A DNA stretch of 55,148 nucleotides from Elusimicrobiota bacterium (GTDB taxonomy: Bacteria; Elusimicrobiota; Elusimicrobia; UBA1565; UBA9628): the NCBI GenBank assembly GCA_030696455.1, contig JAUYSH010000054.1, positions 1-55,148 on the forward strand, given 5' to 3'. Made by a program: the position numbers and the translations under genes. Positions 1 to 55,148 of the stretch are shown here, one piece after another; the stretch's first letter is position 1, and the number at the start of each line of letters is the position of its first letter. The notes beneath the pieces were generated by a model. It was given only the letters and a program-made list of their open reading frames with translations, was not told the origin of the DNA and did no database searches.

Positions 1-34
1 TGCCTGGTTTTCAGGCCCGTCGACGACGATTGAA

Positions 35-186
35 GCATGGGTGGCACCCCATGCCTTGATTGGCCCTCGGCGGGCCTGTTCGTTTCCGCCCCTTCCGCTC
101 GGAAACCCAGGCCGGTTCTCGGCCGAAGATTCTACCGCTTAACATTCAGGTTTTCGCGAAGCGAAAACCCTGGCGCCGAAGGCGCC
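35..186. repeat. Cluster of short hairpins at the left edge
   Basis: No credible gene is seen in 1-240. The stretch holds consecutive inverted repeats: 35-41 with 48-54 (7 bp), a long imperfect hairpin at 73-113 (GGCCTG plus GTTTCCG pairing with CGGAAAC plus CAGGCC), a 9-bp stem at 149-169 with a GAA loop, and a 6-bp stem at 172-186 also with a GAA loop. Such spacing is typical of structured non-coding or REP-type DNA. A larger RNA running in from outside the window cannot be excluded. Confidence 0.5.
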
Positions 187-240
187 ATGCCGTTCAAGGG
201 CCGTTGTTCAAAACCCCATGAACTGGGAGCCGTCTAGGCC

Positions 241-268
241 TTGACAAATCAAGTCCATCTGCTACAAT
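241..268 (+). promoter_or_regulatory. Strong sigma70-type promoter upstream of the tRNA array
   Basis: A perfect -35 (TTGACA, 241-246) is followed by 16 nt and TACAAT (263-268). It is the best promoter in the left end and would start transcription near 275, pointing at a short terminator, a possible leader ORF and the tRNA array. The motif match is seen; its use for the array is inference. Confidence 0.75.
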
Positions 269-274
269 CACCAT

Positions 275-323
275 GTCACGGAGCGGGTGAGCTCTATCCC
301 GCGCAGCCAGTGGCTTTTTTTTT
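275..323 (+). ncRNA. Possible short leader or small RNA ending in a T-run
   Basis: Starting from the predicted TSS, the first ~50 nt contain a GCGGG/CCCGC stem (283-287 with 298-302) and a short AGCC/GGCT stem (305-315) running into nine T residues (315-323). This could be a weak intrinsic terminator giving a ~48-nt RNA, or a partial stop before the array. No known RNA family is recognised. Confidence 0.35.
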
Positions 324-353
324 GACCTGAGACTTTTCGATCGAGACGCGACC

Positions 354-500
354 ATGAACATCATAACCAGACAGCCCAAACGACACCTTATCACGGCGCC
401 AGTCGCGCCGTGCGAGCGTGGCGGAAGCTTTATGTCATCGCCCCTATTGGGCGGCATGAATACGGCTGATCGCATGGGCATGGGAGCCCTCTCTATGTAG
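354..500 (+). CDS. Possible 48-residue leader peptide ORF
   Basis: ATG at 354 opens 48 codons ending at TAG 498-500. There is no good Shine-Dalgarno, so coding status is doubtful. It is listed because of where it sits: its 3' part contains GCATGGGC (472-479), which is complementary to GCCCATGC (531-538), the left arm of the terminator that directly precedes the first tRNA. A ribosome on this ORF could therefore affect the choice between antiterminator and terminator. No homologous protein is recognised. Confidence 0.3.
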   Translation: MNIITRQPKRHLITAPVAPCERGGSFMSSPLLGGMNTADRMGMGALSM

Positions 501-538
501 AGAACCTTTTCGAAGACGTCCCGAAAAGCGGCCCATGC
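472..538 (+). promoter_or_regulatory. Candidate antiterminator for the tRNA array
   Basis: GCATGGGC at 472-479 can pair with GCCCATGC at 531-538. The second segment is also used by the terminator stem at 532-558, so the two structures exclude each other. The intervening RNA holds additional small stems (for example the TTTTCG/CGAAAA arms near 508-526). The arrangement is that of an attenuator; function is inferred. Confidence 0.4.
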
Positions 539-570
539 TCGAAGTTCAAGAGCATGGGTTTTTTTGTTTT
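532..570 (+). terminator. Intrinsic terminator directly before the first tRNA
   Basis: A 9-bp perfect stem (532-540 with 550-558, 9-nt loop) is followed by TTTTTTTGTTTT (559-570). The first tRNA begins at 573, only two bases after the T-run, so any transcript from the promoter at 241 must read through this terminator to make the array. Confidence 0.8.
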
Positions 571-572
571 TA

Positions 573-669
573 GGGCTCGTGGTGTAACGGCAACACGCCG
601 GCCTTATGAGCCGGTCAACACGCTCTCCTGGTGAGAGAGTCGATGGAGGTTCGATTCCTCCCGGGCCTA
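573..669 (+). tRNA. Aberrant tRNA with two anticodon arms (GGT Thr and TAT Ile)
   Basis: The acceptor arms 573-579 and 662-668 pair fully (two wobbles), the D-arm is 582-596, and the T-arm is 645-661 with loop TTCGATT. Between D and T arms there are two complete 5-bp/7-nt anticodon hairpins: 598-614 with loop CTTATGA (anticodon TAT) and 623-639 with loop CTGGTGA (anticodon GGT). Each is preceded by CAACACG (591-597 and 616-622), showing a 25-nt offset duplication. Removing one unit leaves a canonical-length tRNA-Thr(GGT) with a 5-nt variable loop. CCA is not encoded. It may be a tRNA-Thr with an insertion, a dual tRNA or a decaying gene. Confidence 0.7.
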
Positions 670-679
670 CGGATTTGAC

Positions 680-777
680 GGCGGCTATGTTGTGCGGGGC
701 GAGCCTGGCTCGCCCCGCACGCAGCAAGAGAGGTTGTGATCCTCTAAGTACCGGTTCGAATCCGGTTGGTCGCCCCA
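680..777 (+). tRNA. tRNA-His(GTG) with a long hairpin in the D-loop
   Basis: The anticodon arm is 729-745 (loop TTGTGAT, anticodon GTG) and the T-arm is 750-766. The 3' strand 767-773 pairs with 681-687, the discriminator is C774, and CCA is encoded at 775-777. G680 can serve as the G-1 that pairs with C73, a His identity element. The D-stem is TTGT/GCAA (690-693 with 724-727). The D-loop is about 30 nt and contains a perfect inverted repeat: 692-704 pairs with 708-720 around CTG, a 13-bp stem that partly competes with the D-stem. The usual A14 and GG of the D-loop are missing. Confidence 0.7.
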
Positions 778-784
778 GATGTGA

Positions 785-856
785 GCCGCGGAAGCTGAAA
801 AGGCATAGCGTCCGGTTGAAAACCGGGAGGTCTCCGTTCGATTCGGAGCCGCGGCA
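785..856 (+). tRNA. tRNA-Phe(GAA)
   Basis: The acceptor stem is GCCGCGG/CCGCGGC (785-791 with 849-855). The D-loop contains GG (802-803), the anticodon arm is 811-827 with loop TTGAAAA (anticodon GAA, 818-820), the variable loop is 4 nt, and the T-arm is 832-848 with a normal TTCGATT loop. A856 is the discriminator and CCA is not encoded. This is a canonical cloverleaf. Confidence 0.9.
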
Positions 857-879
857 GATCGCGATACGAGGCGCAAGAC

Positions 880-951
880 GGGCCCGAAGCTTTAGCAGAT
901 GAGCACCGGTTTCTTAAACCGGCGAACCAGGCGCGATTCCTGGCGGGCCCA
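880..951 (+). tRNA. tRNA-Lys(CTT) with an unusual T-loop
   Basis: The acceptor GGGCCCG pairs perfectly with 944-950. The anticodon arm is 906-922, with loop TTCTTAA and anticodon CTT (913-915). The T-stem CCAGG/CCTGG (927-943) closes a loop of CGCGATT, so the near-universal U54-U55 are replaced by C-G. No CCA is encoded. Confidence 0.8.
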
Positions 952-965
952 ATATTTTCCGTTCT

Positions 966-995
966 TTGACAATAGACTTTTGAAGGGGTTCTAAT
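966..995 (+). promoter_or_regulatory. Promoter inside the tRNA array
   Basis: TTGACA (966-971), 18 nt, then TCTAAT (990-995). It lies in the 150-nt gap between tRNA-Lys and tRNA-Ser and would drive the second half of the array separately. The downstream leader (997-1038) folds as a long imperfect hairpin with GATGCG/CGCATC at its base. Confidence 0.65.
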
Positions 996-1102
996 TGATG
1001 CGAGGTCCCGCGCAAGTGACGGCGCGCGACTCCGCATCGGCCGGCCGCGTCAGCGGCTTGCGGGCTTCGGCTCCCGCCCCCTTCTCGATTTGTCGTCGTC
1101 AT

Positions 1103-1187
1103 GGTAGGGGTCCGAATGGACGAGGAGCTTCACTTGAAATGAAGTAAGCGGCCATGCCGCTTGGGGGTTCGATTCCTCTCCCTACCG
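1103..1187 (+). tRNA. tRNA-Ser(TGA)
   Basis: The acceptor GGTAGGG/CCCTACC (1103-1109 with 1180-1186) carries the G73 discriminator typical of Ser. The D-arm has the Ser-type TCCGA pattern. The anticodon arm is 1128-1144 with loop CTTGAAA (anticodon TGA). A long variable arm contains GCGGC/GCCGC, and the T-arm is 1163-1179. This is a proper class II tRNA, which makes the missing long arm in the array's tRNA-Leu more notable. Confidence 0.92.
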
Positions 1188-1196
1188 CCGATCGTC

Positions 1197-1266
1197 AGCC
1201 TCGTGGCGTAATGCAGCGCGGGACCCTTCTAAGGTCCAAGTCCGGGTTCGACTCCCGGCGAGGCTT
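1197..1266 (+). tRNA. tRNA-Arg(TCT)
   Basis: The acceptor AGCCTCG pairs with CGAGGCT (1259-1265). The anticodon arm GGACC/GGTCC (1221-1237) has loop CTTCTAA and anticodon TCT. The variable loop is 4 nt and the T-arm is 1242-1258 with TTCGACT. The D-loop is short (TAATGCAG) and lacks the usual GG. No CCA is encoded. Confidence 0.85.
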
Positions 1267-1274
1267 CCGATTTT

Positions 1275-1345
1275 GGGGTCGTGGTGAAACAGGATCACGG
1301 GACGCTCGCATCGTCCAGTCCCGGGGGCGGCACCCGGCGGCTCCA
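1275..1345 (+). tRNA. tRNA-Ala(CGC) with an unusual T-loop
   Basis: The acceptor GGGGTCG/CGGCTCC (1275-1281 with 1338-1344) contains the G3:U70 wobble, the Ala identity element. The anticodon arm 1300-1316 has loop CTCGCAT and anticodon CGC. The T-stem CCGGG/CCCGG (1321-1337) holds GGCGGCA instead of a TTCRA-type loop, so U54, U55 and A58 are lost. A345 follows as discriminator at 1345 and no CCA is encoded. Confidence 0.75.
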
Positions 1346-1404
1346 CCGGCTTCGCGCGACTATCCTCAAGGACGATTTATTCGCGGGGTTCTCCCCCGCA
1401 GTCT

Positions 1405-1435
1405 GCCCTCGCCGGGCACAGGACCCGGCGAGGGC
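1405..1435. repeat. 12-bp hairpin between tRNA genes
   Basis: The gap between tRNA-Ala and tRNA-Arg(TCG) contains a perfect inverted repeat, 1405-1416 pairing with 1424-1435 around a 7-nt loop, without a T-run. A second hairpin at 1383-1399 looks like an isolated T-arm stem (GCGGG/CCCGC) but no matching acceptor or anticodon arm was found. Confidence 0.6.
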
Positions 1436-1454
1436 GGGGGGCGCAGGTTTTTAT

Positions 1455-1526
1455 GCCTTCGTGGTGAAATGGCAATCACCTCCCGCTTCGAACGGGAAGT
1501 TCCGGGTTCAACTCCTGGCGAGGGCT
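1455..1526 (+). tRNA. tRNA-Arg(TCG)
   Basis: The acceptor GCCTTCG pairs with CGAGGGC (1519-1525, one wobble). The D-stem is GTG/CAC, the anticodon arm TCCCG/CGGGA (1481-1497) has loop CTTCGAA and anticodon TCG, and the T-arm 1502-1518 has loop TTCAACT. No CCA is encoded. The cloverleaf is canonical. Confidence 0.9.
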
Positions 1527-1530
1527 CCGA

Positions 1531-1603
1531 TCTCCGGTGGCGTAACGGGGCGTGTCTCTCCCACAAAGAGAAGGACCTTGTTCGATTCAAGGCCGGGGAA
1601 CCA
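1531..1603 (+). tRNA. tRNA-Val(CAC) with C33
   Basis: The acceptor TCTCCGG pairs with CCGGGGA (1593-1599) and CCA is encoded at 1601-1603. The anticodon arm TCTCT/AGAGA (1555-1571) has loop CCCACAA, giving anticodon CAC but with C at position 33 instead of the near-universal U. The T-arm 1576-1592 is normal. Confidence 0.8.
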
Positions 1604-1606
1604 TTT

Positions 1607-1680
1607 CTGGGTTAAGCGTTACGGCAGCGTACTCCCCTCGGACGGGAGAGGCGGGGGTTCAATTCCCTCAACCCAGACCA
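1607..1680 (+). tRNA. tRNA-Pro(CGG)
   Basis: The acceptor CTGGGTT pairs with AACCCAG (1670-1676), the discriminator is A1677 and CCA is encoded at 1678-1680. The anticodon arm CTCCC/GGGAG (1632-1648) has loop CTCGGAC and anticodon CGG. The T-arm is 1653-1669. Confidence 0.88.
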
Positions 1681-1685
1681 ATCAC

Positions 1686-1758
1686 GCCGATGTAGCCCAA
1701 CGGAAGAGGCGCCGCGTTCAGAACGCGGAGAGTGCGGGTTCGAATCCTGCTATCGGCA
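1686..1758 (+). tRNA. tRNA-Leu(CAG) anticodon on a short-variable-arm body
   Basis: The acceptor GCCGATG pairs with TATCGGC (1751-1757). The anticodon arm CCGCG/CGCGG (1712-1728) has loop TTCAGAA, so the anticodon reads CAG. The variable loop is only 5 nt (1729-1733), whereas bacterial tRNA-Leu has a long variable arm. The T-arm 1734-1750 is canonical. It may be charged by another synthetase or be a chimera; the anticodon-based name is provisional. Confidence 0.8.
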
Positions 1759-1767
1759 CCGATCGAC

Positions 1768-1840
1768 AGCGGGAAGCGGTTCAGGGCAGCCGGGGAGTCT
1801 CATAAGCTCCTGATGGTGGGTTCGAGTCCCACTCCCGCTA
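1768..1840 (+). tRNA. tRNA-Met(CAT), elongator or Ile2 type
   Basis: The acceptor AGCGGGA pairs with TCCCGCT (1833-1839). The anticodon arm 1794-1810 has loop CTCATAA (anticodon CAT). The variable loop is 5 nt and the T-arm 1816-1832 has TTCGAGT. Base pair 1-72 is formed, so it is not an initiator. Whether it is Met or lysidine-modified Ile cannot be told from sequence alone. Confidence 0.85.
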
Positions 1841-1869
1841 TGTTTCATGCGTTATCCAAACGATCGGCG

Positions 1870-1892
1870 AAACTGTTGTTGACAACAGTTTT
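1870..1892 (+). terminator. Weak terminator-like hairpin after the tRNA array
   Basis: AAACTGTTG (1870-1878) pairs with CAACAGTTT (1883-1891) around TTGA, followed by only a short T-run. It lies 30 nt after the last tRNA and just before the rtcB fragment, so it probably ends the array transcript. Confidence 0.5.
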
Positions 1893-1902
1893 GACGGAAC
1901 CG

Positions 1903-2121
1903 CACGGGGCGGGCCGGCATATGTCCCGCAACGAGGCTCGGCGGCGCTTCGGGACCGCGGACCTGCGCCGGCAGACGGAGGGCGTCGAGTGCCGCAAGGA
2001 CTCGGGGGTCGTCGATGAGATCCCGGGCGCCTACAAGCCGATCGAGCGCGTGATGGCGGACCAGAGCGATCTCGTCGAGATCGTAGCCGAGCTCAAGCAG
2101 GTGCTCTGCGTGAAGGGCTGA
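1903..2121 (+). pseudogene. rtcB: RtcB RNA ligase, C-terminal fragment
   Basis: The frame reads an HGAGR motif, then MSRNEARRRF, an AYKPIERV stretch and a C-terminal VKG. These are the order and spacing of the last ~75 residues of RtcB, the GTP/Mn-dependent ligase that joins 2',3'-cyclic phosphate and 5'-OH RNA ends. The family's guanylylated histidine lies in HGAGR. Nothing upstream continues the protein: the preceding DNA is tRNA genes and a hairpin, so the N-terminal ~80% is missing and no plausible start precedes the motif (an ATG occurs at 1921, after the catalytic His). It overlaps tail-to-tail by about 29 bp with the DUF1287 gene. The truncation next to a tRNA array suggests rearrangement or insertion. 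Confidence 0.75.
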
Positions 2122-2692
2122 CGGGCCGCGGCTTCCAGCGATAGTGGCCGGTGATCGTCCACGAGAAGAGGACGTCCTCGCGCTGGGGGCCGCGGCCGAT
2201 GTTGTGGACGATCAGGGGGCGCCCGCCGTCGCCCGCGACGACGATGCCGATGTGGGTGAGCCCGCCGCCCAGATCCCAGGTGACCAGGTCCCCGGCGGCG
2301 TAGTCCTCCGCCCTCATCGAGAGCGGCAGGGACGCTCCCTCGCGCCGGAAGAACGTCATGAGGTTGGGCACGCGGCGGTGGTCTATGTTGCGGTCGGGGG
2401 AGCGCCGCCCCCACTTCTTCGGATACGCGGAAAAGTTCGCGCTCATGTCCTGGTGCACGGCGACCTGGAGGTCGACGCCGGCCTTGCGAAAGGCGCGGAT
2501 GACGACGTCGGTGCACACGCCGAGCCCCGCCGGAACGTCGCCGCCGGGATAGGCGAGTTTGATATAGCGGCCGTCGTAGACGACCCGCTCCTTCGTTTGC
2601 CCCTCGGCCGCCTCGACCACTTTCCGGGTAAAGACGGCGTCGGCGCGGGCCGGCACGGCGGCCAAGGCCAAAGCGAGGAAGGCGGCAAGCAT
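2093..2692 (-). CDS. DUF1287 family secreted protein
   Basis: This 199-residue protein begins with a signal peptide (about residues 1-18). It contains the DUF1287 landmarks: GVCTDVVIRAFRKAG with a conserved Cys near residue 59, an HQDM motif, DRNIDHRRVPN, a DLVTWDLG motif and THIGIVV followed by an IVHNIG motif. The family resembles NlpC/P60-type Cys-His hydrolases and is probably periplasmic; substrate unknown. It follows the proline-rich membrane protein gene and the adenosine deaminase gene on the same strand. Its 3' end overlaps the rtcB fragment. Confidence 0.8.
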   Translation of the reverse strand: MLAAFLALALAAVPARADAVFTRKVVEAAEGQTKERVVYDGRYIKLAYPGGDVPAGLGVCTDVVIRAFRKAGVDLQVAVHQDMSANFSAYPKKWGRRSPDRNIDHRRVPNLMTFFRREGASLPLSMRAEDYAAGDLVTWDLGGGLTHIGIVVAGDGGRPLIVHNIGRGPQREDVLFSWTITGHYRWKPRPVSPSRRAPA

Positions 2693-2697
2693 GCGGC

Positions 2698-3243
2698 TTA
2701 TTTCTTTTCCGGGGGCGCAAGCCCGGGGATGGCCGGCAGGACGGGAGCCGCGGGCGCCGTTCCTCCTCCGCTCAACCCGCCGCCCGAGAAGCCCACGCCG
2801 GAGCCCCCGTTGAGCGTCGAGAACGCGCCCGAGTTCAGCCGCGGCTGGTTGAACGCCTTCTTCGCGGGCTTGACCGGGGCCGCAGCGGCGGCCTCGGCCT
2901 TGACCGCGACCTCGGGCGGGGCCTCCGCCTGCTCCGGCGGCGGCGGCTCGGCGGCGGGAGCCGGCTTGGGAGCGCGCATGTCGTCGTCGATCTTGAGCAT
3001 GCCGATGCCCGAGACCGGCGCCTGGGACGCGACGACCGGCCGGGGCGGGGGAGGCGGCGGCGCCTCCGAGTTGCGCGCGGGAAAGAGCCGGCGGTAATCT
3101 TTCGACGCCTCGGCGACCGCGGCGACGGCCTGCTGGGCGCGCCAGAAGCGCCAGCCGGCGAAGGCGATCAGGCCGAGCAGCGCGACGAAGAGGGCGACCT
3201 TGCCGGGGTGCAGGGGAGGAACGTCGTCGTCTTGGTAGGCCAT
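2698..3243 (-). CDS. Membrane-anchored proline-rich protein of unknown function
   Basis: The 181 residues consist of a short cytoplasmic N-terminus with acidic DDD, one transmembrane helix (about residues 15-35), then a long low-complexity region rich in Pro, Ala and Glu (about 60-130) and a Gly-rich C-terminal stretch. No enzyme motif is visible. It could be a periplasm-spanning linker or a TonB-like extension, but no TonB domain is seen. It ends 5 bp before the DUF1287 gene, so the two are probably co-transcribed. Confidence 0.65.
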   Translation of the reverse strand: MAYQDDDVPPLHPGKVALFVALLGLIAFAGWRFWRAQQAVAAVAEASKDYRRLFPARNSEAPPPPPPRPVVASQAPVSGIGMLKIDDDMRAPKPAPAAEPPPPEQAEAPPEVAVKAEAAAAAPVKPAKKAFNQPRLNSGAFSTLNGGSGVGFSGGGLSGGGTAPAAPVLPAIPGLAPPEKK

Positions 3244-3285
3244 CGGATCGTAAGGTCCCGCCTTGATTATAGCCCCGCGGCGGGA

Positions 3286-4386
3286 TTAATCAAGGGCCGC
3301 GGCGGCCCCCCGCTCGAAGCGCCCGGCCAAGGCGCGGCGCCGGGCCTCGGGCAGGAACAGCGCCCAGATCCCGTTCCAGGCCAGCTCCAAAAGCTCCTCG
3401 GCGGTGAATTTTGCCTCTCGGGACAGCGCCTCGTACTCGTGCGAGAGGTCGATGCCGAACACGCCCGGATCGTCGGTGCTGAGCGTGGCCGTCAGCCCGG
3501 CGTCCCTCCAGGCCCGGACGGGATGCTCGCGGTAAGAAGAGACGGCTCCGGTGCGCAGATTCGACGTCGGGTTGACCTCGACGACGGTTCCCCGGCGGAT
3601 GAGCTCCTGCAGGAGGTCCGGCCGCTCGCGCAGGATGATCCCGTGGCCGATGCGGTCCACGCCGATCTCGAGGGCGTCCTCGATCTCCCCGCCCCGCGGC
3701 GACTCGCCCGCGTGCGCCGTGAGGCCCAGGCCGGCCCGGCGCCCGCGCCCGAGCCAGCCGGCGTAATCGGACAGGCGCTGGTCCCCGGGGCCCGCGTCGG
3801 CGACGTCGAGGCCGACGACGCCGCGGCCGGCGAAGCGCACGGCCAGGGCCGCCATGTCCTCGTTGGCCTGGCGGTCCACCACGGCGAACGGCCGCAGCAG
3901 GCAGATGATGACGCCGGAGCTCACCCCGAAATCGGCCGCCCCGCGCGCGAGGCCGCGCAGGGCGGCGTCGAGCACGTCCTCCAGCGTGAAATCCCCGGTC
4001 CGCTGCAGCGCGGGCGCGAAGCGCACCTCGGCGTGGAGGATGTTCTGGCGCGCGCAGTCGCGCAGCAGCTCGTAGGCGGCGAGCTCGACGGCGGGCGCGG
4101 CGCGCAGCAGCGGGTAGAAGGCCTGAAAGGCGTCGAGCACCGCGGCGAGGGAGGCACGCGGCTGGTCGACGACGACCCGCCGGCGGATCTCCTCCACGCT
4201 CAGCCCGGCCAGCGGCGAGCCCGGCGTCGCCTCCGCGAGCCGGCGCACCGTCCGCGGGGACAGCGCCCCGTCCAGGTGCAGATGCGTCTCGACCTTGGGC
4301 AGCGCCGCCGCCAGGCGCGCCAGCCGCCGCGGGGTCCAGCGCCCGCGGCGGGCGGACTCGCGCAGGGCATGGGGAAGGTCGGGCAT
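3286..4386 (-). CDS. add: Adenosine deaminase family protein
   Basis: This metal-dependent amidohydrolase converts adenosine or a related aminopurine to inosine plus ammonia. Visible motifs are KVETHLHLDG (metal-binding His pair) near residue 30, TAHAGE (metal His and catalytic Glu) in the middle, the IGHG motif, and LSTDDPG (metal Asp) near residue 295. About 366 residues is normal for the family. The chosen ATG at 4386 has no Shine-Dalgarno but TAAAAT ends 5 nt upstream, the leaderless pattern seen elsewhere in the window. An upstream in-frame ATG at 4401 is possible. Substrate (adenosine, adenine or aminodeoxyfutalosine) cannot be fixed from sequence. Confidence 0.88.
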   Translation of the reverse strand: MPDLPHALRESARRGRWTPRRLARLAAALPKVETHLHLDGALSPRTVRRLAEATPGSPLAGLSVEEIRRRVVVDQPRASLAAVLDAFQAFYPLLRAAPAVELAAYELLRDCARQNILHAEVRFAPALQRTGDFTLEDVLDAALRGLARGAADFGVSSGVIICLLRPFAVVDRQANEDMAALAVRFAGRGVVGLDVADAGPGDQRLSDYAGWLGRGRRAGLGLTAHAGESPRGGEIEDALEIGVDRIGHGIILRERPDLLQELIRRGTVVEVNPTSNLRTGAVSSYREHPVRAWRDAGLTATLSTDDPGVFGIDLSHEYEALSREAKFTAEELLELAWNGIWALFLPEARRRALAGRFERGAAAALD

Positions 4387-4508
4387 GCCCGATTTTACCA
4401 CGGGCCCGCAGCAATACCGTTACGGGAAGGCCCCGCCCGGCGGGGCTACACTATATCAGGGGACGGGGCTCCGCCGCGAAGAGCCCCGGAATCCGGGAGG
4501 TGAGCGCC

Positions 4509-4706
4509 ATGGACCGCAAAGAGCGCGTGACCATGGACTGTCGAACGATGCCCGAGGCGAACTGTTCGTTGACTATCTCGGGCACGGAGGACGAGGTGTT
4601 GGAGGTCGCCGAGCCGCACGCGATCAACAAGCACGGGTACAAGAAGGACGCGGGCCTACGGGAGCAGCTGCGTTCGTCGCTGAAGCGAGAGTCGCTCACG
4701 CGGTGA
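4509..4706 (+). CDS. DUF1059 small protein
   Basis: This 65-residue protein has the DUF1059 pattern: MDCRTM...NCSLTISG, then EDEVLEVAEPHAINKHG and a C-terminal helix. Two Cys residues and the HAxxxHG histidines are typical of this small, probably metal-binding family of unknown function. GGGAGGTG at 4495-4502 sits 6-7 nt before ATG 4509, which fixes the start; a GTG at 4500 lies within the Shine-Dalgarno and is less likely. It is a single gene flanked by oppositely oriented add and SDR genes. Confidence 0.8.
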   Translation: MDRKERVTMDCRTMPEANCSLTISGTEDEVLEVAEPHAINKHGYKKDAGLREQLRSSLKRESLTR

Positions 4707-4753
4707 CGGGACGCCGGATGGACGCCGGCGCGGCGGACGCCGCGTCGGCCATG

Positions 4754-5527
4754 CTATGCCCGGCGCTTGAAGGCGAACGGCCCGAACGCCTGCATCACCG
4801 GCATCACCTGCAGGCGGTTGACGTTGACGCGGCGCGGCAAGGTGGCCGACCAGTAGATCGTCTCGGCGACGTCGTCGGCCGACAGGGCGTCGATCCCCTG
4901 ATAGGGCGCGGCGGCCTGCGCGGCGTCCCCGTGAAAACGCACGAGCGAGAACTCCGTCTCGGCCAGGCCCGGCTCGACGCTCGTCACGCGCACGTTGGCG
5001 CCGAGGAGGTCGGCCCGGAGGTTCAGCCCGAACTGCTTGACGAAGGCCTTGGTGGCGCCGTAGACGTTCCCGCCCGGATACGGATAGTCCGCCGCAGTCG
5101 ACCCGAGCAGGATCACGTGCCCCTCGTCGCGCGCGACCATGCCGGGCAGGACCGCCCGCACGGTGTACAGCAGGCCGTTGATATTGGTCGCGACCATCGT
5201 GTCCCAGTCGTCCAGGCTCGCCTCGTGCGCCGGCCCGAGGCCGAGCGCCAGGCCCGCGTTGGCCACGACCACGTTGATCTTGGCGAACGCCTTGGGCAGC
5301 GAGCCCAGCGCGGCCTCGACATGGCGCCGCTCGCGGACGTCGAACGCCGCGATCCGGCAGCGGGCGCCGAGCTCCTTGCGCAGCGCCCGGAGGCGGTCGG
5401 CGCGGCGGCCGGTCGCGATCACCTTCGCGCCGGCCTGGATGAAGCGGCGGCACACGGCCGCGCCGAAGCCTGAGGTGGCGCCGGTGACTAGGACGGTGAG
5501 GCTCTTGGGATCGATCGAAGATCTCAT
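4754..5527 (-). CDS. Short-chain dehydrogenase/reductase (YdfG-like)
   Basis: This classical SDR has a TGATSGFGAAV nucleotide-binding motif near residue 15 and an arginine-rich TGRRADRL that favours NADPH. It also has a VVANAGLALG motif, a catalytic Ser in LLGSTAADYPYPGG, and YGATK with the catalytic Tyr and Lys. The closest pattern is YdfG, the NADP-dependent 3-hydroxy acid / malonic semialdehyde reductase. ATG 5527 gives a 257-residue protein of typical length. An in-frame start at 5587 would add 20 residues without homology. It is divergent from the epimerase gene at 5571, with about 40 bp between the two starts. Confidence 0.85.
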   Translation of the reverse strand: MRSSIDPKSLTVLVTGATSGFGAAVCRRFIQAGAKVIATGRRADRLRALRKELGARCRIAAFDVRERRHVEAALGSLPKAFAKINVVVANAGLALGLGPAHEASLDDWDTMVATNINGLLYTVRAVLPGMVARDEGHVILLGSTAADYPYPGGNVYGATKAFVKQFGLNLRADLLGANVRVTSVEPGLAETEFSLVRFHGDAAQAAAPYQGIDALSADDVAETIYWSATLPRRVNVNRLQVMPVMQAFGPFAFKRRA

Positions 5528-5570
5528 ATCGGTGCCCGCATAATACCAAATGAGGTAAACTTCCCCGGTC

Positions 5571-6545
5571 ATGAGGCTCCTCGTCATCGGCGGGACTTTG
5601 TTCGTGGGCCGTCACTACGTCGCGGCGGCCCTGGCGCGCGGGCACAGCGTCACCTTGTTCAACCGCGGGCGTCGCGGCCCGGAGCTTTTCCCGGAAGCCG
5701 AGAGGCTTCGCGGAGACCGCGACGGCGACCTCGCGGCGCTCCACGGCCGGGAGTTCGACGCGGTGTTCGACCCCTCGGCCTACAAGCCGGAGCAGGTCCA
5801 AGCGTTGCTCGCCGCGCTCGGCGGCCGAGTCGGGCACTACACGTTCATCTCGAGCATCTCCGCCTACGGGACCTTTCCCCCCGGCCGCGCCTACGACGAG
5901 GAAACGCCCCTCGCGGCCGGCAACGAGGGCTACGGGCCGCTCAAGGCGCGGTGCGAGGAGGCGCTCGAGGAAGCTCTCCCCGGACGCGCCGCCGTCGTGC
6001 GCCCGGGGCTCATCGTCGGGCCGCACGATCCGACGGACCGCTTCACCTACTGGCCCCGGCGCATCGCCGAGGGCGGCGCGGTCCTGGCTCCGGGGCGCCC
6101 GGAGCGACCGGTCCAGTTCATCGACGCGCGCGACCTCGCCGAGTGGTGCGTGCGCCTGGCCGAGGAGGGCCGGGCGGGGCGCTTCAACGCGGCGGGGCCG
6201 GCGGCCACGCTGACGATGGGCGCGTTCCTGGACTCGTGCCGCGCCGAGCTGGGCTCGAACGCCCGCCTGCGTTGGGCGCCCGATGAGAAGCTGCTCGCGG
6301 CGGGGGTCACGCCCTGGACCGAGCTGCCGCTGTGGGTCCCCGCAACGGACCCGGGGCACGGGGGGGTCATGCTCTGCGACAACCGGCGGGCGCTCGCCGC
6401 CGGCCTGACCTTCCGTCCGGCCGCCGACACGATACGCGCGACCTTCGAGTGGGACCGGGCCGAGCCTCGGCCTCTTGAAAGCTCGCCGATACGCGTCGCC
6501 CCCCTGACCCGCGAGCGCGAGGCCGACCTTCTCGGAGGACTATGA
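5571..6545 (+). CDS. NAD-dependent epimerase/dehydratase family protein
   Basis: This 324-residue atypical SDR starts with GGTLFVGRHYV (nucleotide-binding glycine motif) directly at the N-terminus. It also has DPSAYKPEQV, a SSISAYGTF segment corresponding to the catalytic region, YGPLKARCEE in the YxxxK position, and VRPGLIVGPHDPTDRFTYWP. The pattern is that of the plant CSP41/isoflavone reductase-like group often annotated as NAD-dependent epimerase; substrate unknown. TAAACT ends 9 nt before ATG 5571 and no Shine-Dalgarno is present. It overlaps the VOC gene by 4 nt (ATGA), so they are translationally coupled. Confidence 0.8.
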   Translation: MRLLVIGGTLFVGRHYVAAALARGHSVTLFNRGRRGPELFPEAERLRGDRDGDLAALHGREFDAVFDPSAYKPEQVQALLAALGGRVGHYTFISSISAYGTFPPGRAYDEETPLAAGNEGYGPLKARCEEALEEALPGRAAVVRPGLIVGPHDPTDRFTYWPRRIAEGGAVLAPGRPERPVQFIDARDLAEWCVRLAEEGRAGRFNAAGPAATLTMGAFLDSCRAELGSNARLRWAPDEKLLAAGVTPWTELPLWVPATDPGHGGVMLCDNRRALAAGLTFRPAADTIRATFEWDRAEPRPLESSPIRVAPLTREREADLLGGL

Positions 6546-6925
6546 CCGCTCATTTCATCCTGTATGTCGCGGACCAGAAGAGCAGCGCTCGATTCTACGA
6601 ACGGGCGCTGGAGCTCAAGCCGCGGCTCGACGTCCCGGGCATGACCGAGTTCGACCTCGGAGCGGGCGCGGTGCTCGGGCTCATGCCCTCGGCCGGCATC
6701 CGGCGCCTGCTCGGCGCCAAACTGCCAGATCCGGCCGAAGGGGACGGCATCCCGCGCGCGGAGCTGTATCTGCTCGTCGAGGATCCGGCCGTAGGACATC
6801 GCCGCGCGCTCGAGGCCGGAGCGGCCGAGCTCAGCGCGCTGGCGCCGCGGGACTGGGGCCACGTCGCCGCCTACAGCCTCGATCCCGACGGCCACGTGCT
6901 GGCCTTCGCGAAAGCCGCTCCATGA
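6542..6925 (+). CDS. VOC (glyoxalase-like) domain protein
   Basis: This 127-residue protein has the paired beta-alpha-beta pattern of the vicinal oxygen chelate fold: FILYVADQKSSARFYERALEL at the N-terminus, an ELYLLVEDP strand near the middle and AAYSLDPDGHVLAFA at the C-terminus. The characteristic DPDG turn is present. Metal ligands are not complete enough to assign glyoxalase activity. The start overlaps the epimerase stop, and a strong bidirectional terminator follows. Confidence 0.8.
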   Translation: MTAHFILYVADQKSSARFYERALELKPRLDVPGMTEFDLGAGAVLGLMPSAGIRRLLGAKLPDPAEGDGIPRAELYLLVEDPAVGHRRALEAGAAELSALAPRDWGHVAAYSLDPDGHVLAFAKAAP

Positions 6926-6938
6926 GAAAGGCGAATAA

Positions 6939-6969
6939 AAAGCCCCGCGGCGCTGCGCCGCGGGGCTTT
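6939..6969. terminator. Bidirectional intrinsic terminator
   Basis: A 14-bp perfect stem (6939-6952 with 6956-6969) with a CTG loop has A residues on one side and T residues on the other. It separates the + strand VOC gene from the - strand peroxiredoxin gene and can serve both. Confidence 0.88.
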
Positions 6970-6985
6970 CCTTCGAGCGTTTCGC

Positions 6986-7471
6986 TTACTTGAGCTTGGC
7001 GAGCTCGGCTTCGAGCTCCTTGTAGTCGCGCTCCTTGGTGATGTCGCCCTCGACCTTCACGAAGGCCACCTTCCCGTCGGAGCCGACGAGCACGGTCGCG
7101 CGCTGGGAGATGTTGCCGCCCGGGTGGAACAGGCCGTAGGCCTTGATCGCCGTCCGGTGCATGTCGGCGAGAAGCGTGTGCTTCAGGCCCATCTGCGCCT
7201 TGTACGCCTTGTGCGACCACACGGAATCGACGGAGATGCCGAACACCTGCGCGAACTGCTCGTAGCGCGACAGGTCCTGGGAGAAGCACGCGTTCTCCTT
7301 GGAGCACGTCGGGGAGAAGTCGAGCGGGTAGAAGAACAAGGCGACGGGCTTCTTGCCCTTGAACTCGGAGAGCGTCCACTCCTTCTTCTCGGAATCGGGC
7401 AGCTTGAAGTCGGGCGCGACGGCTCCGACCTGGATCGGCGTCGTCTCGGGCGCGGCGGTGGCGGTGGTCAT
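6986..7471 (-). CDS. Peroxiredoxin (AhpC/TSA family)
   Basis: This 161-residue thiol peroxidase has APDFKLPD near residue 20, FFYPLDFSPTCSKE with the peroxidatic Cys near residue 55, and GISVDSVWSHKAY. A further Cys lies near residue 63 (ENACF), close to the peroxidatic one; a C-terminal resolving Cys is not seen. It would reduce peroxides in the cytoplasm and fits the window's oxidative-stress genes (rubrerythrin, exported KatG, PerR). AGGAG a few nt upstream supports the start. Confidence 0.88.
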   Translation of the reverse strand: MTTATAAPETTPIQVGAVAPDFKLPDSEKKEWTLSEFKGKKPVALFFYPLDFSPTCSKENACFSQDLSRYEQFAQVFGISVDSVWSHKAYKAQMGLKHTLLADMHRTAIKAYGLFHPGGNISQRATVLVGSDGKVAFVKVEGDITKERDYKELEAELAKLK

Positions 7472-7487
7472 TTATGTCTCCTGGTTA

Positions 7488-7555
7488 TGGTGTCAGGCAT
7501 ATCGTTCTTTGCATAAGTCGCCCGAGTTATGCAAAGAACGATATGCCTGACACCA
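7488..7555. repeat. REPIN-like 29-bp perfect inverted repeat
   Basis: TGGTGTCAGGC begins a 29-nt arm (7488-7516) that recurs perfectly as the reverse complement at 7527-7555, with a 10-nt loop. It fills the space between the Mrp and peroxiredoxin genes. The GGTGTCAGGC core is the sort of palindrome half that occurs in dispersed REP elements. It could also form a very stable RNA hairpin upstream of mrp's 3' end. No transposase is nearby. Confidence 0.8.
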
Positions 7556-7558
7556 ATT

Positions 7559-8638
7559 TTAAGCTTTGACGAGCTTGATCTCGAGGGGCTTGGAGGTCGC
7601 GTTGCGGATGCTGACCTGGGCGGCGACCTTGCGGGCGGCTTCGCGGAAGGCCTTGGCGGGGGCGGAGTCGGGGTGCGAGAGGACGAGGGGCTTGCCGTCC
7701 TCGCTGGCCTGGCCGATCTTCGGGTCTAGAGGAATGGTGCCCAGCAGATCGATGCCGTGGTTCTTCTTGAGGGCGGCGGCGCTGCCCTCGGCGAAGATCT
7801 TGCTCTCCTTGGAGCAGTGCGGGCAGATGAAGCCGGACATGTTCTCGATGGCGCCCAGTATCGGCACGTTGAGCTTCTTGAACATGGCGACGGCCTTGCG
7901 CACGTCGGAGAGGGCGATCGACTGAGGCGTGGTCACGATGACGGAGCCCGCGATCGGCACGGTCTGGCAGAGCGTGAGCTGGACGTCGCCGGTGCCCGGC
8001 GGGAGGTCGAGGATGAGGTAGTCGAGCTCACCCCACTTCACGTCTTTCAAGAACTGGGTGATCGCGCCGTGCAGCATCGGGCCGCGCCAGATGACCGGGG
8101 CGTCGGGGTCCATGAGGAAGCCCATGGACATGACCTTCACGCCGTGGTTCTCGGCCGGCTCGATCTTGTTGTCGGGGCCGGCCATGGGCTTGTAGTTTGA
8201 GACGCCCATCATCTGGGGCTGATTCGGTCCGTAGATGTCGGCGTCCATGAGGCCGACGCGCGCGCCGTCGAGGGCGAGCGACACGGCGATGTTGGAGGCG
8301 ACGGTGGACTTGCCCACGCCGCCCTTGCCGGCGGCGATCGCGATGAGGTTCTTCACGCCGGGCGGCAGGATGTTCTCCAGCCGCGCGTCCTTCTTGACCG
8401 AGGCCGTCATGTTGATCTTGACGGACTTCACGCCGGCGACCTTCTTGACCGCCTCCTCCGCCTCGAGCTGCATCATGCCCTTGAGCGGACAGGCGGGGGT
8501 GGTGAGCACGTAGTCGAAGCTCACCACCCCCCCTTCCACGACGAGGTTCTGCACCATGCCGAGCGTCACGATGTCCTTGTGAAGCTCCGGCTCGATGCAC
8601 GTCGACAGCGCCTTCAAAACCTCGTCCTTGGTGGCCAT
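7559..8638 (-). CDS. mrp: Mrp/ApbC-family Fe-S cluster carrier ATPase
   Basis: The 359 residues comprise an N-terminal MIP18/DUF59 domain (about 1-80, with the conserved Cys in TPACPLKGMM) and a P-loop ATPase. The ATPase has a deviant Walker A GKGGVGKST near residue 105, DADIYGPNQPQMMG, DLPPGTGDVQL, and the cluster-binding CPHC near residue 275. The family carries and delivers Fe-S clusters in the cytosol. AAGGAG precedes the ATG at 8638. It lies 12 bp downstream of glnN, so they may form one transcript. The A-type carriers at 21.2 kb belong to the same pathway. Confidence 0.92.
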   Translation of the reverse strand: MATKDEVLKALSTCIEPELHKDIVTLGMVQNLVVEGGVVSFDYVLTTPACPLKGMMQLEAEEAVKKVAGVKSVKINMTASVKKDARLENILPPGVKNLIAIAAGKGGVGKSTVASNIAVSLALDGARVGLMDADIYGPNQPQMMGVSNYKPMAGPDNKIEPAENHGVKVMSMGFLMDPDAPVIWRGPMLHGAITQFLKDVKWGELDYLILDLPPGTGDVQLTLCQTVPIAGSVIVTTPQSIALSDVRKAVAMFKKLNVPILGAIENMSGFICPHCSKESKIFAEGSAAALKKNHGIDLLGTIPLDPKIGQASEDGKPLVLSHPDSAPAKAFREAARKVAAQVSIRNATSKPLEIKLVKA

Positions 8639-8649
8639 GGCAAAACTCC

Positions 8650-10827
8650 TTACATCAGGAACAGCATCTCACGGTACTTCGGAAGCGGCCAAGAGGCGGC
8701 CGGCATCAGAAGCTCGAGCCCGTCGATCTCGACGCGGATCTTGTCGAAGCAGGGCTTGACCTTGTCGCAGTAGGCGTAAGCCTTCTTCTCGACGTCGGCC
8801 TCCGCGTCGGCCTTGGCCAGCGCGGCCTGCAGCTCGTCGACGCCGATGAGCGCGCGCTCCACCTTCTCCGAGACCGTGCGCAGCAGCGACGCCTGGGCCG
8901 GCGCGTTGATGCCGTTGGAGGACAGGGAGGCGAGCGTCTTCGAGAGCTCGTTCTGGTACTCGACGGCCGCCGGGACGAACAAGGTGCTCGCCATCTCGAG
9001 CATGAGCTTGGCCTCGATGTCGATGTCCTTGGCGTACTTCTCGAGGAGGATGTGGTAGCGGGAGTGCGTCTCCTCCTCGGTGAGCACGCCGAGCTTGGCG
9101 AACAGCGCGACGGACTTCTTCAGCGCGAAGCCCTTCAAGGCCGCGGGCGTGGTCTTCTCGTTGGGCAGGCCGCGCTTCTGCGCTTCCTTGACCCACTCCT
9201 CGGAGTAGTTGTTGCCCTCGAAGCAGACGGCCTTCGACTCCGTGTAGTACTGGCGCAGGACGCCGGTGACGGCCTCCTTCAGGGTCTTGCCCTTCTTCAG
9301 CGCCGCGTCGATCTCCTTCTTCGTCGCGAGGAGCTGGCCCGCGACGATGGTGTTGAGCGTCGACATGGGGATGGCGTTGTTCGCCGACGCGCCGACGGCG
9401 CGGAACTCGAACTTGTTGCCGGTGAAGGCGAAGGGCGAGGTCCGGTTGCGGTCGGTGTTGTCCTTGATGACCGCCGGGATGTGGTCGATGCCGAGCGAGA
9501 TCCACTGAGGGTCGGTCCCCTTCGAGGTCACGCCCTTCTCGAGGTCGTTGAGGACGCTCGTGAGCTGGGCGCCGAGGAAGATCGACATGATCGCCGGCGG
9601 AGCCTCGTTGGCGCCGAGGCGGTGGTCGTTCCCGGAGGAGGCGATCGCCGCGCGCAGCAGCAGGCCGTGCGTGTGGACGGCCTTGATGATGGACACGAGG
9701 AAGGTCAGGAACTGAAGGTTCTCGTGCGGCGTGGCGCCCGGCGACAGCAGGTTCTTGCCGGTATCGGTCCCGAGAGACCAATTATTGTGCTTGCCCGAGC
9801 CGTTGACGCCCGCGAAGGGCTTCTCGTAGGTCAGGGCGGCCAGGCCGTGGCGCTCCGCGACCCGCTTCATGATGTCCATGACGAGCTGGTTGTGGTCGAC
9901 GGCGACGTTGGCTTCCTCGTAGACGGGGGCGCACTCGAACTGGTGGGGCGCCACCTCGTTGTGGCGCGTCTTGAGCGGTATGCCGAGCTTGAAGCACTCG
10001 CTCTCGAAGTCGACCATGAAGGCGAGCACGCGATCCTTGATCGCGCCGAAGTAATGGTCCTCGAGCTGCTGGCCCTTCGGCGACGCGGCGCCGAAGAGGG
10101 TGCGGCCGGCGAGCAGGAGGTCGGGGCGCGCGTCGAAGTACTCCTTGTCGATCAGGAAGTACTCCTGCTCGGCGCCGAGCGTGGCGACGACCTTTTTGGC
10201 GTCGCTCGAGAACAGCGACAGCACGCCGAGCGCCGCGTTGTTGAGCGCGGTGATCGAGCGCAGCAGCGGGGTCTTGGTATCTAAGGCGTGCCCGGTATAT
10301 GAGACGAAGCAGGTCGGGATGCACAGCGTCGACCCGGTCTCCTGCTCGAGGATGAACGCCGGCGACGTCGGATCCCACGCCGTGTAGCCGCGCGCCTCGA
10401 ACGTCACGCGCAGGCCGCCCGACGGGAAGGAGGACGCGTCCGGCTCGGCCTGGGTGAGCATCGCGCCGGTGAACGTCTCCATGACCTTGCCGTTGCCGGT
10501 CGGGTCGATGAACGCGTCGTGCTTCTCGGCGGTGGCCCCGGTCAGCGGCTGGAACCAGTGGCAATAGTGGGTGGCGCCCTTCTGTATCGCCCACGTCTTC
10601 ATGGCGGAGGCCACGGCGTTGGCGGACTCCAAATCAAGTCTTTCGCCTTTAGAGGCGGCGTCCTGGACCTTGCGGAAGGTGTCCTTCGGAAGAAGGAGCT
10701 TCATGGTCTCGAGGCCGAACACGTTGCAGCCGTAGTAGTCGGAAACCTTGGGGCGGGCGGGGGCGGCGGTGCGGGACTTGGACTTGGCGGTCATCGGATC
10801 AACGGCTCCATGCATTCTGGGGGTCAT
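8650..10827 (-). CDS. glnN: Glutamine synthetase type III
   Basis: This 725-residue ATP-dependent ligase makes glutamine from glutamate and ammonia. The length and motifs are those of the large GSIII class: an N-terminal [24 protein letters not shown], the EQEYFLID strand, [12 protein letters not shown], a GSGKHNNWS motif, and [18 protein letters not shown] 10827 is chosen because GGAGG lies 4 nt upstream; an alternative ATG at 10794 is weaker. GSIII is not regulated by adenylylation. The gene is divergent from the giant membrane-protein gene. Confidence 0.93.
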
Positions 10828-10999
10828 CTTCCCTCCATTTGATTTTGGTTCGCGACGGATTATCCAGGGGCAGCTTATATCGCCGCCGTCGGGCCTCCTC
10901 CGTCGAGGATTATCTTACGAATCTTCCCCAAGCCAAGTCCAGGGTGCCAGGGTCCTAGGCGGGTCCCAGAAATGTATGGGACATATACCGAAACAATGT

Positions 11000-11013
11000 T
11001 GGGTCCCCGGACC
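11000..11013. repeat. Short palindrome upstream of the giant gene
   Basis: GGGTCCCCGGACCC forms a 6-bp stem ~40 nt before the start codon. Similar GC-rich palindromes (GGGTCCGGAGACCC near 47119-47132, CGGCCCTAGGCCG near 38797) lie before other genes for exported proteins. It may be an operator or part of a stable upstream hairpin. Confidence 0.4.
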
Positions 11014-11049
11014 CGTACGAATAACAAAGCTTACGCGATAGAATCGGCC

Positions 11050-14000
11050 ATGGCCAACTTCAAGCGCTCGATATTCTGCCGCTTCATCGCCTCTTTTCTG
11101 TCTTTTGTTTTGATCCAGACGGCCCCGGGCATGGGTGTCTATCAGGCCCTCGCCCAGGTCAAGGTGAATATGGGCGCGTCTGGAACGGCCAGCGGGGCCC
11201 CCGTTCGAGTGCAGATCGCGGTGCCGTCCGCGAACGCAATTTTGACTCCAAACGCCGTCCTCGGCCTCAACCCCAGCCTTTCCGTTACGAATGTCGTTCC
11301 GAATTTAGTTACCCCTTCCGTTGCCGTTAAAACGAATCAAGCCGCGCAAATGCCGGCCATTCCGGTCACTCCCCTCTCTTTCAAGCCCTCCACCCTTCCT
11401 GCCGCGGCGAAATCCGTTTCCGTCAACGCCGCGGTTCCCGCGTCCGCGTTGACCCCGAACGCCGTTCCCTCCGCCGCTTCGGAGCTCGTTAAGACGGGCG
11501 CTTCCCTATCCAATATCTCCGTCGAGAAGCAGTCCCCCGCCCTCCTCACGACTTTGTCCCGCCTCTTCGACGGCACCCGCTCATATAAAGGAACCCTCTC
11601 CGTCCCCGCCGCCGCCGCGATCGCCGATCCCCGTCCTTCCGCCTTGGCCGCCCCCTCCACCCTCGCCCCCGCCGCTCCCGATTCCCAAATCCCCGTTCCT
11701 TCCAGCAACGAAACCCCTTCGGCCCCCAGCCGCTCACGCGTAAGCATCGGCCTCGGCCTCGCCGCCCTCGGCGGCGCCGCCGCGTGGTACACCTCCGCCT
11801 GGGCCGTCACCGTCCTCGGCCCGCTGCTCGCTCCGTTCGTCGCCGTCCCCGCCCTCGCCCTCGCCGTCGGCTGGATATCGCTCGGAACCCTCGCCGGCTT
11901 CGCCGCCTTCTCCGTCGAGACCTGGAAAGACTTCCCCTCCGACCTCAAGACCAGCGCCCTCTCCGCCGGCGCGATGACCTTCCGCTTCTGGGCCCGCTTC
12001 GGCCTGATCTTCGACTCCGTCCTTCGCGGCGGCTCGACGGATGAGGCCATGAAGAAGGAGCTCTCGGCCAACATCCTGACGTACCCTATCATCGCCTGGC
12101 TGTTCGTCCTCGCCGGCTACGCGATGTCCCCGGTCGCCTTCATCATAGGCTCGGCGTACCGCCTCGTCGGCACGCCCTTCCTCGCGGCCTTCCGCGGGGC
12201 TCGTGAAGTCATCGTCGGCTTCCTTCCGTGGATGGCGCGCGTGTTCCGCTTCCTCGGCCGTCTCGTCGTGCGCATCTTCCCTTTCATGGGCGGCTTCATC
12301 ATCGGCGGCCTCAAGACCATGTTCTTCGGCGCCGCCGCGGGCGCCGCCGTCCTCGCCGGCCCGATCGGCCGCGACGCGTTCACGAGCGACTATAAGGCCG
12401 TCTCCGTCCCCGGCTGGATCGCCTTCCGCCTGACCCAATTGGCCGCGCTCGCCGCGATCCTCCTCACCGGCGCCGTCGGCGCCGTGCTCGGCCTGCTCTC
12501 GAGCCCCGTGCACGTCGTCATGGGCGCCCTCGAATTGGCCTTCGACTGGTCCGGCCTCAGCCCCAAGGGCGAGGCGTTCTTCACGCGCTGGATGAAGGCC
12601 GTCAAGAACGACGGCGGCTTGACCGCTTTGCTCGATCGCGGCTTCCCCCTCGCCGAGACGAACCTCTCGCTCGCGGCGCGCCTGACCCGCGTGCTCAACG
12701 GCGCCGCCATCTCCCTCTACACCGCGCTGTTCCTGCCCTTCGTCTCGCTCGCGACCATCGTCCGCGCGTCGCGCGCCGCCTACCGCGGCGAGGACAAGCG
12801 CAGCCCGGACGGCACCGAGCGCAAGGATGAGAAGGGCTCGGAGCCGCCCGTCGCTCCGCGCGCCGGCGTCGTCCTTCCCGCCGCGCTCGGCGCGCTCGGC
12901 GCCGCCGCCGGCGTCGCCGCGGCCCTCTATTTCCTCGTGGCCCCCCTGGTCCTGCTCGACCTCGGCCTGCTCGCCGCGGCCGCGCTTCTCGGCGGCGGCG
13001 CCGGCCTGGCGCTGAGCCAGCCGCAGGCGTGGACGGGCGCGGTGACCGGCACGATCGCCGAGGGCTCCCTGGCCGCCAAGCAATCCTTCGGGGGCTGGCG
13101 CGACGCCGGCGCCCGCACGGCCGCCGCCCTTCGCGGCGACGCCGTCCCGCGCGCGTCCGAGTCCGTCGTGGCACTCGCGATCCCGACCGTGCTCGGCGCG
13201 ATCGCCGCCGTCCTGTCCGCCGTCGCCGGCGCCGCGCAGGCCGCCGCCTCCAAGACCGCCGCCGCCGCGTGGGCCGGCTTCATGGCCGTGATCACGCAGT
13301 TCCTCCCCGCCCTCAAGCGCTTCTTCAACTGGGCGCTCGAGGTCCTCAAGGACATCGTGCCCTTCGCCTTCGGCTTCCTCTTCGGCACGATCCTCGGCGT
13401 GTTCAAGTCGGGCTGGTTCGTCGCTTCGAACCTGTTCCGCCCGGTCGAAGCGGTCTTCAAGCGCGAGGACGCCGTCGGTTCCAAGGCCTCGGAAGCCCAG
13501 ATCGGCGCCGGCGTCCTGATGGGACTGACCTTGGTCGTGCCCGCGCTCGCCGCTTTCGCCGGCTCCTTCGCCGTCGGCATGATCGCCGGCATCCCCGTCG
13601 CGCTGACCCACGGCGTCGCCCTCGGCGTGCGCTGGGCCGGCACGGGCGAGAAGTCCGAATCCTTCTTCAGGAATTGGGAACGTCGCTCGCTGCCCAACGC
13701 GCTGAGAGCGGCGCGCAAGGTCGCGGACATCGGCCTCAGCGGCGAAGGCGCCGAGCTGCCGGTCTGGCGCGTGTACGTGCGCCTGGCGAGCTTCCTGCTC
13801 GCCGCGATCCCCTCGACGATCGCGCTCGTCGTCTCCGGCGGCGCCGCTTACCTGCGAAGCCTGTCCGACGCCAAGCTCGGCGATTCGAAGGCCGCGTCCG
13901 GAACGTCTTCCTCCGAGGCCTCCGCTCCGGCCCCGGCTCCCAAGCCGGAGCAGGCTCCCGTCGGCAAGCCGCCCGTCTGGCTCGCCGCCGCGACCGGCGC

Positions 14001-15249
14001 GCTGGGTCTCGCCGCCGGGATCTACGCGGCACTCGCCTTCGGCGTCCCGCTGCTCGCCGCGCTCGCGGGCTGGCAGCTGTGGCTCGCCGCGGCAGCCGTC
14101 TATGCCGCGGTCCCCGTCCTCGGCCTGTCCGCGGGCCTGGCCGTCTCCCAGCCTGTTCTCTGGAAGCGCCTGATCCCGAGCGTCGTCGATCACGCGAAGG
14201 GCGGCTTCGGCCGCTCGCTCGGCTACTGGACGGCGGCCGGCAAGGCCGTGGGCCTCGCTCCGCTGTACGCGATCCCCGGCGCCGTCCTCGGCGCCGCCTG
14301 GGGCGCCGCCGGAGCGGCGTTCGGCCTCGCCGCCGCGGGCGCCGTCGCCGCCTACGAGGGCGCGCGCCAGGTCGTCTACGAGATCCTGCCCTTCCTGCGC
14401 ACCGCCTTCGAAACCGTCATGAAGGTCCTGCGCCGCGTGGTGCCCTTCGGGTTCGGGCTGTTCGCCGGCCTGATCTCCGGCGTGGTCGGCTCGGCCGCCT
14501 TCGGCGCGCTGCTGCTCGGCCGCCCCTACTTCAAGCACGTCGTCGCCGAGGACTTCAACCACTCCGGCGCGCTGGGCTTCCTCGGCAACGTGCTGCTGAA
14601 AGCCGTCGCCCTCGTCCTCGGCGTCGTGTTCGGCCTGGTCGGCGTCGTCGCGGGCTCGCTCGCGGCTTTGCCCTACGCCCTGACCGCGTCCGTCTCCTTC
14701 GCGTTCCGCTTCGCCGACATCGGCGGGCCGGTGCAGAAGTTCTTCGACCATTGGACGTACGGCGCCCTGCGCGCCGAGTTGCGGCGCCTGAGCCAGCTCA
14801 CCGATCGCTTCCAGTTCCCCGCGGAAGAACCCGCGATCGCCGACGGCTGGATCCGCTTGGCCAACGTCCTTCCCGCCACCATCGCCGCGGCCTTCGCGGG
14901 CACGATCGCGGGCTGGGTCGGCTTCTTCCGCAGCCTCGGCGTCGCCTACAAGTCCGCCAAGAGCGGCGGCCCGATCCCGGAGCCGGTCGTGGACCAGGAC
15001 GCGCGGCGTCGATGGGACCGCACCTGGCGCTCGTCGAAGAAGGCCGCCCTTTCCTTCTTCGCCTGGGGCATCGCCGGGGCCGTGATCGGCCTCGGCATCA
15101 TGCTCGCGACCTCATGGACGCCGCTCGGCCTCGCCGGCTGGCTCCTCGTGGGCGCGCTGGCCGGAGCCGGCGTGCTCGGGGCGCTGGCGCTCGCCGCGGT
15201 CATCGCGGCGTTCGCTCTGTTCTTCTGGCTCGACGGCCAGCTGCGCTGA
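11050..15249 (+). CDS. Giant secreted/membrane protein built of three repeats
   Basis: The 1399-residue product starts with a signal peptide (about 1-35, ending near ALAQ). A low-complexity Ser/Pro/Ala/Val region follows to about residue 220. The rest is a mostly hydrophobic, Gly/Ala-rich part made of three homologous units of roughly 350-400 residues. Each unit has an amphipathic PF/FGF segment (FLPWMARVFRFLG, FLPALKRFFNWAL, ILPFLRTAFETVM), an FF-x-x-W motif (EAFFTRWM, ESFFRNWE, QKFFDHWT) and an RL-x-x-x-L segment. No enzyme motif is seen. Start: ATG 11050, with TAGAAT ending 5 nt upstream and no Shine-Dalgarno. GC skew of third codon positions supports coding despite long antisense frames. 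Function unknown. Confidence 0.85.
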   Translation: MANFKRSIFCRFIASFLSFVLIQTAPGMGVYQALAQVKVNMGASGTASGAPVRVQIAVPSANAILTPNAVLGLNPSLSVTNVVPNLVTPSVAVKTNQAAQMPAIPVTPLSFKPSTLPAAAKSVSVNAAVPASALTPNAVPSAASELVKTGASLSNISVEKQSPALLTTLSRLFDGTRSYKGTLSVPAAAAIADPRPSALAAPSTLAPAAPDSQIPVPSSNETPSAPSRSRVSIGLGLAALGGAAAWYTSAWAVTVLGPLLAPFVAVPALALAVGWISLGTLAGFAAFSVETWKDFPSDLKTSALSAGAMTFRFWARFGLIFDSVLRGGSTDEAMKKELSANILTYPIIAWLFVLAGYAMSPVAFIIGSAYRLVGTPFLAAFRGAREVIVGFLPWMARVFRFLGRLVVRIFPFMGGFIIGGLKTMFFGAAAGAAVLAGPIGRDAFTSDYKAVSVPGWIAFRLTQLAALAAILLTGAVGAVLGLLSSPVHVVMGALELAFDWSGLSPKGEAFFTRWMKAVKNDGGLTALLDRGFPLAETNLSLAARLTRVLNGAAISLYTALFLPFVSLATIVRASRAAYRGEDKRSPDGTERKDEKGSEPPVAPRAGVVLPAALGALGAAAGVAAALYFLVAPLVLLDLGLLAAAALLGGGAGLALSQPQAWTGAVTGTIAEGSLAAKQSFGGWRDAGARTAAALRGDAVPRASESVVALAIPTVLGAIAAVLSAVAGAAQAAASKTAAAAWAGFMAVITQFLPALKRFFNWALEVLKDIVPFAFGFLFGTILGVFKSGWFVASNLFRPVEAVFKREDAVGSKASEAQIGAGVLMGLTLVVPALAAFAGSFAVGMIAGIPVALTHGVALGVRWAGTGEKSESFFRNWERRSLPNALRAARKVADIGLSGEGAELPVWRVYVRLASFLLAAIPSTIALVVSGGAAYLRSLSDAKLGDSKAASGTSSSEASAPAPAPKPEQAPVGKPPVWLAAATGALGLAAGIYAALAFGVPLLAALAGWQLWLAAAAVYAAVPVLGLSAGLAVSQPVLWKRLIPSVVDHAKGGFGRSLGYWTAAGKAVGLAPLYAIPGAVLGAAWGAAGAAFGLAAAGAVAAYEGARQVVYEILPFLRTAFETVMKVLRRVVPFGFGLFAGLISGVVGSAAFGALLLGRPYFKHVVAEDFNHSGALGFLGNVLLKAVALVLGVVFGLVGVVAGSLAALPYALTASVSFAFRFADIGGPVQKFFDHWTYGALRAELRRLSQLTDRFQFPAEEPAIADGWIRLANVLPATIAAAFAGTIAGWVGFFRSLGVAYKSAKSGGPIPEPVVDQDARRRWDRTWRSSKKAALSFFAWGIAGAVIGLGIMLATSWTPLGLAGWLLVGALAGAGVLGALALAAVIAAFALFFWLDGQLR

Positions 15250-15253
15250 CGCC

Positions 15254-15775
15254 TCAGAAATCCGGCTGAGGGCGCGTCAGGCGCTTGTATATTCCCGCCG
15301 CCAGCAGGCCGAAGGCCAGGTGCGAGACGAGCGCGGCCGGGCCGCGCGCGGAGACGAACCACGGGAATAATCCCGAGACCGCGTAGTAGTTCACGAAGTA
15401 CAGCCCCGCGCCGAACAGCGCCCCCAAGGCGAGGGCGCGCGCCGTTGCCATCCGGTGGATCAGCGCCGCCAAAATGCGCGCGTAGATCAAGGATAAGGGG
15501 ATGTGCACGATCGCGGCCGCGAAGTAGACGAGGGCCGGAAACGGCGCGTCCGGAGACATGACGCCTTCCCCGAGCGCGACCGAGGCGAGGCGGCGCACCG
15601 CCGCGGTGCTGCCGCCCTCGCCGAAGACGAGGCTGGCGAAGGTCTGAATCAGGACGAAGGCCGCGCCGGCGGCGAGGCCCGCCCAGCCGGCGGCGCCCCA
15701 ATCCAGACCGGTATCGACGGAGCGCGGGGGCGGAAGCCGGACGTGCGGCCTCTGAATCGTTTTAACGTGAGGCAT
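15254..15775 (-). CDS. Multi-pass membrane protein of unknown function
   Basis: The 173 residues contain about four transmembrane helices (near 30-50, 83-105, 112-132 and 145-163) after a cytoplasmic N-terminus with a PRSVDTG segment. No catalytic motif is visible. GGGAGGT lies ~7 nt before ATG 15775, giving a clear Shine-Dalgarno start, unlike its neighbours. It is convergent with the giant gene (4 bp apart) and divergent from the histidine kinase. Confidence 0.75.
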   Translation of the reverse strand: MPHVKTIQRPHVRLPPPRSVDTGLDWGAAGWAGLAAGAAFVLIQTFASLVFGEGGSTAAVRRLASVALGEGVMSPDAPFPALVYFAAAIVHIPLSLIYARILAALIHRMATARALALGALFGAGLYFVNYYAVSGLFPWFVSARGPAALVSHLAFGLLAAGIYKRLTRPQPDF

Positions 15776-15932
15776 AACCTACCTCCCTGTGCCTGCAAGT
15801 TCAGTGTAGCCCCCGCCGCCGCGTGGCCGCCATCAAATACGCCTCAAGAATCGATCTGAACCAAGGCCTTCCACAATTCTTCACCTGCGGAGCATTCCGG
15901 AACAGACGCCTTCCCGATATAATTATTGTCAT

Positions 15933-17375
15933 ATGCAATTGGCTCATGGCCGTGAAAGCCTCACTCGCATCGCCCACGAATCATTGTGCCGACTCGGGCT
16001 TCTTCCGCTCGGGGAGCGTTCTCGTCTGCGCCGGTACGCGGGGGCGGCCGCCGCGTTGCTTCTCGCGGAGGCGCTTGCCCAGCTTTTCCATCCCGCGATC
16101 CAAGGAGAGGTCTATTTCTTGTTTTATTTGCCGGCCGTCATTGCCGCGACATGGTACGGCGGCTTCGGTCCCGGAATGTTCTCCACCGCCGCCGGCGCGG
16201 GAATGGTCGCGCACCGCGGGATTTTTTTCACCGCGAGCGAGATCGAAAGCCTGGTGATATTCGTCTTGAGCGGAATTCTGATCAGCGTGCTCTACACGGC
16301 GCTGCGGACGGCGCTGGGCTGGACGAACGAGATCCTCGAGACGACCCATGACGCGTTCTTCATGCTCGACCGCAAGGGCCGCTTCCGCTACGTCAACCGC
16401 GAGGCCGAGAAGCTCTGGCTCCGGCGCCGCGAGGACCTCCTCGGCCGCCGGTATAAAGAGGCCTTTCCCGAGGCCATCGGCTCGGAAGCCTACCTCGCCG
16501 TCGAGCGGTCGCTCACGGGGCAGATTCCCGCGCGCCTCGAGACGATAGGCCCTATCAGCAAGACCTGGATCGAGATCCGCATCCGCCCTTTCGAAGGCGG
16601 AGTCAGCGTGTACTTCCACGACATCTCCGCGCACAAGATGCTGGAAAGAGCGCTCACGGGCCGCGTCGCGCGCAGCACGGCGAGATTCAAGGAGGTCAAC
16701 GACGAGCTCGATGCCTTCACGTACTCCGCGTCGCACGACCTGCGCGGCCCGGTCCGCAAGATCATGAACTACTGCGACTTGATCATCGGAAGCCCCTCGC
16801 CGGAGTTGCCCGAGGAGCAGCGCGCCTGGTTCCTGCGCATCCGCGCGTCCGCCGTGCAAATAGACCGCATCATCGACGAGATGCAGAACCTAGCCGAGGC
16901 CACGCAGAGCGAACTCACGATCGAGACCGTGGACCTGTCCGGACTCGCGCGCGAAGTGTTCGAGGCTGTCCGGAGGACGGACCCGGATCGGCGGTTCGCA
17001 TTCACCGTGGCTCCAGGGCTCACGGCGCGGGCGGATGCGCGCCTCTTCCGGCTCGCCCTCTGCAACGTCATCGACAACGCCTGGAAGTTCACCTCGCTGA
17101 AAGAGGAATCACGCATCGAATTGGGCGCGACGTCCGCTGACGGCGAGCCGGTTTTTTTCGTCAAGGACAACGGCGTGGGCTTCGACATGGCGCACGCGGC
17201 CAAGATGTTCATCGCGTTCGAGCAGCTCAATCAGCGCGACGCTTTTCCCGGCATGGGTGTGGGCCTCGCGATCGCCCAGCGCGTGATCCACCGCCACGGC
17301 GGCAAGATCTGGGCCGAGAGCCGCCCCGGCGAGGGCTCCACGTTCTATTTCACCTTGCCGATGGGGGCCGAGTGA
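15933..17375 (+). CDS. Membrane sensor histidine kinase (DUF4118-PAS-HisKA-HATPase)
   Basis: The 480 residues begin with hydrophobic helices (about 35-115) resembling the KdpD-type DUF4118 membrane unit. A PAS-like domain follows (about 130-225; ETTHDAFFMLDRKGRFRYVN), then a HisKA helix with the phospho-accepting His in SASHDLRGP (about 265). The ATPase domain has N-box VIDNAWKF, G1 DNGVGFD and G2 GVGLAIAQ. It autophosphorylates and passes phosphate to a receiver, most likely the one encoded next. TATAAT ends 9 nt before ATG 15933. Its stop overlaps the receiver start, so they are coupled. The signal is unknown. Confidence 0.9.
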   Translation: MQLAHGRESLTRIAHESLCRLGLLPLGERSRLRRYAGAAAALLLAEALAQLFHPAIQGEVYFLFYLPAVIAATWYGGFGPGMFSTAAGAGMVAHRGIFFTASEIESLVIFVLSGILISVLYTALRTALGWTNEILETTHDAFFMLDRKGRFRYVNREAEKLWLRRREDLLGRRYKEAFPEAIGSEAYLAVERSLTGQIPARLETIGPISKTWIEIRIRPFEGGVSVYFHDISAHKMLERALTGRVARSTARFKEVNDELDAFTYSASHDLRGPVRKIMNYCDLIIGSPSPELPEEQRAWFLRIRASAVQIDRIIDEMQNLAEATQSELTIETVDLSGLAREVFEAVRRTDPDRRFAFTVAPGLTARADARLFRLALCNVIDNAWKFTSLKEESRIELGATSADGEPVFFVKDNGVGFDMAHAAKMFIAFEQLNQRDAFPGMGVGLAIAQRVIHRHGGKIWAESRPGEGSTFYFTLPMGAE

Positions 17376-17782
17376 GCGGGCCCATCCTCTATGTCGAAGA
17401 CGACGACGACGACTGCACGCTCATGCTCGTGTGTTTTAAAGACCTCGGCCTCGGCGCGAGGATCGAATCGGCCCGCAACGGCATCGAAGCGCTCGACTAC
17501 CTCGAAAAGGCGTCGCGCGGCGAAACGGCCCTGCCCGCCTTGATCATCGCCGACATCAAGATGCCGAAGATGGGCGGCCTCGAGCTTCTCGAGCGCGTGC
17601 GGGCGAACGCCTTGCTCGACGGCATCCCGTTCATGATCCTGACCGCGTCGGGAGACAAGCGCGATCGCGCCGAAGCCGCCCGCCTGGGCGTCGACTCCTA
17701 CCGCAGGAAACCGACGAGCAAGACCGCGTACCTGGAGCTGGGGGCCGAGATCCTGAGGCTCCTCGAGAAAGCCCCGGCCTAA
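17372..17782 (+). CDS. Single-domain response regulator (Rcp1-like)
   Basis: The 136 residues form one CheY-like receiver: acidic EDDDDD near residue 10, the phospho-accepting Asp in IIADIKMPKMGG near residue 63, a Thr in ILTASGD, and the conserved Lys in YRRKPTS. There is no output domain, as in Rcp1/phytochrome-partner regulators that signal by protein contact. The GTG start at 17372 overlaps the kinase stop. A hairpin (CTCGGT/ACCGAG, near 17850) lies downstream before the convergent gene. Confidence 0.9.
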   Translation: MSGPILYVEDDDDDCTLMLVCFKDLGLGARIESARNGIEALDYLEKASRGETALPALIIADIKMPKMGGLELLERVRANALLDGIPFMILTASGDKRDRAEAARLGVDSYRRKPTSKTAYLELGAEILRLLEKAPA

Positions 17783-17874
17783 CGGCGGCGGACGGCGTGT
17801 CGAGCCGCGCCGGGCATGTTTATCTCAAGATTATCCCGGCGCCCCCGGAAACTCGGTCCAGGACCGAGCGCGGC

Positions 17875-20800
17875 TTACTTCAGGTAGCTTTCGAGGCCGC
17901 GGAGGCGGAAGTCGGCGTCGCGCTGGGCCTTCGGCGCGGACAGGGAGATCTTCATGTCGCCGTTCTTCTCGCGCCAGATCGCGGTGCCGCCGAGCGCGCT
18001 CTGCTCGCCGTACTCGAAGGTCAAGGTGAACGGCGCGGTCTTGCCCGTCGCGCGGCGCTTGGCGGCGCAGCGCGCGACGAGGTCGAAGAAGGCGCCGTCG
18101 CCGTAGGCCGACAGCAGCGGCGCCCAGTGCTCGTCGGCGACGGCGATGCTCAGGCCCTCGGGCCAGGACGGGTCGAGGGTCATCTCGGAGAGGCGCTCGC
18201 GCCCCATCGAGGTCAGGCGGGCCGCCAGCGCGCGCTCGCCGGCGGCGAAGCCGGCCAGCGCCTCGCGCTTGGCGGAAACGACCCCGCGCGAGAGCTTCTC
18301 GCGCTTGCGCGCGTCGAGCTGGTTGAAGGAGCGGGCGATCATCTCGACGCCGAGGTCCCCCGCCTTGCGTCCCCGGTCCACGGTCAGGCGGTCGAGCTCC
18401 TCGGCGGCGAGCATGAGCTGGATCATCGCGAGGTTGAGCTCGCGGCGCAGGAGGTCCGCGGCCCAGGAGGTCATCTCGGCCACCGCGCGCGCCGCGGCGC
18501 CCGCGAACTCCCCTTCGAGCACCCTTGAGATCTCCGCGCCGAGGCGAGTGCGGATGAAGGCGCGCATCTGCTCGGCGGTGCCCCCGGCTGGCGGCAGGAG
18601 CCCCTCGAGGTTCGGGCCGAAGCGCGCGCGCAGGGCGTCGGCCGCGGCCGGCGGCAGGGAGCCGAACACGGCGGCCGCGATCTGGCCCTGGTCGTAGGAG
18701 CCCGAGGCGACGAGGCGGTCGATCGCGGGCGCCAGCCTCTGGTCGAGCTCCGCCATCAGCCGCTCCCGGCCCAGCTCGATGAGGCGCCCCGCCACCATCT
18801 CGGAGGTGACGGCTCCGGGCGGGAAGCCGAGCTCGTCGCCCGCCCGCCGCAGCAGCCAGGGCTCGACCTCCCCCGCCTTGATGGGCGCCATCGGCGAGAG
18901 GCGGCTGTTGAGGGCGCCGGCCGCGGCGATGATGACCGGGGCATGGGTCTGGAACGTGATCGACTTGTCGAGGACGGGGATCTGGATCACCTGGGACTTG
19001 GACAGCGCCTCGAGCAAGGCGCGGCGGCCCGCGGAGACGGCGATCGCGTTCCAGGACTCCTGGTCGCCGATCAGGCGCAGGAGCTCGACGGCGCGTCCCG
19101 CGTCGGCGCGCAGCGACTCGAGAAGCTCGGCGCGCGAGGCGCCGTCGCGCACGCGCGCGAGCACGGCGTCCATGCCGGGGCCCAGCGTGTCCGTGATCGC
19201 CTGCCGCAGGCGGGCGTCGACGGGCGAGCCCGGGGGCACGACGCGCAGCAGGGCGTCGCCGAGCAGCCGGCGCTGGGCGTCGGTGAGCGGCAAGGTCCCC
19301 ATCCGCTCGATGAGCGCCCCCGCGGCCTCCGGGCTCAGGCGCGAGAGCGACAGCGACAGCGCGTTGAGGCCGGCGTCGATGCGCGCCGGGGCGGCGTCCA
19401 CGTCGATGAGGCGGGCGAGGTCGGTCGCGCGCTCGGCCGCCTCCACGCCGTCGGCGATCGCCTGGGTGACGACGCGGGTCGCCTCCGGCAGGAAGGGACG
19501 CAGGGGCGCCGCCTTCACGTCGTATTCGCCGCCGAAGAGGTGGTCGACGGTCAGGCGCGAGTCGCCGCGCCCGCGCTTGCCGTCGAGGCTGATCGTGACG
19601 CCGAGGAGCACCGCGTTCGAATCGAGCTCGGCGTTGCCGTATTGGATGCGGTCGCGCTCGACGGCGAGGTAGGCCAAGGTCCGGTCGCTCAATTGCGCGT
19701 CCACCTGGAGGCGCGCCTTCTCCCGGTCGAACTCGATCGCGTCGCCGCGCTCGCGGCTGTACTGGGCGCGCACGGCCACGGGCACGCGCCGGAAGCTCGT
19801 CATCAGCGCCGCCTCGCCCTGCGTCGTCGTCGTGTCCTTGTTGTAGCGCTGGCCGACGGAGACGCTGAAGCGCGCGTCGTCCATGCCGGGCACCCGCCCC
19901 CACAGCCCGGTCGTCCAATGCGGCGCGTTCTCGAGGTGCAGGCCGGCCTCGGGCCTCCCCGAGCTGAGGAGCTCCTGGTAGACGCGGTTGCCGATCGGCG
20001 AGAGGTTCTGCATGGCGCCCCCGAACACCCCGAGGAACAGCTCGTCGCCGGGCAGGCGGATGCGAAAGCCGATGGACTCGTCGAAGGTCTGGTTGGGGGC
20101 GAGGTGCATCATCTTCGTCAGGCTCGTCACGCTCCAGGCGATGTCGACGGGCCCGCCGAGATGGTAGGCGCGCCCCAGCTGTGCGAGCACGCTCGAGATC
20201 ACGAGGCCCTGGGCGCGGTAGGCGTCGTCGTAGGACAGGCTCGAGCGGATCGCGTCGAGCTCGCGCTGCGGCGCGCCGAGGGAGCCCGCGAGATCGACCA
20301 TGCGGCCGACGCGCGGGTCGGGCCCGTCGTGGAAGAACCGGGCCTTCATGTCCACGTACGCGATCTGGGCGCGCACGCGGTAGTCCACCCAGGAGTCGGG
20401 CTTGCTCTCCCAGCCCTTGGACAGGTTGACGTACGGGCTCGGCGCGATGAGGTTCGTGCGTCCGTCCACGCCCAGCTGGCCGACCTCGAGGCTCGTTTTC
20501 GTGCGCGGGTTCGTCACCGTCACCGAGCGCACCGTCTCGTTGCGCACCCGGGCGTCGAAGATGAGCTGGTCGCCGGCCTTCGCCTGCGAGGGGTCGAGCG
20601 CGGCGGTCCCGTCGAAAACCCCGTCGAGGACCGCGCGCGCGCGCGTGAAGTCCTCGGCCGTCATGGGCTTGCCGTCGGCGCGCTGGATGTCGACGCCGAC
20701 CGGCACGGCCAGGCCGCGGGCGCGCAGGCCCGCCTCGTAGGCGTCGACGTGGCGGGTGCCGTCCGGCGTCAGGAAGCCCTTGGCGTCGACGAAGGTCTTC

Positions 20801-21060
20801 CAGTCGTTCGGGCGGATGCGGGCGATGAGCTCGAGGCGGCGCAGGCGCGCCTTTTCCCCCTCGTGGAGGTCGTCGCGCAGCTGCGCCTTGCGCTCCGGCG
20901 TCAGCGCCATGTACTTGTCGAGCGGGATGCTCCAGCGCGCCAGCAGGTCGGCCGTCACCGGAGCCGCGACCGCGAGCGGCGGCGGGAGCGGGACAGGGAC
21001 CCCCTCGGGCACGGCGGCCGAGGCGGCGAGGGCCAGGGATAAGAAAGCGGCGAGCATCAC
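17875..21060 (-). CDS. Large secreted protein, probable outer-membrane or surface protein
   Basis: About 1061 residues with a signal peptide (LAAFLSLALAASAA). Residues ~150-500 have repeated alternating strands typical of beta-barrel or beta-sheet surface proteins (for example FSVSVGQRYNKDTTTTQG and TLAYLAVERDRIQYGN). The C-terminal half is mostly helical, with RL-rich segments. No known enzyme motif is recognised. TACAAT ends 6 nt before GTG 21060 and 9 nt before ATG 21057; GTG fits the leaderless spacing best, and an ATG at 21138 is unlikely. It is convergent with the response regulator. Confidence 0.75.
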   Translation of the reverse strand: MMLAAFLSLALAASAAVPEGVPVPLPPPLAVAAPVTADLLARWSIPLDKYMALTPERKAQLRDDLHEGEKARLRRLELIARIRPNDWKTFVDAKGFLTPDGTRHVDAYEAGLRARGLAVPVGVDIQRADGKPMTAEDFTRARAVLDGVFDGTAALDPSQAKAGDQLIFDARVRNETVRSVTVTNPRTKTSLEVGQLGVDGRTNLIAPSPYVNLSKGWESKPDSWVDYRVRAQIAYVDMKARFFHDGPDPRVGRMVDLAGSLGAPQRELDAIRSSLSYDDAYRAQGLVISSVLAQLGRAYHLGGPVDIAWSVTSLTKMMHLAPNQTFDESIGFRIRLPGDELFLGVFGGAMQNLSPIGNRVYQELLSSGRPEAGLHLENAPHWTTGLWGRVPGMDDARFSVSVGQRYNKDTTTTQGEAALMTSFRRVPVAVRAQYSRERGDAIEFDREKARLQVDAQLSDRTLAYLAVERDRIQYGNAELDSNAVLLGVTISLDGKRGRGDSRLTVDHLFGGEYDVKAAPLRPFLPEATRVVTQAIADGVEAAERATDLARLIDVDAAPARIDAGLNALSLSLSRLSPEAAGALIERMGTLPLTDAQRRLLGDALLRVVPPGSPVDARLRQAITDTLGPGMDAVLARVRDGASRAELLESLRADAGRAVELLRLIGDQESWNAIAVSAGRRALLEALSKSQVIQIPVLDKSITFQTHAPVIIAAAGALNSRLSPMAPIKAGEVEPWLLRRAGDELGFPPGAVTSEMVAGRLIELGRERLMAELDQRLAPAIDRLVASGSYDQGQIAAAVFGSLPPAAADALRARFGPNLEGLLPPAGGTAEQMRAFIRTRLGAEISRVLEGEFAGAAARAVAEMTSWAADLLRRELNLAMIQLMLAAEELDRLTVDRGRKAGDLGVEMIARSFNQLDARKREKLSRGVVSAKREALAGFAAGERALAARLTSMGRERLSEMTLDPSWPEGLSIAVADEHWAPLLSAYGDGAFFDLVARCAAKRRATGKTAPFTLTFEYGEQSALGGTAIWREKNGDMKISLSAPKAQRDADFRLRGLESYLK

Positions 21061-21147
21061 GCCATTATTGTAACAACGCCCCTTGAAATCTCTCTGGGCC
21101 TCTCGGCCCCGATCCGCGAGGCCAAAGGTCGGGGACATCCGGGCGTC

Positions 21148-21177
21148 TTGACGAGAGCGTCCTCGTCGGGCTATACT
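21148..21177 (+). promoter_or_regulatory. Promoter of the A-type Fe-S carrier genes
   Basis: TTGACG (21148-21153), 18 nt, then TATACT (21172-21177). Transcription would start near 21184, directly at the IscR-type palindrome. Confidence 0.75.
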
Positions 21178-21179
21178 CT

Positions 21180-21204
21180 ATATACGACCAATTTAGTCGG
21201 GATT
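21180..21204 (+). promoter_or_regulatory. IscR/Rrf2-type operator
   Basis: ATA...CGACCAATTTAGTCGGGATT contains GACCAATTTAGTC (21186-21198). This is one base off the GACTRWWWYAGTC core of E. coli type 1 IscR sites, with flanking bases in the right places. It covers the predicted transcription start, consistent with repression by an Fe-S-sensing Rrf2-family factor. The regulator gene itself is not in the window. Confidence 0.65.
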
Positions 21205-21222
21205 AAGACCGGGAGAAAAATC

Positions 21223-21546
21223 ATGCTCACCATCACGCCGAAGGCCGCCGAGAAGATCACCGATTTCCTCAAGACCGAGGAAACCGCGCAGGGCAAGGCG
21301 CTGCGCCTCAGCGTCGCCGAGTCCGGCTGCGCCGGCTACGAGTACCGCATCGGCTTCGACGAGAAGAAGCCCGCCGACAAGATCCTCCCCCAGGCCGGCT
21401 TCGACGTCATCGTCGACGAGGCGAGCCTGAAGTTCATCGCCGACGCGACGATCGACTACGCCGAGGACGAGACGAGCTCGGGCTTCCGCATCAAGAACCC
21501 GCTCGAGAAGAGCTCCTGCGGCTGCGGCAAGTCCAAGCAGTTCTAG
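21223..21546 (+). CDS. A-type iron-sulfur carrier (IscA/ErpA family)
   Basis: The 107 residues are typical of A-type carriers: a conserved Cys in SGCAGYEYRIGF near residue 35 and the C-terminal pair in SCGCGK. These three Cys bind iron or a [2Fe-2S]/[4Fe-4S] cluster for transfer to client proteins. Start ATG 21223 follows GGGAG with good spacing; the longer frame from 21148 runs through the promoter and is rejected. It is first in a two-gene operon with another A-type carrier, behind an IscR-type operator. Confidence 0.9.
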   Translation: MLTITPKAAEKITDFLKTEETAQGKALRLSVAESGCAGYEYRIGFDEKKPADKILPQAGFDVIVDEASLKFIADATIDYAEDETSSGFRIKNPLEKSSCGCGKSKQF

Positions 21547-21555
21547 GTTTTAGAA

Positions 21556-21876
21556 ATGATCACCTTGACCGAGCGCGCCGCCAAGAAGATCGTGGCCCTG
21601 GCCTCCAAGAAAGGCCTGGCCCCGGTCCTGCGCGTGAAGGTCGGCTCCGGCGGCTGCTCGGGCATGAGCTACGAGTTCGTCGTCGCCGACGAGATCGCCG
21701 CGACCGACCTGGTGCACGAGGCGTTCGGCGCGAAGACCGTCGTGGACCCCAAGGCGGACTTCTTCATCGGCGGCTCCCAGGTGGACTACGAGGAAAGCCT
21801 CATGAAGTCCGGCTTCGTCGTCACCAACCCGCAGGCCACCTCGACCTGCTCCTGCGGCAAGTCCTTCTCGACCTGA
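21556..21876 (+). CDS. Second A-type iron-sulfur carrier
   Basis: This 106-residue paralogue of the preceding gene, 9 bp downstream, has Cys in SGGCSGMSYEF and the C-terminal CSCGKSF. It lies closer to the ErpA/IscA consensus than its partner. Having two tandem carriers suggests specialisation (for example different clients) or a heterodimer. It ends 4 bp before the convergent transglycosylase gene. Confidence 0.9.
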   Translation: MITLTERAAKKIVALASKKGLAPVLRVKVGSGGCSGMSYEFVVADEIAATDLVHEAFGAKTVVDPKADFFIGGSQVDYEESLMKSGFVVTNPQATSTCSCGKSFST

Positions 21877-21880
21877 GCGC

Positions 21881-23182
21881 TCAGGTCTGAAGCTTGGGGT
21901 CGCCGAGGTACTTGATCCCGCGCGTCAGCCAGACGTCGAGGTGATCGACGCGGCCGTCCCCGTTGCGGTCGCCGAGGCCCGCGGTCAGCTTCTTGCTGAA
22001 CTGGACCCGGCCGACGGCCTCCGATGACTTCGCCAGCACCGAGTTCGCGCCCGTCGCGTCGACGTCCGTGCCCGGGCCCGGGATGACCGAGAGAGACTTC
22101 CCGCCGTCGCGGATCTCGTAGGAGCCGCCGGGGCCGGCGACGTAGTCCGCGAAACGGTTCACGTCGATGCGCTGCTCCGCGGCGTAGCGCGCGATGTGCC
22201 TCAGCAGCCCGGGGCCCCGGTTGTAGGCGAGGTCGCCCAGGAATTCGACGACGCGCGGGTTGCTCGGCGGCGGGAGGCCGGCGGCCGCGAAGCGCCGCGC
22301 GATCTCCCGGTCCGTCTGGGCCCGGAGCAGGCCGCCGTAGACGATGTTCGTGATGGTGTCGTTGGCGACGTTTCTCTCGCCGGCGTAGGCGCCCTTGTGG
22401 ACGTGCTCGATCTGCATGATTCCCGTCGCCGCGGGGTTCGTCGGGACGATCTGCCTGAGGCCCGATTCGGTCTTCGCCATGTATTTGAGGAAATCGGGCC
22501 GGATGCCGTACTCCCGGCCCACGTGCGCGAAAACCTCATCGAGCTGGCGCGTCGTCAAGGAGGTCGAATTGCCCGGGACGCCGAGCGCGGCGTGGATGCG
22601 CCGCGCGACGAGCATATACTGGTCCTTGGTCTCGGCCAGGCGGCGGTTGGGGTCGAGCGTCGTCGTGCCCTGGTCGAGCAGGCGGCGCACCCTCTCGTCG
22701 AAGGCCTTTCCGGCGAACTGGGCCGTCTCGAAAAGGGTGCCGGCGGCGAGGGCCTCCTTCGCCTGGGCGCGAAACGCCGCCCAGTTCGCCGCGCCCTCGG
22801 GGCTCAGCTTTCCCTCGGCGGCGGACCGGTCGAGGGCCGCCTCGAGAAGAGGATAGGCGGCCTCCACCGCGGCGGCCCGCCGCGCGCTCGTCGGCAGGGC
22901 GCGGATGCGGGCCTCCTCGGCGCGGATCTTGGCGAAGAGGACGGGGTCCTTGGCGGAGAGCTCGTCGACGAGCTCGACCACGACGTCCTCGAACCGCTTC
23001 GCCCCCCGCACGAGGGTCGGCTTGGCCGCCGCGGCCGGGGCCGCGGCGAGGCCGAGGACGGACTCGGGGAAGACGGCTAAAGCGGACAAGGAGGCTTTTC
23101 GCGCCGGCGAGGCCGCGTCCTCCCCGAGAGCGGGAAGCGAAAGTCCGATCAAGGCGAAGGCCAGCGCCGCGGGAAGTGCCAC
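21881..23182 (-). CDS. Lytic transglycosylase with a C-terminal dockerin/EF-hand-like repeat
   Basis: This 433-residue exported protein has a signal peptide, then a helical region to ~200. An SLT-type domain follows, with KTESGLRQ (catalytic Glu), ATGIMQIEHV and LAYNRGPG, the usual three motifs of goose-type or SLT muramidases that cleave peptidoglycan to anhydro-muropeptides. The last ~30 residues contain GDRNGDGRVDHLD, a calcium-loop of the dockerin/EF-hand type. The GTG start at 23182 is preceded by TAGACT with a 6-nt gap, matching the leaderless pattern. Confidence 0.8.
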   Translation of the reverse strand: MALPAALAFALIGLSLPALGEDAASPARKASLSALAVFPESVLGLAAAPAAAAKPTLVRGAKRFEDVVVELVDELSAKDPVLFAKIRAEEARIRALPTSARRAAAVEAAYPLLEAALDRSAAEGKLSPEGAANWAAFRAQAKEALAAGTLFETAQFAGKAFDERVRRLLDQGTTTLDPNRRLAETKDQYMLVARRIHAALGVPGNSTSLTTRQLDEVFAHVGREYGIRPDFLKYMAKTESGLRQIVPTNPAATGIMQIEHVHKGAYAGERNVANDTITNIVYGGLLRAQTDREIARRFAAAGLPPPSNPRVVEFLGDLAYNRGPGLLRHIARYAAEQRIDVNRFADYVAGPGGSYEIRDGGKSLSVIPGPGTDVDATGANSVLAKSSEAVGRVQFSKKLTAGLGDRNGDGRVDHLDVWLTRGIKYLGDPKLQT

Positions 23183-23281
23183 GGCTACAGTCTAATCGCT
23201 CCGCGCCGGACGCGGGAGGTTCGGAAGGCGCAGGAAGGCCTCAACAATGGGCCCAAGGGCATGCGGGCCCTTTGGCGCCGC

Positions 23282-23695
23282 CTACAGGCGGTAGAGCATC
23301 CAGTACACGGTCACGCCGGTGACCGACACATAGAGCCAAATGGGGAAGGCCCAGCGCGCCCAGCGACGGTGCTCCTCGAAGCGCCCCTTGGCGGCGAGGA
23401 ACAAGGTCCGCAGGATCACCGGCAGCACGGCGGTGGCGAGCACGGTGTGCGTGAGCAGGATGGTGAAGTAGACGGTCCGGATGGGACCCGTCTTCTGGAA
23501 GCGTACCGAGCCCGCGTGGAAGTGATACCACAGGTAGCAGGCCAGGAACACGGCCGAGCACAGGAAGGCCGCGACCATGGCCCAGCGATGCGCCTCGCGG
23601 CGGCCCGTCTTGATCAAAACCCAGCCGGTCAGGAGCAAGGCGGCGCAGGTCGCGTTGAGCGAGGCGTTCAGCGCCGGGAACGCGGACAGCTCCAC
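23282..23695 (-). CDS. DUF420 membrane protein (CtaM/YozB-like)
   Basis: The 137 residues carry four transmembrane helices with the family's conserved histidines (EAHRWAM, YHFHAGS, LLTHTVLA, EEHRRWARWAFP). DUF420 proteins include CtaM, needed for maturation of heme-copper oxidases. Its position two genes after a HemQ-type gene suggests a link to heme or oxidase assembly. It directly follows the GIY-YIG-like gene (1 bp gap). Confidence 0.85.
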   Translation of the reverse strand: MELSAFPALNASLNATCAALLLTGWVLIKTGRREAHRWAMVAAFLCSAVFLACYLWYHFHAGSVRFQKTGPIRTVYFTILLTHTVLATAVLPVILRTLFLAAKGRFEEHRRWARWAFPIWLYVSVTGVTVYWMLYRL

Positions 23696-24100
23696 CTAGT
23701 CGACTTCCTCGACTTCGACCGACTCGTGACGGCCCGACGCCGGCGCCGGGCCGGCGTTGAAGCGCGGCTTGTGCCTGGCGATGAAGACTCCGGCGATGTC
23801 CTTGAGCTCGTCGACGTCCGTGATGTCGGCGGAGGCGACGTAGTCGAAGTACACGTCTTTGGCGGCGGCGAACAGCTCGTTCGCGGTCGGCGCGGCCTTG
23901 TTGTCCATGTGCGCGGCGAGCGCCTCGTACACCGAGCCCGTCAGCGCGAGGCCCACGAACAGCACGACCGGGTTCTTCTGCTCGTCGAAGGTGACGAACT
24001 CGTACACGCCGGGCTTGTGCGGCGCATGGGAGGGCAAGGCGTCGGGTTTAAAACGGAAGCAGCGCTCGGACATCGCGATGCGGAATTTTCGGGCGGGCAT
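23696..24100 (-). CDS. Small protein with a degenerate GIY-YIG-like fold
   Basis: The 134-residue protein has KPGVYEFVTFD, then PVVLFVGLALTGSVYEALAAH, and a late RHKPRFN. This is the layout of GIY-YIG domains, but the second YIG element reads VGLA and the catalytic Arg/Glu are not evident, so nuclease activity is unlikely. AAGGAG 6 nt before ATG 24100 fixes the start; the longer upstream frame is antisense-like read-through of hemQ. It lies between hemQ and DUF420 in one operon. Confidence 0.7.
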   Translation of the reverse strand: MPARKFRIAMSERCFRFKPDALPSHAPHKPGVYEFVTFDEQKNPVVLFVGLALTGSVYEALAAHMDNKAAPTANELFAAAKDVYFDYVASADITDVDELKDIAGVFIARHKPRFNAGPAPASGRHESVEVEEVD

Positions 24101-24122
24101 ATCGGGCTCCTTCGTCGCTTTC

Positions 24123-24881
24123 TTACGCCTTCTGCGGGGTGCGCCAGAGCGCCCGGCCGACGAAGAACGGCCCGAGGTTCTGGATGTACTGCGAGGTCTG
24201 CACGGTCGGACGCATCGTCTCGATGAGCTGGGACAGCGGGGCCAGCTCCTTGCCGATGACCCCGATGACGAAGTCGTTGTCGTTCTTGTCGAGGCCGTGG
24301 CAGGCCAGGCGGATGTCGGAGGCGACTCCCAGGTCGCCGAACTGGCGGCCGATGACGCCGTGCTCCTTGAGGATCTGCCCCTGCTCGGCCTTGGACAGCC
24401 GCGAGAACGCGCCGGTGCGGCGCAGCGGATACCAGATGGCCCACGGCGTCGCGGGGTCCATCGACATGCGGCGCGGGCGGTGCAGGAGGGTGTCCTCGAG
24501 CTTGGGCTCATAGCCGATCGCGTAGGTGCGGCCGAGCATGGAGAACTCCTGCTTGACCTTGAGCTCCTTGAACGGGCCGGACGCGAGGTCGCGGCGCAGC
24601 TTGGTGACGAAGAGCTCGGGCGTCTCGGTCATCGCGAGCACGGCCACGCCGGTCGGGTCGTTGACTTCCTCGTAGAGGACGCAGTCCACGCCGCAGCCGA
24701 TGAGCCCGTTGATCAGGGGCTGGGCGTCGCGGCAGCCGGTGAACGCGGTCAGCTGCATGAACAGGCGCTTGTCGGAAAGCTGGGGCTGGCCGTCCTTCAT
24801 GCCGCCTCGCTCGCGGAGGTCGAGGGCGGGGGCGGCTTCGGGCGCGGGCTGGGACGACGGGGGCTGATGCGGGTGGCTCAT
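24123..24881 (-). CDS. hemQ: Chlorite dismutase-like / coproheme decarboxylase (HemQ) family
   Basis: This 252-residue protein is of the Cld/HemQ alpha+beta barrel family. Visible motifs are WAIWYPLRRTGAFS, KEHGVIGRQFG (region of the proximal heme His), and CHGLDKNDNDFVIGVIG. The last is the 'GLDxxDxxF' stretch typical of HemQ-type members rather than true chlorite dismutases. HemQ decarboxylates coproheme to heme b. About 45 N-terminal residues are Pro-rich and extra. TAAAAT ends 6 nt before ATG 24881 although the gene starts only 10 bp after the TPR gene. Confidence 0.8.
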   Translation of the reverse strand: MSHPHQPPSSQPAPEAAPALDLRERGGMKDGQPQLSDKRLFMQLTAFTGCRDAQPLINGLIGCGVDCVLYEEVNDPTGVAVLAMTETPELFVTKLRRDLASGPFKELKVKQEFSMLGRTYAIGYEPKLEDTLLHRPRRMSMDPATPWAIWYPLRRTGAFSRLSKAEQGQILKEHGVIGRQFGDLGVASDIRLACHGLDKNDNDFVIGVIGKELAPLSQLIETMRPTVQTSQYIQNLGPFFVGRALWRTPQKA

Positions 24882-24890
24882 CCGGCGATT

Positions 24891-25595
24891 TTACTTCTTT
24901 TTGCCGTCGTCGAGCTTGGCGAGCGCGGCCTTCGCGTCGGCCTCGACGGAGGAATCCCTCGGAGCCAGGGCCAACGCGCGCTGCCATTCGATGCGCGCCT
25001 TCTCCAAATCGCCTTTCTGGTAGTGGATGAGCCCGGAGAAATAGGTCTGCAGGGCCATATGCTCGTCCTTCTTCTCGCCTCCGGTCTTAAGGCTCTTCGG
25101 CACGGCGTCCCCCGTCGCCGGCGCCGTCCCATAGAGCACGGCGAGCTTCTCGAGACCCGCCGTCGCGTCCTTGGCGACCTCGGACCCGGCCGGCGCGAGC
25201 TCCTTCGCCTTGCGCCAGGCTTCCCGCGCCTTCTCGTAATCGCCTTTCTGGTAATAGATCACGCCTTCCAGGTACGACTGGTTGGCCTCGTGATGCGGCG
25301 GGGCCGCGGTGACGGGCTCCTCGGCTTCCGCCTGAACGGGCGGCGGCGCGACCGCGTCGAGCGCGCTCAGGCCGAACTCGCAGAAATCGTGCTTGTCGTC
25401 GAGCTCGCGGCAGGCGTTCCATTCGCGGCGCGCGTCCTCCGCGCGTCCGGCGCGGAAGTGGTCGTAGCCCGCGAGGAAATGGACGTCGGCGCGGGAGCGC
25501 GCGGCGGCGGTGGCGGGCGCGTCGGAGGCCCGGGCGATGGGCAGCAAAGCGGCGGCGGCGAAGGCGGCGATGACGACGAGGGCGGCTCGGATCAT
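24891..25595 (-). CDS. Exported TPR-repeat protein
   Basis: The 234 residues begin with a signal peptide (to about ARAS). There are at least three TPR-like helical pairs: YDHFRAGRAEDARREWNAC, SYLEGVIYYQKGDYEKAREAW and TYFSGLIHYQKGDLEKARIEW, the last two nearly identical. TPRs mediate protein contacts, so the product is probably a periplasmic scaffold. It is upstream of hemQ on the same strand. Confidence 0.75.
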   Translation of the reverse strand: MIRAALVVIAAFAAAALLPIARASDAPATAAARSRADVHFLAGYDHFRAGRAEDARREWNACRELDDKHDFCEFGLSALDAVAPPPVQAEAEEPVTAAPPHHEANQSYLEGVIYYQKGDYEKAREAWRKAKELAPAGSEVAKDATAGLEKLAVLYGTAPATGDAVPKSLKTGGEKKDEHMALQTYFSGLIHYQKGDLEKARIEWQRALALAPRDSSVEADAKAALAKLDDGKKK

Positions 25596-25636
25596 GACGT
25601 CAGGGTAGCTCCCCCGCCGTTACGGATTCAAGACGC

Positions 25637-26218
25637 TCAGTTGAGGAGCTTGTCGATCTCGCCGACGAGGTCGCTCATGTCGAAGGGCTTCTGCAGGAAC
25701 TTGTCGCAGTTCTTCGTGAGGAAGTCCTGCTGGGACCCGCTGAGCTTCTTGCCGGAGATGGCGACGATCTTCATCGCCTTCGTCGCGGGGTTGGACTTGA
25801 GGATCTGGCAGACCTGGAAGCCGTCCATGACGGGCATCATGAGGTCCACGACGAGCAGGTGCGGGAGCTTCTTGCCGACGATCACGAGGGCGTCGACGGG
25901 ATTGTTGGCGACCTGCACGGCGTAGCGGTCCTTGTACTTGGCGAAGCCCTTCTCGAGCAGACGCGTCATCATCGGCTCGTCGTCGAGGATCAGGACCTGC
26001 TTGTGCGGATCCTCGATGTTCGCGGGGATGGGCATGTCGTACTTCTTCATGAACACGATGAGCTCGGAGAGGGGGATGCGGCGGTGGCCGCCGGGGGTGA
26101 CGCGGGCCTTGAGCTTGCCCTTGTTCACCCAGTTGATGACGGTCGTGTGGAACACGCCGCACAACCGCGCGACTTCGAACGTCGTGAAGGTCTTCTCGCC
26201 GAATTCTCCGGTGGTCAT
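25637..26218 (-). CDS. HTH (excisionase/MerR-type) fused to a receiver domain
   Basis: The 193 residues have an N-terminal winged-helix of the excisionase/BldC type (FTTFEVARLCGVFHTTVINWVNKGKL, then TPGGHRRIP). A CheY-like receiver follows (VLILDDEPMM, phospho-Asp in VVDLMMPVMDG, a Ser in AISGKK, Lys in LQKPFD). The HTH-first order is the reverse of classical response regulators. It likely binds DNA in a phosphorylation-dependent way. No histidine kinase gene is adjacent. Confidence 0.88.
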   Translation of the reverse strand: MTTGEFGEKTFTTFEVARLCGVFHTTVINWVNKGKLKARVTPGGHRRIPLSELIVFMKKYDMPIPANIEDPHKQVLILDDEPMMTRLLEKGFAKYKDRYAVQVANNPVDALVIVGKKLPHLLVVDLMMPVMDGFQVCQILKSNPATKAMKIVAISGKKLSGSQQDFLTKNCDKFLQKPFDMSDLVGEIDKLLN

Positions 26219-26292
26219 CCCCGGATGGTATTACTTTTTCCCTCCGGGCTCAATAGCTCAATTGGCCATACCCTGCGGACTTATACGGACGA

Positions 26293-26308
26293 AGGTCTTT
26301 GGGCCCAT
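26293..26308. repeat. 16-nt motif shared with the 47.1-kb intergenic region
   Basis: AGGTCTTTGGGCCCAT here recurs in reverse complement at 47141-47156. Both copies are 35-60 nt upstream of leaderless-type starts of exported proteins, and ATGGGCCCAA occurs again near 23247. The core TGGGCCCA is palindromic, so it may be a shared operator. Confidence 0.45.
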
Positions 26309-26342
26309 GCGGGCCCCGCCCCCGCCGCTTACACTCAAAGGG

Positions 26343-27467
26343 ATGAGAACCGTCCAGAGAGCCCTGTCGCTGGCCCTTATCCTCGCGCTGCCCGCCGGCG
26401 CGCAGATGCGGGGAGGCAAGGTCGTCCCCCTTCCCCCTTCGGCCGGCCTGGCCCCCGTCCATCAGGCCCTCCTCTCCCCGGACGCTCCCGGCGGCGGCCC
26501 CCTCGCGGGGCTGCTCGCGATGGGGGCTTCGCGCATCGCCGCCGCCGTCCACGCCCCGGCCCCCGGCCCCGCCCCCGCTGCCGCCGTTCTGCAGGCCATG
26601 GCGCAGGGGGAGCCGGCCGAGCGCGCCGCCGCCTCCGTGCTGGCCCGGGCCCTCTCCGACACGAGGGAGACCGCGGCGTTGCTCATGCGAGTGCCGGCCT
26701 TGGCCGACAGCGACCTCCCCTCCCTCGCCGCGCGCCGCACGCCGCTGGGCGAAGCCGTAGCACTCGCCGAGTCCGCCCGCCTGGACCCCGCGGTCTCCTT
26801 CTTGTTCGACGGCCGCGCCGCGCGCGAAGTGGAAACGCCTGCCGGAGCCGACCTCGAGGGAGAGGACCTCTTATGGAAAGGACAGCGCGTGTCCTCGCTG
26901 GGACGCGGCTTCTTCGGGGTGGTCCACCCGCACCCGTCGGTCGAGGGCGCGGTCGTCAAGACCGACCTCCCGCGCAAGCTCAGCGTGCTCGGCGAGCCCG
27001 CGGACATGGGCCCGCGGCGCATCGAGAAGGACCGGGCCGTCTCGCTCGCCGCCGCGCGCATCGGCGCGGGGCCCCGCGTCCTGGGCATGGGGACGGTGGC
27101 CGGCCACGCCGCCATCGTCAAGGAGCGCGTCTACGGCGACACCGTCGAGCGCCGGCTCGAGGACGATGCCTTCGACGAGGAGGACCACGGCCTTCTCGAG
27201 GACCTGTTCCTTCGCATCGCCCGCTCCGGCCTCTCCTTCGTCGACGTCCGCCCCGGCAACGTGATGATCGGGCGGACCCTGGTCGATCCCGTCCGCCGCG
27301 CCTACCTCGTCGACGGCGGAGAGTCCTTCACGCCGCGGCAGCCGGGCACCGTCATCGACGGCATGGAAAAGCTGTTCGGGGTCCTGCGCCAGCTCACCTT
27401 CCAGGACGTCCTGCTCAAGCGCTTCGACAAGGTCCATTTCTCCCGGCCGGTGCCGCCCGAGCCCTAG
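26343..27467 (+). CDS. Secreted protein with a kinase-like fold
   Basis: The 374 residues carry a signal peptide (LALILALPAGAQ), an Ala/Pro-rich segment to ~110, then a region recalling bacterial small-molecule or protein kinases. It shows GRGFFGVVHPHP (glycine-rich loop), AVVKTDLP (ATP-binding Lys position), FVDVRPGNVMIG (catalytic loop pattern with Asp and Asn) and AYLVDGGES in the metal-binding DFG position. If folded outside the cytoplasm it would lack ATP, so the function is unclear. TACACT ends 7 nt before ATG 26343 and no Shine-Dalgarno is seen. Confidence 0.65.
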   Translation: MRTVQRALSLALILALPAGAQMRGGKVVPLPPSAGLAPVHQALLSPDAPGGGPLAGLLAMGASRIAAAVHAPAPGPAPAAAVLQAMAQGEPAERAAASVLARALSDTRETAALLMRVPALADSDLPSLAARRTPLGEAVALAESARLDPAVSFLFDGRAAREVETPAGADLEGEDLLWKGQRVSSLGRGFFGVVHPHPSVEGAVVKTDLPRKLSVLGEPADMGPRRIEKDRAVSLAAARIGAGPRVLGMGTVAGHAAIVKERVYGDTVERRLEDDAFDEEDHGLLEDLFLRIARSGLSFVDVRPGNVMIGRTLVDPVRRAYLVDGGESFTPRQPGTVIDGMEKLFGVLRQLTFQDVLLKRFDKVHFSRPVPPEP

Positions 27468-27547
27468 ACGGGCCTGGGCCCTTTGCGCCGGCTTTCGAGA
27501 CCGAACGTCCCAAGCGAGGCCCGCCTCCCGGGTGCTACACTCAGGTC

Positions 27548-27649
27548 ATGCAATATTGGGGTTACGTCTTCTTCGCCTTCTCCCTCGGCGCCTTCGTCGC
27601 CGCGGCCTACCTGATGAAAGGCGCCGGCCCTTCCAAGTCCTCCTGGTAG
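27548..27649 (+). CDS. 33-residue single-pass membrane peptide
   Basis: MQYWGYVFFAFSLGAFVAAAYL gives one transmembrane helix, followed by a short basic tail. TACACT ends 6 nt before the ATG, the same arrangement as at larger leaderless genes. Codon use resembles its neighbours. It could be a small subunit of a membrane complex; homology is not recognised. Confidence 0.5.
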   Translation: MQYWGYVFFAFSLGAFVAAAYLMKGAGPSKSSW

Positions 27650-27772
27650 ACGCCGTCCGCCTTTCCCGGCGTCAATTTCCCGAGAACGGTCGCGCTCTCC
27701 TGTAATAATGACGGCCTCCCCGCCACGTATGCGGGAGAGAGCGCACGTAAGCGGAATCTCAGGGAGACCATC

Positions 27773-28252
27773 ATGACGACCAAATTGAGCCTCGGGCAAA
27801 CCAAGAAAAACCTCGAGGCGGCGTTCGCCGGGGAATCCATGGCCAACCGGAAGTACCTTTACTTCGCCAAGATCGCGCGGCAGCTGGGCGACGAAGAGGT
27901 CGCCAAGCTTTTCGAAGAGACCGCCGAGGCTGAGACCGGCCACGCCCACGCGCATCTCGCCCTCCTTTATCCGGCCAAGGACATGACGGTGGAGAAGGTG
28001 CTCGAGGCGGCGATCGCGGGCGAGCGCTACGAGCACACCGTGATGTACCCCGGCTTCGAGAAGGAGGCCAAAGCGGAGGCCGACGCGTCGGCCGCGGCCG
28101 AATTCCGGGAGCAGGCGGCCGAGTCCGTCGAGCACGATGCGGCCTTCACGGCCATGCTCGAGCAGGCGCGGCGCCGCTTCGCGCACCTGACGTCGGTCGA
28201 GAAGGAGCACGCGGACCGTTACCAGGCGGCGCTGGATCAGCGTCGCCCGTGA
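27773..28252 (+). CDS. Rubrerythrin (short form without rubredoxin domain)
   Basis: This 159-residue ferritin-like four-helix protein has diiron motifs EAAFAGESMANRKY and EETAEAETGHAHAH, then EAAIAGERYEH and SVEHDAA in the second half. Rubrerythrins reduce hydrogen peroxide in the cytoplasm of anaerobes and microaerophiles. The C-terminal rubredoxin domain is absent, as in sulerythrin. AGGGAGACC lies upstream of ATG 27773, and TAATAAT near 27712 may be its -10. Confidence 0.88.
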   Translation: MTTKLSLGQTKKNLEAAFAGESMANRKYLYFAKIARQLGDEEVAKLFEETAEAETGHAHAHLALLYPAKDMTVEKVLEAAIAGERYEHTVMYPGFEKEAKAEADASAAAEFREQAAESVEHDAAFTAMLEQARRRFAHLTSVEKEHADRYQAALDQRRP

Positions 28253-28283
28253 TGTCTCCTGGTGTCCCTCCTCAGGCGGCCCG

Positions 28284-29693
28284 ATGATCCTCCTGACGGG
28301 GGCGACGGGCTATGTAGGAGGACGCTTGCTGCCGCTCCTGGAAAAACGCGGCGAGGCGGTGCGTTGCCTGGCACGGCGGCCGGAGATCATCAAGCCGCGC
28401 GTGGGTCCGCGCACCGAGGTGGTCGCGGGGGACCTGCTGACCCCGACGTCCCTGGAGGCGGCGCTGCTCGGCGTGGAGACGGCCTATTATCTGGTCCACT
28501 CCATGGGCTCCGAGCAGGACTTCATGGAGGAGGACCGCGCCGCGGCGCGAAACTTCGCTGCGGCGGCCAGGGCGGCGGGCGTCTCCCGCATCATTTACCT
28601 CGGAGGACTCGGAGAGGGAGAGCTGTCCCCGCACCTCGAAAGCCGGCAGGAGGTCGGGAGGATCCTGGCCGAGTCGGGAGCGGCCGTCATCGAGTTCAGG
28701 GCGTCGATCGTGATCGGCTCCGGAAGCATCTCCTATGAGATGGTCCGCGCCCTGGTGGAGCGGCTCCCGGTCATGACGACGCCGTCCTGGGTGCGCGTTC
28801 TGGCTCAGCCGATCGCCGTCGAGGATCTGCTCGCCTACCTGATCGCCGTTCTCGACAAGGCTCCGGTCGTGAGCGCCGTCTACGAGATCGGGGGCAAGGA
28901 CCGTGTGTCCTACGAGCAGATCATGCGGGAGTACGCACGCCAGCGCGGCCTGAGCAGGATGATGATCCCGGTGGCGGTGTTGACGCCGTGGCTGTCGAGC
29001 CTGTGGCTCGCGGTCGTGACGCCCATTTACGCCCGGATCGGCAGGCGTCTCTTTACGAGCCTGCGCCACGAAACGGTCGTGCGCGACGACAAGGCCCTCA
29101 GGGATTTCGCCGTGCGGCCGCGAGGCCTGGCCGAGGCCATCACGCGCGCCTCGACCAATGAGGATCGCGAGTACGCGGAGAGCCGATGGTTCGATGCGCT
29201 CTCATCGAACGGCCGCGCGCCGAAGTTTCCCGGCGCATCGGCGCGTCGAGTGGACGCGAGGTCGGTGGATTCGAGCGCGACGCCCGGACGCCTCTTCGAG
29301 GAGGTCGCCGCGCTCGGCGGCGCGAAAGGCTGGCCCTATCATTGGCTTTGGGTCCTGCGCGGCATTTTGGACCAGCTTGCCGGAGGCGTGGGGATGAGGC
29401 GCGGTCGGCCGGTCGGCCGGTCGCTGCGCGTGGGTGACGCGCTTGATTTCTGGCGGGTGGAGGTCCTTGAGCCGGCGCGCAGGCTGCGCCTGCGGGCGGA
29501 GATGCGCCTGCCGGGGAGGGGTTGGCTCGAGTTCGAGATCGTGGAGCGCGGCGGGGGCTCCCGGCTGACGCAGACCTCGGTCTTCGAGCCGCATGGACTC
29601 TCCGGTTTGCTTTATTGGTACGCTTTGGTGCCGGTGCACGCGGTGATTTTCGCGGGAATGGCGCGAGGGCTGGCTCGCCGCGCAGAGAGGTGA
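28284..29693 (+). CDS. SDR-family protein with C-terminal DUF2867
   Basis: The N-terminal half is an NAD(P)-binding Rossmann unit (ILLTGATGYVGGRLL at residue 2, VVAGDLLTP, AYYLVHSMG, IIYLGGLGE). The C-terminal part (from about 310) matches the DUF2867 domain (WPYHWLWVLRGILDQLAGGVG, LRVGDALDFWRVE). This two-domain arrangement is common in proteins annotated as NmrA-like or YwnB-like reductases. Substrate unknown. It is followed 9 bp later by the lipocalin gene. Confidence 0.85.
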   Translation: MILLTGATGYVGGRLLPLLEKRGEAVRCLARRPEIIKPRVGPRTEVVAGDLLTPTSLEAALLGVETAYYLVHSMGSEQDFMEEDRAAARNFAAAARAAGVSRIIYLGGLGEGELSPHLESRQEVGRILAESGAAVIEFRASIVIGSGSISYEMVRALVERLPVMTTPSWVRVLAQPIAVEDLLAYLIAVLDKAPVVSAVYEIGGKDRVSYEQIMREYARQRGLSRMMIPVAVLTPWLSSLWLAVVTPIYARIGRRLFTSLRHETVVRDDKALRDFAVRPRGLAEAITRASTNEDREYAESRWFDALSSNGRAPKFPGASARRVDARSVDSSATPGRLFEEVAALGGAKGWPYHWLWVLRGILDQLAGGVGMRRGRPVGRSLRVGDALDFWRVEVLEPARRLRLRAEMRLPGRGWLEFEIVERGGGSRLTQTSVFEPHGLSGLLYWYALVPVHAVIFAGMARGLARRAER

Positions 29694-29702
29694 ACGGTTA
29701 AA

Positions 29703-30206
29703 ATGAAGATTCTTGCCCTGATGGTCCTGCTTCTGGCTGCCTGCTCACATGTCCCGCTCGACTCCCAGCCCATGCCGCGCGTCGAGACGGAGAAGTACAT
29801 GGGCAAGTGGTACGAGATCGCTCGCCTGCCCAACCGCTTCGAAAAAGGCTGCGACGGGGTGACCGCCGAATACGCTCTGCGCAAGGACGGAACGGTGAGC
29901 GTGCTCAACACCTGCCGAAAGGGCGGCCCCCAGGGGCCGGAGCGCACGGCGAGCGCCAAGGCTTGGAGCGTGGACCCCTCGGGCTCGCGCTACGAGGTTT
30001 CGTTCTTCAGGCCCTTCAAGGCGCCTTACTGGATCATCGAGCTCGACCCGCAATACCGCTGGGCGGCGGTCGGCCACCCCGACCGGAAGTACCTGTGGAT
30101 ATTGTCGCGAGAGAAGACCTTGCCGCCCGAGATCGAGAAGGACTTGATCGCCAAGCTCCAGACCCTGGGCTACGACACCGCGCGCCTGGAGCGGCCGAAG
30201 CAATAG
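29703..30206 (+). CDS. blc: Bacterial lipocalin lipoprotein (Blc-like)
   Basis: The 167 residues have a lipoprotein signal (LLLAAC lipobox near residue 14). Lipocalin motifs are YMGKWYEIARLPNRFEKGC, VLNTCRKGG, APYWIIELDPQYRWAAVG and LWILSRE. Outer-membrane lipocalins bind lysophospholipids and fatty acids. A second, non-lipidated lipocalin is encoded at 33.7 kb. The gene lies just upstream of a photolyase; together with SDR/DUF2867 and the TIGR01777 gene this forms a stress-repair group seen in various bacteria. Confidence 0.92.
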   Translation: MKILALMVLLLAACSHVPLDSQPMPRVETEKYMGKWYEIARLPNRFEKGCDGVTAEYALRKDGTVSVLNTCRKGGPQGPERTASAKAWSVDPSGSRYEVSFFRPFKAPYWIIELDPQYRWAAVGHPDRKYLWILSREKTLPPEIEKDLIAKLQTLGYDTARLERPKQ

Positions 30207-30247
30207 GCCGCGTGTAAGAATTCGGAGTCCTCCGGCACGGATGAATG

Positions 30248-31663
30248 ATGACCACTCTGGTATGGCTCGGCCGTGATCTTCGCCTGGCGGACAATCCCGC
30301 GTTGATCGACGCGGCCGCGGCCGGCGCGCTGGTCCCGATCTTCATCTGGTCCCCGGAGGAGGAGGGCGGGTGGGCGCCCGGAGCGGCCTCGCGCTGGTGG
30401 CTGCACCATTCCTTAAAAAGCCTGGAGCGCGATCTGATCGAGCGCGGCTCGCGCTTGATCGTCAAGCGGGGGCCCGCCTCGCAGGCCTTGGTCGCGGCCG
30501 CGCGCGAATGCGGCGCCGAGGCCGTCGCCTGGAATCGATGCTACGAGCCCGCGGCCCTGCGCCAGGAGCAGGCCGTCCGCGGCGCCCTCGACGCGGCCGG
30601 GGTGAGCGCCCAAGCCCATGAGGGCAACGTGCTTTTCGCGCCCGATGCGATCCGCACCTTGAACGGCGGCCCGTACCGGGTCTTCACCCCCTACTGGAAC
30701 CGCTGCGGGGCCGAGGCCGGGCCCGCCGCCCCGCGCGGCGAGGCCGACCGCCTGCGTCTTCCCGCCAGGCTCCCGAAGTCCGTGCCTCTGGAAGAGCTCC
30801 GGCTCCTGCCCAAGGTCGCGTGGGGCACGGGCCTCCAGGACGCTTTTACGCCCGGCGAGGCCGGCGCGCGGCGCGACTTCGAGTCCTTCCTGGCCGGCCC
30901 GATCCGCGGCTATGCGGCGGACCGGAACTTCCCCGCGAGCGGCGGCGGCTCGCGGCTCTCGCCCCGGCTTCACTTCGGAGAGCTCTCGGTCCGCCGCGTC
31001 TGGCGTGAGGCGCTCGGCGGCGATCCCGCGGCCAAGGGCGGCTTCCTGGGAGAGCTCGGCTGGCGGGACTTCGGGCGGCATGTGCTCTTCCATCATCCCG
31101 CGACGCCGGACTCCCCGCTCGATGCGCGCTTCGCCTCCTTCCGCTGGCGCCGCGACGCCAAGGGCCTCGCCGCCTGGAAGCAGGGTCTCACCGGCTATCC
31201 GCTCGTCGACGCGGGCATGCGCGAGCTGTGGGCCACCGGCTTCATGCACAACCGCGTGCGTATGGTCGTCGCGTCCTTTCTCACCAAGGACCTGCTCATC
31301 GACTGGCGCGAGGGCGCGCGCTGGTTCTGGGACACGCTCGTGGACGCCGACCTCGCCAGCAACACCCTCGGCTGGCAGTGGGCCGCGGGCTGCGGCGCGG
31401 ACGCCGCGCCGTTCTTCCGGATCTTCAATCCGGTCGAGCAGGGCAAGCGTTTCGACGCCGCCGGCGAGTACACCCGGCGCTGGGTGCCCGAGCTCGCGGC
31501 CTTGCCCGACCGCTGGCTTCATCAGCCCTGGGAGGCGCCCGCCGAAATCCTAACGGCGGCCAAGGTCGTTCTCGGCAAGACCTACCCCGCGCCCATCGTG
31601 GACCACAAGGTCGCGCGGGTCCGCGCGCTCGAGGTGTTCGGAGCCACGGGGAAGGCCCGATGA
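30248..31663 (+). CDS. phrB: Deoxyribodipyrimidine photolyase (class I)
   Basis: This 471-residue flavoprotein repairs cyclobutane pyrimidine dimers using light. Seen are LVWLGRDLRLADNPAL at the N-terminus (antenna domain), YEPAALRQEQ, GELGWRDFGRHVLFHHP, ATGFMHNRVRMVVASFLTKDLLIDW and WQWAAGCGADAAPFFRIFNP, the FAD-binding and dimer-pocket motifs of CPD photolyases. An alternative start lies one codon upstream at 30245. Its stop overlaps the next ATG (31660), coupling translation. Confidence 0.93.
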   Translation: MTTLVWLGRDLRLADNPALIDAAAAGALVPIFIWSPEEEGGWAPGAASRWWLHHSLKSLERDLIERGSRLIVKRGPASQALVAAARECGAEAVAWNRCYEPAALRQEQAVRGALDAAGVSAQAHEGNVLFAPDAIRTLNGGPYRVFTPYWNRCGAEAGPAAPRGEADRLRLPARLPKSVPLEELRLLPKVAWGTGLQDAFTPGEAGARRDFESFLAGPIRGYAADRNFPASGGGSRLSPRLHFGELSVRRVWREALGGDPAAKGGFLGELGWRDFGRHVLFHHPATPDSPLDARFASFRWRRDAKGLAAWKQGLTGYPLVDAGMRELWATGFMHNRVRMVVASFLTKDLLIDWREGARWFWDTLVDADLASNTLGWQWAAGCGADAAPFFRIFNPVEQGKRFDAAGEYTRRWVPELAALPDRWLHQPWEAPAEILTAAKVVLGKTYPAPIVDHKVARVRALEVFGATGKAR

Positions 31664-33042
31664 GCGTGCGCACCTTGCGCCGGACCCAGTGGCTCCCGCA
31701 TCCACGCCCGGAGGTCTTCGCTTTTTTCCAGGACCCGGCGAACCTCGCCAAGCTGACGCCGCCGTGGCTCGGGTTCCATGTCCTGACGCCCGGGCCTCTC
31801 GAGATGCGCGCGGGCGCCGTCTTCGACTACCGCGTCAGCCCGCTGGGCTTCCCGCAGTATTGGCGGACCTTGATCGAATCCTACGACGCGCCCGACGGGT
31901 TCGTCGACACGCAGCTCAAGGGACCATACAAGCTCTGGCACCACACGCATCGCTTCGAGGACAAGGACGGGGGCACGCTGATCACCGACGAGGTGCGCTA
32001 CGAGCTTCCGCTCCAGCCGTTCGGCGAGCTCGCCGCGGGCGAGATCGAGCGCCGTCTCGACGCCATTTTCGCCTACCGCGAATCCGCGGTCGCCGCTCTG
32101 TTCAAACCGAAAGGAGGCTCCATGAAGATCGTGATCGCCGGCGGCAACGGCTGGATCGGACGGGACCTTTCACGCGCCCTCATCAACGCCGGCCATGACG
32201 TCGTCGTGCTCAGCCGCTCCGGCGAGGCGAGCCGCATCCCCGGGGTGCGCACGCGCTCCTGGCTCGTCGCCGACGCCGGGGGCTGGGAAAGCGAGCTCGA
32301 CGGCGCCGACGCGGTCGTCAACCTGTGCGGCGAGGGCGTGGCGGACGGCCCGTGGACCGCGGCCCGAAGGGGCCGTCTCCTGCACAGCCGACTGACCCCC
32401 ACGCGCGCGCTCGTGTCGGCCCTCGGACGCGCCGAGAAAAAGCCGCCGGTCCTCATCAACGCCTCGGCGGTCGGCTGGTACGCGCAAGACGGCGAGCGCG
32501 TTCAGGACGAGGCCGACGGCGCGGGTCCGGGGTTCCTTTCCGACCTCTGCGTGCGCTGGGAAAAAGAGGCGCGCGAAGCCGAAAAGCTGGGGACGCGCGT
32601 CGTCCTCCTGCGCATCGGCGTGGTGCTCGGCCGCGACGGCGGGGCGCTGTCGCGCATGCTCCTCCCCTTCAAGCTCGCGCTCGGAGGACGCCTCGGCGAC
32701 GGTCGCCAGCATTTCCCATGGGTGCACCTCGACGACGTGACCGGCCTGATCATCAGCGCGATCACCAATGAGCGTCTGCGCGGCCCCGTGAACGCCGTCG
32801 GCCCCGAGCTCGCCACGAACGCGGAGTTCACGGCCGCGCTCGGCAAGGTCCTCAGCCGCCCGACGCCCTTCCCCGTCCCGGCCGTCGTGCTGAGGCTGGC
32901 CTTGGGCGAGATGTCGTCGCTGCTCCTCGGAAGCCTGAAGATCGCTCCCACCGCGGCGATGGACGCCGGCTATCGATTCAAACATCCCCGGGTGGAAGAC
33001 GCGCTGGCCGCGGCCGTCCGGTCACGTTCGATCGAGCGATGA
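31660..33042 (+). CDS. SRPBCC domain fused to TIGR01777 epimerase
   Basis: The 460-residue frame joins an N-terminal SRPBCC/cyclase-type lipid-binding domain (about 1-150; RPEVFAFFQDPANLAKLTPPWLGF) to a TIGR01777 NAD-dependent epimerase (from about 155: IVIAGGNGWIGRDLS, INASAVGWY, VLLRIGVVLGRDGG, FPWVHLDDV). An internal ATG at 32122 is preceded by AAAGGAGG with ideal spacing, so the epimerase may also be made alone. The junction (FKPKGGSMKIV) looks like two adjacent genes joined by loss of a stop. Confidence 0.85.
   Translation: MSVRTLRRTQWLPHPRPEVFAFFQDPANLAKLTPPWLGFHVLTPGPLEMRAGAVFDYRVSPLGFPQYWRTLIESYDAPDGFVDTQLKGPYKLWHHTHRFEDKDGGTLITDEVRYELPLQPFGELAAGEIERRLDAIFAYRESAVAALFKPKGGSMKIVIAGGNGWIGRDLSRALINAGHDVVVLSRSGEASRIPGVRTRSWLVADAGGWESELDGADAVVNLCGEGVADGPWTAARRGRLLHSRLTPTRALVSALGRAEKKPPVLINASAVGWYAQDGERVQDEADGAGPGFLSDLCVRWEKEAREAEKLGTRVVLLRIGVVLGRDGGALSRMLLPFKLALGGRLGDGRQHFPWVHLDDVTGLIISAITNERLRGPVNAVGPELATNAEFTAALGKVLSRPTPFPVPAVVLRLALGEMSSLLLGSLKIAPTAAMDAGYRFKHPRVEDALAAAVRSRSIER
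32110..32124 (+). promoter_or_regulatory. Internal Shine-Dalgarno and start within the fusion ORF
   Basis: AAAGGAGG (32110-32117) lies 4 nt before ATG 32122, exactly where the epimerase domain begins. It is the strongest Shine-Dalgarno in this part of the window and suggests an independent epimerase product of about 306 residues. Confidence 0.6.
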
Positions 33043-33049
33043 GTGATAC

Positions 33050-33078
33050 TTGACTAATTCAGTCATGTATGCTAGACT
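33050..33078 (+). promoter_or_regulatory. Promoter with overlapping IscR-type operator
   Basis: TTGACT (33050-33055), 17 nt, then TAGACT (33073-33078). The palindrome TGACTAATTCAGTCA (33051-33065) covers the -35, and GACTAATTCAGTC (33052-33064) fits the IscR type 1 core GACTRWWWYAGTC exactly. It is 11 of 13 bases identical to the operator before the A-type carrier genes. Confidence 0.65.
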
Positions 33079-33085
33079 ATTGTTT

Positions 33086-33197
33086 GTAAGGGGAGTAGAT
33101 CTTCGCTGCTGGGCCGTCAACACGCTCGATGAGAGCCGGTCCAGCGGGTCCCGACAGGGGCGATCAAGACCTTGCGCGCAAGCGCGAGGTTTTTTTA
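33086..33197 (+). promoter_or_regulatory. yybP-ykoY manganese riboswitch with intrinsic terminator
   Basis: The leader contains the hallmarks of the family in order: GTAAGGGGAGTAG (33086-33098), GCCGTCAACACGCTCG (33114-33129) and CAAGACCTTGC (33165-33175). GTAAGG pairs with CCTTGC to form the closing helix P1. The 3' strand of P1 is also the left arm of a terminator (about 33169-33190) followed by seven T residues (33190-33196), so Mn2+ binding should favour read-through. The ORF starts at 33235. Confidence 0.8.
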
Positions 33198-33234
33198 TGG
33201 GCACTCGCGCGGCGCAGACTCAAGGAGAACCGCG

Positions 33235-33663
33235 ATGACCGAGAAGACCCCGAAATCCTCCGTGCTCTACCTCACCCCCGCGATGGCCGTGATGTCCGTC
33301 GCCGTGCTGGCGACGGCCGTGGACGGCCGTTGGAGCAAAAATGAAGTCGAGCGCCTGCGCATGATGGCCTACCTTCATCCGCTGTTCCGGGACATTTCCT
33401 CCGTCGAGAGATTCATCGGAAGCCGGGCGCAGGACCTGCGCGCCGTGGGCCCCAAGGTCCTGCTCGAAGACTGCCGCAAGGCCTTGACTCCGCGGATGCG
33501 CGAAACGGCCTACGCCTGGGCCGTCGAGCTGGTCCAAGCCGACGGCGCCGTGGTCGCCGCCGAACACCGCTTCCTTCGGGAGCTGGCCGCGAAGTTCGCC
33601 ATCCCCGGCCCGCTCGCCCGCAAGCTTCAGGCCGCCGCCGCCATCCGCCGGCGGACGGCCTAA
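33235..33663 (+). CDS. TerB-like (tellurite-resistance B fold) protein
   Basis: The 142-residue, all-helical protein has a pattern of two TerB-type repeats: AMAVMSVAVLATAVDGRWSKNEVERLRMMA and AYAWAVELVQADGAVVAAEHRFLRELA. Each has the D-G-x-x-x-x-x-E acidic pair expected to bind a metal. AAGGAG 8 nt upstream sets the ATG at 33235. Expression appears governed by an IscR-type operator and a Mn2+ riboswitch, which suggests a role in metal or oxidative stress handling. Function otherwise unknown. Confidence 0.8.
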   Translation: MTEKTPKSSVLYLTPAMAVMSVAVLATAVDGRWSKNEVERLRMMAYLHPLFRDISSVERFIGSRAQDLRAVGPKVLLEDCRKALTPRMRETAYAWAVELVQADGAVVAAEHRFLRELAAKFAIPGPLARKLQAAAAIRRRTA

Positions 33664-33672
33664 GATGACATG

Positions 33673-34203
33673 ATGAGGACCTCGTTCCTCCTGGCGGCCT
33701 TGCTGGCGTTCCCGGCCACGGGCAAGATCCCGGCTCTGCCCGTGGCCGCCTCCGTCGACCTGGAGCGCTACATGGGAACCTGGCATGAGATCGCCTACAT
33801 GCCCAATTTCCCGCAGAAAGGCTGCCGGGACACGACCGTCCACTACACGCTCAATGATGCCGGGGCCTTCGACCTCGTCAACACCTGCTGGAAGGGCGAG
33901 AAATACAAGGAGTACGCGGGGGCGGCCCGGCGCGTCGATCCGGCCTCCACCGCCAAGTTCCGCGTGAAGTTCTTCTTGTTCTTCGGCGGCGACTATTGGA
34001 TCACCGACCTGGACCCGGATTACCGCTGGGCCGTCGTGGGGGCGCCCGGACGGGATCAGCTCTGGATCATCAGCCGCGAGCGGACCCTCGACGACGCCGT
34101 CTATCAGGAGATCCTAGCCCGCGCGCGCTCCATCGGCTTCGACACCGGCAAGCTCACCCGCACGATCGTCACGGGGCGGTCGTCCCCCGCACCCCGGCCT
34201 TAA
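33673..34203 (+). CDS. Secreted lipocalin family protein
   Basis: The 176-residue protein is a paralogue of the 29.7-kb lipocalin: YMGTWHEIAYMPNFPQKGC, LVNTCWKG, GDYWITDLDPDYRWAVVG and LWIISRER. It has a signal peptide but no lipobox Cys, so it is likely periplasmic or secreted. TAAGAT ends 6 nt before ATG 33673; the ATG at 33670 is also possible. A Pro-rich tail ends the protein. Confidence 0.9.
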   Translation: MRTSFLLAALLAFPATGKIPALPVAASVDLERYMGTWHEIAYMPNFPQKGCRDTTVHYTLNDAGAFDLVNTCWKGEKYKEYAGAARRVDPASTAKFRVKFFLFFGGDYWITDLDPDYRWAVVGAPGRDQLWIISRERTLDDAVYQEILARARSIGFDTGKLTRTIVTGRSSPAPRP

Positions 34204-34246
34204 GGGGCCTCTTGCACGGACCATCGGCCCGACATATACTTCGGGC

Positions 34247-34666
34247 ATGATAACCCCGCTCGTCGCGCGCGTCCTGATCGCCGGCATTCTCCTGGCCGGC
34301 TCCGCGCGGGCCGGCGAAGCCTGGACCGCGACGACCGAGCCGAACGGAGCCTGGCTCACGGTCACCTTCACCGACGGCGGAATCAACAAATCCCTTTGGT
34401 GCCGCGCGTCGCTTTGCGCCGATGTGAAAATAAAGAACGCACCCATATCTCTCGACTCGTTCGAGACGCTGGGCGAGGATAGAAATGGTTCGGAGATCGT
34501 CACGACCTACCAGGCAGCGGAAACGCCATACACGCTCGTCGCCTCGGTCGGCCGCGTCGCCATCCATAAAAGCAACCGGTCAGTCTCGGAGAAGCCGCGG
34601 TTCACCAGGGTCACGGATCCGCAAGGCCGGTACAAAATGCGGGTCCTCCCGCCCAAGGAAGACTGA
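34247..34666 (+). CDS. Secreted protein of unknown function
   Basis: The 139 residues carry a signal peptide (VLIAGILLAGSARAG) followed by a beta-rich domain with two Cys (WCRASLCADV) that could form a disulfide. No family is recognised. TATACT ends 6 nt before ATG 34247 and there is no Shine-Dalgarno. It stands alone between the lipocalin and the convergent katG. Confidence 0.65.
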   Translation: MITPLVARVLIAGILLAGSARAGEAWTATTEPNGAWLTVTFTDGGINKSLWCRASLCADVKIKNAPISLDSFETLGEDRNGSEIVTTYQAAETPYTLVASVGRVAIHKSNRSVSEKPRFTRVTDPQGRYKMRVLPPKED

Positions 34667-34754
34667 CCGGGTCCCCTTCCCTCTCTCTTCCGAGGCAAAA
34701 GTCAGCCTCCCCGCCTCAGCAGAGTCTTTGCGGCAGGCCGTCCAGGCAATCCTG

Positions 34755-36977
<2,223 letters not shown>

Positions 36978-36995
36978 GGATCCTCCGATATTGGC

Positions 36996-37430
36996 TCAGC
37001 TTAATTCGCGGCGGCCCTTTATGAAAATCTCGATCTCCTTTATACGCACACCCTTCAAGTTCGCCGTGACCTTGAAGTCCGCGGGATCGAGATCGGACAT
37101 CCGGCCGGTCTTCTCGTCGATGAGATGGTAATGCGCGGTGATGTTGTCGTCATAAACGGCTTCGTTGAGATGCGGGAAAGCGATCTTTTTCAGGAGCCCG
37201 GCGGCCACGAGGATTTTGAGCGTGTTGTAGACCGTGGCCATGCTCATCTTCGGGAAGTTCTTGTCGGCCCAGGACTTGACCTGGTCCGCGGTGGGGTGGT
37301 CCGCCTCGCACAACACATAGCGGGCGATCGCGATGCGCTGCGCGGTCGCATGAACGCCGGCGTCCGCGAGGCGGCGTTCGATCTCTTCGGAGGTCAGGCA
37401 TGAGCGCTTTAAGCCGAGAGTATAGCCCAT
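36996..37430 (-). CDS. perR: PerR-type Fur-family peroxide regulator
   Basis: The 144 residues have the Fur winged helix (QRIAIARYVL, ATVYNTLKILVAAGLL). Metal ligands fit PerR: His in DHPTADQV, Asp in VYDDN, and HYHLID. The C-terminal CxxC structural zinc motifs of PerR and Fur are missing: HLIDEKTGRMSDL replaces HFxCxxC. It would repress katG and itself through the box at 37451 and be inactivated by metal-catalysed oxidation. It is 18 bp upstream of katG. Confidence 0.85.
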   Translation of the reverse strand: MGYTLGLKRSCLTSEEIERRLADAGVHATAQRIAIARYVLCEADHPTADQVKSWADKNFPKMSMATVYNTLKILVAAGLLKKIAFPHLNEAVYDDNITAHYHLIDEKTGRMSDLDPADFKVTANLKGVRIKEIEIFIKGRRELS

Positions 37431-37450
37431 GATTTAGATCTTGTCAATAT

Positions 37451-37465
37451 TTAGATTAGTTCTAA
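37451..37465. promoter_or_regulatory. PerR box upstream of perR-katG
   Basis: TTAGATTAGTTCTAA (reverse strand TTAGAACTAATCTAA) matches the PerR consensus TTAGAATnATTCTAA at all but two positions. It lies about 20 nt before the perR start, where it would block the promoter and autoregulate the operon. Confidence 0.75.
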
Positions 37466-37527
37466 TTCAACTCGGGCATGGGAGGCCCGAATAAATTGGT
37501 AGAATCATTCTCGACAATCACTCTTTC

Positions 37528-37604
37528 GGTGCGATACCCAAGTGGTCCAAGGGGATGGTCTGCAAAACCATTATTCGCGGGTTCGAATCCCGCTCGCACC
37601 TCCA
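37528..37604 (+). tRNA. tRNA-Cys(GCA)
   Basis: The acceptor GGTGCGA/TCGCACC carries the U73 discriminator and encoded CCA (37602-37604). The anticodon arm ATGGT/ACCAT has loop CTGCAAA (anticodon GCA). The variable loop is 5 nt and the T-loop is TTCGAAT. It is a canonical gene unlike several members of the left-end array. Confidence 0.95.
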
Positions 37605-37623
37605 GTTTGACCCGATGAAATGA

Positions 37624-37663
37624 GGAAGGCCCCGGAGCGAATCCGCTCCGGGGCCTTCCCTTT
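37624..37663. terminator. Strong terminator after tRNA-Cys
   Basis: A 16-bp perfect stem (37624-37639 with 37644-37659, loop AATC) is followed by CTTT. It ends the tRNA-Cys transcript and may also serve the convergent VWA gene. Confidence 0.88.
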
Positions 37664-37678
37664 ACACAGGACCGTTCC

Positions 37679-38779
37679 CTAGTAAACGATCCCCTTCATC
37701 GCGGCCTGCGCCTTCAGCGCGTCCACTAGACGCGTGTCGAAGGAGTCCGCGCGCTTCGCCCCCGGCTGAGTCTTCAGCCAGGAGGCGCGCTGCATCGCCA
37801 AGCCGTCCATCTCGCCCTTGAGCTTCTTGCGCTCGGCGGTGATCTCCAGAAGCCGCTGCTCGCGCTTATCCGCGGAGACGCCGCGCAGGGCGTCGGGCAG
37901 GTCGTCGGCCTTCACGTCCTTGAGCGCCACGCGGTTTTCGGCGACCGCCTGGGCCAGGTCCGACTCGGAGTCGAAGCCCTTGCGCGCCTTGTACTCCGCC
38001 CGCTCCGCCGCCGCCGGCGCCGACGACATCCCGCGCACCGCCGCCGCGAGCAGGCCCGACTCCCGGGCCTCGGCCTTGCTCCGTCCGTACGCCAGGCCGG
38101 TGCCCTCGAGCCGCGCGGAGAGAGCCGCCATCTTCTCATCGAACGGAGTCGCCACGGCGACCATGCCGCCGTCCTGAGGCACGGGCAGCAGGCGGCCCTC
38201 GCCGAGCCGCGAGATGCGGCCGAAGGCGACGGTCGTGGCCCCGTCGGTCCCGCACTGGACGGAGTTCACGATCAGGCCCCGGCGCACCGCCTTTTGCATC
38301 ACCGCGGCGAGCGAAGGCGCGTCGGCATAGTCCTCGTGCGGAGCGGCGTCGCCGACCAGGTAGACGACCTTGAACGTCTTGGGGTCCTTGCTCCAGGAGA
38401 CCTTCGAAACGGCGTCGTCGAGCGCCGCGATCACGTGCTCCGGCCCGTCCCCGCCGCCCTCCGCGGACAGCGAGAGCAGGTCCTTATAGATGTTGTCGAG
38501 GTTCTCGGACAGGTCGAAAACCTTGGTCACATAGGCGTCGCCCTTGTCGCGGAAGGCGACCAGGCCCATCTTGACCTTCGGCGCCGGACGCCCCTTCGAG
38601 ATCTCGTTGGCGATCGCCCAGATGCGCTGCTTGGCGCCCTCGATGAGGCCGCTCATGCTCGACGTGGTGTCGATGACGAACACGACCTCCACGCTGGGCC
38701 GCGCCTCGGGCTTCGTCGCCCCGGCGAAAGAAACGGCCGTCAGAAGCGCCGCCGCGACAAGTCCTAATCGAGTCTTCAT
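37679..38779 (-). CDS. Secreted von Willebrand factor A domain protein
   Basis: The 366 residues have a signal peptide (LVAAALLTAVSFAGA) then a VWA domain. Its MIDAS motif is DTTSSMSG near residue 35, with GLVAFRDKGD and the GGGDGPEH motif completing metal binding. The C-terminal ~150 residues are helical and charged. VWA proteins bind protein partners through a divalent metal. ATG 38779 follows a G-rich GGGAGG-type segment; longer frames from 38893 are unlikely. It is divergent from the M16 peptidase gene. Confidence 0.82.
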   Translation of the reverse strand: MKTRLGLVAAALLTAVSFAGATKPEARPSVEVVFVIDTTSSMSGLIEGAKQRIWAIANEISKGRPAPKVKMGLVAFRDKGDAYVTKVFDLSENLDNIYKDLLSLSAEGGGDGPEHVIAALDDAVSKVSWSKDPKTFKVVYLVGDAAPHEDYADAPSLAAVMQKAVRRGLIVNSVQCGTDGATTVAFGRISRLGEGRLLPVPQDGGMVAVATPFDEKMAALSARLEGTGLAYGRSKAEARESGLLAAAVRGMSSAPAAAERAEYKARKGFDSESDLAQAVAENRVALKDVKADDLPDALRGVSADKREQRLLEITAERKKLKGEMDGLAMQRASWLKTQPGAKRADSFDTRLVDALKAQAAMKGIVY

Positions 38780-38927
38780 GTTTCCCGCCTCCCCCGGCCC
38801 TAGGCCGTTCACCCTACGACCCATGAACGACGAAGATGTTCCCTCACCAGTCCTAGGTCCAATTCCGGGGCGGCGGTGGGCCATCGGTCCCAAGGAGATT
38901 AATGATCCGCTCGCTAGAATCTCCTAT

Positions 38928-41900
38928 ATGAAGAAGACCAGCGCCGCGATGGCAATCATCTTGACCTTTCAGCCGATCGCTCAGGCGCAAGTGGTAGGGA
39001 CGCGCGCCGGTCAAACGTCGTTGGCCCCGTCTCTCGCCCTCCCCCACCTGAATTCCGGTCTTTCCTTGATAACGCCCTCCATTGCCGTTCAAAATCCGTT
39101 GTCGTTATCCCCGTCCCTCGCCGTTCCTTCCCCCACCCCCTCTCTATCTGTCATCATTCCTGTCGCCGTCCTCGTCGCCGCCAAACCCATGGACCCCATC
39201 AAACCCGCTCTCGCCCTGCCCGTCCTCCAGTCCGCCGCCGCAAAACCGGACCAACCCGAGAACTCTGGCCGCGCCTTCGACGGTGAGGCCGCGAAGCGGC
39301 CCGCGGCCGACGCGCTCCCCGTGCCCGCGTCAGGCGCGGAGGCCGCGGCTCCGAGTCTGTCGTTGCCCGTGCGAACCTTCACTCTTCCCAACGGCCTCAA
39401 GGTCGTCGTGCACACCGACAAGACCAGCCCCGTCGTCGCCGTCTCCATCACCTATAAAGTCGGCTCCCAGAACGAGACCCCCGGCCTCTCCGGCTTCGCC
39501 CACCTCTTCGAGCACCTCATGGCCCAGGGCACGAAGTCCCTCAAGCCCCGGGAGATCTCCCACCTCATCGAATCCAACGGCGGAGTGCGCAACGCCTACA
39601 CGATGCGCACCAATACGACCTATCACTCGGTCGTGCCGAAGTCCGCGCTCAAGACCGTCCTTTGGGCCGAGGCGGAGCGCATGTCCACCCTCAACGTGGA
39701 CGACCGCGCCCTCGCGCTCGAGAAGCAGGTCGTGCTCGAGGAGATGCGCCTGCGCTACATCAACTCCGCCTACGCCAAGGCCCGCGACGCCGGCATGGCG
39801 GAGACCGCGTTCGGGAAATGGGAGAACCGGCACACGACCATCGGCGAGGCCGACGACGTACGCAACGCCCGTCTTTCGGACGTCCGCGCCTTCTACCTCG
39901 CCCACTACGCGCCCAACAACGCCGTTCTCTCGCTCGCCGGTGACGTCACCGAGGCCGAGGCCCGGGAGCTCGCGGCGCGCTTCTTCGGCCCGCTCGAATC
40001 GCGCGAGATCGCCCCCGCCCCCGACCTCGCCGAGCCGCGCATGACCGGCGAGACTCGCCGCGTGATCGACGACAAGTTCGCCAAGGTCCCCCTGCTGATG
40101 ACGGCCTGGAACGCGCCCGCGCGCGGCACCAAGGACTACTGGGCTTTGACCGTGCTCGGCGAGATCCTGGACGCCGGCGAGGACAGCCCGCTGTATCGCG
40201 CGCTCGTCAAGGACGCGAAGGTCGCCCTCTCCGTGAACACCAACTTCCCGTGGTGGACCGGCCCGTTCAACCCCGGCGGCCCCGACCTGTTCGGCCTGAT
40301 GGCGTCGCTCAAGCCCGGCGTGGGTATGGACGCGGTGCTGGGCCAGGCCGACGCGGTGCTCGCGAAGCTCGCCGCCGAGGGCCCGACCGACGCGCAGCTC
40401 GCCGCCGCCAAGACCACGCTCGAGCTGTCGTGGACGAAGGACCTCGAGCAGCTGATAAGCCGAGCGAAGTCGCTCGGTTCCTACGCCGCCATGGTCGGCG
40501 ATCCCGCCAACCTGTCACGCGACTTCGCCGAGCTGATGTCGGTGACCTCGGCCGACATCCGCGCCGCGCTGAACGAGTGGATCGTGGGCAAGGGCCGCGC
40601 CGTCGTCGAGGCCCGCCCGGCGCCCGAGCTGGCGCTCGCCGCCGACGTCGCCACGCCGAAGGTCCCCGAGCAGCAGCCCCGCCCCGAAGGGGATCCGCGC
40701 CCCGAGATCGACGCCCAGCCGGCCGCGAAGGTCCCCGCGCTCGAGCGCTTCACCCTCTCCAACGGCCTGAAGGTCGTCTTCACGCGCGACTCCCGCCTGC
40801 CGTTGCTCGAGGCGCGCCTGTCCATCCCCGCGGGTCGCACCGCGGAGCGCGACGGCGAGGACGGCCTGGCCGACGCCGTGTCCGAGCTTCTCCTGCAGGG
40901 CGCCGAAGGCAAGGACGCCCGCGCCCTGTCGGCGACCTTCGCGGGCCTCGGCTGGAAGCTCGACATCGGCCGCGGCCTTGAGAGCCTCAACATCGACGCC
41001 GCCGGCCTGTCGCGCAATGCCGCTTTCTTCTTCAAGGAACTGGCCCTGGTGCTCGCCAGGCCCTCCTTCCCGGAGGATGAGGTCTCGCTCTGGAAGGAGA
41101 ACAAGGTCGAAGAGATGAAGATCCAGCGCTCCAAGCCCGACTTCATGGCCTCCGAGCGCATGAAGGCCGAGCTGTTCGGCGCCCATCCGTACGGGCGCCC
41201 CGGGCTGACCGACGCGCAGATCGAGGCGATCACGCGCGAGAAGACCGCCGCCTTCGCGCGCCGCGCGCTGGCCGCCAACGGCGCGACCTTGGTGCTCGCC
41301 GGTGACGCCGACCCCGCTGAGCTTCGCGCTCAGCTCGAATCAGCCTTCGCCGGTTGGAAGGGCGCGTCCGACCACGTCGAGACACCCTCGCTCCCCGCAC
41401 AGAAAGGCGCGCGCTTGGCGCTCGTGGACCGCCCGGGCTCCAAGCAGGCCAATCTGACGGTTTCCCAGATGATCGCGCTGGCGCCGACCGACCCCGACTA
41501 CCTCGCCTTCCTTGTTATGAACCAGATCCTCGGCGGCTCGGCGACCTCGCGCCTGTTCGTGAACCTGCGCGTGGACAAGGGCTACACCTACGGCGCCTAC
41601 TCCCGCCCGCAGGTGCTCGAAAAGGGCGTCGTCTGGACCGCCTCGGCCGAGGTGCGCAACGAGGTCGCCGCGCCCGCGCTGGCCGAGATGCGCAAGGAGA
41701 TCGAGGGCATGCGGGACGGCCTCGTCACCGAGGCGGCGCTCGGCGCAGTGAAGCGCTACCTCGCGGGCCTGTTCCTCCTGAAGCTGTCCTCGATCGACTA
41801 CACCGCCGACGCGCTGGCCGGCCACGAGCGCAACAAGCAGTCGGCCGAACGCGAACTGGCGACCTACCTCGCCCGCCTCGACGCCCTGACCCCCGAGGAC

Positions 41901-41984
41901 ATCCGCCGCGTCGCCCGGAAATACCTCGACCCCGCGAAGATGCTCACCGTCGTCGTCGGCGACGAATCCTCCCTGCGCCTGTAA
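38928..41984 (+). CDS. Secreted M16 family zinc peptidase (two-module)
   Basis: The 1018 residues have a signal peptide (to AQAQ) and a Pro/Ser/Ala-rich linker with repeated SLSPSLAVPSP-type segments to ~145, like the N-terminus of the giant protein at 11 kb. Two M16 modules follow. Module 1 has the inverted zinc motif HLFEHLM and the distal Glu in VLEEMRLR, so it should be active. Module 2 (from about 590, FTLSNGLKVVFTRDSRLP) lacks the HxxEH motif and is probably structural. M16 enzymes degrade peptides in a chamber. TAGAAT ends 7 nt before ATG 38928. Confidence 0.9.
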   Translation: MKKTSAAMAIILTFQPIAQAQVVGTRAGQTSLAPSLALPHLNSGLSLITPSIAVQNPLSLSPSLAVPSPTPSLSVIIPVAVLVAAKPMDPIKPALALPVLQSAAAKPDQPENSGRAFDGEAAKRPAADALPVPASGAEAAAPSLSLPVRTFTLPNGLKVVVHTDKTSPVVAVSITYKVGSQNETPGLSGFAHLFEHLMAQGTKSLKPREISHLIESNGGVRNAYTMRTNTTYHSVVPKSALKTVLWAEAERMSTLNVDDRALALEKQVVLEEMRLRYINSAYAKARDAGMAETAFGKWENRHTTIGEADDVRNARLSDVRAFYLAHYAPNNAVLSLAGDVTEAEARELAARFFGPLESREIAPAPDLAEPRMTGETRRVIDDKFAKVPLLMTAWNAPARGTKDYWALTVLGEILDAGEDSPLYRALVKDAKVALSVNTNFPWWTGPFNPGGPDLFGLMASLKPGVGMDAVLGQADAVLAKLAAEGPTDAQLAAAKTTLELSWTKDLEQLISRAKSLGSYAAMVGDPANLSRDFAELMSVTSADIRAALNEWIVGKGRAVVEARPAPELALAADVATPKVPEQQPRPEGDPRPEIDAQPAAKVPALERFTLSNGLKVVFTRDSRLPLLEARLSIPAGRTAERDGEDGLADAVSELLLQGAEGKDARALSATFAGLGWKLDIGRGLESLNIDAAGLSRNAAFFFKELALVLARPSFPEDEVSLWKENKVEEMKIQRSKPDFMASERMKAELFGAHPYGRPGLTDAQIEAITREKTAAFARRALAANGATLVLAGDADPAELRAQLESAFAGWKGASDHVETPSLPAQKGARLALVDRPGSKQANLTVSQMIALAPTDPDYLAFLVMNQILGGSATSRLFVNLRVDKGYTYGAYSRPQVLEKGVVWTASAEVRNEVAAPALAEMRKEIEGMRDGLVTEAALGAVKRYLAGLFLLKLSSIDYTADALAGHERNKQSAERELATYLARLDALTPEDIRRVARKYLDPAKMLTVVVGDESSLRL

Positions 41985-41988
41985 CAAC

Positions 41989-42018
41989 GCAACAGCCGGG
42001 GTCTGACCCCATTGTTGC
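41989..42018. repeat. Nested palindrome after the M16 gene
   Basis: GCAACA...GGGGTCTGACCCC...TGTTGC forms an imperfect nested inverted repeat (core 41998-42010). This resembles the REP-type GGTGTCAG element at 7.5 kb in design. It lies 5 bp after the M16 stop and may act as an RNA stabiliser or weak terminator. Confidence 0.55.
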
Positions 42019-42069
42019 ATTGTTGCCCTTAGGGCCTATTAATATCTAGGTCTAAAGTCCTTTTTTTAC

Positions 42070-42098
42070 TTGACTCCCCACTGGGCCTTTGCTGAAAT
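42070..42098 (+). promoter_or_regulatory. Promoter of the trypsin-like protease gene
   Basis: TTGACT (42070-42075), 17 nt, then TGAAAT (42093-42098), followed by an AGGAGG Shine-Dalgarno. This is a conventional leadered gene in contrast to neighbours. Confidence 0.55.
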
Positions 42099-42131
42099 CG
42101 GGGCGCAGCATCCCTGGTGAGGAGGTTTCAA

Positions 42132-43109
42132 ATGAAGAGACTCATGGTTTCCGTGGTGGCGCTCGTGGCCGCCCTGCGCCTGGCCGTCCCGGCCTACGCG
42201 CAAGTCGACGGGCAGGTCATCTACGGCGAGGACGACCGCATCGACCTGTATCAGACGCAGAGCTCGAAGCTGCGCTCGATGGCGGACTCCACCGTCGCCT
42301 TGGTGCAGGCCGGCGCGGTCAAGTCCGAGGGCGCCGTCTCGCGCCTGCAGACCTCCCCCTACGGCACGGGCAACGGCCTCTGCAAGGAAGAGCCCTTCTA
42401 CGACCAGGTCACCGCCGCCTTCTGCTCGGGCTCGCTGATCGCGCCCGACATCCTGATGACGGCCGGGCACTGCATCACCTCCGAGTCGTCGTGCAAGAAC
42501 ACGAAGTTCGTGTTCGGCTTCGCGGTCAAGGAGAAGGGCAAGATGCCGACCACGGTCGCGACCAGCGACGTGTACGGCTGCGGCAAGCTGCTCGGCCGCG
42601 AGCAGGTCAACGACGGCGCGGACTGGGCGCTGATCAAGCTCGACCGGCCGGTGACGGGGCACGCCCCGCTCAAGCTCAACCTGACCGGCGTGATCGCCAA
42701 CAAGACGCCGATCGTCGTGATCGGGCATCCCGCCGGGCTGCCGACGAAGATCGCCGGCGGCTCCGAGGTGCGCGACGCGTCCAAGAACGGCTACTTCACC
42801 GCCAACCTGGACACGTACGGCGGCAACTCCGGCTCGGCGGTGTTCAACGCCAAGACCGGGCTCATCGAGGGCATCCTGGTCCGCGGCGAGACCGACTACG
42901 TCTACCGCGGCGGCTGCCGCGTCTCCAACGTCTGCACCGACGACGGCTGCCGGGGCGAGGACGTGACGAAGATCAGCGTGGTCAACGAGAACCTGCCCGG
43001 CCTGCAGCATCAGGACCGCGTGGCCGGCATGGGCGGCACGTTCGCGTCCCTGCTGCAGTCGGTCGGCGCGGCCGGCGACACCGCCGCCGTCCAGTCGTCG
43101 AGGCCCTGA
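42132..43109 (+). CDS. Secreted trypsin-like serine protease
   Basis: The 325 residues have a signal peptide (to AYAQ) and an S1-type catalytic triad: His in DILMTAGHC near residue 113, Asp in DGADWALIKL and Ser in GGNSGSAVF. Several Cys (FCSG, GHC, ESSCK, GCG and a Cys-rich GCRVSNVCTDDGCRG near residue 265) suggest disulfides and extracellular life. AGGAGG precedes ATG 42132. No PDZ domain is present. Confidence 0.88.
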   Translation: MKRLMVSVVALVAALRLAVPAYAQVDGQVIYGEDDRIDLYQTQSSKLRSMADSTVALVQAGAVKSEGAVSRLQTSPYGTGNGLCKEEPFYDQVTAAFCSGSLIAPDILMTAGHCITSESSCKNTKFVFGFAVKEKGKMPTTVATSDVYGCGKLLGREQVNDGADWALIKLDRPVTGHAPLKLNLTGVIANKTPIVVIGHPAGLPTKIAGGSEVRDASKNGYFTANLDTYGGNSGSAVFNAKTGLIEGILVRGETDYVYRGGCRVSNVCTDDGCRGEDVTKISVVNENLPGLQHQDRVAGMGGTFASLLQSVGAAGDTAAVQSSRP

Positions 43110-43131
43110 CATTCCGCTCGGACCCGAGTCG

Positions 43132-43165
43132 CCGCTTCCAGCCTTGCGCGCAAGGCTGGAAGCGG
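43132..43165. repeat. Perfect 34-bp palindrome between two genes
   Basis: CCGCTTCCAGCCTTGCG is followed directly by its exact reverse complement with no spacer. It covers the only in-frame TTG start of the Memo gene, and a GTG follows right after it. The centre CTTGCGCGCAAG also occurs in the riboswitch terminator at 33.2 kb. Perfect loopless palindromes of this size are rare outside REP-type repeats or assembly artefacts. Confidence 0.8.
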
Positions 43166-44376
43166 TGCCGGCCGAGGAGGACGGCAAGCCGGTCTTCGTC
43201 CTCCGCGACCTCGAAGACCTGACCGACAAGCCCCTCGCGCTGTCCGGCGGAGGGATGCTCCTCGTCTCCCTCCTCGACGGACAACGCACCGCCGCGCAGC
43301 TGCGCGACGAGTTCCTCAAGAACTCCGGAGCCGTGCTCGAGATCCCGGTCATCCTCGACCTCGTCTCGGCCTTGGACGAGGCCGGCTATCTCGAGACCCC
43401 CGCCATCGCCGAGAAGCGCGTCAAGGCGGCCGAGCTGTTCCGCGGCAACCCCAGGCGTCCCGCCGTGTTCGCCGGCCCGTCGTATCCGGCCGAGGCGCTT
43501 CCCCTCGCGGGCGCGCTCGGACGATTCTTCACCGCCGAGAAAGGCCCGGGCAAGGGGAAGTCCGTCGAGCCGTCCAAGCCCGCGCCCCTGGGGCTCATCG
43601 CCCCCCACATCGATTTCACGCGCGGCGGCCCCGCCTACGCCTGGGCCTACCAGGCGCTGTCCGAGCGCACGCCGCCAGACGTCGTCATCGCCCTCGGCGT
43701 CGCCCACGTCGGACCGAACTCGCCCTGGGTGTTCACGCCCAAGAGCTACGAGACCCCGTTCGGCCCGATGGAGGTCGAGGATGACCTCTACCAAAAGCTC
43801 TCGGGCGTCATCTGGTACGAGCCCCGCGCCGACGAGTGGGTGCACAAGCACGAGCACTCCCTCGAGTTCCAGGCGGTCTGGCTCAAGTACCTGTGGCGGG
43901 AGGCTGCGCCGAAGTGGATCCCCATCCTCGTCTCGAGCTTCGAGCGCTTTTCGCCCGACGAGGCTCCGTCGAAGATCCCCACGATCGAGAAGGCGCTCAA
44001 GGACCTCGGCGACGTGCTCAAGGCCGAGCTCGCCAAGGGCCGCACCGTCATGATCCTGAGCGGCATCGACCTCGCCCACGTCGGCCTGCGCTTCGGCGAC
44101 GACCTCGAGATCACGCCCGAGCTCGAGAAGAAGATCGAGGCCGAGGACCGCAAGTCGCTCATCGACGCGATGGCCCTCGACGCCGACGGCTTCTACAAGT
44201 CGGTCGTCGCCGACGGGCACTGGCGCAAGGTCTGCGGCCTCTCGGCGCTGTACACCGGACTCAGACTGATGAAGGCGATCGGCGCGACCCAGCCCGGACG
44301 CCTCCTCTCCTACGGCCAGGCCCCCGACCCGGCCGGAGGCCTCGTCTCCTTCGCCTCCGCGATCTACGACCGCTGA
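43165..44376 (+). CDS. amrB: AmmeMemoRadiSam system protein B (Memo family)
   Basis: About 403 residues. The C-terminal part (from ~125) is the Memo/AmrB domain: LIAPHIDFTRGG, VAHVGPNSPWVF, YEPRADEWVHKHEHSLEFQ and ILSGIDLAHVG with metal-type His residues. The N-terminal ~90 residues form a PqqD-like winged helix (LLVSLLDGQRTAAQLRDEF). The AmrA and radical SAM partners are not in the window. Start is uncertain: GTG 43165 lies right after the palindrome, TTG 43144 lies inside it. Confidence 0.85.
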   Translation: MPAEEDGKPVFVLRDLEDLTDKPLALSGGGMLLVSLLDGQRTAAQLRDEFLKNSGAVLEIPVILDLVSALDEAGYLETPAIAEKRVKAAELFRGNPRRPAVFAGPSYPAEALPLAGALGRFFTAEKGPGKGKSVEPSKPAPLGLIAPHIDFTRGGPAYAWAYQALSERTPPDVVIALGVAHVGPNSPWVFTPKSYETPFGPMEVEDDLYQKLSGVIWYEPRADEWVHKHEHSLEFQAVWLKYLWREAAPKWIPILVSSFERFSPDEAPSKIPTIEKALKDLGDVLKAELAKGRTVMILSGIDLAHVGLRFGDDLEITPELEKKIEAEDRKSLIDAMALDADGFYKSVVADGHWRKVCGLSALYTGLRLMKAIGATQPGRLLSYGQAPDPAGGLVSFASAIYDR

Positions 44377-44402
44377 ACGGCTTGACGGCGACGGCTTGAG
44401 AC

Positions 44403-44529
44403 GGCCCGGCGGCGGTTTCATGTCCTTCGGGGCCGCTCGGCATTGAGCCTCGCTTGGGGTCGACCGCGCTTCAAGCGCAAACGGCGCGGCGACCCCACAC
44501 CCCACAGCACTTGAAACCGCCGCCGGGCC
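44403..44529. repeat. 127-bp element with 18-bp terminal inverted repeats
   Basis: GGCCCGGCGGCGGTTTCA (44403-44420) is repeated as its exact reverse complement at 44512-44529. The interior holds a second stem (GGGGTCG with CGACCCC). No ORF is inside. The 44377-44622 gap holds nothing else. It may be a MITE, a REP cluster or a large structured RNA; flanking direct repeats were not seen. Confidence 0.7.
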
Positions 44530-44622
44530 TCCGCCGAAGTGCCTCAATCGCGCCGAGTGAGGTCAATCCGAACGCCCCCGGCAAGGGTCGATCCTCCTCC
44601 CCGCCCCGCATCGACGTCGCCG

Positions 44623-45108
44623 TCAGTTGATCAAGAAGTCGGCGGCGAGCCAGGCGGCCATGAAGAGGGCGAGGCCCAGGCGCAGGACGGTACCGACGAC
44701 CATGCCGATGCCCGCGCCGACGCCCGCCTTGAGGGCGTCGTTGAGGGCCTTGCGGTCGAAGATCATCTCGAAGGCGACCGCGCCGGCGATCCCGCCCGCG
44801 AGCAGGCCGAGCGGCCCGAAGAAGAGGCCGATGACGGCGCCGACGCCGGCGCCGAGCATGGCCCAGCGTCCGCCGCCGAAGCGCTGGACGCCGAGTATGC
44901 CGCAGGCGGCGTCAACGACGACGGTCACGGCCGCAAGGACGGCGAGCGCCGCGAGCGTCCAGGCCGAGACGTAGCCCGGGAGCAGCCAGCGGTGCAGGAC
45001 GCCGGCGACCAGTATGAGCGGGGCGCCGGGCAAGGCGGGCAGGATGGCGCCGGCGACGCCGGCGAGCATGAGGACGGCGGTCAGTATCCAGACGGCCTCG
45101 GGGCTCAT
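44623..45108 (-). CDS. DUF456 membrane protein
   Basis: The 161-residue, very hydrophobic protein has about five membrane segments. The Gly-rich DUF456 signature is present (LPALPGAPLILVAG, FGPLGLLAGGIAGAVAFE). Gly-zipper-like segments could form a channel or oligomer; function unknown. Its start overlaps the stop of the upstream membrane gene by 4 nt. Confidence 0.85.
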   Translation of the reverse strand: MSPEAVWILTAVLMLAGVAGAILPALPGAPLILVAGVLHRWLLPGYVSAWTLAALAVLAAVTVVVDAACGILGVQRFGGGRWAMLGAGVGAVIGLFFGPLGLLAGGIAGAVAFEMIFDRKALNDALKAGVGAGIGMVVGTVLRLGLALFMAAWLAADFLIN

Positions 45109-45611
45109 CGCAGGCCCTCCCGCAGCAGGCGCAAGCCGAAGAGGAAGAATAAAACGATCATCGCGCGCGTGCAGGACGCCGCGACGCGCTCGCCGAACGG
45201 CGGGGGCGCGTCGGCGTCGAGCAGGACGCCGTCCAGGAAGCGGGGCGCGCGCTTGCGCCGCAGCCAGGCGTTGACGGCGAGGAGCGCGCCGCAGGCGATG
45301 AAGAAAACGCCGCCGAACAGCGCCTCTCGCCCGGAGGAGGGAGCGGCGGGCGCTCGTCCCGTCGCGGCGGAGTACAACAGCCCCAGGCCGATCCCGCCGA
45401 TGAAAAAGCCGCCGAAGCGGTAGCCGAGCATGAAGCCTCGCCGGCGAGGCTCCTCGTCGCGGACGGTCTCCGGCGCGCCGACGGCGGCGCGCCACTGGCG
45501 CTCCCAGGAAAGGGCGTCGTCGGCGTTCTTGCGCGCCGCGGCCGCCAAAGAGAGCCCCATCAAGGTGAACAGCGCGCCGGCGAACGCGGTCCACTCCCCG
45601 GATATATCCAT
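45105..45611 (-). CDS. Membrane protein of unknown function
   Basis: The 168 residues have an N-terminal helix (WTAFAGALFTLMGLSLAAAA), a charged segment, two middle helices (about 60-120) and a C-terminal helix (TRAMIVLFFLFGLRLL). No family is recognised. It sits between GDT1-like and DUF456 genes with 1-bp and -4-bp spacing, so the three form one operon. Confidence 0.75.
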   Translation of the reverse strand: MDISGEWTAFAGALFTLMGLSLAAAARKNADDALSWERQWRAAVGAPETVRDEEPRRRGFMLGYRFGGFFIGGIGLGLLYSAATGRAPAAPSSGREALFGGVFFIACGALLAVNAWLRRKRAPRFLDGVLLDADAPPPFGERVAASCTRAMIVLFFLFGLRLLREGLR

Positions 45612-45612
45612 C

Positions 45613-45885
45613 TCAATCGTGCTTGAACCACATGAACACGCCGATGCCGACGAAGAGCAGGGCGGCGCCGCGGCGGATGTAGATCTCGGGGACGAGGCGG
45701 ACGATGCCCTCGCCGAAGAGCACGCCCAGGCCGGTGACGGCCGCCAGGGCGGCGGTGCCGCCGAGGAACACCGACAGGGGCTGCTTCGTCGAGGCGGAGA
45801 GGTTCACGGCGGCGAGCTGGGTCTTATCGCCCATCTCGGCGAGGAAAAGAGTGACGAACGTGGTCGCGAAGACTCGGTAGTCCAT
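45613..45885 (-). CDS. Half-size GDT1/UPF0016 cation transporter
   Basis: The 90 residues contain one UPF0016 unit with its hallmark ExGDKTQ (FLAEMGDKTQLAAV) and three helices. Full-length members have two such units; single-unit versions work as dimers. The family moves Mn2+ or Ca2+ (for example the MneA Mn exporter). It complements the Mn2+ riboswitch elsewhere in the window, though no riboswitch precedes this gene. Confidence 0.88.
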   Translation of the reverse strand: MDYRVFATTFVTLFLAEMGDKTQLAAVNLSASTKQPLSVFLGGTAALAAVTGLGVLFGEGIVRLVPEIYIRRGAALLFVGIGVFMWFKHD

Positions 45886-45892
45886 CCCGCGA

Positions 45893-47083
45893 TTATAAGC
45901 TTTTCGGGGCGGGAAGTTCTTCGGGGGCGGGGACGCGGGCCTGGGCCCAGACCGCGGCGAACTCGCCGCCGAACGCGGCGACCTCGGGCTTGGCCGTCGT
46001 GAACAGGTCGCTCTCGAAGTTATACAGCTCCGCGTTCGCCGAGAAGTTGTAGGAGCCGCTCATCAGCAGGGCCCCGTCGAAGAGCGCGTACTTGTGATGC
46101 ATGACGCCGAGGCCGCCGCGCCCCGCGCTTACGCGCAGATCCACGCCGCCGTCGGCCAACGCGCGCATCGCCTGGGAGCGGCGCGCCTGCATCGCGTCGG
46201 AGGCGACGCGCACGACGACGCCGCGCGCCCGGGCCTCGACGAGCGCCGCGGCGACCGGCTGCGAGTAGAAGCTGAACATCGCCACGTCGATCGTGCGCTT
46301 CGAGCGCCGGATCGCATCGAGCAGAAGAGCTTCGACGCCTCCCTGCGGGGAGAACGCGTAGCGAGGGAACCGGCCGCCGGAGAAGGCGACGGGCTTCTGG
46401 GGGTCGGCGGGCGGGGTCCCGAAGCCGGCCCCGGCCAGGCCCCACATCCAGTTCCAGTTCCGGGTGAAGCCCTCGATCAGCGCCTTGTCGGTCTTGAACT
46501 CCGCGTTCTCGAAATTCCGGTCGTCGGCCGCGCGCGTCCAGTTGAAGGAGCCGGTCATCAGGAGCCTGCCGTCGAAGAGCGCGTACTTGTGGTGCATGAT
46601 GCCGAAGGAGCCGCCGCCCTTGAGCAGACGGACCGGCACGCCCGCGTCGACGAGGGCCTGGTACTCCGCGGAAGGGCCGCTCCCCGCGCCGGGCACGGCG
46701 GGCTTGGCATGGCCCTCGTCGTAGACGAGGCGGATCTCGACGCCGCGGGCCTTGGCGCGCAGGAGCGCCTCGGCGACCTCGGAGAGGCGGATGTCGTACA
46801 GGGCGAGCAGCAAGGTCTTCTCGGTGCGGTCGATCGCCGCGACCAAGGACACGGGGATGCGGTCGGTGCGGCTGAACTGGACGCTCTTGAGCGATAGGCC
46901 GTTGAAGGAGACATTCGGGACCGGCGCGAGCGCGAAAGCGGGGAGCGCGGGGGCCGCCGGGACGGGCATCGGCGCGTACCGGGGAACGGGGAAAGCGGAA
47001 GGCCAGGCGGCGTCGGGAAGCCCCGCGTGGGACGGCGCGCCCGCGGCCAGCAGGAGGGCGAGGGCGCCTCCTAGGATCTTCAC
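45893..47083 (-). CDS. Secreted phospholipase D-like protein, two HKD motifs
   Basis: The 396 residues have a signal peptide, a Pro/Ala-rich linker, and two PLD modules. Each has HHKYALFDG (HxKxxxxD): the first near residue 165 followed by GSFNWTRAADDRN, the second near residue 335 followed by GSYNFSANAELYN. Both active-site halves are intact, so it should act as a phosphodiesterase or nuclease outside the cytoplasm. The GTG start at 47083 has TATCCT ending 6 nt upstream. It is divergent from the GIY-YIG fusion gene. Confidence 0.9.
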   Translation of the reverse strand: MKILGGALALLLAAGAPSHAGLPDAAWPSAFPVPRYAPMPVPAAPALPAFALAPVPNVSFNGLSLKSVQFSRTDRIPVSLVAAIDRTEKTLLLALYDIRLSEVAEALLRAKARGVEIRLVYDEGHAKPAVPGAGSGPSAEYQALVDAGVPVRLLKGGGSFGIMHHKYALFDGRLLMTGSFNWTRAADDRNFENAEFKTDKALIEGFTRNWNWMWGLAGAGFGTPPADPQKPVAFSGGRFPRYAFSPQGGVEALLLDAIRRSKRTIDVAMFSFYSQPVAAALVEARARGVVVRVASDAMQARRSQAMRALADGGVDLRVSAGRGGLGVMHHKYALFDGALLMSGSYNFSANAELYNFESDLFTTAKPEVAAFGGEFAAVWAQARVPAPEELPAPKSL

Positions 47084-47140
47084 GCTCTGAGGATAGGCCT
47101 TATCGCATGGGTATGCCTGGGTCCGGAGACCCGCGGCTTT

Positions 47141-47156
47141 ATGGGCCCAAAGACCT
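47141..47156. repeat. Second copy of the 16-nt GGGCCC motif
   Basis: ATGGGCCCAAAGACCT is the reverse complement of 26293-26308. It lies between the divergent PLD and GIY-YIG fusion genes, next to a GGGTCCGGAGACCC hairpin. Confidence 0.45.
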
Positions 47157-47205
47157 ATCCGCCGTCGTCTGGACGGACGACCATGGGGACTGCTAGGATT
47201 GAGCC

Positions 47206-48960
47206 GTGAGAATCGCGAAGGATTGGTCGGTGTACCTCGTGCGGTGCGCCGATAAGAGCCTTTACACCGGCATCGCCAAGGACGTCGAGGCGCGCGTGAA
47301 CGCCCACAACCAGGGCAAGGGCGCGGCCTATACGCGCAGCCGCAAGCCGGTCAGGCTCGTCTACCGTCGCAACGGCATGAGCCGCTCCGCCGCCCTCGTC
47401 GAGGAGGCCCGGATCAAGTCGCTGGAGCGATCCGAGAAGCTCGCTTTCCTCAAGAAGGCCGGCCGGGCCGCCGCGTCCTTGGCCTTGCTGTGGGCCCTCG
47501 CCTCCCCCGCGAGCGCCGTCCCGGTGTTCAACAAGGAGAACGGGATCAGCCTCTCCTCGGCGACCCCCCAGGCGTTCACCGGCGAGAACGACCTCGGCGT
47601 CGGGGTGTACAACAACCTGCGCATGTATTACCTTCCCGCCGTCTCCAGCGCCGCGCCCCACGCCAGCTCGGGCACGGCGATCCTGTCGGCGACCTCGGTC
47701 GACGGCGTGACCTGGGTGAAGGAAGCGGGCGTGCGCGTGGACACTAATACCGTCCCGTCGGTGTCGGCCAGCTCGATCACGGGTGCGGCTCTCCAGCCGC
47801 TGACCGGCGGCGGCTTTCGCATGCTGTACTCGATCGTCTCCACGACCGGGGCCTTCCGCATCCACAGCGCGACGTCCGCCGACGGCCTGGCCTGGGCCAA
47901 CGAGGCCGGCGCGGCGGTCGACGGCGCCTCGACGACCTACGTCGGCGTGCCTCGCCTCGTCGTCCTGAATTCCGGGGATTGGCGCATGTACTACACGCGC
48001 GACTTCGACGGCGGCGACGACCTGTCCCACCGGCGGATCTTCACCGCCCTTTCCTCGGACCAGGGCGCGACGTGGGGCCCCTCCTCGGTGGTCCTGTCCA
48101 CGACGGCCTATGAGTCCGGCGCCGCCAAACTGACCGACGGCCGCATCCGCCTTTTCTACACCCAGCCGCAGGGCGGCGCCTCGAGCGCGACCGTGATCTT
48201 GAGCGCCCTGTCGAGCGACGCGCTCGGAACCTCCTTCACCGCGGAGGACGGCATGAGGATCTCGACCCCGGCCGCGACCGGCGCCCTCGCCTTCCCCGTG
48301 CCCATCCGCTCCACGGACTCCTTCCGCTGGCGCCTGTACTACTCCTTCTACGAGGCGTTCAATTCGACCGGGGACATCCGCTCGGCGCTGACCGGCGCGC
48401 CCGATCCCGTCTCGTCGAACCCCTCGACCATCCTGCGCAGCGCGGGCCCGCCTTCGGTGGTCCTCTCGGGCGAAATCTTCTCGCCGGGGGCGACGGCCTC
48501 CATCAGCAAGGGCGGCGTCACGATCCTCGGCACCGGGGTCACGCGCACCGACGATCAGACCATGAGCGCCACCTTCGCCACCTTGGGCCAGGAGCTCGGC
48601 CCCTGGGACCTGACCGTGACCAACGCCGACGGCGTGCCGGCCGTGAAGGCCAACGCGATCGTCATCGACTTCGCCCCCGGCACCGTGACCTTGACCGACA
48701 ACCTCCTGCGTCCGCGCAACGGCGGGGCGACGGTCATCGACGTCGAAACCTTCGACTCGGGCCGGGTCTCGGCGCGCGTCTACGCCGCCGACGGACGCCC
48801 GATCCGGACCCTCTTCGACGGCGAGCAGGCCGAGGGCTCCTTCGGCTTCACCTGGGACGGCAAGGACGCCTCCGGCGCCGTGGTCCCCAGCGGCCTTTAC
48901 TTCGTCGCGGTCAACGGACCCAAGATCGCCATCAAAGGCAAGATCGTCGTGATCCGATGA
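47206..48960 (+). CDS. GIY-YIG domain fused to an exported FlgD-like/beta protein
   Basis: The first ~83 residues are a complete GIY-YIG domain of the YhbQ/UPF0213 type (VYLVRCADKSLYTGIAKDVEARVNAHN, AYTRSRKP, EEARIKSLERSEKLAFL). A signal-peptide-like helix follows at once (ASLALLWALASPASA). Then comes a ~350-residue beta-rich region with sialidase-like repeated segments (ATSVDGVTWV, ATSADGLAWA, ALSSDQGATW), an Ig-like domain and a C-terminal FlgD-type sheet (GSFGFTWDGKDASGAVVPSG). No in-frame start separates the parts. The GTG start has TAGGAT 6 nt upstream. The two halves belong in different compartments. Confidence 0.8.
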   Translation: MRIAKDWSVYLVRCADKSLYTGIAKDVEARVNAHNQGKGAAYTRSRKPVRLVYRRNGMSRSAALVEEARIKSLERSEKLAFLKKAGRAAASLALLWALASPASAVPVFNKENGISLSSATPQAFTGENDLGVGVYNNLRMYYLPAVSSAAPHASSGTAILSATSVDGVTWVKEAGVRVDTNTVPSVSASSITGAALQPLTGGGFRMLYSIVSTTGAFRIHSATSADGLAWANEAGAAVDGASTTYVGVPRLVVLNSGDWRMYYTRDFDGGDDLSHRRIFTALSSDQGATWGPSSVVLSTTAYESGAAKLTDGRIRLFYTQPQGGASSATVILSALSSDALGTSFTAEDGMRISTPAATGALAFPVPIRSTDSFRWRLYYSFYEAFNSTGDIRSALTGAPDPVSSNPSTILRSAGPPSVVLSGEIFSPGATASISKGGVTILGTGVTRTDDQTMSATFATLGQELGPWDLTVTNADGVPAVKANAIVIDFAPGTVTLTDNLLRPRNGGATVIDVETFDSGRVSARVYAADGRPIRTLFDGEQAEGSFGFTWDGKDASGAVVPSGLYFVAVNGPKIAIKGKIVVIR

Positions 48961-49892
48961 CCCGCCTCGCTCTCGCCGCTTCGCTGGCCTGCGCCCTCGC
49001 CCCGGCGGCGCACGCCGCCGGCTCCCCCACCTTGCGCCGCGAGCTGTCCGTGCGCGCCGCCGCGATGGCCGACGCTTATACGGCGGTCCCCGGCGGCCTT
49101 TCCTCGCTGAGCACCAACCCCGCGGGGCTCGCCGCCGCCCGCCGCCCCCGGCTCGAGACGACGTTCACCAGCGGCGTGCTCGACGACTCCTTCGGCTTCC
49201 TCGGCTGGGCGCAGCCGCTGCCGCTGGGCACGGCGGCCGCCGGCCTGTCCTATTACGACGCGGGCAAGGTGAACCTTCGCTTCGCCAACGGCACGACCGA
49301 GACGCGGACCGCCCAGCGCGACTTCGTCGGGCACCTGGCCTGGGGCCTGCCGCTGCCCGGCGGGCTGTCCGTCGGCGCGACGGGAAAATACTACCGCTTC
49401 GAGCTGGCGCAGGAGGCCAAGGCCTCGGGCGCGGCCGCCGACGCCGGCGCGCAATGGCGCACGCCTCTGAAAGGCCTGACCTTCGGCGCCGCGATCCAGA
49501 ACGCCGGTCCGGACGTGACCTTCGAGGTCGACGGCGACCCGCTGCCGCTGACCACGCGCGGCGGCGCCTCCTGGTCCTGGGAGGGCGGCCCCGGCCCCGC
49601 CGTCACCGACCCGGACTCCCTGAGCTCGCTCACCGGCACCCGCTTCCTCGCCTCGGCCGAGGCGATCTCGGTCCGCGACGAGGAGCTCCTCGGCGCGCTC
49701 GGGGCCGAGCTCGCGATGAGCTTCGGCACGACCTCCATCGCCCTGCGCGCCGGCTGGCGCCTGAACTCCGACGCCGCGCGCCTGACCGTCGGCGTCGGCA
49801 TGACCGAGGGGCGATTCACGCTCGACTACGCGATGGCGGAGAAGCGCTCCCTGGGCCAGACCCATCACGCCGGCCTCGGCGTGCGCTTCTAA
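48957..49892 (+). CDS. PorV/PorQ-type outer-membrane beta-barrel protein
   Basis: The 311 residues have a signal peptide and the signature AAAMADAYTAVPGGLSSLSTNPAGLA near the N-terminus, typical of PorV/PorQ/UPF0164 barrel proteins. About 14 alternating strands and a C-terminal Phe (HHAGLGVRF) follow. It overlaps the FlgD-like gene by 4 nt, so it may help export or display that protein; such PorV-FlgD neighbours occur in type IX-like systems, but no other such component is in view. Confidence 0.82.
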   Translation: MTRLALAASLACALAPAAHAAGSPTLRRELSVRAAAMADAYTAVPGGLSSLSTNPAGLAAARRPRLETTFTSGVLDDSFGFLGWAQPLPLGTAAAGLSYYDAGKVNLRFANGTTETRTAQRDFVGHLAWGLPLPGGLSVGATGKYYRFELAQEAKASGAAADAGAQWRTPLKGLTFGAAIQNAGPDVTFEVDGDPLPLTTRGGASWSWEGGPGPAVTDPDSLSSLTGTRFLASAEAISVRDEELLGALGAELAMSFGTTSIALRAGWRLNSDAARLTVGVGMTEGRFTLDYAMAEKRSLGQTHHAGLGVRF

Positions 49893-49898
49893 AAGCCG

Positions 49899-52145
49899 AT
49901 GGCCCGCCGACGCCGCCCCTTCGGACCGCTTTGGCTGTGGGCGGCGTCCATCCTGCTGGCCTTCGCGGGGCTCGCCGCCCTGTGGTTCGCCGCGCAGGCC
50001 GAGCGCAAGCTCTCGACCCTCGTGCTCGGCGGCCTCGGGGAAAGCTTCTCGACGCGCATCTGGTCGGCGCCGTTCATCGTTCGCGACGCCGCCCGGGGCG
50101 AATCGTCCCGGCTCCTCGAGCGCCTCGACCGCCTCGGCTACCGCCGCACGGACGCCCACCCTCTCAAGGGCGAATACCGCTGGTCTGCGCCCGAGCTCAC
50201 GGTCTATCTCCGCGGCCACCGCATCCCCGGCTCCGAGCAGAACGAGGGCGCCTTCGTCCTGCGCCGCTCCGAGGACGCCGGCTGGCTCCTGTTCGACGGC
50301 CTCGGCGGGACGGTCCCGGAATTGCGCCTCGAGCCCGAGCTCGTCGTCGAGCTCGCCGGCGAGAAGTCCCAGCGCCGCGAACCCGCCGAGTGGGAGCAGA
50401 TCCCCGCGTCGCTGCGCGACGCCGTCACATCCGTCGAGGACAAGCGCTTCTGGACCCACCACGGCCTCGACCCGCGCGCCATGGCGCGCGCGATGCTCGC
50501 CAACCTGCGCGGCCGCGACCTGCAGGGGGCCAGCACCATCACCCAGCAGCTCTCGAAGAACCTCTTCCTCTCCCCGCGCCGCACCTTCCGGCGCAAGCTC
50601 TCCGAGGCCGCGCTCTCCTTCTACCTCGAGCTCCGCCTCGAGAAGGAGCGCATCCTGACGCTGTACCTCAACCACATCTACCTCGGCCAGGACGGCTCGG
50701 CGAGCGTCATGGGCGTGCGTTCCGCCGCCCGCCATTATTTCTCCAAGGAGGTCTCCGACCTCACCTTGCCCGAGTCCGCCCTGATCGCGGGCGTCATCCG
50801 CGGCCCCGGCGTCTACAACCCCTTCCGCGACCCCAAGGCGGCCAAGGCCCGCCGGGACTTCGTCCTGCGCCGCATGCGCGAGGAGGACAAGATCTCCGCG
50901 CTCGAGCTCGACGCCGCGCTCGACGAGCCGCTCGCGGTGAAGCGTCCCACGGCCCAGGAGGACCGCCGCGACTCCGCCTACTACGCCGCCGAGGTCGTCC
51001 GCCGGCTCCTGCCCCGCTACGGCGGCGACTCGCTGTATCGCCACGGCCTCTCCATCCACACCGCGATGGACCCGGTCCTGCAGACCCTCGCCGCCAAGGC
51101 GATCTCGAAGTCCAAGCACCAGGCCGCGCTCGCGGCGATCGATCCGCGCGACGGCTCGGTCCTCGCCTTGATCGGCGGGCGCAGCTTCGACGAGAGCCAG
51201 TTCAACCGCGCCACCCAGGCCCAGCGCCAGCCCGGCTCCGCCTTCAAGCCCTTCGTGTTCGCCGCCGCGCTCCGGATGAACCTGACCCCGGCGACGGTCC
51301 TGCGCGACAAGCCCAAGACCTGGACCGGCGCCAAGGACTGGTCCCCCGCCAACTACGAGGGCGTCTACCACGGCACCGCGACCATGCGCCAGGCCCTGAC
51401 CAAGTCCCTCAACGCCGCCACCCTCGACCTGGCCGAGCGCGTCGGCATCCGCCGCGTCCAGGACACCGCCCGCGCCTGCGGCATCACGAGCCCGATGCGC
51501 GACGACCTCGGCCTGGCCCTCGGCGCCTCCGAGGTCTCCCTCCTCGAGCTCGTCTGCGCCTACTCCCCCTTCGCCCACGGCGGCATACGCCCCGAGCCGC
51601 GCCTGGTCACCTCGGTCGTCGACTCCGACGGCGTCGTCTTCGAGGCCGCGGCGCCCTCCGTCACCATCGCCCTCGACCCGGCGACCGCCTTCCTGATGAA
51701 CTCGATGCTCGAGAATGTCGTGACGGAAGGCACCGCGCGCGGCCTCAAGAGCCTGGGCGTGACCTTCCCCGCCGCCGGCAAGACCGGCACGACCAACGAC
51801 GGCCGCGACGCCTGGTTCGTCGGCTACACCTCAGCGCTCCTCGCCGGCGTCTGGGTCGGCGACGACCAGAACCGCCCCCTCAAGCTCACCGGCGGCAAAA
51901 ACGCGCTCCCGCTGTGGGCCGCCTTCATGAAGGAAGCCTCCGCCGACCGCCCGGGCGAGCCCATCGTCCGCCCCGAGACCGTCCTCGAGGTGATGGTCTG
52001 CCCGGATTCGGGCATGGTCGCCCGCTCCGGCTGCCCGGGCAAGCGCGGCGAGCTGTTCCTGACCGGCACCGAGCCCCGCAGCGACTGCGCGCTGCACCGC
52101 GGCGGGCTCGTCGGGTGGCTTCAGCGCATGCTCAGGAAGGAATAG
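49899..52145 (+). CDS. mrcB: Bifunctional penicillin-binding protein (class A)
   Basis: The 748 residues have one N-terminal transmembrane helix (WLWAASILLAFAGLAALWF) and an extra UB2H-like region. The GT51 transglycosylase has EDKRFWTHHGLD (catalytic Glu) and GASTITQQLSKNLFL. The transpeptidase has GSAFKP (SxxK), SLNAAT (SxN) and KTGTT (KTG). It polymerises and cross-links peptidoglycan on the periplasmic face. PBP1B-like by length and order. It starts 6 bp after the PorV-like gene. Confidence 0.93.
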   Translation: MARRRRPFGPLWLWAASILLAFAGLAALWFAAQAERKLSTLVLGGLGESFSTRIWSAPFIVRDAARGESSRLLERLDRLGYRRTDAHPLKGEYRWSAPELTVYLRGHRIPGSEQNEGAFVLRRSEDAGWLLFDGLGGTVPELRLEPELVVELAGEKSQRREPAEWEQIPASLRDAVTSVEDKRFWTHHGLDPRAMARAMLANLRGRDLQGASTITQQLSKNLFLSPRRTFRRKLSEAALSFYLELRLEKERILTLYLNHIYLGQDGSASVMGVRSAARHYFSKEVSDLTLPESALIAGVIRGPGVYNPFRDPKAAKARRDFVLRRMREEDKISALELDAALDEPLAVKRPTAQEDRRDSAYYAAEVVRRLLPRYGGDSLYRHGLSIHTAMDPVLQTLAAKAISKSKHQAALAAIDPRDGSVLALIGGRSFDESQFNRATQAQRQPGSAFKPFVFAAALRMNLTPATVLRDKPKTWTGAKDWSPANYEGVYHGTATMRQALTKSLNAATLDLAERVGIRRVQDTARACGITSPMRDDLGLALGASEVSLLELVCAYSPFAHGGIRPEPRLVTSVVDSDGVVFEAAAPSVTIALDPATAFLMNSMLENVVTEGTARGLKSLGVTFPAAGKTGTTNDGRDAWFVGYTSALLAGVWVGDDQNRPLKLTGGKNALPLWAAFMKEASADRPGEPIVRPETVLEVMVCPDSGMVARSGCPGKRGELFLTGTEPRSDCALHRGGLVGWLQRMLRKE

Positions 52146-52146
52146 C

Positions 52147-52470
52147 TCAGACCTTCGTGGTCGTCCGTCCGTGCTTGCGCGCCGAAAACTTATCCAGGCC
52201 GCTCTTGAGATCGGCGGCGTTCATCACCGGGAAGAACTGGACCTCCGCGTTGAGGCGCATGAACAAAGGCTCGGCGAGCTCCGGTATCTGGGCGGAGTCC
52301 TTCATATCGAGGACGAACAACATGGTGCGCTTGCCGTTCTCGGCGTAGAAGTAAGCCGCCTCGGGCTTGTTCTCCTCGATCAGGGCTTGGACCGTCGACG
52401 GCAAGGTGCCGTCGTTGATCGCGCGGTTGCCCGGCTCGACGGGCATGACGACCTTCATCAACGTGCGCAT
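52147..52470 (-). CDS. DUF3303-like small protein
   Basis: The 107 residues start MRTLMKVVMPVEPGN and continue with AYFYAENGKRTMLFVLDM and a late FMRLNAEVQFFPVM. This is the ferredoxin-like alpha/beta-barrel pattern of small proteins annotated as DUF3303 or panthothenate-synthetase-like; function unknown. AGGAG 8 nt before ATG 52470 sets the start, rejecting the 52533 frame. It is convergent with mrcB (1 bp) and divergent from the integrase gene. Confidence 0.75.
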   Translation of the reverse strand: MRTLMKVVMPVEPGNRAINDGTLPSTVQALIEENKPEAAYFYAENGKRTMLFVLDMKDSAQIPELAEPLFMRLNAEVQFFPVMNAADLKSGLDKFSARKHGRTTTKV

Positions 52471-52595
52471 GGGGTTTCTCCTGCCGCTTGACGCGACGAG
52501 CTCCACCTTAGCGCAACGGGAAGGCGCGAGCAATGGAGGCCCCGCAACGCCCGCTTGACGGGATTTCGATGCAACTTTTCGGGGGTCTCAATCGT

Positions 52596-53774
52596 ATGAT
52601 AGATATGAACGCCATCATCATCCGACCCGACGGCGGCCGCCTCCTCGTCCTCTTCCCCTATTCCCCGGAGCGCGTCGCCAAGATCAAGACCGTTCCCGGC
52701 CGCCTCTGGCACGCGCTCGAGAAACGCTGGTCCGTGCCGGATGAGCCGGACATGCGGGCCCGCCTCGAGCGGCTCTTCGCCGAAGAGCCGCCGTCGCCCG
52801 CCGCGCCCCTCAATGCCCCGATCGAGGCGCTGCGCCAAGCGATGAGGGCCCGGCATCTCAGCCGCCGCAGCGAAGAGGCCTACGTCGGCTGGTCTGAACG
52901 CTTCCTCAAGCAAGCCGGAGCGCCCCTCGAATCCCTCGACGAGGCGGCCGTCAGCCGCTTTCTGACAGGGCTCGCCGTGAATAACCATGTGGGCGCCTCG
53001 ACTCAAAACCAAGCGCTGAGCGCGCTGCTGTTCCTATTCCAGCACGTCGCCGGCCGCAAGCTGGCGCTCATCGAAGGAGTGGTCCGAGCGAAGCGCACCG
53101 AACGCCTGCCGGTCGTCCTCAGCAAGGAAGAGGTGCGCCGCGTGCTCGGCCACATCCGCGGCGTCCCGAGGCTGATGGCCCTGCTGCTCTACGGCTCGGG
53201 CCTGCGCCTCATGGAATGCTGCCAACTGCGGGTCAAAGACCTCGACTGGGCGCAGAATCAGCTGGTTGTCCGCTCCGGCAAAGGCGGCAAGGATCGCTAC
53301 ACGACTTTGCCCTCCGGCCTGCGCGAGCCCCTCCTTCTCCACCTCGCCGCCGTCGAGGCCCAGCATCAGGAGGATTTGAAACAGGGACTGGGCCGCGTCG
53401 AGCTTCCAGACGCCCTCTCGAGGAAGTATCCCAACGCCAACAAGGAATGGGGTTGGCAGTGGGTTTTCCCGGCGACAAGCCACTACACCGACCGAGAATC
53501 CGGCATGCGCCGGCGCCACCATTTGCACGAATCCGTAATGCAAAGGGCGTTCAAGGAGGCGCGCATCAAAGCCGGGATTACGAAGCCCGCGGGCTGCCAT
53601 TCGCTTCGGCATTCATTCGCGACGCACCTCATGGAGGACGGCTACGACATTCGCACCATCCAGGAACTTCTCGGCCATAGCGACGTCAGCACGACGATGA
53701 TCTATACCCATGTCCTCAATCGCGGGGGGCGCGGGGTACAGAGCCCGGCGGACCGGCTGGGGCTGGAAGGCTAA
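52596..53774 (+). CDS. intI: Integron integrase (IntI family) with N-terminal extension
   Basis: The 392-residue tyrosine recombinase has catalytic residues in [13 protein letters not shown] (Arg), [12 protein letters not shown] (His, Arg), [15 protein letters not shown] (His, Tyr). The IntI-specific insertion is present ([24 protein letters not shown]), as is [18 protein letters not shown], so it is an integron integrase rather than Xer. Residues ~1-65 are extra compared with IntI1 and resemble a HARP-like '[19 protein letters not shown]' domain. ATG 52596 follows GGGGG; ATG 52605 is possible. It is co-oriented with the cassettes, the reverse of class 1 integrons. Confidence 0.93.
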
Positions 53775-53784
53775 CCGGGCCCCC

Positions 53785-53832
53785 GCTACCCTAATGAGAT
53801 TAGGCAGGGGGGCTACCCTAATGAGATTAGGC
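53785..53832. repeat. Two direct repeats, each a hairpin, between intI and attI
   Basis: A 21-bp unit (GCTACCCTAATGAGATTAGGC) occurs at 53785-53805 and 53812-53832. Each contains CCTAAT-GAG-ATTAGG. They lie 10 bp after the intI stop. They could be strong integrase-binding sites (like DR1/DR2 of attI1), an operator or a terminator pair. Confidence 0.7.
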
Positions 53833-53877
53833 TGACAACCCCCGCAGTCTAATCCCCCCTCCCTATGCCCCCCGCCC

Positions 53878-53906
53878 TGGCGAAGCATCGATTTTTCCTC
53901 TACAAT
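53878..53906 (+). promoter_or_regulatory. Candidate cassette promoter (Pc)
   Basis: TACAAT (53901-53906) has TGGCGA 17 nt upstream. It would fire toward the cassettes about 55 nt before the attI crossover. The -35 match is weak. Confidence 0.4.
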
Positions 53907-53966
53907 CCGAAGATGCCGTTTATTACCCCCCAGACAACACAGACCAACTCAATCACAAGTTAGGGC
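53907..53966 (+). other. attI-like integron attachment site
   Basis: The core GTTAGGGC (53959-53966) ends an AT-richer 50-bp stretch after the promoter. The cassette junction falls between G53959 and T53960. The 10 bases GTTAGGGCGC are exactly complementary to GCGCCCTAAC at the start of the first attC, as expected when a cassette has inserted here. Confidence 0.75.
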
Positions 53967-53975
53967 GCCATAACA

Positions 53976-54425
53976 ATGAACGCAAACAAATTACTTTTGC
54001 TGGCACTTGCGGGAGTTTTGAGCGGATGCGCGGGCGCATCCAAATCGCAACGACCCTGCATAGCTCCCGGAGATACGGCCAGAATTGAATTCCCTATTGA
54101 AAATACCGGAAGACCCGGATCAAATGAACGGCTTGAGGAAGTTCAGATATCAGCTGTTCCGCCAGCCAATTTCCCATTTTCCGTAACGGACATTAAAATC
54201 AAAGAAGATCCGTCACTTAAAATCCCGATTACGATTGAGCCGGGAACGACGAGAACATTCGTTATTGCGTACCGCATTGATGATGCGGCAAAAAGCACTC
54301 CTGACGGTGAATATACGGTTGCACTCAAAGTGGGCATGCTGAACGTCTACACAACGCCTGGCCCGGGGGCGTTAGACAGCGAGATAAAATTGAATTTTGT
54401 TAAGGGATGCCCAAGTGGAAATTAG
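53976..54425 (+). CDS. Cassette 1: lipoprotein of unknown function
   Basis: The 149 residues carry a lipoprotein signal (LLLALAGVLSGCAG, lipobox LSGC). A beta-rich Ig/CARDB-like domain follows with RIEFPIENTG, AVPPANFPFSVTD, ITIEPGTTRTFVIAYRID and GEYTVALKVG. It likely sits in the outer or inner membrane and binds ligand or partner. Base composition is much more AT-rich than the chromosome, as is usual for acquired cassettes. The ATG lies 16 bp after the cassette boundary. Confidence 0.85.
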   Translation: MNANKLLLLALAGVLSGCAGASKSQRPCIAPGDTARIEFPIENTGRPGSNERLEEVQISAVPPANFPFSVTDIKIKEDPSLKIPITIEPGTTRTFVIAYRIDDAAKSTPDGEYTVALKVGMLNVYTTPGPGALDSEIKLNFVKGCPSGN

Positions 54426-54427
54426 CT

Positions 54428-54512
54428 GCGCCCTAACCATTGGCTTGACCAGCCGGCGGCCTGCGTTTGGGTGGACTGTTGAAGCCGCCGCTGGTCAGCC
54501 CCTGCGTTAGGC
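54428..54512 (+). other. attC recombination site of cassette 1
   Basis: R'' is GCGCCCTAAC (54428-54437) and R' is GTTAGGC (54506-54512). The inner arms TGACCAG-CGGCGGC and GCCGCCG-CTGGTCA pair with one extrahelical C, giving the folded single-strand structure that IntI recognises. The site is 85 bp. The crossover is between G54506 and T54507. Confidence 0.9.
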
Positions 54513-54519
54513 AGCAGAC

Positions 54520-54891
54520 ATGAACGACAAAACGACATTAACGGCTCGAGGTCTCGCGGGGCGAATATTGTTTTCTATTTCGATTCTCTCTGGATGCGTC
54601 ATGCCCGATATTACACCACGTCAGAATTTTGACGAAATATTGGCCGATTTAGTCGGTAAGGATCTAAGCAAGCACGAAGTCATTCTTGGCAATCTGGCTG
54701 ATAAGCGGGGGATTCGTGAGAGCAAGACTTTAGCGAACGGGAACATCGAGAATTATTATGCGCTTGAGTTCAGGGACCGCGCAAACCCCGACCTGGAGTG
54801 CGTCTATGCTGTGGAATACAGTCCCAAAACAAAAATAGTGATTTCTACGCGCATCCACAGTGGCGCAGAGGCGTGCTTCATTCCCCTATGA
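54520..54891 (+). CDS. Cassette 2: putative lipoprotein
   Basis: The 123 residues have an N-terminal hydrophobic stretch ending ISILSGCVMP (lipobox LSGC). A small alpha/beta domain follows (FDEILADLVGKDLSKHEVILGNL, then a C-terminal ECVYAVEY...ISTRIHSGAEACF with two Cys). The arrangement recalls SmpA/OmlA-BamE-type lipoproteins, but that is a weak likeness. AT-rich composition fits a cassette gene. The ATG is 14 bp after the cassette boundary. Confidence 0.78.
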   Translation: MNDKTTLTARGLAGRILFSISILSGCVMPDITPRQNFDEILADLVGKDLSKHEVILGNLADKRGIRESKTLANGNIENYYALEFRDRANPDLECVYAVEYSPKTKIVISTRIHSGAEACFIPL

Positions 54892-54935
54892 ACGGAATTA
54901 TTTGTGACCATAGCGCCTCAAAGACGCAAATGAGT

Positions 54936-55018
54936 CTGCCTAACCATCGGATTCTGCCGACCGCGGCCTCGTTTGGTTGGACCCATGTAGCCGCGGCGGC
55001 AGATCCACTGCGTTGATA
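54936..55018 (+). other. attC recombination site of cassette 2
   Basis: R'' CTGCCTAAC (54936-54944) is complementary to GTTAGGCAG at the start of cassette 2. R' is GTTGATA (55012-55018), the start of a third cassette. Inner arms TCTGCCG-CCGCGGC and GCCGCGG-CGGCAGA pair with one extrahelical A. The site is 83 bp. Confidence 0.88.
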
Positions 55019-55148
55019 TGGTTGCTTGAAGTCAAGTAGACAGAACTCTCCGCCCTCCAAATCGTGACTGGAAGTTGGTACAAAACCAGACCCCCAAGGG
55101 AGACGTGGGCTCCTGACGACGGTCGCTCCTGCTGATATCCGCGGGTTG
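55013..55148 (+). other. Start of a third integron cassette (truncated by the window)
   Basis: After the crossover base G55012 the sequence TTGATATGG opens a new cassette. Its attC R'' would be predicted as CCATATCAAC beyond the window. No ATG-initiated ORF is evident in the 136 nt seen. Confidence 0.6.

Follow-up and report, generated by a model that had tools for sequence, protein, structure and literature searches.

The window, by which we mean the whole stretch of 55,148 nucleotides analysed here, is contig C117 of a 4.0 Mb Elusimicrobiota genome in 147 contigs. It carries a tRNA array headed by a gene with two anticodon arms (573–669; this and all other window features below lie on the forward strand). 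A sigma-70-like promoter (TTGACA, 16 nt, TACAAT) can be read from the sequence upstream of the array at 241–268, and similar sites were found by eye at the corresponding place in the related genomes G052, G027 and G044. Between promoter and array, at 476–569, lies a leader with the mutually exclusive hairpins GGGCATGGG, CCCATGCTC and GAGCATGGG and then a T-run. It occupies the same place in G003, G052, G027 and G044, and a terminator hairpin is predicted in each of these as well as in the window; we regard the leader as a candidate attenuator-like element, in which an antiterminator and a terminator hairpin are predicted to compete immediately before the array. The rest of the array, as annotated by ARAGORN and Rfam, spans 699–1840 and consists of His (with a D-loop insertion), Phe, Lys, Ser, Arg, Ala, Arg, Val, Pro, Leu and Met tRNA genes.

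The array is followed by what is left of an RtcB RNA ligase gene (1885–2121), only the C-terminus of which is present (Pfam PF01139, profile positions 343–426 of 426). The original prediction had drawn attention to this fragment and to a possible link with RNA processing. The fragment is real, and in the relatives the array is tied to RNA ligases: behind the array of G016 come a Band_7 protein and an intact RtcB of 390 amino acids, and G044 instead has a T4 Rnl1-like RNA ligase gene (PF09511; L088 7361–8389, forward strand) inside its array, followed by Band_7. The G044 array is also dense and covers most amino acids, as in the L-arrays, with 25 genes found by ARAGORN plus the two-arm gene; that of the window is reduced. 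The array is eroding, to judge by the reduction of RtcB to its C-terminus and by the extra sequence in the tRNA-His gene as compared with G016; the same is probably true of the two-arm gene.

Several further peculiarities of these arrays were recorded. Set against G016, the D-loop of tRNA-His (window 699–777) has an extra palindrome of about 27 nt, suggestive of a small mobile element or repeat. In four genomes the Ala(CGC) tRNA (window 1277–1348, L051, L053 and L054) has a T-loop of GGCGGCA or similar rather than TTCRA, and a Tyr-like tRNA has GGCAGCA. A class A RNase P RNA (121.6 bits) lies inside the G052 array (L053 17477–17803, reverse strand), and a similar RNase P RNA remnant is visible by eye in the G027 array. 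On contig C109 of G003 (L052, reverse strand, around 16900–19530), an IS21-type pair, by reading a transposase and an ATP-binding helper, interrupts the Ser tRNA of the array.

One tRNA gene with two complete anticodon arms

The 97 nt of the two-arm gene can be assigned to tRNA elements throughout. The acceptor stem (573–579/662–668) pairs GGGCTCG with CGGGCCT, and after TG comes the D-stem (582–585/593–596), in which GTGT and ACAC enclose AACGGCA. Following a single G, the first anticodon arm (598–614) has the stem CCGGC/GCCGG (598–602/610–614) and the loop CTTATGA (603–609), with the anticodon UAU. An eight-nucleotide linker, TCAACACG (615–622), leads to the second anticodon arm (623–639), with the stem CTCTC/GAGAG (623–627/635–639) and the loop CTGGTGA (628–634), where the anticodon is GGU. 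TCGAT, a T-arm defined by the Rfam alignment (645–661) and the discriminator A73 (669) complete the gene. Both anticodon arms are complete, with 5-bp stems and 7-nt loops, and both lie between a single D-arm and a single T-arm. Each is preceded by CAACACG, and the repeat unit is 25 nt long. The linker thereby contains a second copy (D3'b, 618–621) of the ACAC that forms the 3' strand of the D-stem (D3'a, 593–596), so that the 5' strand GTGT (D5', 582–585) can pair with either.

Rfam (RF00005) scores the whole stretch as one tRNA at 57.5 bits (E 7.6e-10), above the family cut-off of 29 bits, with the second arm taken as an insert; our own model R1 gives 117.4 bits. The original prediction of two complete anticodon arms in one tRNA is thus upheld by the sequence, by the score over its full length and by conservation in relatives. 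Its identification as a tRNA-Thr(GGT) with an insert was mistaken, as is the ARAGORN annotation of tRNA-Thr (599–670): in relatives the gene is a tRNA-Ile(UAU) with a GAU second arm, and the GGU of the window is derived. Standard gene finders miss or mis-annotate the two-arm gene, ARAGORN reporting tRNA-Thr in the window or the UAU arm alone. A group I or BHB-type intron is ruled out by the size and position of the extra 25-nt unit, which sits between two intact hairpins and interrupts no loop.

The duplication is present in five other genomes of the same order, spanning three families: G016 and G003 belong to the same genus as the window genome, G027 to the same family, and G052 and G044 to two other families. 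As independent species carry the same gene, the assembly error that had been feared at the repeat is ruled out. Both arms of the relatives have isoleucine anticodons, UAU in arm 1 (CTTATAA) and GAU in arm 2 (CTGATTA, CTGATAA or CCGATAA). Because GAU is found in arm 2 of all relatives, GGU in the window is the derived state. Compared with its G016 orthologue (L051 494–590), the window gene has three differences in 97 nt, one in arm 1 (A37G) and two in arm 2 (A35G, U37G), all within the two anticodon loops (14 of the 97 positions; nominal p 0.003). The predicted fold of the window copy is misfolded, whereas for intact copies the predicted minimum-energy fold is a stable five-arm RNA. Given the three loop substitutions, the eroded array and the truncated RtcB gene, the window copy is probably a decaying member of the family. 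The suspicion that it is a dead gene is therefore probably right for this copy and does not extend to the family, which is conserved in independent species.

In an alignment of eight sequences, 98.1% of cells are paired and 21 of 26 pairs have changed on both sides. Every stem covaries, which rules out a functionless tandem repeat. D5' pairs with both D3' copies in all eight sequences (100% of cells) through compensatory changes, the combinations being GTGT/ACAC/ACAC, GCTT/AAGC/AAGC and GTTT/AAAC/AAAC. Across the 124 genes of the wider family described below, D3'b pairs with D5' at four of four positions in 43 and at three of four in 60; the remaining 21 have short or other linkers, including mini GNRA-hairpins. 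The second D3' strand is thus characteristic of the long form, with its 8-nt linker, and is no universal feature, being absent from the short (Acidobacteriota) and spacer-hairpin forms.

A wider family with an invariant GAU loop

Eremiobacterota (L106) and Blastocatellia (L126) joined the family through a pattern scan of 84,980 species genomes with covariance-model scoring, and one viral contig (L100) through the same pattern run on IMG/VR. The homologues in Eremiobacterota, Acidobacteriota and Hyphomicrobiales likewise lie in tRNA arrays. The gene is present in six Elusimicrobiota genomes, the window included, in eight further Acidobacteriota genomes and in one Hyphomicrobiales genome, and there are about 60 model matches in IMG/VR loci. 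We parsed 128 distinct sequences, of which 127 are tRNA-Ile(UAU)-like and 124 have the second loop in register. The Acidobacteriota genes are shorter (89–93 nt), and their extra hairpin, reached through a linker of 1–2 nt, resembles a class II variable arm. On viral contig L249 the two-arm gene adjoins a DnaB-like phage helicase, and on L211 the neighbouring proteins are not diagnostic. Ordinary one-arm Ile(UAU) tRNAs are also found on viral contigs (at least 78 distinct), which shows that phages can do without the second arm.

Full-length matches were absent from named phages, and the phyla of G343 (58 genomes) and G345 (149 genomes) gave no two-arm match; nor did the plasmid and cyanobacterial arrays reached through an HNH endonuclease gene. 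A weak match at L154 7938–8032 was rejected on reading the sequence. Members of the HNH family itself, at L106 5619–6284, at L126 1736–2395 and in some 100 plasmid records, lie beside tRNA arrays in several phyla, which could make the gene a useful marker for tracing such arrays.

Because the first search patterns contained GAT, the second loop was masked in later searches. Model R3, in which this loop is N and which is therefore blind to the second anticodon, found nine genes in 396 Acidobacteriota genomes and one in 249 Hyphomicrobiales genomes, with GAT in 9/9 and 1/1. A viral pattern with the second loop free returned 66 distinct cores, GAT being present in 57/57 according to an automatic hairpin finder; of the remaining 10 (the two groups overlap by one), L183 has GAT with a stem mismatch and the others are, by eye, tmRNA ends or unrelated DNA. 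As a control, only one of 316 distinct Leu, Ser and Tyr tRNAs from the same loci has GAT in a 7-nt variable-arm loop.

The two loops differ in what they conserve, with the reservation that the following counts overstate significance because related sequences are not independent. Arm 1 has U33, U34, A35, U36 and A37 in 127/127 (in part because the search demanded TTATA), and position 38 is A in 50, C in 72 and U in 5. Arm 2 has G34, A35 and U36 in 124/124, again in part as a product of the search. U33, the base needed for codon reading, is present in only 7 of these second arms, against A in 110, C in 4 and G in 3. Position 37 is A in only 89/124, and A38 occurs in 119/124 second arms as compared with 50/127 first arms. 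The latter proportion can be set against 47/78 for viral one-arm UAU tRNAs among the matches listed, a modest gap that is not phylogenetically independent. On the same contigs, U33 is found in 42/50 separate Ile(GAU) tRNAs versus 0/50 second arms (distinct pairs). U33 is kept in arm 2 of the Elusimicrobiota f1/f3 and Blastocatellia copies, and G044 has C33. The discriminator is A in 126/127, which, with UAU in arm 1 and the relatives' GAU in arm 2 (GGU now in the window), gives the family the anticodons and discriminator of isoleucine tRNAs. As GAU is invariant and U33 usually lost, while separate Ile(GAU) tRNAs retain U33, the second arm looks selected for GAU and not for decoding: judged by these patterns, it seems to keep a synthetase-type signature and to tend to lose the decoding base.

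No earlier description of a two-arm tRNA was found in our literature searches of open-licence papers; on the sequence evidence, this is a real and conserved architecture, undescribed as far as we searched. Its setting is reminiscent of the L-arrays, normally silent tRNA arrays that translational stress switches on, and of the Anabaena trn operon, whose 26 tRNA genes are repressed by TrcR along with rtcB and a slipin gene (PMC10272220). Here as there, the arrays are long and supernumerary and cover most amino acids, and RNA ligase and Band_7/slipin genes adjoin the arrays of the Elusimicrobiota relatives as well; HNH endonuclease genes accompany those of Eremiobacterota and Blastocatellia and are also present in plasmid arrays. 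The cyanobacterial arrays differ in that Nostoc L154 and Calothrix L155 gave no match to the two-arm model. The tRNA-Ile3(UAU) of Bifidobacterium, Mycoplasma and others, described as replacing tRNA-Ile2(CAU) (PMC8450103), is likewise an isoleucine tRNA with a UAU anticodon for AUA; the two-arm gene differs in its second anticodon arm and in that the hosts tested keep TilS (15/15). Class II tRNAs (Leu, Ser, Tyr) also have a hairpin between anticodon arm and T-arm, and the Acidobacteriota form looks like their layout, with a long variable arm directly after the anticodon stem. The two-arm gene departs from them in its isoleucine anticodon, 7-nt loop and invariant GAU and, in the long form, in a linker that repeats the D3' strand. 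The nematode nev-tRNA-Ile(UAU) is a eukaryotic tRNA with an extra V-arm that is misacylated with leucine in vitro (PMC4300185); it resembles the two-arm gene in anticodon and extra arm, and its abstract mentions no GAU loop. Finally, allo-tRNAs are bacterial tRNAs with unusual cloverleaves, of serine type and with 8/4 or 9/3 acceptor branches, UAU being among the commonest 8/4 anticodons (PMC7609411); here the branch is 7/5, with a second anticodon arm in addition.

Possible roles of the second arm

A tRNA normally has one anticodon, which is read by both the synthetase and the ribosome. We propose that in two-arm tRNAs these two readings may have been separated, with the first arm decoding AUA and the second presenting the GAU signature to isoleucyl-tRNA synthetase (IleRS), which would permit charging in hosts that depend on TilS and lysidine. 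We put the probability of this at roughly 0.47. It is suggested by the retention of GAU, the loss of U33 and the presence of TilS in the hosts. Arm 1, always with U33, would read AUA. Arm 2, which usually has A38 and is placed between arm 1 and the T-arm, would be recognised by IleRS and, usually lacking U33, would not itself read codons. The anticodon, the discriminator A73 and t6A37 are isoleucine identity elements (PMC9976931). TilS is encoded in 15 of 15 host genomes tested, so that a lysidine tRNA is presumably what these hosts use for AUA, and a UAU tRNA presumably foreign to them; the second arm would enable its charging in hosts whose own AUA tRNA relies on lysidine. In the long form, including the window copy, the ability of one D5' strand to pair with two D3' copies implies that the RNA could switch folds, the D-strand pairing formed before one arm or the other perhaps distinguishing a charging fold from a reading fold. 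The fuller proposal, a class of tRNAs that carry identity and codon reading on two arms, with D-stem pairing behind either, that have spread with phages and mobile arrays and that allow AUA decoding independently of TilS, we hold a little more tentatively still. Several observations argue against the separation of charging and decoding. The second D3' strand is absent from the short and spacer-hairpin forms, viral contigs hold one-arm Ile(UAU) tRNAs as well, and A37 occurs in only 89/124 second arms. The Elusimicrobiota and Blastocatellia second arms, moreover, have U33 (C33 in G044), which, with no separate Ile(GAU) tRNA seen in the Elusimicrobiota arrays examined, fits dual decoding.

This last point leads to the best-surviving alternative, which is nonetheless unlikely, namely that one gene yields two tRNAs. 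Both tRNA-Ile(UAU) and tRNA-Ile(GAU) would arise either through alternative folding or through removal of the 25-nt unit, the RNA ends being sealed by the ligase linked to the array; the original prediction of a spliced insert or of two codons read belongs here. The compensated pairing of D5' with both D3' strands in all eight aligned sequences would suit such a scheme, as would the intact RtcB of G016 and the T4 Rnl1-like ligase of G044. Both loops of the Elusimicrobiota f1/f3 copies are canonical isoleucine loops, arm 2 retains U33, and these arrays showed no separate Ile(GAU) gene, so that a dual product or dual decoding is possible there. In most homologues, however, U33 of arm 2 is replaced by A, C or G, and a separate Ile(GAU) tRNA accompanies many of them. 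The short forms, moreover, lack D3'b, intact copies are predicted to fold into a stable five-arm RNA, and there is no known splice motif. Splicing into two tRNAs is thus possible mainly for the Elusimicrobiota form, and as a general role dual decoding is made less likely by the loss of U33 and by the Ile(GAU) genes found separately.

Somewhat less probable again is a decoy or sensor role, the former already raised in the original prediction, in which arm 2 would act as bait for a toxin or anticodon nuclease directed at tRNA-Ile(GAU), so that the housekeeping tRNAs are spared. Loss of U33 could keep such a decoy out of translation, the gene is carried by phages and by stress-type arrays that include RNA repair genes, and the three window-specific substitutions all fall in the two loops. 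It would then be hard to see why the loop of arm 1 has stayed fully fit for decoding with UAU (U33 and A37 in all 127 genes) and why A is the discriminator in 126/127; moreover, no Ile-specific nuclease is linked to the gene, and the arrays provide nearly one tRNA per amino acid.

At about the same low level, or just below it, we place a purely structural explanation, according to which arm 2 is a mere long class II variable arm and its GAU loop a leftover of tandem duplication or a tertiary contact. The Acidobacteriota form, with its 1–2 nt linker, does look like a class II variable arm. In addition, the anticodon arm of an Acidobacteriota tRNA with the anticodon CTC (L165 1501–1599, reverse strand) has recently been duplicated in tandem, with 24 nt repeated exactly, which indicates that such units arise by slippage and possibly pictures how the second arm originated. 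Against this, GAU is invariant while the stems and positions 32, 33 and 37 vary, and other class II tRNAs lack a GAU loop (1/316). That the gene is a functionless pseudogene or assembly artefact, in the window and elsewhere, is very improbable: the three loop substitutions, the tRNA-His insertion and the truncated RtcB speak for it in the window, but independent assemblies, many species and compensatory stem changes leave it tenable for that copy only.

If the separation of charging from codon reading proves to be correct, the conserved two-arm tRNA would be a natural instance of these functions being divided between two arms of one molecule, and a natural scaffold for tRNA engineers. It would also explain how phages and mobile tRNA arrays may supply a tRNA that reads AUA without the lysidine enzyme of the host.
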